Assembly: GCF_000293885.2 (NCBI RefSeq)
Contig: NZ_CP010945.1
Coordinates: 4,422,001 to 4,486,000, forward strand
Direction of reading: 5' to 3'
DNA: 64,000 nucleotides
Origin: Pseudomonas fluorescens NCIMB 11764
GTDB taxonomy: Bacteria > Pseudomonadota > Gammaproteobacteria > Pseudomonadales > Pseudomonadaceae
Translations under genes and position numbers: made by a program
The notes under the pieces: model-generated
The model's database searches: none
Told to the model about the DNA's origin: nothing
The model's input: only the letters and a program-made list of their open reading frames with translations
Shown: piece by piece, positions 1 to 64,000 of the stretch
How the letters are laid out: every line of letters begins with the position of its first letter
Numbering within the stretch: the stretch's first letter is position 1

Positions 1-1096
1 TGTTGATCAACGCCATCGCACCGCCTGCCACGTTGGCCGGGAGGATTTCCGGAATGATCGCGAAGAACGGTCCGTACGGTGCGTACATGCAGGCGCCGGC
101 AATCACCAGCAGGGTGTACGACCACCAGAAGTGTTCGGCGCCCAGCGCGTACGATCCGTAGAAGGCAATCGAGGCGATCAGCAGCGGCGGCCAGACAAAG
201 CGTTTACGCTTTTGCAGTTTGTCCGAACCCCAGGACACCAGCAGCATGCCGATGACCGCCGCCAGGTACGGCAGCGCGGAGAGCCAGCCGGCTTCGACCA
301 TGTCCATTTGCGCGCCGGCCTTGAGGATCGACGGCAGCCACAGCACGAAACCGTAGACGCCGATGCTCCAGCAGAAAAACTGCAAGGCCAGGATGATCAC
401 TTTCGGTGAGCGGAAGGCTTCGGCGTAGTTCTTCACGGCTTTGATGCCGACCTGTTCGGCGGCGAGGGCGCTTTCCAGATCCTGCTTTTCCTGGTCGCTG
501 AGCCACTTGGCCTCGGCCGGACGATCATCGGCCAGACGCCACCAGATAAATGCCCAGAGCACGGCCGGCAAGCCTTCAATGATGAACATCCAGCGCCAGC
601 TGAAATGCTGCACCAGATAACCCGACACCACCGACATCCAGAGCATGGTTACCGGGTTGCCGAGAATCAGGAAGGTGTTGGCCCGGGAGCGTTCGGCGCG
701 GGTGAACCAGTGGCACAGGTAAATCAGCATCGCCGGCATCACGGCGGCTTCGACCACCCCGAGCATGAAGCGAATGACGATCAGCCAGTAGGCGTTGGAG
801 ACGATCCCGGTCAAGGTGGCCAGGCTGCCCCAGAGGATCAGGCTGACGAAGATCAGCTTCTTCACGCTGTGCTTTTGCGCGTAGATCGCCCCCGGCACCT
901 GGAAGAAAAAGTAACCGAGGAAGAACAGTGCGCCGAGCATCGACGACAGGCCGGGCGTGATCATCAGATCGGCGGCCATCCCGGAGGCGGCCGCGAAGCC
1001 GTAGTTGGCGCGGTCCAGGTACGCCAGGCTGTAGGTGATGAAGACGATGGGCATGATGTACCACCAGCGGCGGGCGGCAAGCGTTGCGGTTTTCAT
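1..1096 (-). CDS. kguT: 2-ketogluconate MFS transporter KguT (3' end cut by window edge)
   Basis: This is a major facilitator protein that probably brings 2-ketogluconate from the periplasm into the cytoplasm. About 365 residues are visible and the C-terminus lies beyond base 1. The N-terminus begins MKTATLAARRWWYIMP and carries the LAYLDRANYGFA segment typical of the anion:cation symporter branch of the MFS. Hydrophobic helices alternate with short loops, and the central loop holds the usual charged stretch (KWLSDQEKQDLESAL). The ATG at 1096 has GGAG upstream. It is the last visible gene of the order ptxS, kguE, kguK, kguT, which matches the Pseudomonas kgu locus; kguD would be expected next, outside the window. 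The substrate is inferred from this context, since related transporters carry other sugar acids. Confidence 0.85.
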   Translation of the reverse strand, partial: MKTATLAARRWWYIMPIVFITYSLAYLDRANYGFAAASGMAADLMITPGLSSMLGALFFLGYFFFQVPGAIYAQKHSVKKLIFVSLILWGSLATLTGIVSNAYWLIVIRFMLGVVEAAVMPAMLIYLCHWFTRAERSRANTFLILGNPVTMLWMSVVSGYLVQHFSWRWMFIIEGLPAVLWAFIWWRLADDRPAEAKWLSDQEKQDLESALAAEQVGIKAVKNYAEAFRSPKVIILALQFFCWSIGVYGFVLWLPSILKAGAQMDMVEAGWLSALPYLAAVIGMLLVSWGSDKLQKRKRFVWPPLLIASIAFYGSYALGAEHFWWSYTLLVIAGACMYAPYGPFFAIIPEILPANVAGGAMALIN

Positions 1097-1170
1097 GATG
1101 GTGCTCCTGAGCTTGTTGTTTTTGTCGCAGCAGGTAACGGGTTCAAATCTTCGGTGATTGAGCAGGCCTC

Positions 1171-1247
1171 ATCGCTAGCAGGCTAGCTCCCACACTGGAT
1201 CTGTAGGCGACACAAATCCCCTGTGGGAGCCAGCCTGCTGGCGAGAG
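1171..1247. repeat. REP inverted pair, family A (overlaps kguK 3' end)
   Basis: An inverted pair of the family with ends GCTAGCAGGCTAGCTCCCAC and GTGGGAGCCAGCCTGCTGGC. It supplies the kguK stop codon and about its last 21 codons. Related copies lie at 3039, 11101 and 16624. Confidence 0.9.
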
Positions 1248-2187
1248 CGGTTTCGAATTCGGCGGACATTTCGGAACGGGTCGGCAACCCCTCCATATCC
1301 CCCCGACTTTGCACTGCCCGGCTGCCGATCCAGTTGGCGCGCTTCACGGCGTCGGCAAAGCTGTGGTTTTCCAGCAGCGCGCTGATCATGCCGACGGCAA
1401 AACCATCACCGGCACCGACGGTGTCGACCACGGTTTCCACGGGCACGCCCGCCACGAAACCTTCATCCAGATGCGTGCGGTAATAAGCGCCGTGGGGGCC
1501 GAGCTTGATCGCTACGGCTTCGGCGCCCCGGTCGAGGTAAAACGCCGCGATGTCGGCAGGGTCTTCGAAGCCGGTCAGCAATCGGCCTTCGCTCAAACCC
1601 GGCAGCACCCAGTCGGCGAGGGCGGCGAGGCGGTTGGTCTCGGTAATCATCTGTTGCGTGCTGGCCCACAGGCTCGGACGCAGGTTTGGATCGAAGGACA
1701 CACTGCGCCCGGCCTCGCGCATGCGCGTCATCAGTTCGAACGACATCTGCCGCGCCGTTTCCGATAGCGCTGCAGGAATGCCGGTGGCGTGCAAGTGCCG
1801 CGCCTTGAGCAACTCGGGGAGGATGGACTGCGGCGACAAGTGACTCGCCGCCGATCCGCGCCGGAAATACTCGACCATCGGGTCGTCGCCATCGTCGGTG
1901 CGCGACTTGAGCTGAAACCCGGTCGGGTGTTCAGCATCGATCGCAACGTTACTGCAATCGATGCCTTCCTTTCTCAGCGTGTCGATCACGAACCGACCCA
2001 GCGAATCGTCGCCGACCCGGCTCAGCCATGCCACGTTGAATCCCAGTCGCGACAAGCCGATGGCGACGTTGCTGTCGGCCCCGGCAATGCGCTTGTGGAA
2101 GTGGTCGACGTTCGCCAGGTCGCCGTTGTGATCCGCGACGAACATGGCCATGGTTTCGCCGAACGACAGGATATCGATCTCAGGCAT
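1183..2187 (-). CDS. kguK: 2-ketogluconate kinase KguK (PfkB family)
   Basis: A ribokinase/PfkB-family sugar-acid kinase of 334 residues, expected to phosphorylate 2-ketogluconate to 2-keto-6-phosphogluconate in the cytoplasm. The N-terminus [16 protein letters not shown], the substrate-side [14 protein letters not shown] motif (residues 36-49) and the C-terminal [12 protein letters not shown] motif (255-266, catalytic Asp261) are all present. The start at 2187 overlaps the last codons of kguE by 8 bases, which suggests translational coupling; a longer in-frame start at 2235 lies wholly inside kguE and is unlikely. Residues from about 314 to the end, and the TAG stop itself, are encoded by a REP inverted repeat, so this tail is probably not part of the ancestral fold. 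The function is assigned from family plus operon order; a KdgK-like activity is the alternative. Confidence 0.86.
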
Positions 2188-2962
2188 GAGCGCTCTCCAC
2201 GCAAGGTTGGCCGAGGCGGGCGAGGGCGGCGACATGCTCGGTGGTGAGCTGCACCAGGTCGTCGCCTTGCAGTGGATATTCCGCGGCCCGCATTACGCCT
2301 TGGGCCATGTGCCGCAACAGTTGTTCCCACAGATGCAGGTCGCTGGCGGCAGGCGGTATGGCAACCAGTTTGCCGTCGGCCCGACGCGAGACGGCTTTGC
2401 AGTGCACGTAGCCGACATGCCGACCGAGCAGGCGCGCGGCGCTGCTGGCGGACTGGTCCTGCCAGTGCCAGTTGCCGATGTCGAAGGTCATGTTGATCGG
2501 CAGATGGTGTTGTTCGACCGCCGCGAAAAAGCGCTGGAAGGGTTCGATGCGTCCACCGTGCAAGGTCTGATCGTTTTCCACCAGCAACTGCACGGCGCTT
2601 TTGCCGAGGATCTGTGCGAGGGTCCTGAGGTCGCAGGTATCCGTGAAGTAACCAAGGGACACCTTCAGCCATTTGGCACCGAAAGCCTGGGCGCGTTGCA
2701 GGGCGGTGGTCAATTGGGGATTGGGTTTCGACTGCCCGGCCAGCCACAGTTCCATCGGCGAGGAATACACGCTTTCGAGGCCCTTGGCCTGTGCGGCATC
2801 GGCCAGTTGTGCGGGGTCTTCGATCGTCAGCAACTCTTCGCGCCATTCGATGCAGTGGGCACCGGCGGCGTACAGGATATCGACGAAACTGCCTTGGCCG
2901 CGTTGGCGAACCAGATCTGCGCCGTAGCTGGAGAGGCTGATGGAAACAGGTGGTTTATGCAT
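2180..2962 (-). CDS. kguE: KguE, sugar phosphate isomerase/epimerase-like TIM barrel protein
   Basis: A 260-residue protein of the xylose isomerase-like TIM-barrel superfamily (AP endonuclease 2 fold). It is the first gene of the kgu operon. Its exact reaction in 2-ketogluconate catabolism is not well established. Visible family features include [10 protein letters not shown] near the N-terminus, [21 protein letters not shown] (acid metal-ligand region) and [13 protein letters not shown] stands about 9 bases before the ATG. The perfect PtxS operator at 2976-2989 sits just 13 bases upstream of the start, so repressor bound there would cover the leader and the ribosome-binding region. kguK starts within its last codons. 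Confidence 0.85.
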
Positions 2963-2975
2963 TGTTCTAGACCTC

Positions 2976-2989
2976 TGAAACCGGTTTCA
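2976..2989. promoter_or_regulatory. PtxS operator upstream of kguE
   Basis: The sequence TGAAACCGGTTTCA is a perfect 14-bp palindrome 13 bases before the kguE start codon. It matches the published P. putida PtxS site, and its twin stands before ptxS. A TTGAAC hexamer lies just upstream on the minus strand. Confidence 0.92.
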
Positions 2990-3038
2990 TTTTTGTTCAA
3001 AAAAAAGGATGAAGGTGGTGTGGTGATCTTTCGGGCCT

Positions 3039-3110
3039 CATCGCTGGCAGCTAGCTCCCACAGTGGATCTGCGAACACGGGCCACTGTGGGAGCTAGCCT
3101 GCTAGCGATG
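3039..3110. repeat. REP inverted pair, family A
   Basis: A paired palindrome with arms CATCGCTGGCAGCTAGCTCC and GGAGCTAGCCTGCTAGCGATG-type sequence around a short spacer. It lies between the ptxS stop and the kguE promoter. Confidence 0.9.
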
Positions 3111-3122
3111 TGGCCGGTCCAT

Positions 3123-4148
3123 TCACCGACAGTTTCCAAGGGTCGACCCCCGTTCAATCAACCGCGCCGAAAAATCCAGGGTCCGCACCGGCCCGTCATC
3201 CCCACGCAAACGCTTGAGCAAGCACTCAAACGCGCTCGCGCCAATCTCGGCCGTCGGTTGGGCGAGGGCGGTGATGCCGCTGCCCACCAGCGGATACCAA
3301 TCCAGGTCGTCGAGGGCAATCAGACCGATCTCTTCAAACAGGTTGCACTTCAACTCGCGCAACGCATGGGTGGCGGCCAGCGCCGCAATCCCGTTCGCGC
3401 AGAACAGCGCCTTCGGGCCGGGGCCGGGTGTATCGAGAAAGGTTTTGAGGTGTGCCGTGAGCTCACTGCCGGTTTCGATCAGCGTCCCGCGCAGCGCCGA
3501 ACGCTGGGCGATCTGCGCCTTGAAGCTGACGCTGCGTTCGATCCGAGAACTGGTGCCGTCATACGGTTCGCTCACCATCAGTACATCGCGATAACCGCGA
3601 TCTTCAAGGTGGGCCATGGCGATCTCGACCGCTTGCGGGTTGTCCAGCCCGACCATGTCGCTTTCAAGGTGCTCGACCTTGCGGTCCACCAGCACCAGGG
3701 GCATTTCCCGATGCAGTTCCTGCAAGGCGTCGCGGTGGTGGCCGAGGGTGTTCACGATCAGCCCTTCGATGTTGTAGGAGCGCAGCAGGGCCAGGTGCTG
3801 GCATTCCTGCTCGTCATCGCGGTCGGTGTTGCACACCACCAGGCTGTAGCCGTGCTGACGGCAGGCGGTTTCCACCCCGTGCATCACGGCAATCGAATAG
3901 GGGTTGCGAATGTCGGCGACCAGCATGCCGATCAGGCGGGTCCGCCCGCGTTTCAGGCCGCGAGCCATCTGGTTCGGCTGATAGCCCAATTCGGCAATCG
4001 CCTGTTCGATGCGCAAGGCCGTCGCATCGGACAGCAAGGCGCGATCATCGCCGATGAACCGCGACACGCTGGCCTTGGAGACTTTGGCGTGCTCGGCAAC
4101 ATCAAGCATGGTGACGCGGCTGCGTTGGGCGGCGGAGAAATCGTTCAC
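3123..4148 (-). CDS. ptxS: LacI-family repressor PtxS
   Basis: A 341-residue LacI/GalR regulator that should repress the 2-ketogluconate genes and its own gene, and be released by 2-ketogluconate. The N-terminal helix-turn-helix is VTMLDVAEHAKVSKASVSRF (residues 12-31), followed by the hinge-helix region (YQPNQMARGLKRGRT) and a periplasmic-binding-protein-like effector domain (LIGMLVADIRNPY onward). The start is GTG with AGAAGG upstream; the ATG for residue 14 would destroy the DNA-binding domain. Two identical palindromes, TGAAACCGGTTTCA, lie before this gene and before kguE. This is the recognition sequence established for P. putida PtxS, which makes the identification strong. A REP pair separates it from kguE. 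Confidence 0.9.
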   Translation of the reverse strand: MNDFSAAQRSRVTMLDVAEHAKVSKASVSRFIGDDRALLSDATALRIEQAIAELGYQPNQMARGLKRGRTRLIGMLVADIRNPYSIAVMHGVETACRQHGYSLVVCNTDRDDEQECQHLALLRSYNIEGLIVNTLGHHRDALQELHREMPLVLVDRKVEHLESDMVGLDNPQAVEIAMAHLEDRGYRDVLMVSEPYDGTSSRIERSVSFKAQIAQRSALRGTLIETGSELTAHLKTFLDTPGPGPKALFCANGIAALAATHALRELKCNLFEEIGLIALDDLDWYPLVGSGITALAQPTAEIGASAFECLLKRLRGDDGPVRTLDFSARLIERGSTLGNCR

Positions 4149-4200
4149 GGGCTGAAACCTTCTTATTGGAGTTATAAGGTTCGTGCGATCGGGATGGCAC

Positions 4201-4214
4201 TGAAACCGGTTTCA
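4201..4214. promoter_or_regulatory. PtxS operator upstream of ptxS
   Basis: A second perfect copy of TGAAACCGGTTTCA, 52 bases upstream of the ptxS GTG start. It implies that PtxS represses its own gene. Confidence 0.92.
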
Positions 4215-4286
4215 GAAGACAGCAAAACCCAATTCACTGTCAAGTCCTGCATCGTCGATTGTCCGACAATGGCCGACGAATGGGAT

Positions 4287-4895
4287 TCAGGCCCAAAGAC
4301 TCAACCAGGCCGAACCCAACAGCAACAGAGCCATGCAGCGATTGAAACGCTGCATCGCCCGGGGCGAGCGCAACCACTGCGCAGACCCCGCGCCTAGCAA
4401 TGCCCAGACCCCAAGGCACGGCAGGGATATCAGGAAAAACGCGAGGGACAAATACATCACGTGAACCAGGCGCTGTTCACCGCCCCCGGCAAAGACACTG
4501 ACCACGGCCAGCGCCATCATCCAGGTTTTCGGGTTGATCAATTGCAGGCCGGCGGCGCCCACCCACCCGAGTCGGGCATCGGTGTCCCGCGCGGTCACGG
4601 CTTCGGCCGGGGCGCTGAAGATCTGCCAGGACAGGTAACTCAGCCAGGCCACGCCGATCCACTGCATCGCGGTTTGCACCGAGGGCAACGCGGTCAGCGA
4701 GGAGCCGGTGCCGCTACCGACCAACAACACAATGGTCGCAGCACTGGCGCAGGCGCCAAAAATGATCGGCACGGCGGCGGCCAGCCCGTAGCGGGCGCTG
4801 TTGCTCAACACCAGAATGTTGGTCGGACCGGGCGTGATCGACGCCACGAACGCAAAAAACAGGAAGGGCAGTAACGTCGGGAAAGTGGACAACAT
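4287..4895 (-). CDS. LysE/RhtB-family amino acid exporter
   Basis: A 202-residue inner-membrane protein of the LysE translocator family, expected to export an amino acid or derivative; the substrate is unknown. The diagnostic SITPGPTNILVLSNSARYG segment follows the first hydrophobic helix, and about six hydrophobic segments are visible, with the usual INPKTWMMALAV motif in the middle. The ATG at 4895 (MLSTFPTLLPF) is preceded by CGGAG at good spacing; an earlier ATG at 4937 would add a polar leader not usual in the family. The AraC-type gene lies 52 bases upstream on the same strand and may control it. Confidence 0.85.
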   Translation of the reverse strand: MLSTFPTLLPFLFFAFVASITPGPTNILVLSNSARYGLAAAVPIIFGACASAATIVLLVGSGTGSSLTALPSVQTAMQWIGVAWLSYLSWQIFSAPAEAVTARDTDARLGWVGAAGLQLINPKTWMMALAVVSVFAGGGEQRLVHVMYLSLAFFLISLPCLGVWALLGAGSAQWLRSPRAMQRFNRCMALLLLGSAWLSLWA

Positions 4896-4947
4896 CGCAG
4901 GCAAACTCCGCTGAAGATCGTTGAAGCCGATCTTCACAACCCCGCGA

Positions 4948-5787
4948 TCAACTGTCTGGAAGATTTGAGCAGCGCTTGCGATACAACGCTGGCGTCAGGC
5001 CATAAGCCCGTACAAACCAGCGCCCCAGATGGCTCTGATCGGCAAATCCCAGTGCCATCGCCACCGCCGCCGGTTGTTCGCCACGGGCCAGCATTCGCCT
5101 CGCCGTGGCCAGGCGCAATTGCACCAGATACGCGTGGGGTGGCATGCCGTAGGCAGCCTTGAAAGCGCGGGTCAGGCGGAAACGGTCGACGCCTGTTGCG
5201 GCGGCGAGTTGATCGAGACCGATGTCCTCGTGAGCATGTGCGTGCAGATACTCCCGAGCCTTGTGCGCCACCAATGGTAAACGCGGGTCCTCGCCGTAAC
5301 GGGCGCGCCAGTGCAAATGAGTGGTGAGGCGTTCGAGCAAACCGTCGAGGGCGGTCTGGCGGACGATTTTCAGTTCACCCTGATGCAGCGCCTGAAATGC
5401 TTGGCTGGTGGCATTGGCCAGACGTATGTCGGTGGCCAGTGTCTTGGCGAAGCTCAACTGACTGGTGTCGGGCGCGTTGTCGAAAACAGCGCTGAGTTCG
5501 CGCTGCAACCACTGCGGGTTGAGGTACAGCATGCGGTAGGTGAAACCGTCGACCGTCGGCGCTTCGCCGTCATGAATATCACCCGGCTCAAGCAAGAACA
5601 CCTTGCCCGGCGTGCTCTGGTGTCTGGCCCGCCGACAGTTGAACTGCTGAACCCCTTGTTCGGTGACCCCCACCAGATAGCTGTCATGCCAGTGCGGATC
5701 GTAGGCGTGGCCCTCGAAATGCGCGCGCAGCGTCTCGATACCGGTGTCGGCGTCCTGGGCCAGGTCGATCCAGTTGTGAGTGGTCAT
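4948..5787 (-). CDS. AraC-family transcriptional regulator
   Basis: A 279-residue regulator. The N-terminal half is a cupin-like AraC ligand-binding domain (HWHDSYLVGVTEQGVQQF and VFLLEPGDIHDGEAP). The C-terminal half has two helix-turn-helix motifs: IGLDQLAAATGVDRFRLTRAF, and QPAAVAMALGFADQSHLGRW followed by the YGLTPALYRK signature. The LysE-type exporter gene follows on the same strand, so it is the most likely target. The ATG at 5787 has CAGGTG upstream. The effector is unknown. Confidence 0.86.
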   Translation of the reverse strand: MTTHNWIDLAQDADTGIETLRAHFEGHAYDPHWHDSYLVGVTEQGVQQFNCRRARHQSTPGKVFLLEPGDIHDGEAPTVDGFTYRMLYLNPQWLQRELSAVFDNAPDTSQLSFAKTLATDIRLANATSQAFQALHQGELKIVRQTALDGLLERLTTHLHWRARYGEDPRLPLVAHKAREYLHAHAHEDIGLDQLAAATGVDRFRLTRAFKAAYGMPPHAYLVQLRLATARRMLARGEQPAAVAMALGFADQSHLGRWFVRAYGLTPALYRKRCSNLPDS

Positions 5788-5863
5788 GCTGCACCTGTGA
5801 GACGGATTGCCGACTTATTTAACGCCCGTGGCGAGGGCGATGCCTAGAACGTTTGTGCACGAA

Positions 5864-6505
5864 TCAGTTGAACAGGCCTGCGGCGATGTTGATCGAAAAG
5901 CCGAGGATCGCCGTGTTGAACAGAAAACCGATCAGCGATTGCGCCAGCACAATCTTGCGCAGATCCCGGGTTGCCACGCCGACATCGGAAGTCTGCACCG
6001 CCGCGCTGATGGTAAACGAGAAATACAGGAAGTCCCAGTAATTGGGGGTGGTCAGGCCTTCGGCGAAACGCAGTGCCGGGTCTTTTCCATCCCAGGTGTA
6101 GAACAGACGGGCGTAATGCACGCTGAAAATCACCCCGATCAGCAGCCATGAACCGATCACGGTCAGCGCGGTGAAACCGTAGTGCAGCAGCTTGCGGGTG
6201 GTTTCCAGTTCCCGGCTGCCGGCGAGTTCGAAACCAATGGTCGCCAGGCTCGCAATCGCAGCGATGCACACCACGAACAGCACCATTCCAGCGTTTTCAT
6301 CTTCGACCTCGGCGATGCGCTTCACGTCCGGCGCTTTGGAGCGTGCAGTGAGCCAGAGCATCAGCAGGAGGTAGGTCCAGACACCGGCGTTCCAGCCGAA
6401 GAGAATTTTGCTGATGATCGAGTCGGCCGGAGCCAGAATGCCCACCGCGACGCCGAGCGTGACGGCAGCGGACAGGCGAGGGTGGGTGCGGGGGAGGAGG
6501 GGCAT
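5864..6505 (-). CDS. DUF1345 family membrane protein
   Basis: A 213-residue integral membrane protein with about five hydrophobic segments. The conserved region [21 protein letters not shown] and the following [22 protein letters not shown] identify the DUF1345 family. That region resembles the pore-loop part of two-TM potassium channels, but no transport function has been established. It stands alone between the AraC gene and the RND pump, with a REP-like hairpin pair before its start. Confidence 0.8.
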
Positions 6506-6559
6506 TGGAGTTCACAGAGGCAGAAGTCTGCCCACCATAGCCCAGGTAAACACGTTTTT

Positions 6560-6650
6560 GTAGGCGCTGCCGAAGGCTGCGATCTTTTGAGGTTGCAGAA
6601 GACTGCCGAAAGGCAAGATCAAGGATCGCAGCCTTCAGCAGCTCCTGCAG
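6560..6650. repeat. REP-like inverted pair downstream of the RND pump
   Basis: Two inverted arms (TGTAGGCGCTGCCGAAGGCT and AGCCTTCAGCAGCTCCTGCA) flank a second inner pair (GCGATCTTTT and AAGGATCGC). The element lies just after the RND permease stop and could protect the mRNA end. Confidence 0.8.
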
Positions 6651-6667
6651 GGGATGAGCCATGTCGG

Positions 6668-9600
6668 TTAGCGATCTTTATGCCGCTTGCGCACCAGTTT
6701 CATCACCACCACAAAAAACACCGGCACAAACACCACCGCCAGTGTCGCGGTGATCATCCCGCCAATCACCCCGGTGCCGATGGCCTGCTGGCTCGCCGAG
6801 CTGGCACCGGTGGCGATCGCCAGCGGCACTACGCCGAGGATGAACGCCAGGGACGTCATGACGATCGGCCGCAGGCGCAGGCGCGCGGCTTGCAGCGTGG
6901 CGTCGATCAGGTCGTGACCTTCGTCGTACAGGCTCTTGGCGAATTCGATGATCAGGATCGCGTTCTTCGCCGACAGGCCGATGATGGTGATCAGCCCGAC
7001 CTTGAAGAACACGTCGTTGGGCATTCCGCGCAAGGTCACTGCCAGCACCGCACCGAGTACGCCGAGCGGCACCACCAGCAGCACCGAGGTCGGAATCGAC
7101 CAGCTTTCATACAACGCCGCCAGGCACAGGAACACGATCAGCAACGACAAGCCGAGCAGAATCGGTGCCTGACTGCCGGACAGCCGTTCCTGCAACGACA
7201 ACCCGGTCCATTCCTGACCCAACCCTGCAGGCCCTTGCGCGACCAGCCGTTCGATTTCCGCCATGGCTTCACCGGTGCTGTGACCCGGTTTCGGTTCGCC
7301 GGAAATACTGATCGCCGGGTAGCCGTTGTAACGGGTCAATTGCGCCGGTCCCTGGGTCCATTTGGCCTGGACGAAGGCCGAGAGCGGTACCATTTTCCCG
7401 CTGCTGTTGCGCACATGGATCTTCAGCAGATCGGCGACCTGACTGCGCTGATCGCCTTCAGCCTGAACCACCACCCGTTGCATCCGCCCCTGATTGGGGA
7501 AGTCGTTGATGTAGGCCGAACCGACAGCAGTGGACAGCACGCTGCCGACGTCGGCGAACGAAACCCCCAACGCATTCGCCTGTTTGCGGTCCACGATCAG
7601 TTGCACCTGCGGCGCTTCGGCCAGCGCGCTTTCGCGCACGTTCATCAGGATCGGGCTTTTCTCGGCAGCCGCCAGCAACTGGGTGCGCGCCTGCATCAGC
7701 GTGGCATGGCCGAGGCCGCCACGGTCCTGCAAGCGGAACTCGAAACCGCTGGAGGTGCCGAGGCCGTCCACCGGTGGCGGCAGGACCGAGAACGCCATAG
7801 CGTCCTTGATCTGGCTGAACGCGATGTTGGCGCGGTCGGCAATCGAACTCGCCGAGTCGTCGTTGCCGCGATCCGACCAGTCTTTCAACGTGGTAAAAGC
7901 CAGCGCCGCGTTCTGCCCGCTGCCGGAGAAGCTGAAGCCGAGGATCACCGTGCTGTCGCCAACGCCGGGTTCCTTGGCGTTGTGGGCTTCGATCTGCTCG
8001 ACCACCTGCACCGTGCGATTCTTGCTCGCGCCGGGCGGCAATTGAATGTCGGTGATGGTGTAACCCTGATCCTCCACCGGCAGGAACGAAGAGGGCAGGC
8101 GACTGAAACACAAGCCCAGGCCGATCAGCAATACGCCATAGATCATCAGGTAGCGGCCGCTGCGTTTCAGCGCATAGGCGACCCAGCCCTGATAACGCTC
8201 GGTCAGTTGCTCGAAGCGCTTGTTGAACCAGCCGAAGAAACCGCCCTTGGCGTGATGGTCGCCCTTGGCAATCGGCTTGAGCAGCGTTGCGCAGAGCGCC
8301 GGGGTCAAGGTCAGGGCGAGGAACGCCGAGAACAGAATCGAGGTGGCCATCGACAACGAGAACTGCCGGTAAATCACCCCGACCGAACCCTGCATGAACG
8401 CCATCGGAATGAACACCGCCACCAGCACCAGGGTAATGCCGATGATCGCGCCGGTGATCTGCTTCATCGCCTTGCGGGTCGCCTCTTTCGGCGACAGGCC
8501 TTCGGTGACCATGATCCGCTCGACGTTCTCCACCACGACGATGGCGTCGTCCACCAGAATGCCAATGGCCAGCACCATGCCGAACATGGTCAGCACGTTG
8601 ATCGAGAACCCCAGCGCGAGCATGGTCGCAAAAGTGCCCATCAGCGCCACCGGCACCACCAGGGTCGGGATCAGCGTGTAGCGGATGTTTTGCAGAAACA
8701 GGAACATCACCGCGAACACCAGCACCATCGCCTCGACCAGGGTGTAAACCACTTTGGTGATCGAGACTTTGACGAAGGGCGACGTGTCGTAGGGGATCTT
8801 GTATTCGACGTTGGCCGGGAAGTAGCGCGCCAGTTCATCCATCTTCGCCCGCACCAGCGTTGCGGTGCTCAGGGCATTGGCGCCAGGCGACAACTGCACG
8901 CCGACGGCGGTGGACGGCTTGCCGTTCAGGCGCGTGCCGAACTGATATTCCTGGCTGCCGATCTCGACCCGCGCCACATCGCCGATGCGCACCGTCGAAC
9001 CGTCAGCATTGGCCTTGAGCACGATGTCGGAAAATTCTTCCGGGGTCGACAGCTGGCCTTTCACCAGAATGGTCGCGGTGATTTCCTGTGTGGTGCGGGT
9101 CGGCAGATCGCCGATGCTGCCAGCCGAGACCTGCGCGTTCTGCGCGACGATGGCCGCGTTGACGTCGGCCGGTGTCAGGTTGAAACCAATCAGCTTCTGC
9201 GGGTCGATCCAGATCCGCATCGCCCGTTCGGCACCGTACAGCTGAGCCTTGCCGACACCGTCCAGACGCTTGATCTCGTTCATCACGTTGCGCGCCAGGT
9301 AATCGCTGAGCGCCACGTCGTCGAGCTTGCCATCAGTGGAGGTCAGGGTGATCAGCAGGAGGAAGCCGGCGGAGACTTTCTCCACTTGCAAGCCTTGCTG
9401 ATTGACCGCTTGCGGCAGGCGTGACTCCACGACTTTCAGGCGGTTCTGCACATCCACCTGGGCCATTTCCGGGTTGGTGCCCGGCTGGAAAGTCGCCTTG
9501 ATCGTGGCGCTGCCGAGACTGCTTTGGGACTCGAAATACAACAGATGATCGGCGCCGTTGAGCTCTTCCTCGATCAGGCTGACCACGCTTTCGTCCACGG

Positions 9601-9766
9601 TTTGCGCCGAGGCGCCGGGGTACACGGCATTGATTTCGATCTGCGGCGGCGCGACATCGGGGTACTGCGCCACCGGCAACTGTGGAATGGCCAAGGCGCC
9701 AGCCAGCAGGATGAACAGGGCAACCACCCAGGCGAACACCGGGCGATCGATAAAGAACTGCGGCAT
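6668..9766 (-). CDS. RND multidrug efflux permease (HAE-1 family)
   Basis: A 1032-residue AcrB/MexB-type inner-membrane pump driven by protons. The N-terminus MPQFFIDRPVFAWVVALFI is typical, twelve membrane helices are evident, and the proton-relay aspartates of helix 4 are seen in AIGILVDDAIVVVENVERI, with the helix-10 lysine in IGLSAKNAILIIEFAK. Two large periplasmic loops follow helices 1 and 7. The length is normal for the family. It is translated 15 bases after the adaptor gene, and no outer-membrane channel gene follows, so it probably borrows an OprM-type channel encoded elsewhere. The substrate range cannot be read from sequence. Confidence 0.93.
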   Translation of the reverse strand: MPQFFIDRPVFAWVVALFILLAGALAIPQLPVAQYPDVAPPQIEINAVYPGASAQTVDESVVSLIEEELNGADHLLYFESQSSLGSATIKATFQPGTNPEMAQVDVQNRLKVVESRLPQAVNQQGLQVEKVSAGFLLLITLTSTDGKLDDVALSDYLARNVMNEIKRLDGVGKAQLYGAERAMRIWIDPQKLIGFNLTPADVNAAIVAQNAQVSAGSIGDLPTRTTQEITATILVKGQLSTPEEFSDIVLKANADGSTVRIGDVARVEIGSQEYQFGTRLNGKPSTAVGVQLSPGANALSTATLVRAKMDELARYFPANVEYKIPYDTSPFVKVSITKVVYTLVEAMVLVFAVMFLFLQNIRYTLIPTLVVPVALMGTFATMLALGFSINVLTMFGMVLAIGILVDDAIVVVENVERIMVTEGLSPKEATRKAMKQITGAIIGITLVLVAVFIPMAFMQGSVGVIYRQFSLSMATSILFSAFLALTLTPALCATLLKPIAKGDHHAKGGFFGWFNKRFEQLTERYQGWVAYALKRSGRYLMIYGVLLIGLGLCFSRLPSSFLPVEDQGYTITDIQLPPGASKNRTVQVVEQIEAHNAKEPGVGDSTVILGFSFSGSGQNAALAFTTLKDWSDRGNDDSASSIADRANIAFSQIKDAMAFSVLPPPVDGLGTSSGFEFRLQDRGGLGHATLMQARTQLLAAAEKSPILMNVRESALAEAPQVQLIVDRKQANALGVSFADVGSVLSTAVGSAYINDFPNQGRMQRVVVQAEGDQRSQVADLLKIHVRNSSGKMVPLSAFVQAKWTQGPAQLTRYNGYPAISISGEPKPGHSTGEAMAEIERLVAQGPAGLGQEWTGLSLQERLSGSQAPILLGLSLLIVFLCLAALYESWSIPTSVLLVVPLGVLGAVLAVTLRGMPNDVFFKVGLITIIGLSAKNAILIIEFAKSLYDEGHDLIDATLQAARLRLRPIVMTSLAFILGVVPLAIATGASSASQQAIGTGVIGGMITATLAVVFVPVFFVVVMKLVRKRHKDR

Positions 9767-9781
9767 AAAAAAGCGTCCTGC

Positions 9782-10939
9782 TTACTGACCAGTGGCCTGG
9801 GCAAGTGGAAGAGGGGAATCGTCGATCTGCACTTTCTCGCCGGGCTTGGCGTGTTGCAGGCCTTCGATGACGATGCGGTCGCCGGGCTTGAGGCCTGCGG
9901 TGACGATCCAGCGATCGTTTTGCACGGCGCCCAGCTCGACCGGTTGCTGGCCGACCCGTTGATCCGCGTCGAGCAACAGCACCTGAGCAATACCGGCGCT
10001 GTCACGCTGGATTGCCCGTTGCGGCACGCTGATGCCTTGCTGATTCACCGCTTGCTCCAGCCGCACCCGCACAAAGCTGCCGGGCAGCAAGTCGAGGTCC
10101 GGGTTGGGGAACTCGCTGCGCAGGATGATCTGGCCGGTGCCCGGGTCGACAGTGATGTCGGTGAACAGCAGCTTGCCCGGCAACGGATAAAGGCTGCCGT
10201 CGTCCTGGATCAGCGTGGCTTTGGCCTGGCCCTGACCCACTTCCTGCAACTGACCGGAACGGAAGGCACGACGCAGGTCGTTGAGTTCACGGGTCGATTG
10301 AGTCAGGTCGGCATGAATCGGGTTCAGCTGCTGAATCAATGCCAGTGGCGTGGTTTCGTTCTGCCCGACCAACGCACCTTCGGTGACCAGTGCACGGCCG
10401 ATGCGCCCGGAAATCGGCGCGGTGACGGTGGCGTAGCCGAGGTTGAGTTTCGCCCGCTCCACGGCGGCCTTGTTGGCGGCGACCTCGGCGGCGGTTTGCC
10501 GCACGGCGGAACGCGCGTTGTCGTAGTCCTGGCCGCTGATGGCATTGCCTTCGATCAACTGGGCATAACGCTGCTCTTGCAGGCGCGCCTGAAAGGCATT
10601 GGCCTCGGCTTTTCGCAGTTCCGCTTCGGCACTGTCCAGGTCAGCCTTGAAAGGGGCAGGGTCGATGCGAAACAGCACGTCGCCTTTCTTCACATCGCTG
10701 CCTTCGTGGAAGACCCGTTGCAAAACGACGCCGGCGACACGGGCGCGAACTTCGGCGATCCGGGGCGCGGCAATCCGCCCGCTCAGTTCGCTGGTGATCG
10801 ACAGAGGCCGGGCGTCGAGGGTTTCGACGCGCACGGTGGCCAATGGCGCCTGTTCTTCGGCGTTGGAGGACTTGTCACAAGCGCTCAGCGTCATCGCCAG
10901 TGCCAGCAGGCTGAGCTTGGCAAGCAGGTTCTTTGACAT
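9782..10939 (-). CDS. RND efflux periplasmic adaptor lipoprotein
   Basis: A 385-residue membrane fusion protein that should link the RND permease at 6668-9766 to an outer-membrane channel. The signal sequence ends in an LSAC lipobox (Cys about 21), so it should be lipid-anchored. It shows the lipoyl/barrel-sandwich halves (VRARVAGVVLQRVFHEGSDV and VTAPISGRIGRALVTEGALV) and a coiled-coil hairpin between them (AELRKAEANAFQARLQEQRY). The gene is divergent from the rstAB-like pair 290 bases away, an arrangement often seen with pump regulators. Confidence 0.92.
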   Translation of the reverse strand: MSKNLLAKLSLLALAMTLSACDKSSNAEEQAPLATVRVETLDARPLSITSELSGRIAAPRIAEVRARVAGVVLQRVFHEGSDVKKGDVLFRIDPAPFKADLDSAEAELRKAEANAFQARLQEQRYAQLIEGNAISGQDYDNARSAVRQTAAEVAANKAAVERAKLNLGYATVTAPISGRIGRALVTEGALVGQNETTPLALIQQLNPIHADLTQSTRELNDLRRAFRSGQLQEVGQGQAKATLIQDDGSLYPLPGKLLFTDITVDPGTGQIILRSEFPNPDLDLLPGSFVRVRLEQAVNQQGISVPQRAIQRDSAGIAQVLLLDADQRVGQQPVELGAVQNDRWIVTAGLKPGDRIVIEGLQHAKPGEKVQIDDSPLPLAQATGQ

Positions 10940-11100
10940 GTAAATACCCCAATAATGAACTCCCGCATCCTACGGGGAGGCGACGAGGGTAGCGGTGAAG
11001 CTTTGTTGGTGCTGTGTGAAATTGTGTAAGGGTTTTACTCAGGCAGGGGTGAGGGCGTATATCCTTTGTGGCTTGATTCTTTCAGCGCTTGTCATGCTGC

Positions 11101-11191
11101 CATCGCTAGCAGGCTATCTCCCACAGGGGTTGGTGAGCACAGATTTTGTGAACATCCCCTATCAACTGTGGGAGCTAGCCTGCTAGCGATG
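11101..11191. repeat. REP inverted pair, family A
   Basis: The arms CATCGCTAGCAGGCTATCTC and GAGCTAGCCTGCTAGCGATG surround a 45-50 base spacer. The pair sits between the pump operon and the response regulator gene, about 40 bases before the latter's start, so it lies within or next to its leader. Confidence 0.9.
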
Positions 11192-11230
11192 CCGGCACAA
11201 CAGGCGCCACTGCACTTTCTGGAAACACCC

Positions 11231-11932
11231 ATGCCCAACATCCTCCTGGTCGAAGACGACACCGCGCTCTCCGAACTGATTGCCAGCTACCTGGAACGCA
11301 ACGGTTATTCCGTCAGTGTGATCAGCCGAGGCGATCACGTGCGCGAGCGCGCGCGGATCAATCCGCCGGACCTGGTGATCCTCGACCTGATGTTGCCGGG
11401 CCTCGACGGCCTGCAAGTCTGCCGCTTGCTGCGCGCGGACTCGGCCACGCTGCCGATCCTGATGCTGACCGCCCGGGACGACAGCCACGATCAGGTGCTG
11501 GGCCTGGAAATGGGCGCCGATGACTACGTCACCAAACCTTGCGAACCCCGTGTGTTGCTGGCCCGCGTCCGTACGCTGTTGCGCCGCAGCAGCCTTAGCG
11601 AGCCGCAGACCGCCAACGACCGCATTCTCATGGGCAATCTGTGCATCGACCTGTCCGAGCGCACCGTGACCTGGCGCGAACAACTGGTCGAACTGTCCAG
11701 CGGCGAATACAACCTGCTGGTGGTGCTGGCCCGACATGCCGGTGAAGTGCTGAGTCGCGACCAGATCCTGCAACGCCTGCGCGGTATCGAATTCAACGGT
11801 ACCGACCGTTCGGTGGACGTGGCGATCTCCAAGTTGCGGCGCAAATTCGACGATAACGCTGGCGAAGCGCGCAAGATCAAGACCGTGTGGGGCAAGGGTT
11901 ATCTGTTCAGCCGCTCCGAATGGGAATGCTGA
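11231..11932 (+). CDS. OmpR-family response regulator, RstA-like
   Basis: A 233-residue two-component response regulator. The receiver domain has the acid pocket VEDD (residues 7-10), phospho-acceptor Asp52 in VILDLMLPG, Thr80 and Lys102. The C-terminal winged helix holds LSSGEYNLLVVLARHAGEVLSRDQI and RSVDVAISKLRRKFDD. An upstream in-frame extension to 11066 would be translated through the REP pair and is rejected. The kinase gene follows after 4 bases. Partner and order resemble E. coli RstA/RstB. Its position opposite the efflux operon makes that operon a plausible target. Confidence 0.9.
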   Translation: MPNILLVEDDTALSELIASYLERNGYSVSVISRGDHVRERARINPPDLVILDLMLPGLDGLQVCRLLRADSATLPILMLTARDDSHDQVLGLEMGADDYVTKPCEPRVLLARVRTLLRRSSLSEPQTANDRILMGNLCIDLSERTVTWREQLVELSSGEYNLLVVLARHAGEVLSRDQILQRLRGIEFNGTDRSVDVAISKLRRKFDDNAGEARKIKTVWGKGYLFSRSEWEC

Positions 11933-11936
11933 GGCG

Positions 11937-13238
11937 ATGTTCAGAATCCTGTTTCGCCTGTATCTGGTGACGATCGTCTCCTACAGCGCGGCGATTTATC
12001 TGGTGCCGGACGTGGTGATCAAGGTCTTCCAGGAGCGCTTCGTCACCTACAACCTCGATTATTCCCGCGGGCTGCAAACCCTCATCGTCAAGCAGTTCCA
12101 CGCCGTGCCCGAGGCACAATGGCCGGCGTTGGCGAGCGAAATGGACAAGGAATTCAACCCGCTGCGCATCGTGCTGACCGGCAGTGACGATCCTGGCTTG
12201 ACCCCGGCAGAGCAGCAGCGTCTGCAGCGTGGCGAAAGCGTGGTGCGCATTGGCGACTGGGGCTGGCGCACCTTGGCGGTGACCCCGTTGAACCCACAAA
12301 CGGTGGTGCAAATGGTCGTGCCGCCGGACCCGCTGGACGTCAATCTGTTGTACTGGAGCATCAACGTGCTGATCGGTGCGACGATGCTGGCGTGTCTGCT
12401 GGCCTGGCTGCGCCCGCACTGGCGCGATCTGGAACGCCTCAAAGGCACCGCCGAGCGCTTCGGTAAGGGGCACTTGAGTGAGCGCACGAAGATTTCCGCC
12501 AGCTCCAACATCGGTAGCCTGGCCCACGTGTTCGACACCATGGCGGGCGACATTGAAAACCTGCTCAACCAGCAGCGGGATTTACTCGACGCGGTCTCCC
12601 ACGAGCTGCGCACGCCGCTGACACGGCTGGACTTTGGCCTGGCCCTGGCGCTGTCCGACGACTTGCCGGCCGCCAGCCGCGAGCGTTTGCAAGGCCTGGT
12701 TGCGCACATCCGCGAACTCGACGAACTGGTGCTGGAGCTGCTCTCCTACAGCCGCCTGCAAAACCCGGCGCGTTTGCCGGAACAGGTCGAAGTGTCGCTG
12801 GACGAATTCATCGACAGCATTCTGGGCAGTGTCGACGAAGAACTGGATTCTCCGGAAATCGTGATTGACGTGCTGCTTCACGGCCAGCTCGAACGCTTCA
12901 GTCTCGACCCGCGCCTCACCGCTCGCGCCATTCAGAACCTGCTGCGCAACGCGATGCGCTATTGCGAGAAGCGCATTCAGATTGGTGTGAAGGTCTGCGC
13001 AAAGGGGTGCGAAATCTGGGTCGATGACGACGGGATCGGCATTCCCGATGACGAACGTGAGCGGATTTTTGAGCCGTTCTACCGCCTGGACCGCAGTCGG
13101 GACAGAGCGACGGGCGGGTTTGGATTGGGGCTGGCGATCAGCCGAAGGGCGCTGGAGGCGCAGGGCGGTACACTCACGGTCGAGCCTTCACCGCTGGGGG
13201 GCGCGCGGTTTCGGTCGTGGCTTCCCACCCCTGCATGA
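11937..13238 (+). CDS. Sensor histidine kinase, RstB-like
   Basis: A 433-residue membrane kinase with the same length and layout as E. coli RstB. There is a first membrane helix (about residues 8-25), a periplasmic sensor region (about 30-135), a second helix (about 140-157), then a HAMP linker starting with the RstB-like LRPHWRDLERLKGTAERFGKGHL. The phospho-acceptor is His222 in DAVSHELRTPLTRL, and the ATPase domain has N (NLLRNAMRYC), G1 (DDDGIGIPDDE), F (FEPFYRLDRSRDRATGG) and G2 (GFGLGLAIS) boxes. The stimulus is unknown. The gene ends facing the anti-sigma gene 38 bases away, and no clear terminator was seen there. Confidence 0.91.
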   Translation: MFRILFRLYLVTIVSYSAAIYLVPDVVIKVFQERFVTYNLDYSRGLQTLIVKQFHAVPEAQWPALASEMDKEFNPLRIVLTGSDDPGLTPAEQQRLQRGESVVRIGDWGWRTLAVTPLNPQTVVQMVVPPDPLDVNLLYWSINVLIGATMLACLLAWLRPHWRDLERLKGTAERFGKGHLSERTKISASSNIGSLAHVFDTMAGDIENLLNQQRDLLDAVSHELRTPLTRLDFGLALALSDDLPAASRERLQGLVAHIRELDELVLELLSYSRLQNPARLPEQVEVSLDEFIDSILGSVDEELDSPEIVIDVLLHGQLERFSLDPRLTARAIQNLLRNAMRYCEKRIQIGVKVCAKGCEIWVDDDGIGIPDDERERIFEPFYRLDRSRDRATGGFGLGLAISRRALEAQGGTLTVEPSPLGGARFRSWLPTPA

Positions 13239-13276
13239 ATCAGCGCAATTCCTGAGGCGAGGCGCGACCTGTTTGA

Positions 13277-14044
13277 TCAAGCGCTCAACCGGCCGCGCAG
13301 CACCTTCGCCATCTCTTCCAGTTCCGACGCCGGGTTATGTCCGATCAGCATCCACGCATGCTCCATATCGGCCCAATACACCACGTTCATCCCGTGCCGA
13401 CGCTCGTGTGCGAAGTGTCGGCTGCCGCTGTTGGAGCGGGTGACGCACAGCGCCATGGGGCCATGCGCCGGGTCCAGATAAGTAATCTGGGCGATGGGCA
13501 TGCCGTCGTACTCGAGGATTTGCGCGCGCTTGAGTTCGGCGCGTGGCAGGGCCAGTGCCCCTGGTAAAAGGCTCAGCCCCAGGCGAGCGTCGATGGTGCG
13601 CAGTTGCGCACGTTGCGTGGCTTCGTCGTTGGGCAGGTGTTCCAGGGTTTGTGGCACATAAAGCACCATGTAGTCCGCCACCAGACCACGCCAGTTGTTC
13701 TTCTGCTGACTCGCCTGCCAGCCCAGGAACAACCGGTCCGCCAGCACACCGCTCACCACCAGGCCGGCCGCGGCGGCAAGAAACCAGCGTCGACTCATCG
13801 CCGGCGGGGCTGGCGAGGGCAAGGTGTCGAGCATGGCGTGCAAGCGGTCCAACGGTGCCTGTTGTGTCACTTTCTCGTAGGCCTCCCGGAATGGCAGGCT
13901 GCTGCGGGCCAGCCATTGCAGGCGCAGGTTGAGCGTCGAATCTTCGGCGATGGCCGCGTCGATACGGCTGCGCTGGTCGCTATCGAGCTGGTCGTCAAGG
14001 TAGGCCACCAGTTGCTCATCCGACGGTTTCGCGTGATCGTTCAT
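13277..14044 (-). CDS. Anti-sigma factor (membrane-anchored, ChrR/RskA-like zinc-less type)
   Basis: A 255-residue protein whose start codon overlaps the stop of the ECF sigma gene (ATGA), as expected for a cognate anti-sigma factor. The N-terminal cytoplasmic part has the helical segment DEQLVAYLDDQLDSDQRSRI seen in anti-sigma domains. One membrane helix follows twin arginines (RRWFLAAAAGLVVSGVLADR, about residues 85-105). The periplasmic C-terminal domain is of unknown fold and rich in hydrophobic strands. No HxxxCxxC zinc motif is visible. Release from the sigma factor would presumably need a periplasmic signal. Confidence 0.82.
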   Translation of the reverse strand: MNDHAKPSDEQLVAYLDDQLDSDQRSRIDAAIAEDSTLNLRLQWLARSSLPFREAYEKVTQQAPLDRLHAMLDTLPSPAPPAMSRRWFLAAAAGLVVSGVLADRLFLGWQASQQKNNWRGLVADYMVLYVPQTLEHLPNDEATQRAQLRTIDARLGLSLLPGALALPRAELKRAQILEYDGMPIAQITYLDPAHGPMALCVTRSNSGSRHFAHERRHGMNVVYWADMEHAWMLIGHNPASELEEMAKVLRGRLSA

Positions 14045-14568
14045 CGACGTTCTCCGGTGGTGGGGTTCGGCACGGCGTGCAACGGCGGATACTCGGCCAG
14101 TTTCGCCCGTGCAGCGGCCAGTCGGCTCATGACCGTGCCGATGGGCACGTCCAGCACTTCAGCGACTTCGCGATAGGACAAGCCTTCGACGTAGGCCAGA
14201 AAAACGGTTTCGCGCTGGGCTTCGGGCAGTGCATCGACGCGCCGGATCACCTGCGTCGCGAGCACGTGGGTTTGCGCGACATGCTCACCGTCGAACGACA
14301 AGGCGTTGTCGGCATCCACCAGCCCCTGGCCCTGACGCACCCGCCGCGAGCGCACTTCGTTGAGCCAGATCGAATGCAGGATGCTCAGCAGCCAGCGGTC
14401 CATGCGGGTGCCGGGGACAAATTGCCCGGCTCGTTCAAGCGCCCGCACGCAGGTGGCCTGCACCAGGTCTTCGGCGACATGCCGTTGCCGGGACAGCAGC
14501 AGGCCGTAGCGCCATAAACGCGCCAGGTGCTGGCCCAGCTCTGCCCGTATTGCCTGATCGCTGGCGAT
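14041..14568 (-). CDS. ECF RNA polymerase sigma factor, apparent ATC start
   Basis: A sigma-70 family extracytoplasmic-function factor of about 175 residues. Region 2 is seen in HLARLWRYGLLLSRQRHVAE followed by DLVQATCVRALERAG, and region 4 in ALPEAQRETVFLAYVEGLSY followed by REVAEVLDVPIGTVMSRL. No ATG, GTG or TTG lies between the upstream gene's stop and region 2. A perfect GGAGG at 14574-14578 stands five bases before an ATC codon at 14566-14568, which I take as the start. The nearest conventional in-frame starts, a GTG and an ATG, lie inside the TPR gene and would add an atypical Arg/Pro-rich tail. The stop overlaps the anti-sigma start. Confidence 0.82.
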   Translation of the reverse strand: MASDQAIRAELGQHLARLWRYGLLLSRQRHVAEDLVQATCVRALERAGQFVPGTRMDRWLLSILHSIWLNEVRSRRVRQGQGLVDADNALSFDGEHVAQTHVLATQVIRRVDALPEAQRETVFLAYVEGLSYREVAEVLDVPIGTVMSRLAAARAKLAEYPPLHAVPNPTTGERR

Positions 14569-14584
14569 GGCGACCTCCGTCCCG

Positions 14585-15115
14585 TCAGGTTTTCGATGAT
14601 TCGTGGATGGCTTCGGCCAGGTCCTGGTATTCCTCACAGGTGTTGCCGCAAATCGATTTGATCTGCTGCAACTGCTCTTGTGCAAGGTCCAGGCGGCCTT
14701 TGATCACATAAGCTTCGCCGAGGTACTCGCGGACTTGCGCGTACTGTGGATCGAGTTCGACCGATTTCAGGTAATAACCAATGCCCTCGTCGGTGCGCCC
14801 CAGTTTACGCGTGGCATAGCCGCGGTAGTTAAGTGCCTTGGCGGTGTTCGGGTTTTTCAGCGTATCGAGCAAGGCCAGGGCTTCTTCATAACGCCCGTCC
14901 TTGGCCAGGCGGTAGGCGTAGTCGGTGCGATCGGCGTCCGGTACGAGGCTACTGGTCTGCATCACGCATTTCTGCGATTTGCTGTCCCAGACCTGGCCTT
15001 TGGGGCAATTGGGTTTGGCGGGTTCTTCGTCATCGCCATTGGCCAATGCCAGGGAGCTGGACAATGCAACGGCGAGCAGCAGTGGGGCACTAAAAACAGC
15101 AAAACGGCTATTCAT
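14585..15115 (-). CDS. Secreted TPR-repeat protein
   Basis: A 176-residue protein with a signal peptide (MNSRFAVFSAPLLLAVALSS, predicted cleavage after ALA) followed by a Cys-containing segment (NCPKGQVWDSKSQKCV) and two to three tetratricopeptide repeats (YAYRLAKDGRYEEALALLDT, ALNYRGYATRKLGRTDEGIG, and a third ending in GRLDLAQEQL). TPR domains mediate protein contacts, so it may be a periplasmic partner of the downstream sigma/anti-sigma pair. The start at 15115 has GGAG eight bases upstream; the longer frame to 15223 would run back into the cytochrome b561 gene. The sigma gene's ribosome-binding site follows directly. Confidence 0.82.
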   Translation of the reverse strand: MNSRFAVFSAPLLLAVALSSSLALANGDDEEPAKPNCPKGQVWDSKSQKCVMQTSSLVPDADRTDYAYRLAKDGRYEEALALLDTLKNPNTAKALNYRGYATRKLGRTDEGIGYYLKSVELDPQYAQVREYLGEAYVIKGRLDLAQEQLQQIKSICGNTCEEYQDLAEAIHESSKT

Positions 15116-15140
15116 GGCGAAGCTCCAGAGATTATTCGTA

Positions 15141-15701
15141 TCAGTCCAAACCACGGCCCGGCAACATGCGGCGCAACGTGTTATCACGCAAGCCGTAATG
15201 GTGAACCAGAGCCATGAGCGCATGCAGCCCGGCCAGTATCACAATGGCCCACGCCACCTGTTCATGCAGACCGCCGAACACCGATTTCATGCTTTTATCG
15301 AAGGTGATCAAGGTTGGGACATCGAACAGGCCAAAAAAGTTGAACGGTTCTGCCTGGGCCCAGCGAAACAGGAAACCCAGCACGATTTGACTCAGCAACA
15401 ACGCATAGAGCGCCAGGTGCGCGGTCTTCGCCAGACTATTCATGACGCCCCGATTGGCGGGCGGCAAGCGCCGGCCCCGGGACAGGCGCCAGAGGAGTCG
15501 GCTGAGTACGATCACAGCGAGCAGGAGGCCGCAGGAAATGTGCAATGCCTGCAGTTCTTTGCGCAGTGGCGTGCCCTTGGCCAGTTGTTCCCAGACCTGG
15601 GCACTGGCGAACAGGCCAATCACCAGCACGGCGGTCAGCCAGTGCAGCATCATGGTCAGGCGGTCGTAACGTATCGGCGAATCCGGGTTCAGGTTGTTCA
15701 C
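15141..15701 (-). CDS. Cytochrome b561 family protein
   Basis: A 186-residue, four-helix membrane di-heme cytochrome b, expected to move electrons from the quinone pool to a periplasmic acceptor. Conserved histidines occur in MLHWLTAVLVIGLF, QALHISCGLLLAV and GGLHEQVAWAIVILAGLHAL, with the arginine-rich loop RLLWRLSRGRRLPP after helix 2. It heads the run b561, TPR protein, ECF sigma, anti-sigma. A 25-base gap to the TPR gene suggests one transcript. Such cytochromes often accompany secreted small proteins or superoxide defence, but the role here is unknown. Confidence 0.88.
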   Translation of the reverse strand: MNNLNPDSPIRYDRLTMMLHWLTAVLVIGLFASAQVWEQLAKGTPLRKELQALHISCGLLLAVIVLSRLLWRLSRGRRLPPANRGVMNSLAKTAHLALYALLLSQIVLGFLFRWAQAEPFNFFGLFDVPTLITFDKSMKSVFGGLHEQVAWAIVILAGLHALMALVHHYGLRDNTLRRMLPGRGLD

Positions 15702-15838
15702 GGGCGATCCTCATGGGTGATGCCAAGTGAACACCGCGGGGTGAACAATTATTCATTTCTTTCTGGCGGTCTTTTCAAGGAAAGCGCAAATCGAGGCGCT
15801 ATGCTCGACAGCGTTCGAAGTCGTAGTGGAGCGTTGTC

Positions 15839-16609
15839 ATGAAACAGGTCCATCACTCAGCGGCCGCCGGTTACAAAACGGCTGCCGACACCTACGTTCG
15901 CGGTCGTCCGGATTATCCGCCGCAAGTGGCCGATTGGCTGACAGACACGCTGGGTTTGAATGCGGATAAATCCGTGGTCGATCTGGGCGCCGGGACTGGC
16001 AAGTTCACCGGTCGGCTGGTGGCGACCGGGGCGCTGGTGATTGCCGTGGAGCCGGTGCCGCAGATGCTCGAAAAACTGTCTGAAGCCTGGCCTGATGTTT
16101 TGGCGGTAAGCGGCACGGCCACGGACCTGCCGCTGCCGGACGCATCGGTGGATGTGGTGATCTGCGCCCAGGCCTTTCACTGGTTTGCCAGCGGCGAAGC
16201 CCTGACTGAAATTGCCCGGGTGCTCAAACCCGGCGGCAAGCTGGGGCTGGTGTGGAACCTGCGCGACACGCGCGTGAGCTGGGTGCCCAAACTGGATGCG
16301 ATCGTCAATGCGCTGGAGGGCGATACCCCGCGTTTCTACACCGGAGCCTGGCGTCGGGCTTTTCCGCATGCCGCGTTCGGACCGCTGCAAGAGCAGCAAT
16401 TCAGCCATGGGCATACGGGCGCGCCGGAAGATGTGATTTTCAACCGAGTGCGCTCCACCAGTTTCGTCTCGGCATTGCCGGCAGCGGAGCGGGCGAAAGT
16501 GGATGAGCAGATGCGGGTGTTGGTGGATGCCGAGCCTGAACTGCGGGGCAAGGACGTGGTGACGGTGCCGTATGTGACGGCGGCGTTTGTGGCGGTGAAA
16601 GTCAGTTAG
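15839..16609 (+). CDS. Class I SAM-dependent methyltransferase
   Basis: A 256-residue soluble methyltransferase of the UbiE/Methyltransf_11 type. The SAM motif I is VVDLGAGTGKFTGRL (about residues 40-54), motif II AVEPVPQMLEKL, and motif post-II DVVICAQAFHWF, with VLKPGGKLGLVWNLRD further on. The HWF version of this motif is common in bacterial relatives of trans-aconitate methyltransferase and yeast Crg1. The substrate is unknown. A 5' segment of 137 bases separates it from the divergent cytochrome b561 gene. Confidence 0.87.
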   Translation: MKQVHHSAAAGYKTAADTYVRGRPDYPPQVADWLTDTLGLNADKSVVDLGAGTGKFTGRLVATGALVIAVEPVPQMLEKLSEAWPDVLAVSGTATDLPLPDASVDVVICAQAFHWFASGEALTEIARVLKPGGKLGLVWNLRDTRVSWVPKLDAIVNALEGDTPRFYTGAWRRAFPHAAFGPLQEQQFSHGHTGAPEDVIFNRVRSTSFVSALPAAERAKVDEQMRVLVDAEPELRGKDVVTVPYVTAAFVAVKVS

Positions 16610-16623
16610 ATCGGTGGTGCGGC

Positions 16624-16697
16624 CATCGCTAGCAGGCTAGCTCCCACACTGGATCTGCGTGCACAGGACCTCTGTGGGAGCCAGCCTGCTAGCGATG
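16624..16697. repeat. REP inverted pair, family A
   Basis: The arms CATCGCTAGCAGGCTAGCTC and GAGCCAGCCTGCTAGCGATG face each other. The pair lies between the convergent methyltransferase and hydroxyacid dehydrogenase genes, where it could act as an mRNA end. Confidence 0.9.
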
Positions 16698-16712
16698 AAC
16701 GATGACGCGGTA

Positions 16713-17666
16713 TCAGCTTAGAAGGCGGATCGGCGTTCCAGCAGACCAGGCCTGAATATCCTCGATCATCTGCGAAAAGAACTGATGGTAATTCTGCTGG
16801 CTGACATACCCGACATGCGGCGTCGCCAGCACATTCTCCAATGTCCTGAACGGGTGATGAGCCGGTAAGGGCTCCAGCTCGAACACATCCAGCGCTGCCC
16901 CGGCCAGGCGCTGTTTCTGCAACGCCTTGATCAGCGCTGCTTCATCGACAATCGGCCCGCGTGCGGTGTTGACCAGCAGCGCCGTAGGTTTCATCCAGTC
17001 CAGCGCCTGTGCGTCGACCAATCCACGGCTGCGGTCGCTGAGCACCAGATGCACGGAGAGCACGTCGGCCTGTTCGAACAGTTCCTGTTTGCTCACATAG
17101 GTCACGCCCACTTCGGCGGCGCGTTCGGCGGTCAGGTTTTCGCTCCAGGCGATCACTCGCATACCGAACACCTGGCCGAACTGCGCGACCCGCTGGCCGA
17201 TGCTGCCCAGGCCGAGAATCGCCAGGGTCTTGCCGTACAGGTCGCCCCCCAGGCCTTGTTGCCATTTTCCGGCGCGCAGGGCATTGGCTTCCACGACAAG
17301 GTTGCGGGTCGCGGCCATGATCAGCGCCCAGGTCAGTTCCGGCGCGGCGTGTTTGTAGCTGTCGGTGCCACTGACCTGAATGCCGAGAGCGGTTGCAGCT
17401 TTGAGGTCGAGCGCAGCGTTGCGCATGCCGCCGGTAACCAGCAGTTTGAGTTTCGGCAGACGCCGCAGCAGATCCTCGTCGAACCGGGTGCGCTCGCGCA
17501 TCACGCAGATGACTTCAAACTCACCCAGGCGTGCTGCCAGCGTCTCGTTGTCGGCCGGGTAATCATGGATAAAATCAACCTGGCCGATGGCGTCCAGCGC
17601 CGACCAGTCCACGACAGTGCGCGCCACATCCTGCCAGTCATCGATCACCGCAATCTGCACAGCCAT
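16713..17666 (-). CDS. D-2-hydroxyacid dehydrogenase family protein
   Basis: A 317-residue NAD(P)-dependent dehydrogenase of the D-isomer-specific 2-hydroxyacid family. The nucleotide-binding motif is ILGLGSIGQRVAQFGQVFG (about residues 149-167). Catalytic residues are visible as Arg in LVNTARGPIVDEAAL, Glu in FELEPLPAHHPFR, and His in TPHVGYVSQ. The N-terminal catalytic half contains VICVMRERTRFDEDLL. It is separated by 13 bases from the preceding hydrolase gene and likely shares its transcript. The substrate is unknown. Confidence 0.88.
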   Translation of the reverse strand: MAVQIAVIDDWQDVARTVVDWSALDAIGQVDFIHDYPADNETLAARLGEFEVICVMRERTRFDEDLLRRLPKLKLLVTGGMRNAALDLKAATALGIQVSGTDSYKHAAPELTWALIMAATRNLVVEANALRAGKWQQGLGGDLYGKTLAILGLGSIGQRVAQFGQVFGMRVIAWSENLTAERAAEVGVTYVSKQELFEQADVLSVHLVLSDRSRGLVDAQALDWMKPTALLVNTARGPIVDEAALIKALQKQRLAGAALDVFELEPLPAHHPFRTLENVLATPHVGYVSQQNYHQFFSQMIEDIQAWSAGTPIRLLS

Positions 17667-17679
17667 CAGCCTTACCTCA

Positions 17680-18702
17680 TCAACGAACGGGGTTGGTTTT
17701 GTTCAGCCAGGCGAGCAAGGCCTGGTGGAATTTCTGCGGTTCTTCCATCTGCGGCGCGTGGCCCATGCCGGGGAATTCCACCAGCGTTGACTGGGGAACC
17801 AGCTTCGCGACTTGTTTGCCGAGCACGTCGTAGTGACCGAGTTTTGCCTTGACCTCGGGCGGCGCGATGTCGCTGCCGATGGCCGTGGTGTCGGACGTAC
17901 CGATCAGCAACAGCGTCGGCATCTTCAGGTCCTTGAACTCGTAGTACACCGGCTGGGTGAAGATCATGTCGTAGATCAGCGCCGAATTCCACGCCACTTG
18001 TTTATGCCCCGGCCCTTTATTCAAGCCGGCGAGCATGTCCACCCAGCGATCGAATTCGGGTTTCCAGCGGCCGCCGTAATAAGTGTTGCGTTCATAGGTG
18101 CGGATGCCATCGGCGGTCAGTTTCAGCTCACGTTCGTACCATTGATCCACCGTGCGATAGGGCACGCCGAGGGCTTTCCAGTCTTCCAGGCCGATAGGGT
18201 TGACGAGGGCGAGTTGTTCAACCTGCTCGGGATATTGCAGTGCGTAACGGGTAGCGAGCATGCCGCCGGTGGAATGCCCGAGCAGGGTCGCTTTCTGGAT
18301 GCCGAGGGCTTTGAGCAGTTGCTGGGTGTTGGTTGCCAGTTGCTGGAAGCTGTACTGGTAGTTGTCCGGTTTGCTGGAGGTGCAGAAGCCGATCTGGTCC
18401 GGTGCGATGACGCGGTAGCCGGCGTCACTCAAGGCCTTGATCGAAGTGTCCCAGGTGGCGCCGCAAAAATTCTTGCCGTGCATGAGCACGATGCTGCGTC
18501 CGTTGGCCTTGCCATGGGCGGCAACGTCCATGTAGCCCATTTGCAGGGATTTGCCCTGGGACTCAAAGGCGAAATGCTTGATCGTGTAGGGATACTCGAA
18601 GCCTTGCAGCTCCGGCCCGTACTCCGGACCTTCGGCAGCGATGACGGGCAGTGCGGCGGTCAGCAGCAGGCTGGGTAGCCAACGGAAGCGGGCGAGGGGC
18701 AT
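17680..18702 (-). CDS. Exported alpha/beta hydrolase
   Basis: A 340-residue alpha/beta-hydrolase-fold enzyme with an N-terminal signal peptide (cleavage predicted near VIAA/EG), so it probably works in the periplasm. The nucleophile elbow is LLGHSTGGM, the oxyanion region is IVLMHGKNFCGATWD, the acid probably lies in LIGTSDTTAIG, and the catalytic His is in GMGHAPQMEEP. It precedes the hydroxyacid dehydrogenase gene by 13 bases. The substrate cannot be inferred; relatives are often annotated simply as hydrolases. Confidence 0.87.
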   Translation of the reverse strand: MPLARFRWLPSLLLTAALPVIAAEGPEYGPELQGFEYPYTIKHFAFESQGKSLQMGYMDVAAHGKANGRSIVLMHGKNFCGATWDTSIKALSDAGYRVIAPDQIGFCTSSKPDNYQYSFQQLATNTQQLLKALGIQKATLLGHSTGGMLATRYALQYPEQVEQLALVNPIGLEDWKALGVPYRTVDQWYERELKLTADGIRTYERNTYYGGRWKPEFDRWVDMLAGLNKGPGHKQVAWNSALIYDMIFTQPVYYEFKDLKMPTLLLIGTSDTTAIGSDIAPPEVKAKLGHYDVLGKQVAKLVPQSTLVEFPGMGHAPQMEEPQKFHQALLAWLNKTNPVR

Positions 18703-18787
18703 GGGTAAACTCCACAGGAAATCGGCCGATGCTGGATCGGCATGATTAGGGCGACATTAAACACAGGCAATCGCGGCGAATGATCGT

Positions 18788-19222
18788 TCAACTCATCCAG
18801 CCCAGGGTCGCCAGGGCCAGTACGCCATAGCGGGCGCCTTTGGCAATCGTCACAATCACAAGGAAGCGCCCGAGCGGCTCGCGCATCACCCCGGCGACCA
18901 GGGTCAGCGGATCACCAATAACGGGTACCCAACTCAGCAACAGTGACCAATGGCCGTAGCGCTGATAATGAATCCGGGCCTTTTCCAGATGCAGCGGGCT
19001 GACCGGAAACCAGCGCCGGTCGCGAAACCGCTCGATACCGCGCCCCAGCCACCAGTTGAACAGCGAGCCGAGGACATTGCCCAGGGTCGCGACCGCCAGC
19101 AGCGACCAGAGCCAATACTGCTTGCTGAGCAACAACCCCACCAGCAGTGCTTCGGACTGCAACGGCAACAGGGTCGCCGCACCGAATGCGGCGAGGAACA
19201 GGCCGATGTACGCACCGAACAT
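18788..19222 (-). CDS. YqaA-family small DedA-like membrane protein
   Basis: A 144-residue membrane protein of the YqaA/SNARE-associated (DedA-like) group. It shows hydrophobic segments FGAYIGLFLAAFGAATLLPL and YWLWSLLAVATLGNVLGSLF, the conserved NWWLGRGIERF, and a C-terminal VIGDPLTLVAGVMREPLGRF that matches the DedA re-entrant loop. The ATG at 19222 shares its first base with the TGA stop of the DUF411 gene (TGATG), so translation is probably coupled; no good ribosome-binding site is present. A role in lipid or envelope homeostasis is possible but unproven. Confidence 0.85.
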   Translation of the reverse strand: MFGAYIGLFLAAFGAATLLPLQSEALLVGLLLSKQYWLWSLLAVATLGNVLGSLFNWWLGRGIERFRDRRWFPVSPLHLEKARIHYQRYGHWSLLLSWVPVIGDPLTLVAGVMREPLGRFLVIVTIAKGARYGVLALATLGWMS

Positions 19223-19668
19223 CAATGGGCAGCGTAGTCCGCCACCACCACATCAGTGCCGTCCTTTTTCAGGCCGATGACCTGATAAGCATCGCTCATG
19301 CCGTCCATTTCCATGCCCGGCGAACCCATCGGCATGCCCGGGGCCGCCACACCCAACAGGTCATCGCGCTTGCCCAGGGCCAGCACCTGATCGGCCGGGA
19401 CATGCCCTTCGACGAATTTGCCATTGATCAAAGCGGTGTGGCAGGACGCCAGGCGCGGTGGCACGCCGTGCTGTTGCTTGAATTCGCTCATGTTGGCTTC
19501 AACGTGATCCTCGACCTTGAAGCCGTTGGCCTCCAGATGGCTGATCCATTTTTTGCAGCAGCCGCAGTTGGCGTCGCGATGGACTTCGATCGGGATCAGG
19601 TCGGCGGCCTGGGCCAGGGAGGAAATGAACAGGGCGCTCAGGGCGACCAGACGAAGGTGGGTTCGCAT
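19222..19668 (-). CDS. DUF411 metal-binding secreted protein
   Basis: A 148-residue protein with a signal peptide (MRTHLRLVALSALFISSLAQ, predicted cleavage after AQA) and a DUF411 domain. The conserved core is DANCGCCKKWISHLEANGF near residue 35, and the distal LASCHTALINGKFVEGHVPA supplies another Cys and His. These thiols and a Met-rich tail (APGMPMGSPGMEMDGMSD) suggest binding of copper or a similar metal in the periplasm; DUF411 genes are often found with copper-resistance loci. The start at 19668 gives a proper signal peptide; an earlier in-frame ATG at 19698 adds ten residues. It is coupled to the yqaA-like gene. Confidence 0.87.
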   Translation of the reverse strand: MRTHLRLVALSALFISSLAQAADLIPIEVHRDANCGCCKKWISHLEANGFKVEDHVEANMSEFKQQHGVPPRLASCHTALINGKFVEGHVPADQVLALGKRDDLLGVAAPGMPMGSPGMEMDGMSDAYQVIGLKKDGTDVVVADYAAH

Positions 19669-19774
19669 GGGCAATATCTCGACTCGGAGGATGGTCAAAA
19701 AAGAGGCATTTTGACTGCTTTAGCCCGTAACGAGGCAAGAGATTGTTTCGAAGTGATACCGCCAGGCGGGCTTT

Positions 19775-19907
19775 TGTGGCGAGGGAGCTTGCTCCCGCTC
19801 GCCTGCGCAGCAGGCGCAAACCAGGTTGCGCGATTTAACTGCTAGCACCGCGTTGAATGCCAAGGCGGCCGCTTCGCAGCCCAGCGGGAGCAAGCTCCCT
19901 CGCCACA
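19775..19907. repeat. REP inverted pair, family B
   Basis: The arms TGTGGCGAGGGAGCTTGCTC and GAGCAAGCTCCCTCGCCACA surround a 90-base middle with a weaker inner pair. It lies between the DUF411 gene's upstream side and the chemoreceptor 3' end. Related copies lie at 37674 and 43003. Confidence 0.92.
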
Positions 19908-19925
19908 GGGAGCTGCGTTCACCCA

Positions 19926-21917
19926 TCAGCGGACTTTGAACCGCCCCATAATCGCACTCACGCGACTATTGGCCTCCAGCAACTGCCGGGTATTGAGCTC
20001 ACTCGCCTGACCGCTTTTCACCAATTCATCCACCATGTGGCGGATTTGCACCATGCTGCGGTTGATCTCTTCGGTCACGGCACTCTGCTGTTCTGCGGCG
20101 GTGGCGATCTGGGTGCTGAGGCTGTTGATGTGGCTGACAGAACCGGCCATTTCATCCAGCCCGGTGTTGACGCGAGCCGTCGCATCGGCCGCCGACTGGC
20201 AGCTGGCCTGAGTGTTTTCCATGGCGCTGACCGACGAGCTCACGCCTTGGGTCAGGCGGGTGAGCATCTCGTTGATTTCCGACGTGCTGGCCTGGGTGCG
20301 AGCGGCGAGGGCGCGAACTTCATCGGCCACCACCGCAAAACCGCGTCCCTGCTCACCGGCGCGAGCGGCTTCGATGGCGGCGTTGAGGGCCAGCAGGTTG
20401 GTTTGCCCGGCGATGGCGCCGATCACCCCGAGAATCTCGGTGATGCGCTGGGCGTCCTGTTGCATGCTTTCGACTTTATGCGTGGCGCTGGCCACTTCGT
20501 CGATCAGCGCGATCACACTGCTGGAGGCTTCGCCCACGACCACCCGTGAACGGTCGGCGTTTTCGTTGGCGCGTTGGGTGAACGCAGCGGTTTCAGCCGC
20601 ATTCTGCGCCACGCTTTCGGCAGTGGAACTCATCTCGGTGATGGCGGTGACAGTCTGGTCGGTTTCCGACGCGTGGCGCACCAGGATCTGGCTGGTGTGC
20701 GCGGACGTGCGTTGCAGGTTATCGAGGCTGGACGCCATGGCGCCGGTGGCCTGGGTGACTTCGCCGATCATGTTTTGCAGGTACGCGATGAAGGCATTGA
20801 CCGAGTGGCCGATGGCGCCCAGTTCATCTTCGGCGCGGATGGTGATGCGTTTGGTCAGGTCGGCGTCACCGGCCGACAGCGCGTCGATATTGGCCTTCAG
20901 CGCTTTCATGCGCTGGATCAACTGGCGGATCGCGTAGATTTGCAGCAACACCAGCAGGATCACCATCGGGATTTGTAGCAGGCTTAGCGTGCTGAGCACG
21001 TCGTCGCGCTGGGCCGTGATCAGTTTGGTCGGCAGGGCGGTGGCAAGGAACCACGGCGTGCCTTCGATCGGGCGCATGAAGAAGGTGCTGGCTTCGCCGT
21101 TGTTGTCGAACTCGACGCGCTGCGATCGATCACGGTTTTGCAGGCCGGCCTTCACTTGGCTGGCGAAGGGCGAGTTACCGGCCAGTTCGCTGATGTTCTT
21201 CAGCACGATTTGCCCGCTGATGCGCGAGCTGTTGCTGATGATCTTGCCGTCGGACTCGACGATCAGCATTTCCGCGCCCAGGTCTTTTTCCTTGCGTGCC
21301 ACCAGGTCATTGAAGAAACCCAGGGTCACGTCAATGGTTGATACGCCATACGCCGCGCCGTTTTTCTGAATGGCCATGGCGCAGTTGGTGCGCGGCTCGG
21401 CGCTGGCATCATCCTTATAGGCCGCGGCCCAGGCGCATTGTCCGCGCGGGGTCTGCATGCCGCCCTTGTACCAGGTCTGGTCGTAATAGTTGGGCGCCGC
21501 GTCACTGTTCCAGAAGGTGTTCACCGCCAGCTTGCCCGAGGCATCGCGGTGCCAGAAGGTGCTGAATTTGTTGCGCCCGGCTTCACGCTGGCCGGGCAGG
21601 GGCCAGATGCCGCCGCCGAAGACTTTCAGCTCCCCGTATTGATCGACCAGGCCCGGCAGAACGGTGTCGATGGCGGCGCTGTCGAGCAGAGGAATGGTCT
21701 GGGTAATGCTGCGCTGCTGCGCCTGAACCTTGTTCAGTTCGCCCTGGATTTGCTCGGCGACTTCAGCGATGCGATTGAGGGCCACTTGTTCTTCGGTGTG
21801 GCGAAGTTTCGGCGCTACCAATTGGCTGATGCCGACTACGGTGAGAATAGACAGCAGCAGAATGAACAGGACCAGAAACAGTGTGTAGCGAGCCTGAATG
21901 GTGCGGAATGCGGGCAT
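19926..21917 (-). CDS. Methyl-accepting chemotaxis protein with dCache-type sensor
   Basis: A 663-residue transmembrane chemoreceptor. A first membrane helix (about residues 12-34, [20 protein letters not shown]) is followed by a long periplasmic double-Cache-like domain (about 40-305, with [20 protein letters not shown] and YDQTWYKGG), a second helix (about 305-330), HAMP, and a cytoplasmic signalling domain whose hairpin tip contains [19 protein letters not shown]. It ends in AIMGRFKVR, without a visible CheR/CheB pentapeptide tether. The dCache layout suggests direct binding of a small ligand such as an amino or organic acid; the ligand is not readable from sequence. Confidence 0.92.
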
Positions 21918-22083
21918 GGAGCCGGGTCCTTTTTAGCAGCGTTCTTATTGGGAAATTTCGGCGCTTCAAAGGGCTATCGGCCTGCATATGCGGAGCTTTA
22001 GGTACGATCGTGCAAGCTAGGGGCGAGGTGACGGGCGGTGGAGTGACCGGCCCGTTCAGGCAACCGAACGGGCCAGGTGCAGA

Positions 22084-23079
22084 TCAACGGTCCAGCAACT
22101 TCATGACTTCTTCGGGGTAACGCAAACCGGCCGTGGCATTCGCCGGGAAGATGGCTTCCAGCGCGTGCAACTCTTCGCGGCTCAGTTTGACCTCCAGCGC
22201 CGCCACGTTCTCCTCCAGGTACTTACGTTGTTTGGTCCCCGGAATCGGGATCAGGTAATCCCCCTGAGCCAGCACCCACGCCAACGCGAGTTGACCCGCC
22301 GTTACGCCTTTTTCCGCCGCCAGGTCCTGAACCTGCTGCACCAGCAATAGATTTTTCGCAAAGTTGTCGCCCTGGAACCGTGGACTGAAACGACGGTAGT
22401 CGTCTGCCGCGAAATCATCCGGGCTTTTCAGTGCGCCAGTCAGAAAACCGCGGCCCAACGGGCTGTACGGGACAAAGGCGATGCCCAGCCGCTGACACGT
22501 GGCCAGACAACCGTTTTCTTCCTGGTCGCGGCTCCACAACGAGTACTCGCTTTGCAGCGCACTGATCGGATGGACCTTGTTCGCCCGTTCCAGTGTCGCC
22601 GCCGAGGCCTCGCTCAATCCCAGGTAACGCACCTTGCCGGCCTTTACCAGTTCGGCCATGGCACCGACCGTTTCCTCGATAGCCACTTGCGGGTCGATAC
22701 GGTGCTGGTAATACAAGTCCAGGGTCTCGACACCGAGGCGCTTGAGGGTGCCGTCGATTGAGGCGCGAATGTAGTCCGGACGGCCGTTGACCCCGCGGGC
22801 GCTCGGATTCGCCGGGTCGCGCACGATGCCGAACTTGCTCGCCAGGAACACGTGATCGCGCTTGCCGACGATGGCTTTGCCGATCAGTTCCTCATTGGTA
22901 TGCGGGCCGTACATGTCGGCGGTGTCGAGCAGATTGATGCCCAGTTCCAGCGCCCGGTGCAGGGTTGCCGTGGCCTCGCGGGTGTCGACGCCGGTCGTGT
23001 AGAAATCGGTCATGCCCATGCAGCCCAGGCCGATGGCACTGACCTGTGGACCGTTCTTGCCCAGTTGACGTGTTTGCAT
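22084..23079 (-). CDS. Aldo/keto reductase (YajO/Tas-like, AKR13 type)
   Basis: A 331-residue NADPH-dependent oxidoreductase of TIM-barrel fold. Catalytic tetrad residues are visible: Asp and Tyr in [18 protein letters not shown], Lys in [10 protein letters not shown], and His in [15 protein letters not shown]. The C-terminal cofactor loop is [16 protein letters not shown]. The start at 23079 ([13 protein letters not shown]) has GGGAG upstream; a longer frame to 23157 lacks support. The divergent LysR-type gene begins 117 bases away, a usual arrangement for regulator and target. The natural carbonyl substrate is unknown. Confidence 0.9.
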
Positions 23080-23196
23080 GAAATCAGCTCCCTGTGAATG
23101 TGACGTCCATTGTCGACCTCGACAGAAACGAGATAAACCGGCTAAAACTGCTATCACTATTCATGATTTCTAAATAATAAGTCGGTGCAAACAACA

Positions 23197-24120
23197 ATGG
23201 ATCGTTTCAACGCCATGCGCGTGTTCACCCGAATCGTCGAACTGGGGGGCTTTGCCAAAGCAGCGGACAGCCTGCAAATTCCCCGTGCCTCGGTGACCGT
23301 TCTGATCAAGCAACTGGAAAGCCATCTGGGGGTGCAACTGCTGCAACGCACTACGCGGCAGATCAGCCTGACGCTCGACGGTGCCGCCTATTACCCGCGT
23401 TGCGTGCGGTTGCTGGCAGATCTTGAGGAAACCGAAGCGGTGTTCTCCGCCGCACGGCACAACCCCAAAGGTCTGTTGCGCGTGGACATGCCCGGGGGCA
23501 TCGGGCGGTTGGTGGTGATCCCGGCATTGCCGCAGTTCACCGCCCGCTATCCCTTGATCGAACTGGAGATCGGTTTGAATGACCGGCCTGTCGACCTGAT
23601 TCGCGAAGGTGTCGATTGCGTATTGCGCGGCGGCGCGTCGCTCGATGATTCACTGGTGGCGCGGCCGCTGGTCATGCTGGATCAGGTCACTTGCGCCAGC
23701 CCCGATTACTTGCAGCGTCATGGCACGCCACAGGGTTTGGCCGATCTGGCGGGGCATCAGATGGCGGAGTACGTCGCCAGCAACGGCAAACGCTATGGGC
23801 TGGAATTTGTCGTCGATGGGCAGGTACAACCGGTCAGTCTGCCCAGGCAAGTCTCGGTCAACAGTGCCGATGGTTACCTGGCGGCGTGCGAGGCCGGATA
23901 TGGGCTGGTGCAGGCGCCGTACTATCACGTGGCCCGGCGTATCAAGGAGGGTGGTTTGATCGAGGTGCTGAGAGAAGTGCCGCCACCGGGGATGCCGCTG
24001 ACGGCGCTTTATCCTCCCCACCGTCAGTTGTCGCGGCGGGTAAGGGTGTTCGTTGACTGGATGATCGAGCTTTGCGCGCAGCCGGGAAATGACTTTTTCA
24101 GCCATCCGTCAGCTCGCTGA
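23197..24120 (+). CDS. LysR-family regulator divergent from aldo/keto reductase
   Basis: A 307-residue LysR-type transcription factor. The N-terminal winged helix reads MDRFNAMRVFTRIVELGGFA followed by KAADSLQIPRASVTVLIKQL, and the effector domain starts around residue 90 (LLRVDMPGGIGRLVVIPALP). It belongs to the CrgA-like group often paired with oxidoreductases. The ATG at 23197 was chosen because family members begin M-D-R-x-x-A-M; a GTG at 23185 adds four residues. It probably controls the divergent aldo/keto reductase gene. Confidence 0.88.
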   Translation: MDRFNAMRVFTRIVELGGFAKAADSLQIPRASVTVLIKQLESHLGVQLLQRTTRQISLTLDGAAYYPRCVRLLADLEETEAVFSAARHNPKGLLRVDMPGGIGRLVVIPALPQFTARYPLIELEIGLNDRPVDLIREGVDCVLRGGASLDDSLVARPLVMLDQVTCASPDYLQRHGTPQGLADLAGHQMAEYVASNGKRYGLEFVVDGQVQPVSLPRQVSVNSADGYLAACEAGYGLVQAPYYHVARRIKEGGLIEVLREVPPPGMPLTALYPPHRQLSRRVRVFVDWMIELCAQPGNDFFSHPSAR

Positions 24121-24126
24121 AAATCC

Positions 24127-24267
24127 TCAGCGATGCTGGTAGTACCCCGGTCCGCCACGGCCGTCGTAATGGTGGCCGCCGTGCCAGCCGCCGTGGGGGA
24201 AAATAATGCAGCCGCTCAGGGAAAGCAGGGCAAGCAGGGGAATCAGCAGTGTGATTCGACGGAACAT
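24127..24267 (-). CDS. Small His/Gly-rich lipoprotein
   Basis: A 46-residue predicted lipoprotein: MFRRITLLIPLLALLSLSGC forms a signal peptide with an LSGC lipobox (Cys20), and the mature 27 residues are rich in Gly and His (FPHGGWHGGHHYDGRGGPGY). GAGG lies upstream of the ATG. Longer in-frame starts up to 24471 would destroy the signal peptide. The His-rich tail could bind metal, but no function is known. It ends 6 bases after the convergent LysR gene's stop. Confidence 0.7.
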   Translation of the reverse strand: MFRRITLLIPLLALLSLSGCIIFPHGGWHGGHHYDGRGGPGYYQHR

Positions 24268-24456
24268 TTCGAAATCCTCATGGTTATCGCCGCTATGAAG
24301 CCAAAAGGCTTCATCGGCTGTAACATGAGACCCCGTTTGCAGCGCCGCATCCCCGAAAAACGGTAGGGGCTTGGCATGCATCCGGATACAAACCGGATAC
24401 ATTTTCAGGTTCACGTTCAGGCTTATGTTTAAGCTTTTTGTTAAAGGAAAAGGGCA

Positions 24457-24645
24457 ATGACCCAGTCGCAACGTTTGAAATACTCGATTCTGATCTCCCT
24501 GGTGGTGCTGGGGATCATGTTTGGCCTTTCGTATTTGCAGAATGCCGGCGTCATCAGCGAAAAGCTGTTTCAGTACATCGCCATTGGCGTGGCGGTGATC
24601 GTGGTGGTGATCAATGGCGTGATGCGCCGCAAGGTCAAACCCTGA
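24457..24645 (+). CDS. Small two-helix membrane protein
   Basis: A 62-residue hypothetical protein with two hydrophobic helices (ILISLVVLGIMFGLSYL and YIAIGVAVIVVVINGVM) and a basic C-terminus (RRKVKP). AAAGGA stands before the ATG. I do not recognise a family; it looks like the many short inner-membrane proteins of Pseudomonas. Confidence 0.68.
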   Translation: MTQSQRLKYSILISLVVLGIMFGLSYLQNAGVISEKLFQYIAIGVAVIVVVINGVMRRKVKP

Positions 24646-24664
24646 GCGACGCCCGCCGACACGA

Positions 24665-25036
24665 TTATTCGCCGTGCAGAGCGGCGGCAGCCTGTGGATG
24701 CAGGCTGTAGCTCTTGTCCGCGTTCAGCGTAATCACGCCTTCGCTGCACAAGCGCTTCAACACTTCGCGGACACTGAGAAAGGACAGGGGAATATCCAGC
24801 TCCAGCAAGTGGCTGTGTACACCGCGCACCCCCAGGCTGCGGTCGCTGTCGGCGGCGGACAGCAAGGCATCGATGACTTTCAGGCGGATCAGGCTGGTGC
24901 GCAGGCCAAAGCTCTTGAGCAGAACCCGGATCCGTTCGTTGCCGTGACGTTCGGTACGCTGAGTGAACAGGCTCGAGCCTATGGAAGTGCCCATTGGTGC
25001 AGTGCTACCGTCCGTTGGCAGTTGCGAGTTGTACAT
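24665..25036 (-). CDS. Fur-like winged-helix protein lacking the metal-binding domain
   Basis: A 123-residue protein. Residues about 40-115 read like the DNA-binding half of the Fur family (IRVLLKSFGLRTSLIRLKVI, LLSAADSDRSLGVRGVHSHL, SFLSVREVLKRLCSEGVITL). The C-terminal dimerisation domain with its His/Cys metal ligands is missing, and Fur proteins are usually 135-160 residues. The start at 25036 (MYNSQLPTDG) has AAGGAG at ideal spacing; the frame continues to 25153 without a site. It is divergent from pvdQ, so a link to iron or zinc physiology is possible but unproven. Confidence 0.72.
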   Translation of the reverse strand: MYNSQLPTDGSTAPMGTSIGSSLFTQRTERHGNERIRVLLKSFGLRTSLIRLKVIDALLSAADSDRSLGVRGVHSHLLELDIPLSFLSVREVLKRLCSEGVITLNADKSYSLHPQAAAALHGE

Positions 25037-25196
25037 GCAAAAACTCCTTTTCAGAGCCTGAACCGGAAAGATGTGTTGGGTGCTCTTACTCAATAAGACG
25101 TACGAGCTACGCAAATCATGAAGGCTCGAATGTAGAAATTTTGTCGCCATCACGTCAGAAGCCTGTAAAGCCCTGCAGAAACACCCTCCAGCGCTC

Positions 25197-25219
25197 TAAA
25201 TTTTTGTCCTGAATTTCGT
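25197..25219 (+). promoter_or_regulatory. Possible PvdS (iron-starvation) promoter of pvdQ
   Basis: CTAAAT followed 15 bases later by CGT lies about 70 bases before the pvdQ start. This resembles the ECF-type iron-starvation box used by PvdS (TAAAT and CGT), although the spacing is one base shorter than the usual 16-17. The match to the longer conserved box is partial. Confidence 0.4.
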
Positions 25220-25287
25220 TCCTGTAAACAGGCCTATCGCGTGTGACACGCTGGGTGTGACCTTCGTTTATTCGATCAGGAGCGAGC

Positions 25288-27633
25288 GTGATTATTACCA
25301 GGCAATTAACCCGATTGAGCCTTGCCGGTGTGTTGGTGGGCTTGAGTCTTGCGGCAAACGCACGCAGCCAGCCGGACCAGGCGACGGCCGAAATCCGCCG
25401 GACGAGCTTCGGCGTGCCGCACATTCGCGCTGAAAACGAACGTGGCCTGGGCTACGGCATCGGCTATGCCTACGCTCAGGATAATCTGTGCCTGTTGGCC
25501 AATGAGATCACCACGGTGAACGGCGAGCGTTCACGGTATTTCGGGCCGGAGCAGTTCACGGTCGAAGAGCGCGAAAACCAGGTCAGCGATGTCTTTTTCA
25601 ACTGGCTGAATACGCCGCAGGCCGTCTCCGCGTTCTGGCAGGCACAAACGCCGGAAGTCCGCGACCTCATGGAAGGGTACGTGGCGGGCTACAACCGCTC
25701 GCTGGCGGAGCGTCGCGCGCAAGGTTTGCCGCAGCAATGCCAGGGTGAGTGGGTGCGGGACATTACCGCGCAAGACCTGGTCAAGTTGACCCGTCGCCTG
25801 CTGGTCGAAGGGGGCGTCGGGCAATTTGCCGAAGCACTGGCCGGCGCCATGCCTCCCAAAGCCGTCGCTCGAAACGCAAACGCACCCGCGTCGTTCCAGA
25901 TCGCCGATGTACGCCGGCAGCGCTTCGCCCTCGATCGCGGCAGCAACGCCGTCGCGGTGGGCAGCGATCGCTCGTTCAATGGCCGCGGCATGTTGCTGGC
26001 CAACCCGCATTTTCCTTGGGTCGGCGGGATGCGTTTCTATCAAATGCATCTCACCATTCCCGGCAAACTGGACGTGATGGGCGCCGCGTTGCCCGGCCTG
26101 CCGATGATCAACATTGGCTTCAACCAACACCTGGCCTGGACCCACACCGTGGATTCATCCAAGCATTTCACCCTGTATCGCCTGCAACTCGATCCGAAGG
26201 ATCCGACCCGCTACCTGCTCGACGGCAAATCGTTGCCGATGAAGCAGCAGACCGTGACTGTGAACGTGAAACAACCTGACGGGCAGACCCGTTCGGTTTC
26301 GCACGTGGTCTACAGCTCCCGGTTCGGCCCGATTGTGCAATGGCCTGGAAAACTGGATTGGGACAATCAGTTTGCCTACAGCCTGCGCGACGCCAACCTC
26401 GATAACGACCGCGTGCTGCAGCAGTGGTACGCGATGAACCGCGCGGTCAGCCTCGAGGAATTGCAGGCGTCGGTCCACAAGATCCAGGGCATCCCGTGGG
26501 TCAACACCCTGGCGGCGGACGATCAGGGCCAGACGCTGTACATGAACCTGTCGGTGGTGCCGAACGTCAATGCCGACAAACTGGCCAAGTGCAGTGATCC
26601 GCGAGCCGGACTGGAACTGATCGTGCTCGACGGTTCCAACAGTGCCTGTGCCTGGGACATCGACCCGACGGCGGCACAAAAAGGCATCTATGCGTCGGAC
26701 AAGTTGCCGCAACTGTTGCGCAAGGACTTCGTGCAGCACTCCAACGATTCGGCATGGATGGCCAACCCGGCGCAGCCTCTGACCGGTTTCTCGCCGTTGA
26801 TCAGCCAGGACGGTCAGCCGTTGGGCCTGCGTTCACGCTTTGCCCTGGATCGCCTCGGCACGTTGAACAAGGCCGGCCCGATTGCGGCAGCGGATCTGCA
26901 ACGGATGGTGATGGACGATCAGGTGTATCAGGCGGCGCAAGTCATGCCGGACCTGTTGCAATTCTGCGCGCAGGACCTTGGCGCCGATGCGCCGCTGCTG
27001 ACTCCGCTGTGTGCGAGCCTGAAGGCCTGGGATCGCAGTGCGAATCTGGACAGCGGTCTTGGTTTTGTCCATTTCCAGAACGTCATGGAATCGGTGCAGG
27101 ACACGCCGGATGTCTGGCGCGTCGCGTTCGATCCGAAAGATCCGCAACACACCCCGCGCGGCCTGGCGGTTGATCGCCCGGAGGTTGCGAAGGCCTTGCG
27201 CGAAGCGATGCTGGCTTCGGTGGAAGTGGTCAGCAGGTCGGGGCTCAGGACCGACACCCATTGGGGCGATATCCAGGTGGTGAGCAGCGGCGGCCAGCAG
27301 ACGCCGATTCATGGCGGTCCAGGCACACTGGGCGTTTACAACGCCATTCAGAGCGTGCCGAGAACCGATGGCAAACGTGAAGTGGTCAGCGGCACCAGCT
27401 ATTTGCAGGTCGTGACTTTCGATGACAAGGGGCCTCAGGCCAAAGGGCTGCTGGCGTTTTCGCTGTCCAGCGACCCGGCGTCGAAACATGCCAATGACCA
27501 GACCGTGGCGTTCTCGAAGAAACAGTTGAGTGTGTTGCCGTTCACCGAACAGCAGATCACTTCGGACCCGCAGTATCAGGCGCAGACGATCCGTGAACAG
27601 GATGAAAAAGCCGGGAAGGTGGCCAAAAAGTAA
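25288..27633 (+). CDS. pvdQ: Acyl-homoserine lactone / pyoverdine acylase PvdQ
   Basis: A 781-residue periplasmic Ntn-hydrolase. In pseudomonads PvdQ removes the fatty acyl chain from the pyoverdine precursor and can also cleave long-chain N-acyl homoserine lactones. The layout is signal peptide (residues 1-26), alpha chain with TSFGVPHIRAENERGLGYGI, spacer, and beta chain beginning at the autocatalytic nucleophile Ser219 in RGSNAVAVGS. Further family motifs are MLLANPHFPWVGGMRFYQMH, QHLAWTHTVDSSKHFTLYRL and QHSNDSAWMANPAQPLTGFS. Length and motifs match P. aeruginosa PvdQ closely, rather than the more distant QuiP. The rest of the pyoverdine cluster is not here. A possible PvdS promoter lies upstream. 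Confidence 0.92.
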   Translation: MIITRQLTRLSLAGVLVGLSLAANARSQPDQATAEIRRTSFGVPHIRAENERGLGYGIGYAYAQDNLCLLANEITTVNGERSRYFGPEQFTVEERENQVSDVFFNWLNTPQAVSAFWQAQTPEVRDLMEGYVAGYNRSLAERRAQGLPQQCQGEWVRDITAQDLVKLTRRLLVEGGVGQFAEALAGAMPPKAVARNANAPASFQIADVRRQRFALDRGSNAVAVGSDRSFNGRGMLLANPHFPWVGGMRFYQMHLTIPGKLDVMGAALPGLPMINIGFNQHLAWTHTVDSSKHFTLYRLQLDPKDPTRYLLDGKSLPMKQQTVTVNVKQPDGQTRSVSHVVYSSRFGPIVQWPGKLDWDNQFAYSLRDANLDNDRVLQQWYAMNRAVSLEELQASVHKIQGIPWVNTLAADDQGQTLYMNLSVVPNVNADKLAKCSDPRAGLELIVLDGSNSACAWDIDPTAAQKGIYASDKLPQLLRKDFVQHSNDSAWMANPAQPLTGFSPLISQDGQPLGLRSRFALDRLGTLNKAGPIAAADLQRMVMDDQVYQAAQVMPDLLQFCAQDLGADAPLLTPLCASLKAWDRSANLDSGLGFVHFQNVMESVQDTPDVWRVAFDPKDPQHTPRGLAVDRPEVAKALREAMLASVEVVSRSGLRTDTHWGDIQVVSSGGQQTPIHGGPGTLGVYNAIQSVPRTDGKREVVSGTSYLQVVTFDDKGPQAKGLLAFSLSSDPASKHANDQTVAFSKKQLSVLPFTEQQITSDPQYQAQTIREQDEKAGKVAKK

Positions 27634-27657
27634 AACGCTGCTTGAGCGATGAAAGAA

Positions 27658-27690
27658 GGCCGCACCCCCGCAAGGGTGGCGGCCTTTCAG
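27658..27690. terminator. Bidirectional terminator between pvdQ and fecR-like gene
   Basis: GGCCGCACCC and GGGTGGCGGCC form a hairpin with one bulged base. It is followed by TTTCAGCTTTT on the plus strand and TTCTTTC on the minus strand, so it can end both convergent genes. Confidence 0.8.
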
Positions 27691-28688
27691 CTTTTCGGGG
27701 GTTGTTGCGGAATGGAGTTGAGGACCGGATTGCCTTCCTTGTTTCGAGTCAGGTAGACCGGCAACACCCTGGGCAGCGTCGCCACCAGGTTGTGGAGTTC
27801 CTTGATGTTGTAGATGCCGCCGAGGCGGATCGCGCCGGTGCTGTTGTCAGCCACCATCACGGGGTTTTCCAGATAGCGATTGATCAGGGGCAGGGCTTCG
27901 GATAACGCCAGGTCATCGAGCACCAGTTTGCCGTGGCGCCAGGCCAGTGACGTGTCATTGGCGTAGGTCTGGCTGATTTGCGGCGTGAAGTCGCCGTGTT
28001 TATAGCGCGCCTGCATGGATGGCTCCAGACGCAAACCATCGCCCGGCAGGTCATCGTTGCTGCTGACCAGTACCGAACCTTCGATCAGATTCACGCGCAC
28101 CTGATCCTCATACATCCAGACGTTGAATTTGGTCCCGGTGACCCGAATCCTGCCGTCCGCCGCCTTGACGACAAAGGGGTGGCTGGCGTCATGGCTGACA
28201 CTGAAAAACGCTTCGCCCTTATCCAGCGAGACCCGGCGCTGGTCCTTGTAATTGCTGAAGGTCAGTTCAGTGCCCAGGTTCAACTCGACTTGGCTGCCAT
28301 CGCTCAGGGTGACCTGGCGGATCGCATTGCTGGCTTCGAAATGCTGGTACGAATTGGGCAGCAAGCCCAGGTTCCAGCCACTGTACGCTGCCAGTGGCAA
28401 CGCCAGGGCACAAACGGCCGCGGCAATGCCGACGGTGCGCCAGGGCGTTGCACGCTTGGCCCGAGTGATGGGCACGACAGTCTCAAGGCGCGGCAAATCT
28501 TCCGCGACTTCCCAAATCTCCAGCATCGCCTCGTATTCGAACGCATGCAGCGGATGAGCATCGCGCCACTGCTCGAAGGCTTGACGCTCCTCGGCCGTGC
28601 AGTCGCTGGCGTGCAGACGCATGCACCAATGCGCAGCGGCATCGGTGACAACGTCATAGTCGGCTTGTGAGAAAGGGCTGTCGGTCAT
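27687..28688 (-). CDS. FecR-family anti-sigma regulator (orphan)
   Basis: A 333-residue inner-membrane sigma regulator. The cytoplasmic N-terminal segment (AAHWCMRLHASDCTAEERQA) is followed by FEQWRDAHPLHAFEYEAM, then one membrane helix (about residues 88-105), a FecR domain (QVTLSDGSQVELNLGTELTF; RVSLDKGEAFFSVSHD; VTGTKFNVWMYEDQVRVNLI) and a C-terminal STN-contacting domain (LALSEALPLINRYLENPV). Such proteins link a TonB-dependent siderophore receptor to an ECF sigma factor. Neither partner is encoded next to it. The closeness to pvdQ recalls the pvdQ-fpvI-fpvR region of P. aeruginosa, so FpvR is a candidate identity, not a proven one. Confidence 0.85.
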   Translation of the reverse strand: MTDSPFSQADYDVVTDAAAHWCMRLHASDCTAEERQAFEQWRDAHPLHAFEYEAMLEIWEVAEDLPRLETVVPITRAKRATPWRTVGIAAAVCALALPLAAYSGWNLGLLPNSYQHFEASNAIRQVTLSDGSQVELNLGTELTFSNYKDQRRVSLDKGEAFFSVSHDASHPFVVKAADGRIRVTGTKFNVWMYEDQVRVNLIEGSVLVSSNDDLPGDGLRLEPSMQARYKHGDFTPQISQTYANDTSLAWRHGKLVLDDLALSEALPLINRYLENPVMVADNSTGAIRLGGIYNIKELHNLVATLPRVLPVYLTRNKEGNPVLNSIPQQPPKS

Positions 28689-28785
28689 TGACTCATCCTG
28701 ATTTCCTGCATTCTAACCTTGAGGGCAGTCTGCGAGAACAGGCGTCATGGCATTTACCCATCAAACGTCTGTTTATTTTCCGCCA

Positions 28786-31700
28786 TCAAGGTGTATTGAC
28801 GTGTAACTGGCGGCCGAGATGACTGATTAACCAAGCCACGCTGTCGGCATTGCCGAGTTGCACCGCCAGGCGAGTCAGGGAATCTTTTTTAAAGGTTTCG
28901 CGAGCACCGCTCAGGTTTTCTGCGCCGGTCAACGTCAAAATATGCGCTTTCACCCGATCCGTATTTTCATAAGTGGAATTTCCCGGATCTTCCCACACCC
29001 CGGTGTCTGGATCCCGGGTCATGAACAGTTGTGTGTAAGGGGTCTTGATCGACAGTGCGGTGTCCTGGATGTGGGTCAATGCATTTTTGAGATCGGTGGC
29101 TGTCACGCTGGTTGTGCCAATCAGGTCGGCAAAGGGCCTGCCAGGGTCCAGGTAGGAAATGTCCTCGGTTTTACAGACAAGGTGCGAAAGCTCATGCAAA
29201 AGGGTCACCGCCCGGGCATGCGTGTTGATCGGAAATGCTGTATCGGAAAGATGTTGGCGGTATAAGTCGAAACCCGGATTGAAGAACCTTTCCGCCAGAT
29301 AAATCTTCCGCTTGGCGTCATTCGGGACGATAAAGGCGAATGTGCTGTAGGCATCCTCGATTACCCGGCCGACGACAAAACGATTGGACTTGGTCTTTCT
29401 GAGTGTAGGGTCCAATAACGCGGTAAACAGGTCGCCCACGACTTTTTCCAGTTTCTCGACATGCGCGGGCAGCACTTGCGGCACATCGATGAAGCGTTTG
29501 ATGAGTCGATGCACGGGGGTTTCCGCGTCATCGGATGCCTTCAGCAACTGCAGGTTTCGAAAGCTGTTCCAGGCATAGGTCGTTGCCTGGTCCAGCGCTT
29601 CGTCGATCTGACGAGCCTTCTGTGGGAAACACCGGCGTATCTGCGGCATTCCATGGGCGTCGATGTTCATGCCACCCCAGGCCGCTGCCGCCGCATCCAG
29701 CCGATCCATGAGGCCGAATTGCGGAGGCGGTGCATTCCGGTCGATTACCCATTGATTCGATGCGTTTTGTCGCAGATAAGGGCCGAGGGTCTGTGTATCT
29801 GCGATGCGCCAGCGGCTGCCGCGTTTTGTCACCGGAAAAACTTTGCCTTCAACCGGCCCGTAAAGCTGTTTCGTCGTGGGGTGCGCGTAGAGCCCGGGCG
29901 TCGAGTCGGGCTTCAGCGCGTTCAGGTGGACATGGCGGCTTTCATGACGCTTCAAGGCTGTGCGCTCGGGGGCGGTGACCTTGATGTCCTGCCATTTGCA
30001 GGCGGCATCGGAGTTTGCTGGTGCCGGTGCGACTGGCGTAGCCGTCGGTGGCGCGTGAGTGTCCAACGACTGGCGCAGCGAAGCGAGCTGTGCGATCCCG
30101 CTGATGAATGCCCTGATGGCCGCGCCCCATTTGTGCGTCTGCAGGTCTTCGGCGGATTGCTTGATGTCACGGTAACTGTTCCACACCGTGACGGGGTAAG
30201 CGAGTTTACCCATGAAAAACGAGTACGCCTCGTGCAGGTCTTCACCCAGTACGTGCTTGATGGTTGCCCACTCACTCTGCTTCTTGTCATCGGACTGACA
30301 ACCGAGCAATCGGCTGAGCAACGCGGCATTGTCGTTGAACAAGTGCCCGAACAGGTGGCCCTTGATGGGATTCGACGCCAGGGTAACTTCCTCCTCGGGG
30401 GCGCCAGGAGTCTCCGGCGTGGCTCTCGCGACCCGGCTCGGGGGCGTCGCCATTCGGGTCTCCAGCAGGATCCGTTCAGGGTTCTCCAGGTTCATGAGGA
30501 CCCAGTCGAGCAGTCCGCCCTGGGTCTTCAGTTCTGCCAGCAACTGTGTTTCGCTTTCGTATTCTTTTATCCCGTGCCTGGGGCTGTGCGGTGCGAGCAG
30601 CACCTGCGGTGCCGTGCTATCGGCCGATGAGCCGATCAGATAGACGCCAGGCACTTTGACGGTTTGCCCGCTCCTGATACCGAGGAACTCCAGGGGGCGG
30701 ATGATGCCATGGGCACCGTCGACTGCCGCACGGGCGATGGCGTCGGGCATGTCCATGATCTGGCGGATCAGATCAAACCCGGTTTCGCTGAGGCGTTCCT
30801 GCAGTTTTTCTGCGTGGGCGTGGTGCATCAGTTGCCAGGGCAACTGTGTGTAAAAAAGCTTCCTGCGTTCCGCGTTCGCCGAGGTGTCTGCCAGGGCGTC
30901 GCTCACTATTTGCTGTTGATGCACACCCGGTTTCAGGTCGCGTATCAGGTCTTTGATATAGCGTTCGTCCATGCCTTCTGGAATGGCTGTGTTATCCAGG
31001 GACGTCAGTTTGAGGAAGACGGCGTCCAGGTCCTTGAGGTGAGTCAAGGCAAAGTCGGTCAGGGTTTGGGTGCTGGACGCAGACCTCGGGCTCGCGCTGA
31101 TCTCGACCCGGACCTTGTCCGGATCAATGTTGAAGTCGTCTGCCTTGAGTTGTTTTTCCAGCTCATGGTGCGCGGTGCGCTGCAACGAGCGGATGCCGGT
31201 GAGGTAATCCTGGTCGTCTTTGACGTTATGAAGGTATTGCTGAAGCAGTTCGCCATGCAGGATCAGGTCTTTGATTGGCGCCTTGGCCAGCCAGGCCGGC
31301 AGTTTTTGCTGGGTGGTCAGGGATTCGGCAATATCGGTTGCACGGCGCAGCCCGGTCATCGGTTCGCGCAGGGCCACCAGATTCAGCAGGCTGGCCAGCG
31401 GTGCGGGAGAGAGCGGGGTGGTCAACGCTTGGGTGACGCAGGTCTGGTCGAGATCGACAAAGGGCTTTTGCAGATAATCGAGGAAGTGCCCATGGACCCG
31501 TTGCAGTGGCGCCAGGGTGTAAGCCTTGCCTGGCAACCGCTCGCTGCGGCCGAGGTTTTCCAAGAGCATTGATCGATGATTCTCGTCCTTGAGGCGTCGC
31601 TCGAGTTGCTCCAGTAGCGGCGTCAGTGCGTTGAAGGCTTCAAATCCCAGTGCCGGCGTCCACAAAATGGCTTTGCCCGAGTGCACCGGATCCAGGCCTC

Positions 31701-33642
31701 CCCGTTCAGTGAGGACAAAGCAACTGGCCAGTTTCAACGGGGTCGCGGTGGCGCCGGTCTTCAATGCCAGGGAAAAGACCTCCGGAAAAAAACCGTTCAA
31801 TGCCGCCCGTTGCAGGTGTATCGGGGTATCGAGCACGGTTTTGATGATTGCCTGTTCCGTTGCACCCAGGGTGCGCGAGACGGCGCGAAGCTTCAATTCA
31901 CTGCGCAGTGCCGTTGACAGGGTATGGGTAAAACTCGATTGCAAATTCGCCAGGGATATACTGACGAGGCTGTGCGCATCAGTGAATGTGCGGGTTTTGA
32001 TGGGAATGACCGGGTGTTTTTCAAGGAGTTGATCGAGCGCCTGTTCGACCGAGTTCAGCAGCGACAGCTCCTGTCTGGCCGACTCGGCACGTACGGTGGC
32101 CGGTCTCGCGCTGACGCGGCGGTCCGGGCGCGTGCTCCAGCGTCCTGCGGCCTCAGCCAGGAGCAGGCGGTTATCGATCAATCCCCGGACGTCCAGGGCA
32201 TTGTCGAGCAAGGCGTGAGGGTCCAGCGTACCTTCGCTTTCACGGTAGCGGCTCAAGGCATGGCTGAGGTTTTGCCGTTGTTTCTCCACGATGTCGACCA
32301 TCATCCGTTCAAACGCCGGGCCGATGACCGGCTCTCCCACAACGACTCGATCGTCCGGTTCCAGCCCAAGAAAAGTGCCGCGTTCGTCCAGCGACATGAA
32401 ATTGAGCAGTGTGTCTTCATGCCCCTCGCTTTTGAGCATGTGCAGCACGATTTTTTTCACCGCGGGCAGGTTGCTTGTGGCCTCGATGCCTCGGGTCGGG
32501 TTGTACAGAAAACTCAGGGTGCTGGTGCCCCCGATCATCAAGGTCGAGGCAAGCTCCGCAAAATGTTTGAGCGGGGCGGTGACCCGCACTTTTTCGATGC
32601 AAAGGGGATTGTTTGGGGCAGGCGCGAGGCTGACATTCATCAGTTGCAGATATTCCTGCGTCGTTAAAGTGCCCTGCTGGCGTTGATGTAAAAGCCGCGT
32701 GTGAAACGTGTCGCGCATGCAGTCGCTGAAAAAACTCAGGCGCGACAGGCCATTGCTCATGGGCGTGTTCCAGAACGTCTCAAGCAGGCTTTGCAGGTGA
32801 GGCGTAAAACTCTGCGCGATCTCCTTTATGGCGCTTTCCCATGCCTGGTTGTCGATATCGCTGCTGACGCTGTGCTCGGGATGGGTAAACACCCTGGAAT
32901 CGCCTGTCGGCCACTGGTTCGTCAGGTAAAAATGCAGGAGGGCCTCGCTCAGTGACATCGAGGAAATCGTGTGCGCCTTATCACGGTTATCGAACGCGGA
33001 GCCTGTACTGACAAAACTCTTCAGCCGAGTCAGGCGCTGGTCCAGTGTGGGAAATGGCTTGAGCAGCGCATGCTTGAGGGTATCGTCGAGCATCGATTGC
33101 AAGGTGGGTATCTTGACCAGCTCACCCGCCATCGCCTGGATGTTTTCTTCTTGCTGTTGCTGAAGGACGAGTTCCTGGTCTTCGAACACCGCACCTTCGA
33201 TGTCGCTGGTGGCAATGTCGAGTGCAGGGGCGGCGGCCAGGGGCAAGCGTTGTTCGATGGAGACGAAACGCAACAGTTCACGTTTTCCGCTGGCGTGCGC
33301 CAACCACTCTTTGAGCTTGCTTTTGAGGTCGTCCATGTCCGCGAATTTGATCAAGCCCTTCCACGGCGTGTAGAGCGTGACCTCGCCATCGTTGGGCCGA
33401 CTCATGGCAAAAGCGCCGGCCAACGGGATGCCGGTCTCGCCCGGCAAGGACAACAGGAGCCGGTAGGCGTGCATCGGTTTTACATGCGTTTTACGGGCTG
33501 ACTGGGTGGGTCGATAAACCGTCTTCAGCCAGTTCAGATCGTCCAGGCTAAAGCTCAGCGCGTTTTCCCGTTCGCCGGGTTGCCTGGCGGCGGATGCGCG
33601 TTCTGCTTCGTCAAAAAAATACGGCAGTGCAGGCGTCGTCAT
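28786..33642 (-). CDS. Giant toxin-like protein (DUF6543/dermonecrotic-toxin type) with C-terminal HExxH peptidase motif
   Basis: A 1618-residue protein without an obvious signal peptide. Its N-terminal part and overall style (long helical, Leu-rich segments; TPLKLASCFVLTERGG; VPGVYLIGSSADSTAPQVLL) resemble the large dermonecrotic-toxin-domain proteins of Pseudomonas. The central part has repeated long helical regions. Near the C-terminus LLHELSHLVCKTEDISYLDP (HELSH at residues 1483-1487) has the zincin form HExxH followed by a T-x-D-x-x-Y segment like the third-ligand motif of aspzincin (M35-like) peptidases; a metal-binding protease domain is therefore likely. The start at 33642 (MTTPALPYFF) has GAGG upstream; the frame runs to 33735 without a site. 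No chaperone or secretion gene adjoins it. Confidence 0.8.
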   Translation of the reverse strand: MTTPALPYFFDEAERASAARQPGERENALSFSLDDLNWLKTVYRPTQSARKTHVKPMHAYRLLLSLPGETGIPLAGAFAMSRPNDGEVTLYTPWKGLIKFADMDDLKSKLKEWLAHASGKRELLRFVSIEQRLPLAAAPALDIATSDIEGAVFEDQELVLQQQQEENIQAMAGELVKIPTLQSMLDDTLKHALLKPFPTLDQRLTRLKSFVSTGSAFDNRDKAHTISSMSLSEALLHFYLTNQWPTGDSRVFTHPEHSVSSDIDNQAWESAIKEIAQSFTPHLQSLLETFWNTPMSNGLSRLSFFSDCMRDTFHTRLLHQRQQGTLTTQEYLQLMNVSLAPAPNNPLCIEKVRVTAPLKHFAELASTLMIGGTSTLSFLYNPTRGIEATSNLPAVKKIVLHMLKSEGHEDTLLNFMSLDERGTFLGLEPDDRVVVGEPVIGPAFERMMVDIVEKQRQNLSHALSRYRESEGTLDPHALLDNALDVRGLIDNRLLLAEAAGRWSTRPDRRVSARPATVRAESARQELSLLNSVEQALDQLLEKHPVIPIKTRTFTDAHSLVSISLANLQSSFTHTLSTALRSELKLRAVSRTLGATEQAIIKTVLDTPIHLQRAALNGFFPEVFSLALKTGATATPLKLASCFVLTERGGLDPVHSGKAILWTPALGFEAFNALTPLLEQLERRLKDENHRSMLLENLGRSERLPGKAYTLAPLQRVHGHFLDYLQKPFVDLDQTCVTQALTTPLSPAPLASLLNLVALREPMTGLRRATDIAESLTTQQKLPAWLAKAPIKDLILHGELLQQYLHNVKDDQDYLTGIRSLQRTAHHELEKQLKADDFNIDPDKVRVEISASPRSASSTQTLTDFALTHLKDLDAVFLKLTSLDNTAIPEGMDERYIKDLIRDLKPGVHQQQIVSDALADTSANAERRKLFYTQLPWQLMHHAHAEKLQERLSETGFDLIRQIMDMPDAIARAAVDGAHGIIRPLEFLGIRSGQTVKVPGVYLIGSSADSTAPQVLLAPHSPRHGIKEYESETQLLAELKTQGGLLDWVLMNLENPERILLETRMATPPSRVARATPETPGAPEEEVTLASNPIKGHLFGHLFNDNAALLSRLLGCQSDDKKQSEWATIKHVLGEDLHEAYSFFMGKLAYPVTVWNSYRDIKQSAEDLQTHKWGAAIRAFISGIAQLASLRQSLDTHAPPTATPVAPAPANSDAACKWQDIKVTAPERTALKRHESRHVHLNALKPDSTPGLYAHPTTKQLYGPVEGKVFPVTKRGSRWRIADTQTLGPYLRQNASNQWVIDRNAPPPQFGLMDRLDAAAAAWGGMNIDAHGMPQIRRCFPQKARQIDEALDQATTYAWNSFRNLQLLKASDDAETPVHRLIKRFIDVPQVLPAHVEKLEKVVGDLFTALLDPTLRKTKSNRFVVGRVIEDAYSTFAFIVPNDAKRKIYLAERFFNPGFDLYRQHLSDTAFPINTHARAVTLLHELSHLVCKTEDISYLDPGRPFADLIGTTSVTATDLKNALTHIQDTALSIKTPYTQLFMTRDPDTGVWEDPGNSTYENTDRVKAHILTLTGAENLSGARETFKKDSLTRLAVQLGNADSVAWLISHLGRQLHVNTP

Positions 33643-33825
33643 GATGTTTCCTCGATGGGCTGCGACGGTGTTCAGTGCAGGTCGTTGGGTCGAGGGGCAA
33701 CAATAGAGGCCGGAAAAAGGCGGGGTGCGGTACATATTGCTTGCGCGAGAGACTTGACAGGACGCCGGTAAGAAAGCGCTTAATCGACCTGTCGCCCGTC
33801 TCTAAAAATAACACTGGAGCTTCAG

Positions 33826-34866
33826 ATGACCGCTTCGCCTGAAATGGCAGTCAGTTCGGCCAACTCAACCCTGGATTTTGATTCTCTCGTCCTGTTGCTC
33901 GAACGCATTTTCGTTCGCCATGGCACCTCCGCCGAGGTCGCCAGGACACTGGCTCTCAACTGCGCGGGCGCCGAACGCGATGGCGCCCACAGTCACGGCG
34001 TATTTCGCATTCCCGGTTACGTCTCGACGCTGAAGAGCGGCTGGGTCAATGGCCAGGCCGTGCCGGTGGTAGAAGACGTGGCGTCGGGTTTTGTCCGGGT
34101 CGACGCCGGCAACGGTTTCGCTCAACCGGCGCTCGCCGCTGCCCGCGCCTTGCTGGTGGAAAAGGCCCGCAGTGCCGGTATCGCGGTGCTGGCGATTCGC
34201 AATTCCCATCACTTCGCGGCGTTGTGGCCGGACGTCGAACCGTTCGCCTATGAAGGATTGGTGGCGTTGAGCGTGGTCAACAGCATGACCTGCGTGGTGC
34301 CGCATGGCGCCGATCGCCCGCTGTTCGGTACCAACCCGATTGCTTTCGCCGCCCCGCGCGCGGACGGTGATCCGATAGTCTTTGACCTGGCCACCAGTGC
34401 TATCGCCCATGGCGATGTGCAGATCGCTGCACGCAAGGGTGAGCGTTTGCCGGCGGGCATGGGCGTGGATAGCCTCGGTCAGCCCACCCAGGACCCGAAA
34501 GCGATTCTTGAAGGCGGGGCGTTGCTGCCGTTTGGCGGGCATAAAGGTTCGGCGCTGTCGATGATGGTGGAGCTGTTGGCGGCGGCGTTGACCGGCGGCA
34601 ACTTCTCGTTCGAGTTCGACTGGAAGAACCACCCCGGTGCCAAAACACCATGGACCGGACAGTTGTTGATCGTGATCGATCCGAGCAAGGCCGCCGGACA
34701 GAATTTTGCCGAGCGCAGCCAGGAACTGGTGCGGCAGATGCACGGTGTGGGGCTTAAGCGGTTGCCGGGTGATCGACGTCACCATCAGCGGGCCAAATCC
34801 AGCGTGGGTGGCATTCAGCTGGATGCGGACACGCTGGCGAATTTGCGGGAGTTGGCCGGCGCCTAG
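33826..34866 (+). CDS. dpkA: Delta1-piperideine-2-carboxylate reductase DpkA (Ldh/malate dehydrogenase-like family)
   Basis: A 346-residue NADPH-dependent reductase of the Ldh family. In P. putida DpkA converts piperideine-2-carboxylate to L-pipecolate in D-lysine catabolism and also reduces pyrroline-2-carboxylate. Motifs matching that enzyme are NCAGAERDGAHSHGVFRIPG, IRNSHHFAALWPDVEPFA, VNSMTCVVPHGADRPLFGTN and LLPFGGHKGSALSMMVELLA. The His of AHSHG is a family catalytic residue. The length is normal. It stands alone between the giant gene (divergent) and a REP hairpin. The identity as DpkA rests on strong motif similarity; another imine reductase of the family is the alternative. Confidence 0.9.
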   Translation: MTASPEMAVSSANSTLDFDSLVLLLERIFVRHGTSAEVARTLALNCAGAERDGAHSHGVFRIPGYVSTLKSGWVNGQAVPVVEDVASGFVRVDAGNGFAQPALAAARALLVEKARSAGIAVLAIRNSHHFAALWPDVEPFAYEGLVALSVVNSMTCVVPHGADRPLFGTNPIAFAAPRADGDPIVFDLATSAIAHGDVQIAARKGERLPAGMGVDSLGQPTQDPKAILEGGALLPFGGHKGSALSMMVELLAAALTGGNFSFEFDWKNHPGAKTPWTGQLLIVIDPSKAAGQNFAERSQELVRQMHGVGLKRLPGDRRHHQRAKSSVGGIQLDADTLANLRELAGA

Positions 34867-34881
34867 AAATTGGAACGCAGA

Positions 34882-34912
34882 CCTGTGGGAGCGAGCAAGC
34901 TCGCCCCACAGG
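34882..34912. repeat. Single REP hairpin after dpkA
   Basis: CCTGTGGGAGCGAGC faces GCTCGCCCCACAGG with only a few bases between, forming a strong stem directly after the dpkA stop. It may stabilise or end the transcript. Confidence 0.85.
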
Positions 34913-34948
34913 GATTTCATTTCACTAATGAATTATTGATAGGCGGGT

Positions 34949-35266
34949 TTAACGGCGGCCCAGCAACAACCCGACAACCAAACCAAAACCGGCGGAAATG
35001 GCCACGGTTTGCCATGGATGCCCGCCAATGTAGGTTTCAGTGGCTTCGACCGCCGGGAGGGTGCGGTCGCGAACGCTGGTGACCGAGTCCCGTGCCTGCT
35101 GGAGTTTCTGGGCGATCTGTCCGCGAAGCGTGTCTGCTTCTTCACCGACCAGCGACGCGCTGCTTTTCAGCAGTTTTTCCGACTCTTCGATCAGCGCCTG
35201 TAGATCGCTGAAAGCCTGGTCCTTGATTTGGTCTTCAGCGACTTGTGCGGCAGTTTTCCGGGCCAT
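34949..35266 (-). CDS. DUF883 (ElaB/YqjD-like) membrane-anchored protein
   Basis: A 105-residue protein with a long amphipathic helical region (residues 8-70, rich in Ala, Gln, Glu and Leu) and a C-terminal hydrophobic anchor ending in LLLGRR, the pattern of the YqjD/ElaB/DUF883 family. E. coli YqjD tethers inactive ribosomes to the inner membrane in stationary phase; that role is known for the family, not shown here. The start at 35266 has AAGGAG eight bases upstream; the longer frame to 35302 lacks a site. Confidence 0.86.
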   Translation of the reverse strand: MARKTAAQVAEDQIKDQAFSDLQALIEESEKLLKSSASLVGEEADTLRGQIAQKLQQARDSVTSVRDRTLPAVEATETYIGGHPWQTVAISAGFGLVVGLLLGRR

Positions 35267-35431
35267 TGAGGTACTCCTTGCAAGTGAATAGGCAGTGAAC
35301 AATGGAGTCTGCCACGACGGAAAAAGTTGCAGTGATTTTGCGCGGCACCGTCATCCTGTGGAAAAATCCAGCGCAGGACATTTCTTCCTACAGTGTAAGA
35401 TGTCGCCTATTTACGCAGCAGGTAACTCCCC

Positions 35432-35683
35432 ATGAGCTTCAATCTGGCCGACAAACCCCTTGCCGAGCGCGCGGCGCTTGAAGACGAGAAATCCCGTCTG
35501 TTCGAACTCTGGCAAAACAACCTGGGCAAAGCCAAGGGCGAAGCCGCACGGTTGTTCGGCGAGCGCGCCAAGCGCAAAGGCAAATGGGCCGAATGGGTCC
35601 GTTCCGAACTCGACGGCATTTCGCCTCCGGAGTTCGCGAACATGGTGCGCAGTGAAGTCAATCGCTTGATGGCGGCCAAGTAA
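35432..35683 (+). CDS. Small conserved charged protein, unknown function
   Basis: An 83-residue soluble, highly charged protein (MSFNLADKPLAERAALEDEK, then KRKGKWAEWVRSELDGISPP) that appears helical. It has AGCAGGT before the ATG and normal codon use. I do not recognise a family with a known function. A REP hairpin follows. Confidence 0.72.
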   Translation: MSFNLADKPLAERAALEDEKSRLFELWQNNLGKAKGEAARLFGERAKRKGKWAEWVRSELDGISPPEFANMVRSEVNRLMAAK

Positions 35684-35705
35684 ACCCCTGCCTGACACTA
35701 CCCGA

Positions 35706-35732
35706 GTAGGCGCAGCCTGCGGCAGCTCCTAC
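35706..35732. repeat. REP-like hairpin overlapping LysR 3' end
   Basis: GTAGGCGCAGCC faces GGCAGCTCCTAC. The stem supplies the TAG stop of the LysR-type gene at 35729 on the minus strand and lies after the convergent small gene. Confidence 0.8.
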
Positions 35733-36643
35733 GGGCTTGCAAAAATCGCGACAATTGCCTCACGCACTTTCAACACCACCGGATCGAGCTGAGTGCTGGT
35801 GCGCCAGCCCAGTTCGATCGGGTAACGCGACAACGCCAAAGGGCAGGGCAGCAGCGCCAGCCCGGTGAGCGCTGCAAGGCTTCGAGCGGCATGCGCCGGA
35901 ATGGTCGCCACCGCCTGACTGCCCTTGAGCAAATGCGGCAGCGCCGCGAAATGTGTGGTCGAAGCGCATACTCGCCGGCTCAGGCCCAACGCGGCCAATC
36001 CTTCGTCGGTGATCCCGATAAAGCCACCCGATGACACCAGAATATGTTCACGGGTGACGAATTCCTCAAGGTCGATGGCCTGCTGTCCCGCGACCAGGCT
36101 GATCGGGTCTACCAGACACAAATAATCACCTTCGCCCAGCACCTGACGACTCAGCAATCGCTCGGCGAACCCGCCGGCCGTGATCGCCAGATCGATGCTG
36201 CGCTCCATCAACGCCTGCGCGACGATCTGACTGTGAGTCTGGCGGAATATCAGCCGCAGCTTCGGCGCGCAGCGGGCGATTTCCTCGATCAAGCGACGGC
36301 CGTAGGCGATTTCGAAATCATCTGACAAACCGACCGTGACCGAGCGGCCATCGTAGTGATTGGCGGTCGGATCGACCATCGCCAGGCTTTGGCGGCATTT
36401 GTTCAATGCGTCGCTGACCACCGGTTTCAACTGATTGGCCTTGAGCGTGGGTGCGAGGCCTCGTCCCGTGCGTACGAACAATTGATCGCCGTAGACCTCG
36501 CGCAGCCGGCGCAATGCCGCGCTGACCGCCGACTGCGTGACGCCCAGGCGCAACGCCGCACGGCTGGCGCTGGACTCTTCATGCAAGGCTTCGAACACTT
36601 TGAGCAGGTTGAGATCGACGGTGGCGATATTCATTTGGTTCAT
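35729..36643 (-). CDS. LysR-family regulator divergent from nitrilase
   Basis: A 304-residue LysR-type factor of the NodD/LinR-like group. It starts MNQMNIATVDLNLLKVFEAL, with the helix-turn-helix SASRAALRLGVTQSAVSAAL, and carries an effector domain from about residue 90. An ATG codon two residues downstream also fits family starts. The nitrilase gene begins 84 bases away on the other strand and is the probable target. Its stop codon lies in a REP hairpin. Confidence 0.88.
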   Translation of the reverse strand: MNQMNIATVDLNLLKVFEALHEESSASRAALRLGVTQSAVSAALRRLREVYGDQLFVRTGRGLAPTLKANQLKPVVSDALNKCRQSLAMVDPTANHYDGRSVTVGLSDDFEIAYGRRLIEEIARCAPKLRLIFRQTHSQIVAQALMERSIDLAITAGGFAERLLSRQVLGEGDYLCLVDPISLVAGQQAIDLEEFVTREHILVSSGGFIGITDEGLAALGLSRRVCASTTHFAALPHLLKGSQAVATIPAHAARSLAALTGLALLPCPLALSRYPIELGWRTSTQLDPVVLKVREAIVAIFASP

Positions 36644-36727
36644 ATCATTCAGCAGTGGATGGGGCTTTATTGATGATCCCGTGACGCCTGAGAATGAGCA
36701 ACACCTGATGTGAACGGAGTGACCGCG

Positions 36728-37651
36728 ATGCCCAAGTCAATCGTAGCTGCACTGCAAATCGGCGCCTTGCCCGGCGGCAAGGCCGAGACCCTGGAACAGA
36801 TTCTCTCGTTCGAAAGCGCCATCCTTGAAGCCCGTGCGGCGCTGGTGGTCATGCCCGAAGCGCTGCTGGGCGGATACCCCAAAGGTGAAGGTTTTGGCAC
36901 CCAACTGGGTTATCGCCTGCCGGAAGGTCGTGAAGCCTTTGCCCGTTATTTCGCCAATGCCATCGATGTGCCTGGGGCGGAAACCGAAGCGCTGGCCGGG
37001 CTGTCGGCGCGTACGGGGGCGAACCTGGTGATCGGTGTGATTGAGCGCGCTGGCAGCACGCTGTATTGCACCGCGCTGTATTTCGATCCGCAGGCCGGGC
37101 TGGTGGCGAAGCACCGCAAGCTGATGCCGACCGGCACCGAACGGCTGATCTGGGGCAAGGGCGATGGCTCGACGCTGCCGGTGATCGACAGCCAGGTCGG
37201 GCGGATCGGCGCGGTAGTGTGCTGGGAAAACATGATGCCGCTGCTGCGCACCGCGATGTACGCCAAAGGCGTGGAGGTGTGGTGCGCGCCAACGGTGGAT
37301 GAACGGGAGATGTGGCAGGTCAGCATGCGCCATATCGCCCATGAAGGCCGCTGCTTTGTGGTCAGTGCCTGTCAGGTTCAGGATTCGCCGCAAGCCTTGG
37401 GCGTTGAAATCGCCAACTGGCCGGCGGACCGGCCGTTGATTGCGGGGGGCAGTGTGATCGTAGGGCCGATGGGCGACGTACTGGCGGGGCCGCTGCGGGG
37501 AGGGCGCGGTTTGCTCAGCGCTGAAATCGACACTGACGACCTGATCCGCGCGCGTTACGACTACGACGTCGTCGGCCACTATGCGCGCCCGGATGTGTTC
37601 GAGTTGAGCGTGGATGAACGCGCCAAACCGGGCGTGCGGTTCAACACATAA
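36728..37651 (+). CDS. Nitrilase
   Basis: A 307-residue carbon-nitrogen hydrolase. The catalytic triad is complete: Glu44 in [13 protein letters not shown], Lys131 in [20 protein letters not shown] and Cys165 in [13 protein letters not shown]. The CWEN sequence after the nucleophile is typical of true nitrilases rather than amidases. They convert nitriles to the acid and ammonia; the physiological nitrile is unknown. GGAG lies eight bases before the ATG at 36728; an upstream ATG at 36710 has no site. The divergent LysR gene is the likely regulator. Confidence 0.9.
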
Positions 37652-37673
37652 GCAAAACTGTGTGTGAGTTTTA

Positions 37674-37766
37674 GTGGCGAGGGAGCTTGCTCCCGCTCGG
37701 CTGCGAAGCAGTCGTAAAGCTTTTGGGGCCGCTTCGCGCCCCGGCGGGAGCAAGCGCCCTCGCCAC
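37674..37766. repeat. REP inverted pair, family B
   Basis: GTGGCGAGGGAGCTTGCTCC and GGAGCAAGCGCCCTCGCCAC form the outer arms, with CTGCGAAGCAG and a GCTTCGCGCC segment inside. It lies between the convergent nitrilase and LEA-type genes. Confidence 0.9.
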
Positions 37767-37806
37767 AAAAGCTCGCTCTCACATTGGATTATCAGCGTTA
37801 GTGCAT

Positions 37807-38286
37807 TTACCAGGTGCCGACTGTCGATCCCGGCAAACTGAGCTTGCCGCTGTCTGTAAATCGCATCGTGCCGAACAAACCGCCCGCCAGTTTGCCGCGC
37901 AAGACATAAGGCAGGTTGTTCAACGTTTGGGTCTGGCTCAGGCCCAAAGTCTGGCGCAGCACCGAGAACGCCGAAACGCTCACCGGCACGCTCAGCACTG
38001 TCTCGGAAAAGCGCCCGATCGAGCCCGACTGATCACTGACGCCGGAGGCGAGGGGCTGGCCGTTGACTGACAGGTCCAGCGCCACGCCGTTGTAGTCGAT
38101 CGCGGTTTCATTGGGATTCTGTACGCGGATTTTCACTGCGAAACGCACTTCCATGTCCTGGCTTTGCAACGGCTCGAAACCGACCACATTGATGTTCAGC
38201 GGGTCGCGATTGGGAAACAGGGCGCAGGCGCTCAGGGACAATAAAAGGAGGGAAAGGACAACGGCGTGGACACTGCGCATGGACAT
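37807..38286 (-). CDS. LEA type 2 family lipoprotein
   Basis: A 159-residue predicted lipoprotein: a hydrophobic signal ends in LSAC (lipobox, about Cys21), followed by a water-stress/LEA14-like beta-sandwich domain (FEPLQSQDMEVRFAVKIRVQ, NPNETAIDYNGVALDLSVNG, PLASGVSDQSG). In LEA14/WHy proteins this fold is linked to desiccation or hypersensitive response, but bacterial members have no settled function. It follows the purine permease gene's 3' side, with a terminator between. Confidence 0.85.
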   Translation of the reverse strand: MSMRSVHAVVLSLLLLSLSACALFPNRDPLNINVVGFEPLQSQDMEVRFAVKIRVQNPNETAIDYNGVALDLSVNGQPLASGVSDQSGSIGRFSETVLSVPVSVSAFSVLRQTLGLSQTQTLNNLPYVLRGKLAGGLFGTMRFTDSGKLSLPGSTVGTW

Positions 38287-38295
38287 GCTCTCTTG

Positions 38296-38328
38296 AAGAA
38301 AAGGCCGAACCGCCCTTGGCTCGGCCTT
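38296..38328 (-). terminator. Intrinsic terminator before the LEA-type gene (minus strand, upstream purine permease side)
   Basis: GGCCGAGCC with GGTTCGGCC form a stem followed by TTTTCTT on the minus strand. It ends transcription of the purine permease gene before the LEA-type lipoprotein gene. Confidence 0.8.
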
Positions 38329-38336
38329 GAGCGTGC

Positions 38337-39809
38337 CTAGCGGTTCAACTGTGCGACAACCGCAGGCGAGGCGGGTTCACCTTTGGCCGGCACATCCGGG
38401 TTTTCCATGACCTGGAGTATCGAGGCTTCCGGATCGAAATCGTCTTCTTCCAGCTCGATGAATTCTTCGGGCAGGAAGATATTCAGCACGATAGCGCACA
38501 ACGCGCCGACGGTGATCGGCGATTCAAAGATGTTGTGCAGCGCTTTCGGCAACTCGCGCAGCACCTCCGGCACAGCCGCCACACCAAGACCCATGCCGAG
38601 GGAAATCGCCACGATCAGCATGTTGCGCCGGTGCAGGCCGGCTTCGGCGAGGATCTTGATGCCGGCCACCGCCACGGTGCCGAACATCACCAGTTCAGCG
38701 CCACCGAGTACCGGTTTGGGCATCAGTTGCAGCACGGCGCCGATCATCGGGAACAACCCCAGCACCACCAGTAGACCGGCAATGAAAAAAGCCACGTAAC
38801 GGCTGGCCACGCCGGTCAGTTGAATCACGCCGTTGTTCTGCGCGAAGGTTACCATCGGCATGCTGTTGAACACGGCTGCCATGGCTGAGTTGAGACCGTC
38901 GGCGAGCAGGCCGGACTTGATCCGGCGGAGGTAGATCGGGCCTTTGACCGGCTGCCGGGAAATCATCGAGTTGGCGGTGAGATCGCCTGCGGCCTCCAGC
39001 GGCGACACCAGGAAAATCACTGCCACCGGCACGAACGCCACCCAGTCGAAGTTGAACCCGTACTTGAACGGCACCGGCACGCTCATCAGCGGCACGTCGG
39101 GCATGTTGCTGAAATCCACGTGGCCCATGAACCAGGCGACGACATAACCGAAGGTCAGGCCGATCACGATCGCCCCGAGACGCAGGAACGGCACATCCAC
39201 CCGGTTCAACACCACGATGGTGCCGAGCACCAGCGCTGCCAATCCCAGATGGCTGGCGGCACCGAGGTCGGTCGCGCCGAAGCCGCCGGCGATGTCGGTC
39301 ATGGCGACTTTGATCAGCGACAGGCCCATCAGCGTGATGATCGTCCCGGTCACTACCGGCGTGATCAGCATCCGCAGTTTGCCGATGAACTGGCTCAACA
39401 CCACCTCAATGAACGCGGCGAAAAAACACACGCCAAAGATCGTCGAAAGAATTTCATCGGTGCCGCCGCCGCGCGCCTTGACCATGAAACCGGCGCTGAG
39501 GATCACGCTGATGAACGAAAAACTGGTGCCTTGCAGGCACAGCAAACCGGAACCGATCGGGCCGAATCGGCGTGCCTGGACAAAGGTACCCAGGCCTGAG
39601 ACAAACAGCGCCATGCTGATCAGATAGGGAATTTCGCTTTGCAGGCCGAGGGCGCTGCCCATGATCAGGGTCGGGGTAATGATGCCGACGAAACTGGCGA
39701 GTACGTGTTGCAGGGCGGCGAAGACCGTGGCGGTCAAATGCGGGCGGTCGTCGAGGCCGTAGATCAGGTCGCTGTGGCGCGGGGCAGGGGCTTTTTCAGA
39801 GGCGGTCAT
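38337..39809 (-). CDS. NCS2-family purine (xanthine/uric acid) permease
   Basis: A 490-residue nucleobase:cation symporter with about 14 hydrophobic segments. The family signature is seen in VTFAQNNGVIQLTGVASRYV, and the preceding SPLEAAGDLTANSMIS holds the conserved acidic residue region of NCS2 carriers. The N-terminus GLDDRPHLTATVFAALQHVL is typical of the xanthine/uric acid subgroup. The exact purine is not certain. A LysR-type gene lies about 100 bases upstream on the same strand. Confidence 0.88.
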   Translation of the reverse strand: MTASEKAPAPRHSDLIYGLDDRPHLTATVFAALQHVLASFVGIITPTLIMGSALGLQSEIPYLISMALFVSGLGTFVQARRFGPIGSGLLCLQGTSFSFISVILSAGFMVKARGGGTDEILSTIFGVCFFAAFIEVVLSQFIGKLRMLITPVVTGTIITLMGLSLIKVAMTDIAGGFGATDLGAASHLGLAALVLGTIVVLNRVDVPFLRLGAIVIGLTFGYVVAWFMGHVDFSNMPDVPLMSVPVPFKYGFNFDWVAFVPVAVIFLVSPLEAAGDLTANSMISRQPVKGPIYLRRIKSGLLADGLNSAMAAVFNSMPMVTFAQNNGVIQLTGVASRYVAFFIAGLLVVLGLFPMIGAVLQLMPKPVLGGAELVMFGTVAVAGIKILAEAGLHRRNMLIVAISLGMGLGVAAVPEVLRELPKALHNIFESPITVGALCAIVLNIFLPEEFIELEEDDFDPEASILQVMENPDVPAKGEPASPAVVAQLNR

Positions 39810-39912
39810 GGTGGTTTGCGTGCCGAAAGGCGGGCCTGGGCAGAAAATGGAGGCGCAGGATGCCAGAAAGACAGGTATGTCGAAACATTAACTCGGGTTT
39901 ACACCGGGGGAT

Positions 39913-40809
39913 TCAGGCAAACGCTGCCAGTAGATCCTCTTCAAACGCTTTCTGTGCATCCCCCGGCACCTGCGCCCGATGGCGGGCAAGATGGAAGGCC
40001 ACGTCGAAACTCATATCGCTTTGGCGCACGGCCTTGAGCAACCCTTTGTCTTCCCAGCTGCGGGCGAAATGACTGGGCAGATAGCCGACATGCTTGCCGG
40101 ACAGAATGAAAGCGAGGGTGCCCTCGACCTGTTCCGAGCGCGCCGAGCACCGCTTGCCCTGGAAGGGCTCATCGCTGCGTAGAAAGCGGTAAGGGTGATC
40201 CACCCGGTCGCAGGCCTGCAACGCCTGATCGTCTGGCGCATCGTCAGTGAACAGCGGATGGCCGGGGGCGCAATACAAATGCTGGGTTTCGCTGAACAGT
40301 TCGCGGTAGTCAAACGCACTCTGCACCTGTGAGAAATAACCGATCGCCAGGTCCAGCCGTTGTTGCAGCAGCAAGCGCTCCATCTCGCCGGGCATGGCGC
40401 TGATCAACTCGATGCGCACCGACTCATCGCGCTCGCGAAAGCGGCGGATCGCCTCGGCCACCCGCTGTAGCACCGATTGATCCACGGCTTCGGACAGCCC
40501 CAGACGCACCTCGCCGATCAGGCGGCCGGCCACGCCATTGGATTGATGACGGAACGCTTCGATCGACTCGAACAGCCCCCGCGTCGCGATCAGCAGTTGT
40601 TCGCCTTTGGGGGTGACCCTGAATCCACCCTTGCCGCGACTGCACAGCCGATAACCGAGCCGGGTTTCGAGCCTGGCCATTTGCTGGCTGATGCTCGATT
40701 GACTCAGGCCCAGTTCTCCCTGGGCCGCACTGAAACCGCCACATTCCACCACGCTGACAAACAGACGCAGCAATTGCAGATCCACATCGTGAAGCTGGCC
40801 GAGCATCAA
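39913..40809 (-). CDS. LysR-family regulator divergent from polyamine genes
   Basis: A 298-residue LysR-type factor: MLGQLHDVDLQLLRLFVSVV start region, helix-turn-helix SAAQGELGLSQSSISQQMAR, effector domain from about residue 95. It is divergent from the polyamine-type binding protein and agmatinase genes, with about 100 bases between, so it probably controls them. It could also read into the purine permease, which lies about 100 bases downstream on the same strand. Confidence 0.87.
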   Translation of the reverse strand: MMLGQLHDVDLQLLRLFVSVVECGGFSAAQGELGLSQSSISQQMARLETRLGYRLCSRGKGGFRVTPKGEQLLIATRGLFESIEAFRHQSNGVAGRLIGEVRLGLSEAVDQSVLQRVAEAIRRFRERDESVRIELISAMPGEMERLLLQQRLDLAIGYFSQVQSAFDYRELFSETQHLYCAPGHPLFTDDAPDDQALQACDRVDHPYRFLRSDEPFQGKRCSARSEQVEGTLAFILSGKHVGYLPSHFARSWEDKGLLKAVRQSDMSFDVAFHLARHRAQVPGDAQKAFEEDLLAAFA

Positions 40810-40907
40810 ACATTACTCCGCAATAAAGTCAGGATAATTGACTTGGTATTTTTTCAATGTATCCGACGACGCATGCTGCAGCCACTTCCTCTGGTCAGGT
40901 GTTCGTC

Positions 40908-41999
40908 ATGGGTCCTTCATTCAAGCTGTGTTTACCCGCGCTGTTCCTTTCCATGGCGGTTTCGGCTCAGGCCGAGGAAAACGTCGTCAATCTCTACAGC
41001 TGGGCCGATTACGTCGCGCCGGACACCTTGCAGCGCTTCGAGCAGGAAACCGGCATTCATGTGCGCTACGACACCTTCGACTCCTCGGAAGTGCTGGAAA
41101 CCAAGCTGCTCACCGGCGGCAGTGGTTATGACGTGGTGGTGCCGTCGTCCAGCGTGCTGGCGCGCGGGTTGGCGGCCGGCGCGTTGAAGGCGATTCCCCA
41201 CGAAGGCCTCAAGGGCTACGCCAACCTCGATCCGGACTTGCTGGAAAAACTCGCCGCGGTCGATCCCGGCAACCGCTACGGCGTGCCCTATACCTGGGGC
41301 ACTTTGGGGCTTGGGATGAATGTCGAAGCGGTGAAAAAGCGTTTGCCTAATGTGCCGCACAACAGCCTCGATCTGTTATTCAAACCCGAATATGCCAGCC
41401 AGTTGAAAGACTGTGGCATTGCCATTCTCGATTCGCCACAAGAGGTGATCGGCCTGGCGCTGCACTATCTGGGTAAAGATCCCTACAGCACCGACAAGTC
41501 TGATCTGTCAGCCGCCGAGGCCTTGTTGCATCAGCTTCAGCCGAATGTGCTGTACGTCGCCACCGGGCGGCAGATCAGCGATCTGGCCAATGGCAGCGTT
41601 TGTCTGGCGTTGACCTACAACGGTGACGCCAGCATGGCTGCCGATCAGGCGCGCAAAGCCGGCAAGCCCTACGAAGTGGCGTACCGGATTCCCAGGGAGG
41701 GCACGCTGGTCTGGCAGGACAACCTGGCGATTCCCAAGGATGCACCGCACCCCGAAGCTGCCCGCGCCTTCATCGAGTTCATGTTGCGCCCCGAATCCGT
41801 CGCGGCGCTGACCAACACGCTGTTCTTCGCCACGGCCAACCAGGCCGCCACGCCGCTGGTGGATGAAGCGGTGCGCACCGATCCGGACATTTACCCGCAC
41901 GCCGATGTGCGCGAACGGCTGTACGCCGACCGCAGCATGAGCCTCAAGGACATGCGTCAGCGCACCCGTTTGTGGACCACTTTCCGTAGCCGCCAATAA
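40908..41999 (+). CDS. Polyamine-type ABC transporter substrate-binding protein
   Basis: A 363-residue periplasmic binding protein of the PotD/PotF/SpuD family. After a signal peptide (cleavage near AQA/EE) the mature protein begins ENVVNLYSWADYVAPDTLQR, the typical polyamine-binding start. FDSSEVLETKLLTGGSGYDV and YTWGTLGLGMNVEAV are further family motifs. No permease or ATPase gene is adjacent, so it either uses a distant transporter or acts as a sensor. Agmatinase follows 19 bases later, suggesting that the ligand is agmatine or a related guanidine. The ATG at 40908 gives a normal signal peptide; an upstream ATG at 40857 does not. Confidence 0.87.
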   Translation: MGPSFKLCLPALFLSMAVSAQAEENVVNLYSWADYVAPDTLQRFEQETGIHVRYDTFDSSEVLETKLLTGGSGYDVVVPSSSVLARGLAAGALKAIPHEGLKGYANLDPDLLEKLAAVDPGNRYGVPYTWGTLGLGMNVEAVKKRLPNVPHNSLDLLFKPEYASQLKDCGIAILDSPQEVIGLALHYLGKDPYSTDKSDLSAAEALLHQLQPNVLYVATGRQISDLANGSVCLALTYNGDASMAADQARKAGKPYEVAYRIPREGTLVWQDNLAIPKDAPHPEAARAFIEFMLRPESVAALTNTLFFATANQAATPLVDEAVRTDPDIYPHADVRERLYADRSMSLKDMRQRTRLWTTFRSRQ

Positions 42000-42018
42000 C
42001 TAAAACAAGGAGAAACCG

Positions 42019-42978
42019 ATGGACGTCCCAGTGCAAAACGATCAGGCCATGACCCGCGACAGCCTTTACGGGACTGCCGCCGAAAGTACCTACGCCGGCA
42101 TCACCAGTTTCATGCGTCGTCGCTACAGCCGTGACTTGCGCGGTGTTGACGTTGCCGTCAGCGGCGTGCCGTTCGATACCGCCACCAGCAACCGTCCCGG
42201 CGCGCGTTTCGGACCCCGTGGCATTCGCGCTGCATCCACCGCGATTGCCTGGGAACGCCACTGGCCGTGGGCGTTCGATCCGTTCGATCACCTCGCCGTG
42301 ATCGACTACGGTGATTGCGACTTCGATTACGGCTCGCCTCATACGGTACCGGAAAGCATTGAAGCCCACGCCGAACGCATTCTGAATGCCGGTTGCGCGA
42401 TGCTGACCTTCGGCGGCGATCACTTCATCAGTTACCCGCTGCTCAAGGCCCACGCCCGTAAACATGGGGCGCTTTCGCTGATCCATTTTGACGCGCACAG
42501 CGACACCTGGCCGGACGAAGAGGGCAAGCGCGTCGATCACGGCACGATGTTCTGGCATGCGGCCAAGGAAGGTCTGGTGGACCCGTCGCGCTCGGTACAG
42601 ATCGGCTTGCGCACCACCAATGACGATCATCAGGGCTTTCAGGTACTGGATGCGCGGCAAGTACATCGCCGTGGAGTGGAGGCGATTGCCGAAGCCATTC
42701 GGGCACGGGTCGGCGACAACCCGGTGTACCTGACATTCGACATCGATTGCCTCGACCCCGCCTTCGCCCCCGGCACCGGAACGCCGGTGTGCGGCGGTTT
42801 GAGTACGGTGCAGGCGCTGGAAATCCTCGGCGGGTTGCGCGGGATCAATCTGGTGGGTATGGATGTGGTAGAGGTGGCGCCGGCCTACGACAGTGCGGAC
42901 ATTACCTCACTGGCGGCGGCGACGTTGGCGATGGAGATGCTGTGTTTGTATGCGGCTAAACATAAGGTGGATCGATAG
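42019..42978 (+). CDS. speB: Agmatinase SpeB
   Basis: A 319-residue ureohydrolase that should split agmatine into putrescine and urea, using two manganese ions. Metal ligands are visible in FGGDHFISYPLL, LIHFDAHSDTWPDE and LTFDIDCLDPAFAPGTGTP. The sequence is closer in its motifs to E. coli SpeB (SGVPFDTATSNRPGARFGPR, DHGTMFWHAAKEGLVDPSRS) than to guanidinobutyrase GbuA. It is preceded by AAGGAG and follows the binding-protein gene after 19 bases. Confidence 0.88.
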   Translation: MDVPVQNDQAMTRDSLYGTAAESTYAGITSFMRRRYSRDLRGVDVAVSGVPFDTATSNRPGARFGPRGIRAASTAIAWERHWPWAFDPFDHLAVIDYGDCDFDYGSPHTVPESIEAHAERILNAGCAMLTFGGDHFISYPLLKAHARKHGALSLIHFDAHSDTWPDEEGKRVDHGTMFWHAAKEGLVDPSRSVQIGLRTTNDDHQGFQVLDARQVHRRGVEAIAEAIRARVGDNPVYLTFDIDCLDPAFAPGTGTPVCGGLSTVQALEILGGLRGINLVGMDVVEVAPAYDSADITSLAAATLAMEMLCLYAAKHKVDR

Positions 42979-43002
42979 TCCGTGATCAAAATGCGGGAGC
43001 AA

Positions 43003-43107
43003 ACCTCCGTGGCGAGGGAGCTTGCTCCCGCTGGGGCGCGAAGCGGCCCCAAAAGCCTTGCGACTGCTTCGCAGCCGAGCGGGAGCAAGCTCCCTCGCCA
43101 CGGAGGT
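43003..43107. repeat. REP inverted pair, family B
   Basis: AACCTCCGTGGCGAGGGAGC and GCTCCCTCGCCACGGAGGTT-type arms are nearly perfect complements. It lies between the convergent speB and aldo/keto reductase genes. Confidence 0.92.
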
Positions 43108-43130
43108 TCTTTCCCGCAATCTGGTGGGTG

Positions 43131-44183
43131 TCAGGCGACCGGAATTATCGGCAGATCCAGGGTTTCACTCCCGCCAAACCGTGCAACAGAACCGGCAATG
43201 GACTCATGTGGCACACCCATCGCCACGGCGCTGACCCCATCCAGCCGCGCCAACTGTTCCGCGCTCACCTGCACATTCAACGCGCCCAACGTCGCATCCA
43301 GCTGCTCACGCGTACGCGAACCCAGAATCGGAATCAGCGCGGTCGTCGAGCGCTTGGCTTTTTCCCGCAGCCAGGCAATGGCCACGTGCGTCGGGCTGGC
43401 GCCCAGTTCTGCCGCGACGGCGAGCAAGGTGTCGAGCAGGGCGGTTTCGCGGGCGCTTTTCTCGGCGTGCACCAGCATGCCCAGTTTAGCGGCGCGGTTG
43501 TTCTCGTCGCTGGAACGGTATTTGCCAGTCAGGAACCCGCCACCCAAGGGCGACCATAAGGTCGCGGCCAGCCCCAACGCTTCGGCCATCGGCAGTTGTT
43601 CACGTTCGGCCGTGCGTTCGGCGAGGCTGTACTCGACCTGAATGGCGGCAATCGGCGCAAAACCGCGGACTTCGGCCAGCAGGTCGGCCCGGGCGATGCG
43701 CCACGCCGGGAAGTTCGACAGGCCGGCGTAGTGAATCTTGCCGGCGCGCACCAGATCATCGAAACCCCGCAGGATCTCTTCCATGGGCGTGACACCGTCA
43801 CTCATGTGCGCCCAGAAGAGGTCGATGTGGTCGGTCTTGAGCCGTGCCAGGCTTTCTTCCACGGCGCGAACCATGTTCTTGCGGTTGTTGCCGGTGTGGG
43901 AAATGCCCGCCGCCGGCGTAGTTCCCAAGGTGTATTTGGTGGCGATGACCAGGCGATCACGCTCCGGGGCGATGAACTCGCTGAGCATGGCTTCCGACTG
44001 GCCACCCTGATAACCGTTGGCGGTGTCGATGAAATTGCCGCCGGCCTCCAGGTAGCCATCAAATATGCGTTGGGCTTCATCGCGTTCGGCGCCATGGCCC
44101 CAACCCGTACCAAAGTTACCCGCGCCCAACGCCAGTTCCGAAACACGCAAGCCGGTTTTTCGGCCGAACACTTTGTAATGCAT
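43131..44183 (-). CDS. Aldo/keto reductase (YdhF/Tas-like)
   Basis: A 350-residue NADPH-dependent oxidoreductase. The catalytic tetrad is visible as Asp and Tyr in FIDTANGYQGGQSEAMLSEF, Lys in VIATKYTLGT and His in IDLFWAHMSDGVTPMEEILR. The cofactor loop is IPILGSRTREQLDATL. AGGAG lies seven bases before the ATG at 44183; a longer frame to 44294 runs through the promoter palindromes and is rejected. The YafY-type regulator gene is divergent. The substrate is unknown. Confidence 0.9.
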   Translation of the reverse strand: MHYKVFGRKTGLRVSELALGAGNFGTGWGHGAERDEAQRIFDGYLEAGGNFIDTANGYQGGQSEAMLSEFIAPERDRLVIATKYTLGTTPAAGISHTGNNRKNMVRAVEESLARLKTDHIDLFWAHMSDGVTPMEEILRGFDDLVRAGKIHYAGLSNFPAWRIARADLLAEVRGFAPIAAIQVEYSLAERTAEREQLPMAEALGLAATLWSPLGGGFLTGKYRSSDENNRAAKLGMLVHAEKSARETALLDTLLAVAAELGASPTHVAIAWLREKAKRSTTALIPILGSRTREQLDATLGALNVQVSAEQLARLDGVSAVAMGVPHESIAGSVARFGGSETLDLPIIPVA

Positions 44184-44216
44184 GGGATGACTCCTGGAGG
44201 GAATAGTCGGTGACTG

Positions 44217-44260
44217 ATTATAAATGTCGTATGACATGTATAAAAGATGATAGCTGTCAT
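44217..44260 (-). promoter_or_regulatory. Promoter and operator-like palindromes of aldo/keto reductase gene
   Basis: A perfect TATAAT (44217-44222, minus strand) stands before the aldo/keto reductase. ATGTCGTATGACAT (44224-44237) is a perfect interrupted palindrome placed in the spacer, and ATGATAGCTGTCAT (44247-44260) is a near copy 23 bases away. The pair looks like two repressor sites. Confidence 0.65.
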
Positions 44261-44386
44261 GTATTTCGTCAAGGAGCTTTTTCAATCGCGGCAATAAGGC
44301 CGGCCACCGAGCGTTTCGCTACTGCCACTTTCTGACAGGATCCTCTGCTAAGCTCCGACCACTTTTCCGGAAAGAGCTCGCCAATC

Positions 44387-45103
44387 GTGTCTCGCACCAC
44401 GCGTTTACTGACCCTGTTGCAAGTGCTGCGCGGCAAGAGTCGCCCGGTCACGGCAGCGACCCTTGCCGGTGAACTGGAGATTTCCGAGCGCACGCTATAC
44501 CGCGATATCGCTGAACTGACCGCGCTGGGTGCGCCGATCTACGGCGAGGCGGGCATCGGTTACGTGCTGCGCAGCGGTTTGTTTCTGCCGCCTTTGATGC
44601 TCAACGCCGACGAAACCGAAGCCATCGTGCTGGGACTGCGCTACGTGGATCAGCGCGGTGATGAGGTGTTGAGCAAGGCGGCAGCCGATGCGCTGGCCAA
44701 GATTGCTGCGGTGCTGGCGCCCGAGGCGCTGGACGCCTTACGCAACCCGACGGTACTGCCGGGCCCGCCCGGTTATGGCTTCGCACCCAATGCCGTGGCG
44801 TTGAATGTGTTTCGCCAGGCGATCCGCAATCAGGCCAAGTTGCACATCGACTATGCGGACGCCCAACAGGTGCCGAGCCAGCGGTTGATCTGGCCTTTGG
44901 CGCTGGGGTTTCTCAACGAAGTGCGAATCATCGTCGCCTGGTGTGAACTCCGCGGCGCCTATCGGACGTTTCGCACCGACCGGATTTCGGCGGCAGACGA
45001 GCAGGGCGAGCGTTATCCGGGGCGCCGTGGTGACCTGTTGCGCACCTGGCGCAAGCAGATGCAACTGGATGAGGCGGGGCGTTTCACTCCTGACAAGAAC
45101 TGA
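44387..45103 (+). CDS. YafY-family (HTH_11 plus WYL) transcriptional regulator
   Basis: A 238-residue regulator starting with GTG. The N-terminal winged helix reads LLTLLQVLRGKSRPVTAATL with the recognition helix in ELEISERTLYRDIAELTALG. The C-terminal WYL-type sensing domain includes IIVAWCELRGAYRTFRTDRI. It is divergent from the aldo/keto reductase gene, whose promoter holds two operator-like palindromes, so it may be their reader. The ligand is unknown. Confidence 0.86.
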   Translation: MSRTTRLLTLLQVLRGKSRPVTAATLAGELEISERTLYRDIAELTALGAPIYGEAGIGYVLRSGLFLPPLMLNADETEAIVLGLRYVDQRGDEVLSKAAADALAKIAAVLAPEALDALRNPTVLPGPPGYGFAPNAVALNVFRQAIRNQAKLHIDYADAQQVPSQRLIWPLALGFLNEVRIIVAWCELRGAYRTFRTDRISAADEQGERYPGRRGDLLRTWRKQMQLDEAGRFTPDKN

Positions 45104-45155
45104 CACAGGCATGTTTTAGCATGGCTCCAGAATCAACCAACAAGGAGTTATAAAC

Positions 45156-45497
45156 ATGTCCAGTTCCGCCTCTTCGCTGGCGCCCGCCATCGCCGCTTAC
45201 CTGGCTGCCGCCAATGCCCGCGACACCTAGAGGGTCGCCAGTTTCTTCGCTGAGGATGCCAATGTGTTCGACGAAGGCCGGCATCAGATCGGCGCCCAGG
45301 CCATCGCCCAGTGGATGCAGGACACTGCCCGGCGTTATCAGCCAAAAGTCGAAGTGCTCGACGTGCAACTGCGCACGGGCAAGGTACTGGTGCATAACCG
45401 GGTGTCCGGCACGTTTCCCGGCAGCCCGCTGGAATTGCGCTACATGTTCCGTCTGAACGAGCAGGGCAAGATCGCTCGACTGGACATTTCACTGTAG
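45156..45497 (+). pseudogene. SnoaL/NTF2-like protein interrupted by an in-frame amber codon
   Basis: The frame starts at an ATG with AAGGAG nine bases upstream and reads MSSSASSLAPAIAAYLAAAN, then ARDT, then TAG at 45228-45230 (codon 25), then RVASFFAEDANVFDEGRHQI to a stop at 45497. The 113-codon whole has the length and pattern of a SnoaL/NTF2-like fold, with the second helix beginning where the stop falls (relatives have Glu or Gln there). Either the gene is recently inactivated, or the base is a sequencing error, or the stop is read through. Restart at the ATG of MFDEGRHQ would give 77 residues lacking the first helix. Confidence 0.8.
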
Positions 45498-45527
45498 CGG
45501 CCGCGCCGCGATGGCATACTGCCGCGC

Positions 45528-46646
45528 ATGAATGTCGACTCCCCGTTAAGCGCCTGGCAACACGCCATCGAACAGAAGGGCTTCGTCCAGGACGAAGCCC
45601 AGGAGCATGCTGTCTGGGCGTTGCAAAAATGCTACGAAGCGCTGCATGAAGGTCGCGCGCAGGTGATGGGCGTTTACCTCTGGGGCCCGGTCGGGCGGGG
45701 CAAGACCTGGTTGATGGACCAGTTCTACCAAAGCTTGCAGGTCCCGGCCCGACGCCAGCACTTTCATCACTTCATGGGCTGGGTGCATCAGCGCTCGTTT
45801 CAGCTGACCGGCACTGCCGACCCGCTGAAAGCGCTGGCCCGGGAATTGAGCGAAGAAGTGCGCGTGCTGTGTTTCGATGAGCTGTTCGTCAATGACATCG
45901 GCGACGCGATCATTCTCGGGCGCTTGTTTCAAGTGATGTTCGACCAGGGCGTGGTGGTGGTCTGCACCTCTAATCAGCCGCCGGACCTGCTGTACGCCGA
46001 TGGCTTCAACCGTGACCGCTTCGTGCCGGCAATCGAGGCGATCAAGCGCCATATGCAGGTGATTGCAGTGGATGGCGGCGAAGACCATCGCTTGCATCCC
46101 GGCGCAGGTTTGCAACGCTATTGGGTCGCCGCGCCCGGTCAGTCTGGCGCGCTGGGCGATGTGTTCAAGGCGTTGACCGCCGGCCAGTCGGTTTTCGTCG
46201 AGCCGGTCAAGGTCGGCTACCGTTCGCTGAAGGTGGTGCAGGCCAGTGAAACCGTGCTCTGGTGCCGTTACGCCGACCTCTGCGAACAACCCTTTGCCGC
46301 CATGGATTTCATGGCCCTGTGCGACACCTACAAGGCTATTCTGTTGAGTGAAGTGCCCAACCTCAGCGCGCAAAAGCGCGAAGGGCGCATCGCCCGTGGT
46401 ACCGAAGACGGTGTCGAGCGGGTGATGGCGGGCGATCGCGAATTGCCGCAATTGTCGGTACACGACGATGGTGTGCGGCGTTTCATCGCGTTGGTGGACG
46501 AATGCTACGACCGCAAAGTGCCGCTGTACCTTGAGGCGCAGGTGCCGATGGAATCGCTCTACACCGAAGGCTATCTGGAATTCCCGTTCCGTCGCACCCT
46601 GAGCCGCTTACAGGAAATGCAGCTGCAACGTTTCGCCGACGCTTGA
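45528..46646 (+). CDS. zapE: ZapE/AFG1-family cell division ATPase
   Basis: A 372-residue P-loop ATPase of the AFG1/ZapE family; ZapE in E. coli interacts with FtsZ and affects Z-ring dynamics. Walker A is YLWGPVGRGKTWLMD (residues about 49-63), Walker B is VLCFDELFVNDIGDA, and the sensor I region is VVVCTSNQPPDLLYADGFNR. The length is normal. In many pseudomonads two ZapE paralogues exist, and this could be the second, since the usual rplM/petA neighbourhood is absent. Confidence 0.87.
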   Translation: MNVDSPLSAWQHAIEQKGFVQDEAQEHAVWALQKCYEALHEGRAQVMGVYLWGPVGRGKTWLMDQFYQSLQVPARRQHFHHFMGWVHQRSFQLTGTADPLKALARELSEEVRVLCFDELFVNDIGDAIILGRLFQVMFDQGVVVVCTSNQPPDLLYADGFNRDRFVPAIEAIKRHMQVIAVDGGEDHRLHPGAGLQRYWVAAPGQSGALGDVFKALTAGQSVFVEPVKVGYRSLKVVQASETVLWCRYADLCEQPFAAMDFMALCDTYKAILLSEVPNLSAQKREGRIARGTEDGVERVMAGDRELPQLSVHDDGVRRFIALVDECYDRKVPLYLEAQVPMESLYTEGYLEFPFRRTLSRLQEMQLQRFADA

Positions 46647-46664
46647 ACCCAAGGAGCCGCGAAC

Positions 46665-47252
46665 ATGAATCAGCCCTTGTCCCATCATTTGCTGACCATG
46701 GCCTATCAGAACGCCTGGGCCAATCATCGACTGGCCAAGGCCTGGGGGCAGTTGAGTCCGCAGGACCTGGTGGCGCCGCGAGTCAGTTTCTTCCCCAGCC
46801 TGCGGGCGACCCTCAATCACATCCTGACCTGCGACTGGTTTTATGTGGATGCGCTGGAACGTGAGTTGCGCGGGGATGCGCCACACCCGGATTGCTACGT
46901 GTTTTTTACTGACGACGAGCCGTTCACCGCCGCTGCGGACCTCAAGCGCGAACAGGCCCAGGTGGATCGTCGGTTGATCGCTTACTGCGAACAGATGCGC
47001 GACGCGGACCTGGGCAAGATCGTGACCATCGCCCGGGACACGCCGCAACACGAGAGTCGGCTGCGCATGCTGTCGCACCTGTTCGAGCACCAGATTCATC
47101 ACCGTGGGCAGATTCACGCGATGCTCAGTGGAACGTCGATCGCACCACCGCAGCTGGACGAGTTTTTCTGTGTCGGTGAGTCGGGCCTTCGGGCCGCGGA
47201 CTTCGCCGAACTGGGCTGGACCGAAGCGCTGATCTGGGGCACTTCCGGTTAA
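46665..47252 (+). CDS. DinB-family protein
   Basis: A 195-residue four-helix DinB/YfiT-type protein with a likely metal site. Histidines appear in ATLNHILTCDWFYVDALERE and in LFEHQIHHRGQIHAML near residues 145-160, at the spacing of the family. It starts 19 bases after zapE with an AAGGAG site, so the two are probably co-transcribed. DinB members include mycothiol- or bacillithiol-type transferases, but Pseudomonas members are uncharacterised. Confidence 0.87.
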   Translation: MNQPLSHHLLTMAYQNAWANHRLAKAWGQLSPQDLVAPRVSFFPSLRATLNHILTCDWFYVDALERELRGDAPHPDCYVFFTDDEPFTAAADLKREQAQVDRRLIAYCEQMRDADLGKIVTIARDTPQHESRLRMLSHLFEHQIHHRGQIHAMLSGTSIAPPQLDEFFCVGESGLRAADFAELGWTEALIWGTSG

Positions 47253-47345
47253 AGATTGCAGGATGAGCAGAACTCGCGATAGGGTCGCTGGACCTTGCGG
47301 TGCGGTCTGCGCGCCGGGGCTTTTTATGTGTGATCGAGGATGGAA

Positions 47346-47837
47346 ATGGAATCCGCAGAAATTCTTGTGCTTCAGGCCAGCTACACCAACCCGGTGCATG
47401 CCGAGGCTGTACGCCTTGTGTTGAATCATTACGCCGAAGATCCGATGGGTGGCGGTCATTCATTGCCCGCCGAGGTGCTGGAGCACCTGCCGGAAGAACT
47501 GGCCAAGCGTCCCCATGCGTTCAGCGTGCTGGCTTTTGTCGGTGGAGAACCGGCCGGGCTGGTCAATTGCTTTGAAGGCTTTTCGACGTTCGCCTGTCGT
47601 CCGTTGGTCAACGTGCACGACGTCGTCGTGATGAAGGCGTTTCGTGGATTGGGCCTGAGCCAGAAGATGCTGCAGAAGGTCGAGGAAATCGCCCGTCAGC
47701 GTGGCTGCTGCAAAATCACCCTGGAAGTGCTGGAAGGTAATGCCGTGGCCCAGTCGTCCTACGCCAAATTCGGCTTCAGCGCCGGCATGTTCGATCCGGC
47801 GCACGGCCGGATGCTGTTCTGGACCAAGGCTCTGTAG
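47346..47837 (+). CDS. GNAT-family N-acetyltransferase
   Basis: A 163-residue acetyltransferase. The acetyl-CoA motif is VHDVVVMKAFRGLGLSQKML (about residues 94-113) and the C-terminal strand-helix is KITLEVLEGNAVAQSSYAKF, both typical of GNAT. GAGG precedes the ATG at 47346 by six bases; the ATG at 47340 is too close to it. The acceptor substrate is unknown. Confidence 0.86.
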   Translation: MESAEILVLQASYTNPVHAEAVRLVLNHYAEDPMGGGHSLPAEVLEHLPEELAKRPHAFSVLAFVGGEPAGLVNCFEGFSTFACRPLVNVHDVVVMKAFRGLGLSQKMLQKVEEIARQRGCCKITLEVLEGNAVAQSSYAKFGFSAGMFDPAHGRMLFWTKAL

Positions 47838-47855
47838 CATCGCGCTCTGCTTTTT

Positions 47856-47919
47856 GCGGGAGCCGGCTTGCTGGCGGTGGCGATCTCCAAAACGCCGTCG
47901 TCAGCAAGCCGGCACCTAC
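47856..47919. repeat. REP-like inverted pair
   Basis: GCGGGAGCCGGCTTGCTGGC faces GTCAGCAAGCCGGCACCTAC across a short spacer. It lies between the convergent GNAT and small secreted protein genes. Confidence 0.82.
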
Positions 47920-47944
47920 GCCTCCGAGTCTTGCCTCGCTCGGT

Positions 47945-48145
47945 TCATTGTTTGTAATGCTCCGTCACCTGCGCCGTCTGATCGTCCGGAACCCGGACTT
48001 GAGCGGTTTGCTGGCTCTGATTCTCCTGCTGGCTCAGCCGCAGGCTCTCGTAGTAATAGCGCATGCGTTCCGCGCCGCCTTCTGCAAATGCGCTGGCCGA
48101 AACGAACGTCATCAGGCCGGCAACGATCAAGGGTGTACGTTTCAT
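47945..48145 (-). CDS. Small secreted Gln-rich protein
   Basis: A 66-residue protein with a clear signal peptide (MKRTPLIVAGLMTFVSASAF, cleavage after AFA) and a short mature part rich in Gln, Glu and Arg (MRYYYESLRLSQQENQSQQT). GGGAGG lies before the ATG at 48145; the longer frame to 48193 has no site. No family with known function is recognised. Confidence 0.74.
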   Translation of the reverse strand: MKRTPLIVAGLMTFVSASAFAEGGAERMRYYYESLRLSQQENQSQQTAQVRVPDDQTAQVTEHYKQ

Positions 48146-48274
48146 GGTTCGCCTCCCACATCGGATATCGGGTGCCTTTCTTCCATGAAGCAATGTCGCG
48201 CGACCATTATCTGCCGATTTCGTTAATTGGGAATTAACTGCACATGGGCTTCCCCGTCCCGGTTTGGGACGGGC

Positions 48275-48300
48275 AAGAAAAAGGGGCCGGAAACGGCCCC
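48275..48300 (-). terminator. Intrinsic terminator of the phosphoethanolamine transferase gene
   Basis: On the minus strand GGGGCCG, TTTC and CGGCCCC form a tight hairpin followed by TTTTTCTT. A second GC-rich hairpin (48252-48273, CCCGTCCC with GGGACGGG) follows at once. Confidence 0.92.
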
Positions 48301-48308
48301 TGAAAGGT

Positions 48309-50057
48309 TTACTGCAAAACGACGTTCGCGGGGTTTGGTTTCGCCTTTGGTTTGATCAGGCTGAAGTCGATCAATGCCTTCTGCTCGCGCTCATAGGGAT
48401 TGCCGATCATCAGTGGGCGTGGTTTGAAACTGTCGCTGACCAGGCTCTTGCTGCGATCGAGCTCATCGAAATTCAACCCCGCCAGATCGGCCCAGGTATG
48501 GATCAGGTGCGAGCTGCTGTACGGCCGCCCGAGGTCTTCGGCGAAGCGCCAGTCATGGCTTTCGCGCCACTTCGGCGAAGCCCAGGCCATGAACGGAATG
48601 GTGTACATCGGCGCCGTCGGCTTGGCCTCGTTGCGACCCAGTGTGCTGTGGCCGGGCGAGTCGAAAACGTCTTCACCGTGGTCGGAGAGGTACAGCAGGA
48701 AACCGTTCGGATCGGACTTGGCATAGTCCTTGATCAGGCTCGAGACCACGAAGTCGTTGTACAGCACCGCGTTGTCATAGCTGTTGTAGGTCGGCAGTTG
48801 ATCGTCACGCACGCCGGCGGGCACGCCATTGCGGTCCTTGAACTTGTCGAATGTCGACGGATAGCGGTACTGGTAGCTCATGTGGGTGCCGAGCAGATGC
48901 ACGACGATCAACTTGCGTGGCGCCGCATCAGCCAGGGCCTTGTTGAACGGTTCGATCACATCGCCGTCGTACTGGGCGGCGTTCTGGTTACGGTTGTTGT
49001 TCAGGTACACCTGCTCGTCGGCCTGCTCGGAGAAGGTCGTGAGCATGGTGTTGCGTTTGGTCATGGTCTGCTGGTTGGTGATCCAGAACGTTTTGTAGCC
49101 GGCCTGTTTCATCATGCTGACCAATGACGGGGTCGACAGGTACAGGTCCGGGTTTTCTTCGTCGGCGAAGGTCAGCACCTGCTGCAGCGCCTCGATGGTG
49201 TAGGGGCGTGGGGTGATGACGTTATCGAAGACCGCCAGCTGATCCTTGAGCTTGTCCAGTTCCGGCGTGGTTTCACGCGGATAGCCATAGAGGCTCATGC
49301 GCTGACGGTTGGTGGATTCACCGATCACCAGCACCAGCGTGGCCGGCTGGTTGGCCGTGGCATCCTTGAGGTTGTGCAGCGGAGGAATCTTGCTCGCACT
49401 GGCGAGCATGTCCTGCATGCCGGCGAGGGTGTCGAGGTAACGGTGATAAGCCACTGCCATCTGCCATGGCACTGCCGGTTCGATACGGGTTTCGAATTTT
49501 TCGAAACCGCCGGCGAGGCTGCCGGTGCGGGCGGTCTGTTTGATCATCGGATAGCCGACCACAGCCACCAGAATGGCCGTCGCCGCCACCAGCGCGCGAC
49601 CGCGGGGCATGTATACCGGGCGCAACCGTGTCCACAGGAAATACGCAAAAAGGGTGTGGGCGAGGAACGCTACAATCATCCACCAGGCGAAATACTGGGT
49701 CATGTACTCGCCAGCTTCAGAGATGTTCGACTCGAACATGATGAAGATGACGCTCTGGGAAAATTCCTGCTGATAGATGAAGAAATAACCCAGGCTGGCC
49801 ATGGAACAGGCCCATAGCACCACGCCTATCAGTGCGGCCAACACACGGGTTTGCCGGGGAAACATCAGCATCGGCGCCAGCCAGATGGCGCTCATCACAA
49901 AGGCCTGGCGGAATCCGCTGAATCCGGAAGTGCCCGTCAACTGGATCAGCAGCTGGGTGATGCCGGAAAAATACCAGAAGAACACAAACAGCCACAGAAT
50001 CCCTGCCCAATCGAATCCTTTCGCAGACAAACTGCTGCTGCGTTGAAACAAAGCCAT
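48309..50057 (-). CDS. Phosphoethanolamine transferase CptA-like
   Basis: A 582-residue inner-membrane enzyme of the EptA/CptA (sulfatase-fold) group that moves phosphoethanolamine from phosphatidylethanolamine to lipopolysaccharide core or lipid A. Five N-terminal membrane helices (about residues 15-175) are followed by a periplasmic catalytic domain. Visible motifs are LVLVIGESTNRQRMSLYGYP (with the Thr nucleophile after GES), IVVHLLGTHMSYQYRYP, and YLSDHGEDVFDSPGH (metal ligands). Such changes lower the negative surface charge and affect polymyxin tolerance. The GGAG site supports the start. CptA versus EptA is undecided. Confidence 0.88.
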   Translation of the reverse strand: MALFQRSSSLSAKGFDWAGILWLFVFFWYFSGITQLLIQLTGTSGFSGFRQAFVMSAIWLAPMLMFPRQTRVLAALIGVVLWACSMASLGYFFIYQQEFSQSVIFIMFESNISEAGEYMTQYFAWWMIVAFLAHTLFAYFLWTRLRPVYMPRGRALVAATAILVAVVGYPMIKQTARTGSLAGGFEKFETRIEPAVPWQMAVAYHRYLDTLAGMQDMLASASKIPPLHNLKDATANQPATLVLVIGESTNRQRMSLYGYPRETTPELDKLKDQLAVFDNVITPRPYTIEALQQVLTFADEENPDLYLSTPSLVSMMKQAGYKTFWITNQQTMTKRNTMLTTFSEQADEQVYLNNNRNQNAAQYDGDVIEPFNKALADAAPRKLIVVHLLGTHMSYQYRYPSTFDKFKDRNGVPAGVRDDQLPTYNSYDNAVLYNDFVVSSLIKDYAKSDPNGFLLYLSDHGEDVFDSPGHSTLGRNEAKPTAPMYTIPFMAWASPKWRESHDWRFAEDLGRPYSSSHLIHTWADLAGLNFDELDRSKSLVSDSFKPRPLMIGNPYEREQKALIDFSLIKPKAKPNPANVVLQ

Positions 50058-50255
50058 TGCGCGCTCCAGCCAGAATCACTTTTCACCGCCGGGACTAAAA
50101 AGTCGCCGACGAACGGGGGCCGCGCGGACACCGAGCGGCCATATTGGGGCCGGAGTATCAACAAGGGGGTGTGAAAGTTTTGTGAGCTGGGAACGCTGGC
50201 GAATCGAAAAGACATATCGGAAACAGCGCAGGGCTGCTTCCGAATCAGGCGAGGG

Positions 50256-50438
50256 TCAGGCGTGGGGAGCTCGCAACGTGACAGGCTTCGGCTGAGCCTG
50301 GATGCCTTGAGTCAGCAGGCGCAATTGCTCGACTTCCTGCTTCAGTTGGTCGCGCTCGTCTTTCAACTGGCGCAATTCATCGCGACGGATCGTGACGTAA
50401 AGGGTTTGTGCTGGCCGTGCTGCTTGTACTGTGCCCAT
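50256..50438 (-). CDS. Small coiled-coil protein
   Basis: A 60-residue protein with a central heptad-rich helix (ELRQLKDERDQLKQEVEQLR) that should form a parallel coiled coil. It begins MGTVQAARPAQTLYVTIRRD and is preceded by GAGGTG. I do not recognise a function; a dimerising adaptor is an inference from the heptads only. Confidence 0.72.
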   Translation of the reverse strand: MGTVQAARPAQTLYVTIRRDELRQLKDERDQLKQEVEQLRLLTQGIQAQPKPVTLRAPHA

Positions 50439-50709
50439 TGCTCACCTCGCAAATGGCTGTCTCAACTGTAAATCCGCCCCGACATCGGTGCTTATTTACT
50501 ATCGGCACCGATTTTGATTTCTTTTGCCCCGCAAGGGAACTTTTTTATTTTTCATGGTCGTTGTGTCTTTGGCACGATTCCAGACGTTATCAGTCTGGAT
50601 CGGGCACAATGCCCGGAAACTTCACGCCAACGCTCTGGACTAACCCTCATTAGTCGCGTTGGGCTATAACCTTTGACACACATTTATTTGTAGTAGGGAG
50701 CATCAGCAC

Positions 50710-51690
50710 ATGCAACTCGGGATTATTGGACTGGGCCGCATGGGCGGCAATATTGCGCGGCGCCTGATGCTCAACGGGCACACCACCGTTGTTTACGACC
50801 GCAATACCGCCTTCGTCGACACCCTGGCTGCCGAAGGCGCCAAAGGCGTCATCGACCTGCCGGCCCTGGTCGCTGGCCTGGCCAAGCCACGAGCGGTCTG
50901 GGTCATGCTGCCGGCCGGCGCACCGACCGAAGACACCATCGACACCCTGAGCACCTTGCTCGAACCCGGCGACACCATCATCGACGGCGGCAACACCTTC
51001 TATAAGGATGACATCCGCCGGGCGAAAACCCTGTCGGAAAAAGGCCTGCACTACGTCGACGTCGGCACCTCCGGCGGCGTCTGGGGCCTGGACCGCGGTT
51101 ACTGCATGATGATCGGCGGCGAAGCCGAAGTGGTGAAACGCCTTGATCCGCTGTTCGACAGCCTGGCGCCGGGCATGGGTGATATCCCGCGCACCAAGGA
51201 TCGCAAGTCGGACGACGATCGTGCCGAACGCGGTTACATCCACGCCGGTCCCGCAGGCTCTGGCCATTTCGTGAAGATGATCCACAACGGCATCGAATAC
51301 GGAATGATGCAGGCCTTCGCCGAGGGCTTCGACATTCTCAAGACCAAGGCCAGCACCAACCTGCCGGAAGATCAGCGTTTTGATCTCAATGTCGCCGACA
51401 TCGCCGAAGTCTGGCGCCGTGGCAGCGTCGTGTCGTCCTGGCTGCTCGACCTGACGGCTGACGCCCTCGCCAGCGATCCGAAACTCGACGGTTACTCAGG
51501 CTCGGTGGCTGACAGCGGTGAAGGTCGCTGGACCATCGAAGCCGCCATGGAGCAATCGGTGCCCGTGCCGGTGCTGTCGAACTCGCTGTTCTCCCGCTAC
51601 CGTTCCCGCGGGCAAGGCACCTTTGGCGACAAGATTCTCTCTGCCCAGCGCTTCGGCTTCGGCGGCCACGTGGAGACTGCGAAAAAATGA
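50710..51690 (+). CDS. gnd: 6-phosphogluconate dehydrogenase, short form
   Basis: A 326-residue decarboxylating dehydrogenase of the short type (YqeC/GndA-like; the classic form has about 470 residues). It turns 6-phosphogluconate into ribulose 5-phosphate, CO2 and reduced cofactor. The nucleotide-binding [13 protein letters not shown] is at residues 6-18, with the coenzyme-binding Asp in YDRNTAF, and the catalytic region is [20 protein letters not shown] with its Lys and Asn. Cofactor preference is not certain from the sequence; short forms are often NAD-dependent. The stop overlaps the zwf start (ATGA). Confidence 0.91.
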
Positions 51691-53210
51691 CCCGCTTGAT
51701 CCGCAATAAATCCAAGGCAGAACCCGCACCACCGACCACGCTGTTCCTGTTCGGTGCCCACGGAGACCTGGTCAAGCGCTTGCTGATGCCGGCGCTGTAC
51801 AACCTGAGTCGCGACGGTCTGCTTGGCGATGGACTGCGGATCATTGGCGTTGACCACAACGCCATCACCGATGAGGCCTTTGCGCAGAAGCTTGAAGATT
51901 TCATTCGCGCTGAAGTGGCGAGCAAGGTCGGCAAGGGCGATCAAGCCCTTGATCCGCAGCTGTGGGCCAAACTCGCCAAAGGCATCAGCTACGTCCAGGG
52001 CGATTTCCTGGACGACAACACCTATCAGGCGCTGGCGGCGAAAATTGCCGCCAGCGGCACCGGCAACGCGGTGTTCTATCTGGCCACCGCGCCACGTTTC
52101 TTCAGCGAAGTGGTGCGTCGCCTCGGCGCCGCCGGTTTGCTGCAAGAGACACCGGAAGCCTTCAGGAGGGTGGTGATCGAAAAACCGTTCGGTTCCGATC
52201 TGCACACTGCCGAAGCCTTGAACGCGTGTTTGCTAAGGGTCATGACGGAGAACCAGATCTACCGGATCGATCACTATCTGGGCAAGGAAACCGTGCAGAA
52301 CATTCTGATCAGCCGGTTCTCCAACAGCCTGTTTGAAGCCTTCTGGAACAACCATTACATCGACCACGTACAAATCACCGCCGCGGAAACCGTCGGTGTG
52401 GAAACCCGTGGCAGTTTTTACGAGCACACCGGCGCTCTGCGGGACATGGTGCCCAATCACCTGTTCCAGCTATTGGCGATGGTGGCCATGGAACCGCCGG
52501 CCGCCTTTGGCGCCGATGCGGTTCGCGGCGAGAAAGCCAAAGTAGTGGGAGCGATCCGTCCCTGGTCCACCGAAGAGGCGCGAGCCAATTCGGTACGCGG
52601 CCAATACACCGCCAGCGAAATCGACGGCAAGCCACTGCCTGGTTATCGCCAGGAAAACAACGTAGCGCCCGACAGCACCACCGAAACCTATGTCGCGCTC
52701 AAAGTCATGATCGACAACTGGCGTTGGGTCGGCGTGCCGTTCTACCTGCGCACCGGCAAGCGCATGAGCGTGCGCGACACCGAGATCGTCATCTGTTTCA
52801 AACCGGCGCCTTATGCTCAGTTCCGTGATACCGAGGTCGATGAGCTGCAACCGACCTACCTGCGGATCCAGATTCAGCCCAATGAAGGCATGTGGTTCGA
52901 TCTTCTGGCCAAGCGGCCTGGCCCGGCGCTGAAAATGGCCAATATCGAACTGGGTTTTGCCTACAAGGATTTCTTTGAGATGCAGCCGTCCACCGGCTAC
53001 GAAACCTTGATCTACGATTGCTTGACCGGCGATCAGACGCTGTTCCAGCGCGCTGACAATATCGAAAACGGCTGGCGCGCCGTGCAACCTTTTCTCGACG
53101 CCTGGCAGCAGGACCCGAGCCTACAGACCTACGCGGCTGGTGAAGACGGCCCGGCGACGGCAGAAGACCTGCTGGCTCGCGACGGCCGCGTCTGGCATAG
53201 CCTCGGATGA
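51687..53210 (+). CDS. zwf: Glucose-6-phosphate 1-dehydrogenase
   Basis: A 507-residue enzyme of the oxidative pentose phosphate/Entner-Doudoroff entry, producing NAD(P)H. The cofactor motif is [17 protein letters not shown] (residues 20-36), and the substrate site [13 protein letters not shown] holds the catalytic His and Lys. The start overlaps gnd and the end overlaps the HAD gene, so the three are translated as one unit. The usual Pseudomonas zwf-pgl-eda cluster is not here, so this may be a second zwf paralogue. Confidence 0.93.
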
Positions 53211-54028
53211 GTGGTGAAACGCAACAACTCATTCGCTTTTTGCTCAGTGACATGGACGGCACGTTGTTGCTGCCGGACCACAGCCTAAGCCAGCGCACCA
53301 TAGAAGCCGTTCGTTCGTTGCGCGACGCGGGTGTTCTGTTCAGCCTGGCCACTGGCCGGCCGCCGAAAGCCATGTTGCAGCAGATCGAAGCGCTGGGCGT
53401 GGACTTGCCGACGGCGGCCTTCAATGGCGGCACGATCGTCCATCCCGATGGCAGTTTGCTGGTCGCGCATTATTTGCCGGCCACGGCCGCACTGACCACG
53501 CTGACGCTGTTTGCCGATCTGCCGGACATTGAGGTGTGGGTATTCAGTGGCGGCGACTGGCTGGTGAAAGACCCGACCGGGCCGATGGTGCCCCGGGAAC
53601 AGCATGGCCTGGGGTATCCGCCAGTGGTGGTGGAAAGTTTTGAACCGTATCTGGAACACATCGACAAGATCGTCGCGGCGAGCAATAACGCGCAGCTGTT
53701 GATTGAGCTGGAGGCGCAATTGCTGCCCATGGTCGAGGGTCAGGCCCAGGTCTCGCGATCGCAACCGGTTTATCTGGATGTGACCGCGATGCAGGCGAAC
53801 AAGGGCTCAGCGCTGGCGACACTGGCGGAGTTCCTGGGTGTGCCGATCGAGCAGACGGCGGCCATGGGCGATGGCGGCAATGACCCCGCCATGTTTCACC
53901 GCGCAGGCCTGTCGATCGCCATGGGGCAGTCGGAAGAAGCGGTGAAGCGTCAGGCTGACGTGGTGACCGGGGCCAATACCGAAGACGGTGCGGCGCAGGC
54001 GATCGAGCGGTATATCCTCCCTCGCTAG
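53207..54028 (+). CDS. Cof-type HAD phosphatase
   Basis: A 273-residue HAD-superfamily phosphatase with a C2 cap. Motif I is LLSDMDGTLLLPDH (nucleophile Asp and acid Asp), motif II is in LFSLATGRP, and motif III/IV is AAMGDGGNDPAMFHRAGLSIAMG. It overlaps zwf by four bases. Placed after gnd and zwf, it may dephosphorylate a sugar phosphate, or clear a toxic by-product, but the substrate is not known. Confidence 0.9.
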   Translation: MSGETQQLIRFLLSDMDGTLLLPDHSLSQRTIEAVRSLRDAGVLFSLATGRPPKAMLQQIEALGVDLPTAAFNGGTIVHPDGSLLVAHYLPATAALTTLTLFADLPDIEVWVFSGGDWLVKDPTGPMVPREQHGLGYPPVVVESFEPYLEHIDKIVAASNNAQLLIELEAQLLPMVEGQAQVSRSQPVYLDVTAMQANKGSALATLAEFLGVPIEQTAAMGDGGNDPAMFHRAGLSIAMGQSEEAVKRQADVVTGANTEDGAAQAIERYILPR

Positions 54029-54040
54029 CGACACAAAACC

Positions 54041-54073
54041 AATGTGGGAGCGAGACCGGCTTGCTCCCACATT
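54041..54073. repeat. REP hairpin between HAD gene and nhaB
   Basis: AATGTGGGAGC faces GCTCCCACATT with a short loop. It lies between convergent genes and probably serves as the mRNA end for one or both. Confidence 0.85.
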
Positions 54074-54086
54074 GTTTATCGGGTGT

Positions 54087-55589
54087 TTATAGCCAGTAAC
54101 TCACCGCGTACCACCCGAGACCACCCATCACCACCGTATAAGGCACCGCCATCCACACCATCCGCCCATACGACAGGCGAATCAGTGGTGCAATCGCCGA
54201 CGTCAGCAGAAACAGAAACGCCGCCTGACCATTGGGCGTCGCCACACTCGGCAGGTTGGTGCCGGTGTTGATCGCAATCGCCAGTGTCTCGAAATGTTCA
54301 CGGCTCATTTGCCCGGAGATGAAGGCCTGTTTCACTTCGGTGATGTAGATGGTCGCGACAAACACGTTGTCGCTGATGGCCGACAGCAAGCCGTTGGCAA
54401 TAAACAGCATGCCCGGTTGTTGATCCGCTGGCAGCGCCAGCACCCAATGGATCAACGGGGTGAATAACTGCTGATCGTGAATCACCGCCACCACCGCAAA
54501 AAACACCACCAGCAGCGCTGTGAACGGCATGGCGTCCTTGAACGCACTGCCGAGGCGATGCTCGTCAGTAATGCCAGTGAACGCGGTGATCAGTACGATC
54601 ACCATCAAGCCGATCAGGCCCACTTCAGCCACATGAAAGGCCAGGCAGCCAATCAGAATCAGCGCCGCCAGCCCCTGAACGATCAGCGCCGCGCGTTGGC
54701 GCGAGGTGCGTTCGGCGTTGTCTTCGGCAGCATAGTTGGCCAGCACGGCGCGCACGTTGTCCGGCAGGAGTGTGCCGTAACCGAACCAGCGCAACTTCTC
54801 CAGCAGCACGCACGTCACCAGGCCTGCCACCAGCACCGGCAGCGAAACCGGCGCGACTTTCAGGAAGAACTCAGCAAAGTGCCAACCCATTTCGTGGCCG
54901 ATCAGCAGGTTCTGTGGCTCGCCAACCAGAGTACAGACGCCTCCCAATGCGGTGCCCACGGCGCCGTGCATCAGCAGGCTGCGCAGGAAGGCGCGGAACT
55001 GTTCGAGATCTGCGTGATGCAGCTTTGGAAGGTGCTGGTCATCGCCATACTCACTGTCCTGACGCGGATCATTGCCCGAGGCCACGCGGTGATACACCGA
55101 GTAGAACCCCACGGCTGCGCTGATGATCACGGCCGTCACGGTCAAGGCATCGAGAAAGGCCGAGAGAAACGCCGACAGGAAGCAGAACATCAACGCCAGC
55201 AAGGCCTTGGAGCGAACACCGAGCAGCAGGCGCGAGAACATAAACAGCAGCAGTTCTTTCATGAAGTAGATACCCGCCACCATGAACATCAGCAGCAGGA
55301 TGACCGGGAAGTTGTGCACCAGTTCGTCATACAGCGCCTGGGGCGTGGTCATCTTCAACAGCAACGCTTCGATCAGCAGCAAGCCACCGGGCATCAGCGG
55401 ATAGCACTTGAGCGCCATGGCCAGGGTAAAGATGAACTCCAGCACCAGCAGCCAACCGGCGGCCACCGGACCCACGGTCCACAACACCAGGGCGTTGAGA
55501 ATCAGGAACCCGAGAATGCTGGCCTTGTACCAGCGAGGTGAGTGCCCGAGAAAATTATGCGCGAACGCTTGAGCCATTGAGCCAGACAT
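54087..55589 (-). CDS. nhaB: Na+/H+ antiporter NhaB
   Basis: A 500-residue sodium/proton antiporter with about 12 membrane segments. It matches E. coli NhaB in length and start style ([20 protein letters not shown]) and in motifs [40 protein letters not shown] and [16 protein letters not shown]. It should export sodium at alkaline pH or high salt. AAGGAG precedes the ATG. Confidence 0.95.
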
Positions 55590-55667
55590 CGGCTGCTCCT
55601 TGTATTAAGAAGCGCGCAAGTTGCCGTAAGCCGAAGGGAAGATCAAGCGTCGGATAGGTCGGAGCGC

Positions 55668-56957
55668 CTAACCCAGATACCGTGCGACGACTGCCCGGTA
55701 GTTACCATCCAGCGAATGGCCGCCTACAACGATGTTGCCATTGGACTGCACGGCCAGTGAGGTCGCGGTATCCGGGCCGCGGCTCAAACGGGTGCGGACC
55801 CAACCGCTGCCATTGCCAAAGCGGCCATCGAGCTGTCCGCCGGGCAGGTGCCGGGCCAGAATGAAATCAGCTTCGATGCCCCCGGCTGTAGCGCCGACGG
55901 TCAGCACGCTGCCGTCCGCCAGAACCTGGGCGGCGGTCCACTGGCAGCCGTTGTGGCCAATTTCCAGTAATTGCGGTTGGCCGCCGTTGCAGTGAATGTC
56001 CGGGCGACCATTACTATGGACTTTCAGGACCATGCACTGCATAGGGTCGCGGCTGCTGCCAACACATTGCAGGTCGCCACTGTGTTGCTGGACGATCTGG
56101 CTGACCTGAGCATGACGTCCCTGTGCCATGAAACCCATGAAACCATCCACGGCGAAACTTTCGTCGAGGCTGCCGTTGCTGTGATAACGCGCCAGCAGGC
56201 CTTCTTCAGGAAAGTTGATCGAGCCGCCGACCAGAATCCGTCCGTCAGGTTGCACCAGCAGGCTACTCAGCCAAGTGTTCATCAGCAGATGCCTGACCAG
56301 CACGAAGCCGCGTCCGTTGAAGGTATCGTCCAGTGAGCCGTCGGGGTGAAGCCGTACCAGTACGCCGACATGATCGGCCAGTTCGAAATGGTGATTGGCC
56401 AGCAAAAGGATTCGCCCGTTGTCCTGCACGCAGACATCACACGCTTCGGCGCCCGGCACGCCAGGCGGCAACCAGGCATCGCGCACGCCTTGGGAAAGAT
56501 TGCCCGGCAGGCGCACGATACAGCGTCCGTTGTCGCCGAATGACTGGACCGGTTTACCCTGCTGATTGAAAAGCGCGAAGGCGGGCAGGGTTCGGTGCGC
56601 ATTCTCATAGTGCAGGCCGGCCAACAGGATGCGCCCATCGGCCAGTAGCAGGACTTTGCCGCCCATGGCTTCAAAGCCGGGTTTGAACTGGCTGATGACA
56701 CTGCCTTGTTGGCCGAAGGCCAGGTCCGCCGAGCCGTCCTCGAGCAGACGTGCCAGGCCAAAGCGGCTGCCGCCCGGGGTGCCGACTTTTGCGGCTATCA
56801 GCAGCCTGCCCGCGGAATCAATCGCGACGCCATTGGCCATGCTGGAGGTGCTGCCAGCGAAATACACTTGGGTTTTGCCGGAGCCGGCAAAGGACTCATC
56901 AAGTTTCCCTGCATCGTTCAGCGCTGCGGGTAAGGCTAAAGCGCTCTGGATTGACAT
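55668..56957 (-). CDS. Delta-60 repeat (beta-propeller-like) protein
   Basis: A 429-residue protein built from about seven to eight copies of a 50-60 residue unit, each ending with a pattern like GSLDxxFxxxG (LDESFAVDG, LDDTFNGRG, LDGRFGNGSG) and containing VQPDGRILVGG-type strands (TSLAVQSNGNIVVGGHSLDG). This is the delta-60/DUF5122 repeat, often a beta-propeller. No signal peptide is visible; the protein starts MSIQSALALPAALNDAGKLD at 56957, with AAGGAG eight bases upstream. The longer frame to 57185 is not supported. Function unknown; a binding role is an inference. Confidence 0.85.
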   Translation of the reverse strand: MSIQSALALPAALNDAGKLDESFAGSGKTQVYFAGSTSSMANGVAIDSAGRLLIAAKVGTPGGSRFGLARLLEDGSADLAFGQQGSVISQFKPGFEAMGGKVLLLADGRILLAGLHYENAHRTLPAFALFNQQGKPVQSFGDNGRCIVRLPGNLSQGVRDAWLPPGVPGAEACDVCVQDNGRILLLANHHFELADHVGVLVRLHPDGSLDDTFNGRGFVLVRHLLMNTWLSSLLVQPDGRILVGGSINFPEEGLLARYHSNGSLDESFAVDGFMGFMAQGRHAQVSQIVQQHSGDLQCVGSSRDPMQCMVLKVHSNGRPDIHCNGGQPQLLEIGHNGCQWTAAQVLADGSVLTVGATAGGIEADFILARHLPGGQLDGRFGNGSGWVRTRLSRGPDTATSLAVQSNGNIVVGGHSLDGNYRAVVARYLG

Positions 56958-57237
56958 GCACGCGTCTCCTTGCGAGTCGTCGTGATCCAGGAATAGGCGG
57001 TGGCGACTGGGGAAACATTCAACGCCTGAATGACCGGTTCCACAACTGAGAGAACTAACAAGCGGAGGGTCGCTTTGTGCCAGAACAGTGTCTTTTCGAA
57101 CCACTGAAAAGCCAGCCAATGAATTGGCCTTGGGAACTTCGAATAAACGGACGTCGAAAGTGTGTTTGGCGCAGAAGGCCAGCAAACTAACGATTGAGGG
57201 GGAGGGGCGGATTACCGGAAGTAATCCGCAAAACGCT

Positions 57238-57504
57238 TTAGTGCGGCATCGACCACGATTGCAGCGCGTAACCTTCCTGGCTCAGCTCTTTACGGGCTTC
57301 TTCCAGAAACTGTTCAAGTTGTGCCGGATCGGTATAGGCACTGCTTGGAATCTGTTTGCGGCCAATACGGGTATTGGTGCGGTCGATGACGGTCAGGCTG
57401 AGTTCGCCGTTGCCGTCTTGTGGGGCCCAGGCCACGCATTGAAATGGCTGGAATGCGCGGTCGGCAATCAAAAGAGCTTCGTTGATACGGAGCGGGGCGT
57501 TCAT
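57238..57504 (-). CDS. Small conserved hypothetical protein
   Basis: An 88-residue soluble protein (MNAPLRINEALLIADRAFQP) with an alpha/beta pattern and a charged C-terminal helix (LEQFLEEARKELSQEGYALQ). The ATG at 57504 has a weak GAGAAG site; a start at 57528 is possible. I do not recognise a function. It is divergent from the VpsR-like regulator gene, separated by an AT-rich spacer. Confidence 0.7.
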   Translation of the reverse strand: MNAPLRINEALLIADRAFQPFQCVAWAPQDGNGELSLTVIDRTNTRIGRKQIPSSAYTDPAQLEQFLEEARKELSQEGYALQSWSMPH

Positions 57505-57847
57505 GGGATCTTCTCTCTGTATGCCCAATCAAGTGATGTGCCGTCGGTTGGGCTTACCGTTCGGCTGGTTACTTGTACTGATGCCCGCAACCGGGGGGTG
57601 GGTCACATACAATTAAAAGAAATTTCAACTTTCTTTCTTCGGTTCAAGGTGCTTGCAGGCTTTGAAAGGTAAATGAAAGGTTCGACTCGTTAGGTAACTA
57701 ACAAAGTTACTTCTTATAACTGCTTCCGCGACAGTCCTATAGTCAATCGGTACAAGCAAATGTCAAATTATTGCTAATGTTACAGTCAGGTCTGCCAAAT
57801 GACTGTTTTTAATAATATTTCCTACAATTTGGCGCCAAGGAACAGTC
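57505..57847. other. AT-rich divergent intergenic spacer
   Basis: A 343-base stretch without a supported gene; the second half (57600-57840) is much richer in A and T than its surroundings and contains several runs of A or T. It should hold the promoters of the small gene and of the VpsR-like regulator. No clear -24/-12 element was found by eye. Confidence 0.6.
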
Positions 57848-59173
57848 ATGATCGAAGCGCCCGCTTTACGACGCCTGTTAGTGGTGGACCCGTGTGACGA
57901 CTGCCATCGTCTGCTGCCGGGGTTGCGCGCTGTAGGTTGGGACGTTGATAGCTGCACACTGGAAAATGCCGCCGACCGAACCTGCGACGTTGGCCTGTTG
58001 CGTCTGCAGCCGTTCCATCTGGAACGCCCAGAGGCCGTCAAGGAGCTGATCAGCCGCAGCGGCACCGAGTGGATCGCCGTGCTCAACCAGGAAGTCCTGC
58101 GGCTGCAAAATGTCGGGGACTTTGTCTGCGAATGGTTTTTCGATTTTCACACCTTGCCGTTCGATGTGTCCCGGGTTCAGGTGACACTCGGCCGGGCGTT
58201 CGGCATGGCGCGCTTGCGTGGCCAGGGCACGGTTCACATCGATCAGCCGGAACACGAGTTGCTCGGCGACAGCAAGCCGATTCGCGAGCTGCGCAAACTG
58301 CTGAGCAAGCTGGCGCCCACTGAGTCTCCGGTGTTGATTCGCGGTGAGAGCGGAACCGGCAAGGAACTGGTCGCCCGGACCCTCCATCGACAATCCCAGC
58401 GGCACAGCAAACCCTTTGTCGCAATCAATTGCGGCGCGATTCCGGAACACCTGATCCAGTCCGAACTGTTTGGTCACGAGAAGGGGGCCTTCACCGGCGC
58501 CCATCAACGCAAGATCGGACGGATCGAAGCTGCGAACGGCGGAACCCTGTTTCTCGACGAAATCGGTGACCTGCCTCTGGAGCTTCAAGCCAACCTGCTG
58601 CGCTTCCTCCAGGAAAAACACATCGAGCGCGTGGGCGGCAGCCAGCCGATTCCTGTGGATGTACGGGTATTGGCGGCGACACACATTGACCTGGAAGCCG
58701 CCATCGAGAAGAAGCGCTTCCGCGAAGATTTGTACTACCGCCTCAATGTGCTGCAAGTGGTCACTGCGCCGCTGCGTGAACGCCATGGCGATCTGTCGAT
58801 GCTGGCCAACCACTTCTCCCATTTCTACAGCCATGAAACCGGCCGTCGTCCGCGCAGTTTCAGTGAAGACGCGCTGATTGCCATGGGCAAGCATGACTGG
58901 CCGGGCAACGTGCGTGAACTGGCCAACCGGGTGCGCCGCGGGTTGGTCCTGGCCGAGGGGCGGCAGATCGAGGCCCGCGACCTGGGGCTGATCAGCCAGC
59001 AGACCATCGCCGCACCGATGGGCACCCTCGAGGACTACAAGACACGCGCCGAACGCCAGGCATTGTGCGATGTATTGAACCGCCACAGTGACAACCTGAG
59101 TGTCGCCGCCCGGGTGCTGGGCGTGTCGCGGCCAACCTTTTACCGACTGCTGCACAAGCACCAGATCCGCTAG
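57848..59173 (+). CDS. VpsR-like enhancer-binding regulator (AAA+ sigma-54 type)
   Basis: A 441-residue bacterial enhancer-binding protein. The N-terminal domain (residues 1-135) is a receiver-like fold without the conserved phospho-Asp pocket, similar in layout to Vibrio VpsR (EWIAVLNQEVLRLQNVGDFV, then FDFHTLPFDVSRVQVTLGRA). The AAA+ domain has Walker A GESGTGKE, an intact sigma-54 contact loop GHEKGAFTGAHQ, Walker B GGTLFLDEIGDLP and an arginine finger region FREDLYYRLNV. A Fis-type helix-turn-helix (NLSVAARVLGVSRPTFYRLL) ends it. VpsR-type proteins can bind cyclic di-GMP and drive matrix genes. The gene converges on the fap amyloid operon across a shared terminator, so fap control is plausible but not shown. 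Confidence 0.88.
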   Translation: MIEAPALRRLLVVDPCDDCHRLLPGLRAVGWDVDSCTLENAADRTCDVGLLRLQPFHLERPEAVKELISRSGTEWIAVLNQEVLRLQNVGDFVCEWFFDFHTLPFDVSRVQVTLGRAFGMARLRGQGTVHIDQPEHELLGDSKPIRELRKLLSKLAPTESPVLIRGESGTGKELVARTLHRQSQRHSKPFVAINCGAIPEHLIQSELFGHEKGAFTGAHQRKIGRIEAANGGTLFLDEIGDLPLELQANLLRFLQEKHIERVGGSQPIPVDVRVLAATHIDLEAAIEKKRFREDLYYRLNVLQVVTAPLRERHGDLSMLANHFSHFYSHETGRRPRSFSEDALIAMGKHDWPGNVRELANRVRRGLVLAEGRQIEARDLGLISQQTIAAPMGTLEDYKTRAERQALCDVLNRHSDNLSVAARVLGVSRPTFYRLLHKHQIR

Positions 59174-59185
59174 GGCGGGGCGAAA

Positions 59186-59225
59186 CGAAAAGGCCCGCTG
59201 CGATGAACTCGCAGCGGGCCTTTTC
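59186..59225. terminator. Bidirectional intrinsic terminator between regulator and fapF
   Basis: GGCCCGCTGCGA and TCGCAGCGGGCC form a perfect 12-bp stem with a short loop (59192-59220), flanked by AAAA on one side and TTTT on the other, so it ends both convergent units. Confidence 0.95.
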
Positions 59226-59241
59226 CATTCAGGTGAAGCGG

Positions 59242-60522
59242 TTAGAAGTAGTACGGGAATTTCAGGCTGAAGGAAAAGTCTGGCGCGTCGTCGGTTATGC
59301 CGATGGCCAGGTTGGGAACGATCGTCAGGTTATCGGAGGCTGCCAGCGTCATGCCGATGTTGAAGTTGGCCGCGTTGTAATCGCTGTTGGAAATCGATTG
59401 CCAATCGCCGCCGTCCGGTTTGATCTTGCTCTTGCGGGCGAACTGATCGGTGAACGAGAACGACATACTCATCTTCTCGTTCAAGGCGAATGCAATGCCT
59501 GCGCCGACTTGCCAGGAATCGCCCAGTTTCACGTCCCCTTTCACCTTGGAGCCGACCTGAGGGCTGATGTCGCTGAAAGAATCCTCCATGTTGTAGGTGT
59601 AGGCCAGGGAGCCGAACAGCACGGCCGGGTCGAAAGTCTTGACCAGCGAGATACCCGGGGTGATCGACCAGACACCGTTGCCGGTCGGCAAGTCCTCGGG
59701 GACCGCGAGGTTATCGTTGTTCGGGTCCTCGATCAGCTTGATGCCGTAAGGATCCTTGCCGGTCGGTGCCTTGATGCGCAAGGTAGCCACCGCGTCGGGC
59801 AGGCTGGCCGACTCATCCAGAAACTTGTAAGCCACGCCCACGTTCACATCGCCGATGGTCGGGTCGCGGGTCACGGTTGCGTCCGACGTCACCGGGCCTG
59901 CACCACCCGCGCCGCCTGAGGAATACGTTGATTCGCGATAAACCACGGGAACGTTAACGTCGAACTGCCAGCGTTGCGCCACGTTGTAGCGGGCGGTCAG
60001 GTCCAGCGTCCAGTTGTCAGCCTTGATTCGGTCGAGGTTGATGTTGCCAAGGAAAATCGAGTCCAGTGCCAGAAAGCCATTGAGCGTCAGCGCACGCGTA
60101 TCGAAGTGGGTGTAGGTCAGGCCGGTTTCGACACTGAATTTGCCGCCACCGAAGAAACCGCTGGCTTCGTCATACAGGTTTGAAACGCTTTGCGCAGGTT
60201 CGGAATCATCCTTGAGCGATTGGCCGTATGAACTGCCGGTGGTTCCCGGCGCACCGGCCGCCACCGCCTGGCCACCCCTGGACGGTTCGGCAGGGGATTT
60301 GGTCAGGCGCTTGGGCGCCGGTGTCGCCGGTGTTTCTTCGACCTGGCGAACGCGCTGCTCGAGTACCATCAGCGCGTTCTGTTGTGCTTCGTAACGCTGT
60401 TTCAACTCCATGAGTTCTTGTTTTAGTGCTTCAACCTGGGGATCCGGAGCTGCGTACAGCATTGTTCCCGGTGCCAGGCTACTCAAACAAACGATAGCCC
60501 TGAGCGTCAACGATCGGTGCAT
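59242..60522 (-). CDS. fapF: FapF, amyloid secretion outer-membrane channel
   Basis: A 426-residue outer-membrane protein; FapF trimers secrete the Fap amyloid subunits across the outer membrane. After a signal peptide (cleavage near LYA/AP) comes a coiled coil ([20 protein letters not shown], about residues 28-65), a Pro-rich linker, and a 12-strand-type beta-barrel from about residue 115 ending in the terminal aromatic [12 protein letters not shown]. The order fapC-fapD-fapE-fapF on one strand matches the known operon. Length agrees with other FapF proteins. Confidence 0.92.
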
Positions 60523-60567
60523 GGTTAGCCGTCCCTTCTGAGTGCATCTGATGAGACTGAGCGTAGA

Positions 60568-61308
60568 TCAGAATCCGAGAGCGCGAAGACCTTTAAGTTG
60601 ATCCAGGTTGCCATTCAGCGAACTGGTCGACGGCAGGTTATCGCGCAGTACAACGTTGATCGTCATCGCGTTGTTGACCTGGTTGCCACCGCCAAGCAAT
60701 GTCGCGTTTTGCATAAGCCCACCTTGGGCGAGGCGCTGCGCGATGCTCCCCTGGTTGTTACTGGCCACGATGTTGAGCTGCACGCCCGAGCCGGAAGATG
60801 AAATGCTCAGCGCCCCGGCACCATTGGAATGGGTCAGGGTTGAACCCGCGGCCAACACTTGCCCTTGGTTGTCCATTTGTGGCGCCTGGCCACCTTTTTG
60901 GACGTTGAGATTAACGTTGTTGTAAGCGCTGTTGTTGTCGCCGGCGGCGCGCACCACTTGAGTGACGCCCTGGGTCGTGCTCAAACCGTTACCGCCGCTG
61001 ACGGTACCGGTGCCCTGGGAAACCGCCGAGCCATTACCTGTCTGGTCGATCATCGACACATAGAACTGTGGCTTGATGGTTGTTTGCTGAATTTGCATCG
61101 AGGACGTTGCCCCGATCACTTGGCCGTTGGCATTTTGCCAAGTGCTGGTCATGACAATCCCGAAACTGACGATCCGTCCAGGCATGACATAGCGGCCTCG
61201 CAGGCTCGCCAACTCCTGATCATTCAGTTCGATGGGTTTCAATATCTGTGCCTGGGTTGGCAGGCTGGCGGCCAGGCAGACTACGGCCAGCCAGATTGGA
61301 GTCTTCAT
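60568..61308 (-). CDS. fapE: FapE, amyloid-associated minor component
   Basis: A 246-residue secreted protein with signal peptide MKTPIWLAVVCLAASLPTQA and a mature region rich in Asn, Gln, Gly and Ser, including VVRAAGDNNSAYNNVNLNVQ and LGGGNQVNNAMTINVVLRDN. FapE is known as a minor constituent of the Fap fibre whose role is not settled. GGGAG lies seven bases before the ATG, and the gene is placed between fapD and fapF as in other pseudomonads. Confidence 0.92.
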   Translation of the reverse strand: MKTPIWLAVVCLAASLPTQAQILKPIELNDQELASLRGRYVMPGRIVSFGIVMTSTWQNANGQVIGATSSMQIQQTTIKPQFYVSMIDQTGNGSAVSQGTGTVSGGNGLSTTQGVTQVVRAAGDNNSAYNNVNLNVQKGGQAPQMDNQGQVLAAGSTLTHSNGAGALSISSSGSGVQLNIVASNNQGSIAQRLAQGGLMQNATLLGGGNQVNNAMTINVVLRDNLPSTSSLNGNLDQLKGLRALGF

Positions 61309-61341
61309 TGGATGCTCCCGGAGCGTCGTGCTCCATTGTTA

Positions 61342-62022
61342 TTAGAAGAAGTCGCTTCGGATAAATCCGAAGTCCAACAACTCTGCGTCTTGCACCGGGC
61401 TGAAGGTGTTGATGCGGTTCTTGGCGGTCAGTGGCAGGGGTGGGTCGAGCAGCGCATTGGCTTTGTCATAGCCCTGGCCAATGACGGCAAAGATGATGCC
61501 GTTCCAGCCTTTGACAAAGTCGTCGACTTTGAAACGTTTGTGACCCAGTACCGGATCTCCGATATAGACCCAGCCGTTATGGACTTTTTGCAGCACTACA
61601 AAATGTTTGTAGCCACGGATATCCAGGAGTACCACGACCGGAATTTTGATATCGCTCAACGTTTCCGCCGCTACCCGGTAGCCACGGGCCCGCATGCCGA
61701 TACTTTCCACGTAACGCTTCATGTCGAGCATGGAGAAGCCCTGGACGCGGACAATGTCTTGATCGGCGTGGGCCAGCATGCCTTCGATGATCTGATCTTC
61801 ATTCACGTCCAGCCAATAGGCCTGGCGCAAGATGGTCGCCAGCGCAGCTGCGCCGCAACTGAAGTCGGTTTTCTGTTGTACCAGGTCGGCAAATTTACGC
61901 TCGCGTACGCTCTGGATCGGCTTGTAAATCACCGCGCCGCCCGGCAGGACGGAAAGCGGCAGTTGTGCAGCCTCGATCACACTGGCCACGCAAAGCAAAA
62001 CTGCCAAGGCGATAATGCGCAT
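61342..62022 (-). CDS. fapD: FapD, C39-family peptidase of the amyloid system
   Basis: A 226-residue exported cysteine protease. A signal peptide (cleavage near IEA/AQ) precedes a C39-like catalytic domain: nucleophile Cys56 in TDFSCGAAALATIL, catalytic His140 in RGYKHFVVLQ, and Asp156 in IGDPVLG. In the Fap system FapD is required for assembly and export, probably by processing other Fap proteins. A strong hairpin between fapC and this gene may limit its transcription. Confidence 0.93.
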   Translation of the reverse strand: MRIIALAVLLCVASVIEAAQLPLSVLPGGAVIYKPIQSVRERKFADLVQQKTDFSCGAAALATILRQAYWLDVNEDQIIEGMLAHADQDIVRVQGFSMLDMKRYVESIGMRARGYRVAAETLSDIKIPVVVLLDIRGYKHFVVLQKVHNGWVYIGDPVLGHKRFKVDDFVKGWNGIIFAVIGQGYDKANALLDPPLPLTAKNRINTFSPVQDAELLDFGFIRSDFF

Positions 62023-62046
62023 GGTGGGACGCCCTCTGGTTGTGTT

Positions 62047-62071
62047 GAAAAAAGGCCCCCGTGAGGGGGCC
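62047..62071 (-). terminator. Intrinsic terminator or attenuator between fapC and fapD
   Basis: On the minus strand GGCCCCC, TCAC and GGGGGCC form a 7-bp perfect stem followed by TTTTTTC. It lies inside the operon, so it probably lets only part of the transcripts continue into fapDEF. Confidence 0.85.
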
Positions 62072-62085
62072 TCCAGAGTCAGCCA

Positions 62086-63390
62086 TCAGAACGATTGGTT
62101 GGAAATGGCCAGCGAGTTGCTTTGTTGGTTGCCCACACCGGCAGCCACGTTCACGCCGAGGTTGCCACTGCCGCCATTCACCGAACCACTCAGGGTTGCA
62201 GTGTTGGTCACAGGGTTTGCCCAGCCATTTGGGGTCAGGATTTGATAGGAGACGGTGTTGCTCAAATCCCATGTATTGCTTTCGCTGTAGCCCTTAACTT
62301 CGTGCTTGGTAGAAGCGGACGATTGCTCGCCTGATTTGTCGTACGAAGAGTCAAACGATTTTGTAAACGAAGAATCGAACGCTTTTTCGAACGAAGAGTC
62401 GGTCGAATTGGAGTGCTCTGTATCGACAGATGCATCGAGCGAAGCGTTAAGCGATGCGTCGAAAGAAGCGCTGTGAGTGCGATCTCCATGGCCATAATTA
62501 ACGGTAACGGATTTGGAACCATCCGCCGCTGCTTCCAGGGAAGCGACTATAGAAGCATGGCTGGTAGCGCTGCTATCGGTGCCTTTTGAACCGCTTGCAT
62601 CGAAGTGACTGGCACCGCTGGCGTCATAACTGCTGGCACCGCTCTTGGCCCAGTTGCTGGAAGCGCTCTTATCAATGTTCAGCTCGGAGTTATGGCTGAA
62701 AGAGGCACTGCCGCTTTTGGTTGTGGTCAGCGTCACCGTAGTCAGCGCGACGTTCTGATCCGCCCTGTTGTTCACGACCAGACCAGGACCGTTTTGTTCA
62801 GCAGAGGCGGTGGCTGTTGCATTGCCAAGCGGAGCATTGGAGTTGGCAATTGCCATGGTGTTTTTCTGTTGGTTGAGGTCGCCACCAGCAATGTTGATCC
62901 CCATGTTGCCGTTGCCGCCATTGCCCGACTGGCTCATCACCGCAGAGGCTGTGGTGTTGTAGTTGTCGACCTTGTTGTTGTTGCTGTACTGCTTGACGGT
63001 GGCAGTGGCAGTGGCAACGCCGAACACGAAGGAGTTATCGAGAGCGGAGGTGGCGCCAGCGTTCGCGATGGCAGCAGCGTTGTCCTGTTGGTTACCGTCG
63101 CCTGCCGCGACGTTGATGCCGACGTTGCCGCTGGCGCCTGTGGCAGAGCCGCTCATCTCGGCGTTGTTCACAGTCCCTTGGTTAAGGATGCGGTTGCCGG
63201 TACTGCTCTGTTTGTCGTTGGCATTGGCAGTCGCGTAGACAGGGATTTTGGTAGGAGGAGGGGTGTGGTGACCGTTGTTATTATGGCCATGGTGGTCATC
63301 GTTACGACGATCGTTGCCAGCTTGTACAGCAACAGCCATGAGCGCAGCAATTGCGAAAACCAGAGGCTTGAGTGCCATCGAAGGTTTCAT
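62086..63390 (-). CDS. fapC: FapC, major functional amyloid subunit
   Basis: A 434-residue secreted protein, the main structural unit of the Fap fibre. After the signal peptide (1-24) comes a His/Asn-rich stretch (DDHHGHNNNGHH), then three imperfect amyloid repeats: GNVGINVAAGDGNQQDNAAA (residues 89-108), GNMGINIAGGDLNQQKNTMA (161-180) and GNLGVNVAAGVGNQQSNSLA (409-428). Linker 1 has about 50 residues. Linker 2 is very long (about 226 residues), rich in Ser, Asp, Ala and Thr, with repeated DAS units and three tandem copies of an 8-residue FDSS(F/Y)xKx element (about 330-353). No cysteine is present. Linker 2 length is known to vary strongly between pseudomonads. Confidence 0.93.
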   Translation of the reverse strand: MKPSMALKPLVFAIAALMAVAVQAGNDRRNDDHHGHNNNGHHTPPPTKIPVYATANANDKQSSTGNRILNQGTVNNAEMSGSATGASGNVGINVAAGDGNQQDNAAAIANAGATSALDNSFVFGVATATATVKQYSNNNKVDNYNTTASAVMSQSGNGGNGNMGINIAGGDLNQQKNTMAIANSNAPLGNATATASAEQNGPGLVVNNRADQNVALTTVTLTTTKSGSASFSHNSELNIDKSASSNWAKSGASSYDASGASHFDASGSKGTDSSATSHASIVASLEAAADGSKSVTVNYGHGDRTHSASFDASLNASLDASVDTEHSNSTDSSFEKAFDSSFTKSFDSSYDKSGEQSSASTKHEVKGYSESNTWDLSNTVSYQILTPNGWANPVTNTATLSGSVNGGSGNLGVNVAAGVGNQQSNSLAISNQSF

Positions 63391-63442
63391 GGTGATTCTC
63401 CGTACTTATTTTAGGTTAAGTGTTGTAACTACCTTTTTTGGG

Positions 63443-64000
63443 TCAGTCCGCGACCCGTACGCTCAGGGTATTGGCCATTCGGTTTCCTACCCCGGCGCTC
63501 TGATTCAACTGGATCACCCCACGGCTACCGGTGAAAGCCTGGTCACTGGTAGTGACCTGGCGGAGGCCTGGTGCAGAGGCAGTTGGATCGGAGTTGTTGA
63601 GCAGCGCCACGTTCTGTTGCATGAGGACGCTGTCGTCGATACTTTGCGGTTGTTTACTGATGCTGATCCGCAGGGCATTGGCTTGCTGGTTGCTGGCACC
63701 CGCGCTCTGGTTTACGCCCAGAACACCGTTGCCATGGCTGAAGGAGTCGCCTTGAATGCTGGCTCGAGCATCCATCCTGGGGTCGACCTGCGTATTCAGC
63801 CGTTGGCGAATCTGAGTGGTCGCGCTGGCCGCATCGCCAATGGCGATGGCCCGGGCGTTGGCCTGTTGCTGCTGATCGCCCGCGGCCTGGTTGACCGCGA
63901 AGTTGCCTTGGTACTGACTACCGGACCCGTTGATGTCGGCGTTATTGATGATGGGTGGTTGAGCAAAGCTCGACGCACTGCAAAGCATGGCGACAATCAG
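63443..64000 (-). CDS. fapB: FapB, amyloid nucleator subunit (5' end cut by window edge)
   Basis: A secreted Fap subunit, about 185 residues visible; the first codons lie beyond base 64000 and the frame still reads LIVAMLCSASSFA as the end of a signal peptide. Three repeats are visible: NFAVNQAAGDQQQQANARAI, GVLGVNQSAGASNQQANALR and GVIQLNQSAGVGNRMANTLS. FapB is the suggested nucleator of FapC polymerisation. The three short-linker repeats and position just before fapC fit FapB; FapA should follow outside the window. Confidence 0.9.
   Translation of the reverse strand: MIVAMLCSASSFAQPPIINNADINGSGSQYQGNFAVNQAAGDQQQQANARAIAIGDAASATTQIRQRLNTQVDPRMDARASIQGDSFSHGNGVLGVNQSAGASNQQANALRISISKQPQSIDDSVLMQQNVALLNNSDPTASAPGLRQVTTSDQAFTGSRGVIQLNQSAGVGNRMANTLSVRVAD

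Follow-up and report, generated by a model that had tools for sequence, protein, structure and literature searches.

The probable fap-dedicated regulator BrfA of Pseudomonas fluorescens and the absence of its GAFTGA motif from most fap-less relatives

In Pseudomonas fluorescens PF07, the brfA gene is a 1,326-bp open reading frame that lies adjacent to and downstream of fapA-F in reverse orientation (PMC9207406). The start of fapA transcription has been mapped in that strain by 5'-RACE, and a -24/-12 (RpoN-type) element is located upstream; in rpoN and brfA mutants fap expression falls strongly and mature biofilms are defective, and fapF is not induced along with fapA-E (PMC9207406). Sensing of c-di-GMP by PF07 BrfA was described by Guo et al. 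(2024, Microbiol Res 287:127864), as cited in PMC13101488, a 2026 paper according to which BrfA-type factors are widespread in Pseudomonas. VpsR of Vibrio cholerae is regarded as a sigma-54 activator by descent in which the GAFTGA motif was lost, and the conversion of sigma-54 activators to sigma-54 independence has been inferred from scattered cases, such as VpsR, TyrR, and DhaR (PMC3162934).

We analyzed a 64,000-nucleotide stretch of the genome of P. fluorescens NCIMB 11764, hereafter the window, in which a gene at 57848-59173 lies next to fap. This gene is brfA: it is a 1,326-bp open reading frame downstream of fapA-F and in reverse orientation to them, an identification that rests on length, place, and function, with the PF07 protein known by its description rather than by sequence comparison. 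The two genes agree in the length of the open reading frame, position and orientation beside fap, the -24/-12 element of fapA, and predicted function; judged by the published description of length, place, and function, we found no difference between them. An earlier note on this DNA had suggested a specific amyloid activator that could be an undescribed regulatory arm of biofilm formation. The first part is mostly right in substance, but the regulator is not undescribed, having already been reported in PF07 (PMC9207406), so that the value of the finding is mainly confirmation of a published regulator together with a map of its promoter. The features of the locus are given below; cut-offs for FapB through FapF are the NCBIfam equivalog cut-offs, and frequencies refer to 199 sampled genomes of the genus, in which BrfA was called at E <= 1e-110 and fap was counted as present when FapD scored above its cut-off.

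57241..57504, minus strand: gene for an 88-amino acid protein, divergent from brfA, found in 196/199 genus genomes
57848..59173, plus strand: brfA, 441 amino acids, ATG start (open reading frame, Pfam, same length and position as published PF07 brfA)
57866..58192, plus strand: VpsR/receiver-like N-terminal domain, residues 7-115 (PF20161, 37.4 bits, cut-off 23.7)
58262..58759, plus strand: core of the AAA+ sigma-54 interaction domain, residues 139-304 (Sigma54_activat PF00158, 247 bits)
58343..58363, plus strand: Walker A GESGTGK, residues 166-172 (sequence, alignment)
58484..58501, plus strand: GAFTGA sigma-54 contact loop, residues 213-218 (sequence; GAFTGA or GSFTGA in 141/141 fap-bearing genus genomes)
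59048..59149, plus strand: Fis-type helix-turn-helix (HTH), residues 401-434, with recognition helix SRPTFYRLLHKH (HTH_8, alignments)
59187..59225, no strand: 17-bp hairpin between brfA and fapF (fold z -5.44)
59242..60522, minus strand: fapF, amyloid transporter (NF058560, 758 bits, cut-off 700)
60568..61308, minus strand: fapE (NF058559, 332 bits, cut-off 250)
61342..62022, minus strand: fapD, C39 peptidase (NF058616, 436 bits, cut-off 330)
62086..63390, minus strand: fapC, major amyloid subunit (NF058558, 371 bits, cut-off 195)
63443..64000, minus strand: fapB, start beyond the window end (NF058557, 293 bits, cut-off 190)
64017-64442 equivalent, just past the window end: fapA (own genome)
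64498-64511, past the window end: -24/-12 element of fapA (own genome)
64576-64593 and 64658-64675, past the window end: inverted repeats upstream of fapA (own genome)

BrfA has the AAA+ domain of sigma-54 enhancer-binding proteins with Walker A, Walker B, the arginine finger, and GAFTGA, the last of which is encoded intact as had been claimed. The VpsR-type N-terminus that the earlier note ascribed to the protein is borne out by the PF20161 match, well above its cut-off, and by an alignment with the sequence of solved VpsR (7y19, E 0.001); strands and helices alternate in this domain of the structure model. Pfam also matched AAA_lid_14, and HTH_8 scored 21.7 bits, slightly below its cut-off of 22. 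Confidence in the structure model is limited (mean pLDDT 68, TM of about 0.4 to full-length matches), and its closest folds include NtrX, VpsR, and FleQ. The best NCBIfam match, TIGR02915 (PEP-CTERM response regulator), reaches 413.5 bits and stays below the cut-off of 502.6.

The position of brfA opposite fap, as first described, holds insofar as fap is adjacent on the other strand; however, brfA converges tail-to-tail with fapF, the last gene, and thus lies away from the fap promoter. The hairpin between these two genes is a probable two-way terminator, although it was not among the results of a consensus terminator scan. The 88-amino acid neighbor was considered as a partner of BrfA and rejected. 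Although the two genes stay together where fap is missing, nearly every genome has the small gene, so its adjacency to brfA is only positional and says little about function.

The -24/-12 promoter expected upstream of fapA was found, by sequence, in 60 of 60 regions. A GG-N10-GC element, always GGC, occupies the expected position in 59 of them; at the 60th locus, where fapA itself was unrecognized, the element was recovered by a wider scan. Among these 60 loci, which are related to one another, 58 regions score at least 9 of 13, versus 2.5% of shuffles that preserve base composition only. Further upstream, an inverted repeat (TGTYWCR-N4-YGWRACA) occurs at least once in 58/59 regions and at least twice in 53/59; such shuffled regions hold 0.015 repeats each. 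In 55/59 regions the proximal repeat begins 81-84 bases ahead of the -24 GG, and the second copy is most often found near 163 bases before it. Between repeats and promoter, 53/59 regions have an IHF-like site that begins 33 bases ahead of the GG (-33), and in 43/59 the best such site reaches a score of 8 or 9 out of 9, compared with 2.9% of the composition-preserving shuffles. A scan of 47 brfA loci revealed no repeat in the 1 kb that precedes brfA, which leaves self-regulation through this motif unsupported; weak matches near +552 in four related brfA loci lie inside the brfA coding sequence.

BrfA was detected in 164 of the 199 genus genomes and FapD above its cut-off in 141, every one of which has BrfA; FapD above cut-off was found in none of the 35 BrfA-less genomes. 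Among 148 genomes sampled from the family, 44 have FapD, each together with BrfA, and 67 have BrfA-like proteins. Synteny with fap is common but not universal: in at least 12 genus genomes brfA and fap share a contig and yet are separated by about 30 kb to 2.1 Mb, the largest distance coming from a genome (G051) estimated to be 9% contaminated. All 18 unlinked fap loci retrieved (12 on the same contig, 6 on different contigs) keep the -24/-12 element and two repeats. Co-occurrence is stronger evidence than physical linkage for a tie between BrfA and fap. Three of the 141 fap-bearing genomes (G125, G076, and G052; L422, L423, and L424) have a brfA frame that is disrupted outside the GAFTGA motif, which may reflect sequencing error or strains in which control of fap was lost. 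On a contig of a gammaproteobacterial metagenome-assembled genome (L014), a partial relative of BrfA (58% over residues 1-265) adjoins fapA-, fapB-, and fapC-like genes. A C39 peptidase match that scores lower, at about 85-120 bits and under the FapD cut-off, was seen in G027, G041, G043, G093, G109, G113, G120, G123, and G154; it possibly belongs to a Fil-type pilus system instead of Fap.

We consider it very probable that brfA encodes a c-di-GMP-responsive, fap-dedicated enhancer-binding protein that uses two repeats, IHF, and a GAFTGA-sigma-54 contact. BrfA, whose presumed response to c-di-GMP is carried over from the PF07 protein to its orthologue in the window, would bind the two inverted repeats about 82 and 163 bases upstream of the fapA -24. 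IHF probably bends the DNA between repeats and promoter, and the AAA+ ring would then contact sigma-54 through GAFTGA, leading to opening of the fapA promoter. Alternatively, BrfA could be a broader biofilm regulator with fap as one of several sigma-54 targets. The strict repeat has 7 matches in the own genome, compared with 2 for a control pattern, and only two of the 7 are at fapA; a looser pattern gives three non-fap matches. At two non-fap places (1222289 and 6668961) a single repeat is followed 89 to 184 bases on by a weak GG-N10-GC, without an IHF-like site. These matches notwithstanding, the full set of two repeats, IHF-like site, and good -24/-12 element is found at fapA and nowhere else in that genome, and 22 of the 23 genomes that carry BrfA without fap also lack GAFTGA, an outcome to be expected were fap its sole sigma-54 target. 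We therefore regard a broader role as unlikely, although further targets in the own genome may exist, to judge from the repeat matches.

Since matrix genes of other pseudomonads are under the control of FleQ and AmrZ, it is conceivable that FleQ or another regulator is the main activator of fap and BrfA a secondary one; we consider this highly improbable, given the presence of BrfA in 141/141 FapD genomes and the strong reduction of fap expression in both the brfA and the rpoN mutant of PF07 (PMC9207406). The view taken in the earlier note, that the protein is a specific amyloid activator distinct from FleQ, is supported.

In reading all 164 BrfA proteins of the genus, we noticed a marked difference between genomes with and without fap. 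The motif G[AS]FTGA is present in 141/141 genomes with FapD, compared with 1/23 without it (fap-less orthologues at loci L119-L132, L134, L135, L139, L141, L142, L144, L145, and L147). In eight of the 22 motif-less proteins the only departure from GAFTGA is at the threonine, which is replaced by N, E, or D; the other 14 depart further. According to work quoted in PMC3162934, activity is mostly lost when the central phenylalanine or threonine is altered; by analogy with those mutants, we infer that the eight threonine variants would have lost sigma-54 contact. The sole exception in the genus, G137, carries a clean deletion of fap beside an intact brfA, with the last 22 residues of FapF left behind (L133, ~7830-7900). 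The family sample was read for 11 of 22 fap-less genomes with a BrfA-like protein, leaving aside an outgroup (G269, 46% identical). Nine of these 11 lack GAFTGA; the other two, G221 and G336, keep it and still have DNA similar to the fap locus and a -24/-12-like element beside brfA, where a protein search with the Fap proteins of the window found no Fap protein in either genome. Across genus and family, 31 of the 34 fap-less genomes read are without GAFTGA, and an intact copy is present in all 164 fap-bearing genomes read (141 genus, 23 family), including G277, which has an intact BrfA by fap and a second, loop-deleted copy elsewhere. The order of events suggested is that fap was lost first and the loop later. 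In other genera of the family (L273-L279, L280, L281), BrfA-like proteins are missing the entire GAFTGA loop and are changed around Walker B and the arginine finger; the second copy of G277 is one of these.

Kinship was taken into account with a gene tree of 101 BrfA proteins, built with the loop, Walker, and arginine-finger columns removed and with 98 rows counted. On this tree, some long branches of which are unsure, fap-bearing ones included, a minimum of 6 changes is needed for the GAFTGA state and of 8 for fap. Of 7 independent pairs, 5 show GAFTGA following fap, none shows the opposite, and 2 are ties (p 0.0625); the Fisher test, with a raw p of 2e-26, ignores kinship and is not to stand alone. 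We found no report of GAFTGA loss in step with fap loss in the literature searched, which covers only a minority of subscription papers, and the repeated loss by fap-less relatives of the part of BrfA that drives transcription, with the DNA-reading part kept, looks new.

Selection on the remaining domains bears on whether these proteins are decaying or repurposed. In the largest GAFTGA-less clade (18 genomes, including the members G192, G094, and G056, which evolve faster throughout BrfA than the rest), pN/pS of the loop is 0.439, versus 0.000 and 0.002 in fap-bearing groups of 16 and 14. The HTH of this clade, by contrast, stands at 0.038 (fap-bearing 0.083 and 0.077), the two parts of the AAA+ domain at 0.172 and 0.145 (fap-bearing 0.067 to 0.117), and the N-terminal domain at 0.273 (fap-bearing 0.178 and 0.128). 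This pattern indicates that sensor and ATPase are somewhat relaxed and that the HTH is not, being under strong purifying selection. For the 18-genome clade, a BrfA that still needs DNA binding and no longer needs sigma-54 contact would fit these sequences best.

That the GAFTGA-less proteins are decaying leftovers rather than repurposed regulators appears somewhat doubtful to us. Long end branches (G093, G116, G293, and G144, with several fap-bearing rows equally long) speak for decay, as do Walker B changes in some proteins and Walker A changes, GESGTGK being present in only 5/23 fap-less genus genomes; pN/pS is raised across domains for G194-G148, less so for G144-G003 and G116-G132. The graded values of the 18-genome clade run counter to decay, as do the lack of a stop inside the match in 22/22 GAFTGA-less BrfAs and the recognition helix SRPTFYRLLHKH, present in 22/23 fap-less genus genomes. 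Other GAFTGA-less lineages may be decaying, above all G194 (HTH 0.33 versus G148). The sequences suggest that BrfA has repeatedly turned into a VpsR-like regulator independent of sigma-54. The fuller form of this idea, to which we give about an even chance, is that the loop exists only for fap and that each loss of fap leads to loss of GAFTGA, the sensor, ATPase core, and recognition helix being kept, and to a VpsR-like regulator that would act on new targets without sigma-54. Many close orthologues are available both with and without the loop, the lost target is known, and the recognition helix has hardly changed, which makes the transition to sigma-54 independence directly testable.

Candidate targets were sought in 22 fap-less genomes, where the strict repeat occurs 0 to 6 times per genome and the control pattern 0 to 2 times. 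Some of the repeat places fetched (one per genome for 20 genomes, and 20 more) lie within conserved coding sequence. A repeat with GGC-N9-GC was found in 21/40 genomes; these include the BrfA-less G014 and G026, so the pattern is not specific. In 6 fap-less genomes (L299 at 1500; L428-L432 at 2000), a near-perfect TGTTTCATYATYGAAACA palindrome begins 53-59 bases ahead of a coding region whose product has a signal-like N-terminus; the one copy tested gave no Pfam match. A BrfA-type repeat directly precedes the gene for a small protein, which we take to be a STAS-domain anti-sigma antagonist, in 4 fap-less genomes (L445 and L441 at 2000; L309 at 1500; L316 at 1580). Both recurrent places serve as leads only, as the bases flanking the repeats are partly conserved too.

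Three known regulators invite comparison with BrfA. FleQ, the best match among solved structures, shares the AAA+ domain, and its N-terminal part did not align with BrfA in that match. The c-di-GMP contacts of FleQ include R144, R185, and N186, of which only R185 is matched in the BrfA alignment. BerB of Burkholderia cenocepacia resembles BrfA as a c-di-GMP-binding, RpoN-dependent enhancer-binding protein with GAFTGA that acts on biofilm genes; it differs in activating berA, which encodes an exopolysaccharide regulator, and in being reported to lack an N-terminal input domain (PMC5552954). VpsR of V. cholerae has in common with BrfA the N-terminal VpsR domain, the AAA+ domain, control of matrix genes, and c-di-GMP. 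However, the GAFTGA region of VpsR contains a deletion (PMC3162934), and VpsR acts without RpoN (PMC5552954), whereas the protein encoded in the window keeps GAFTGA. It is the BrfA orthologues of fap-less genomes that are VpsR-like in the absence of this motif; if their proposed conversion is true, VpsR-type regulators would represent a repeatable evolutionary outcome, reached at least six times here.
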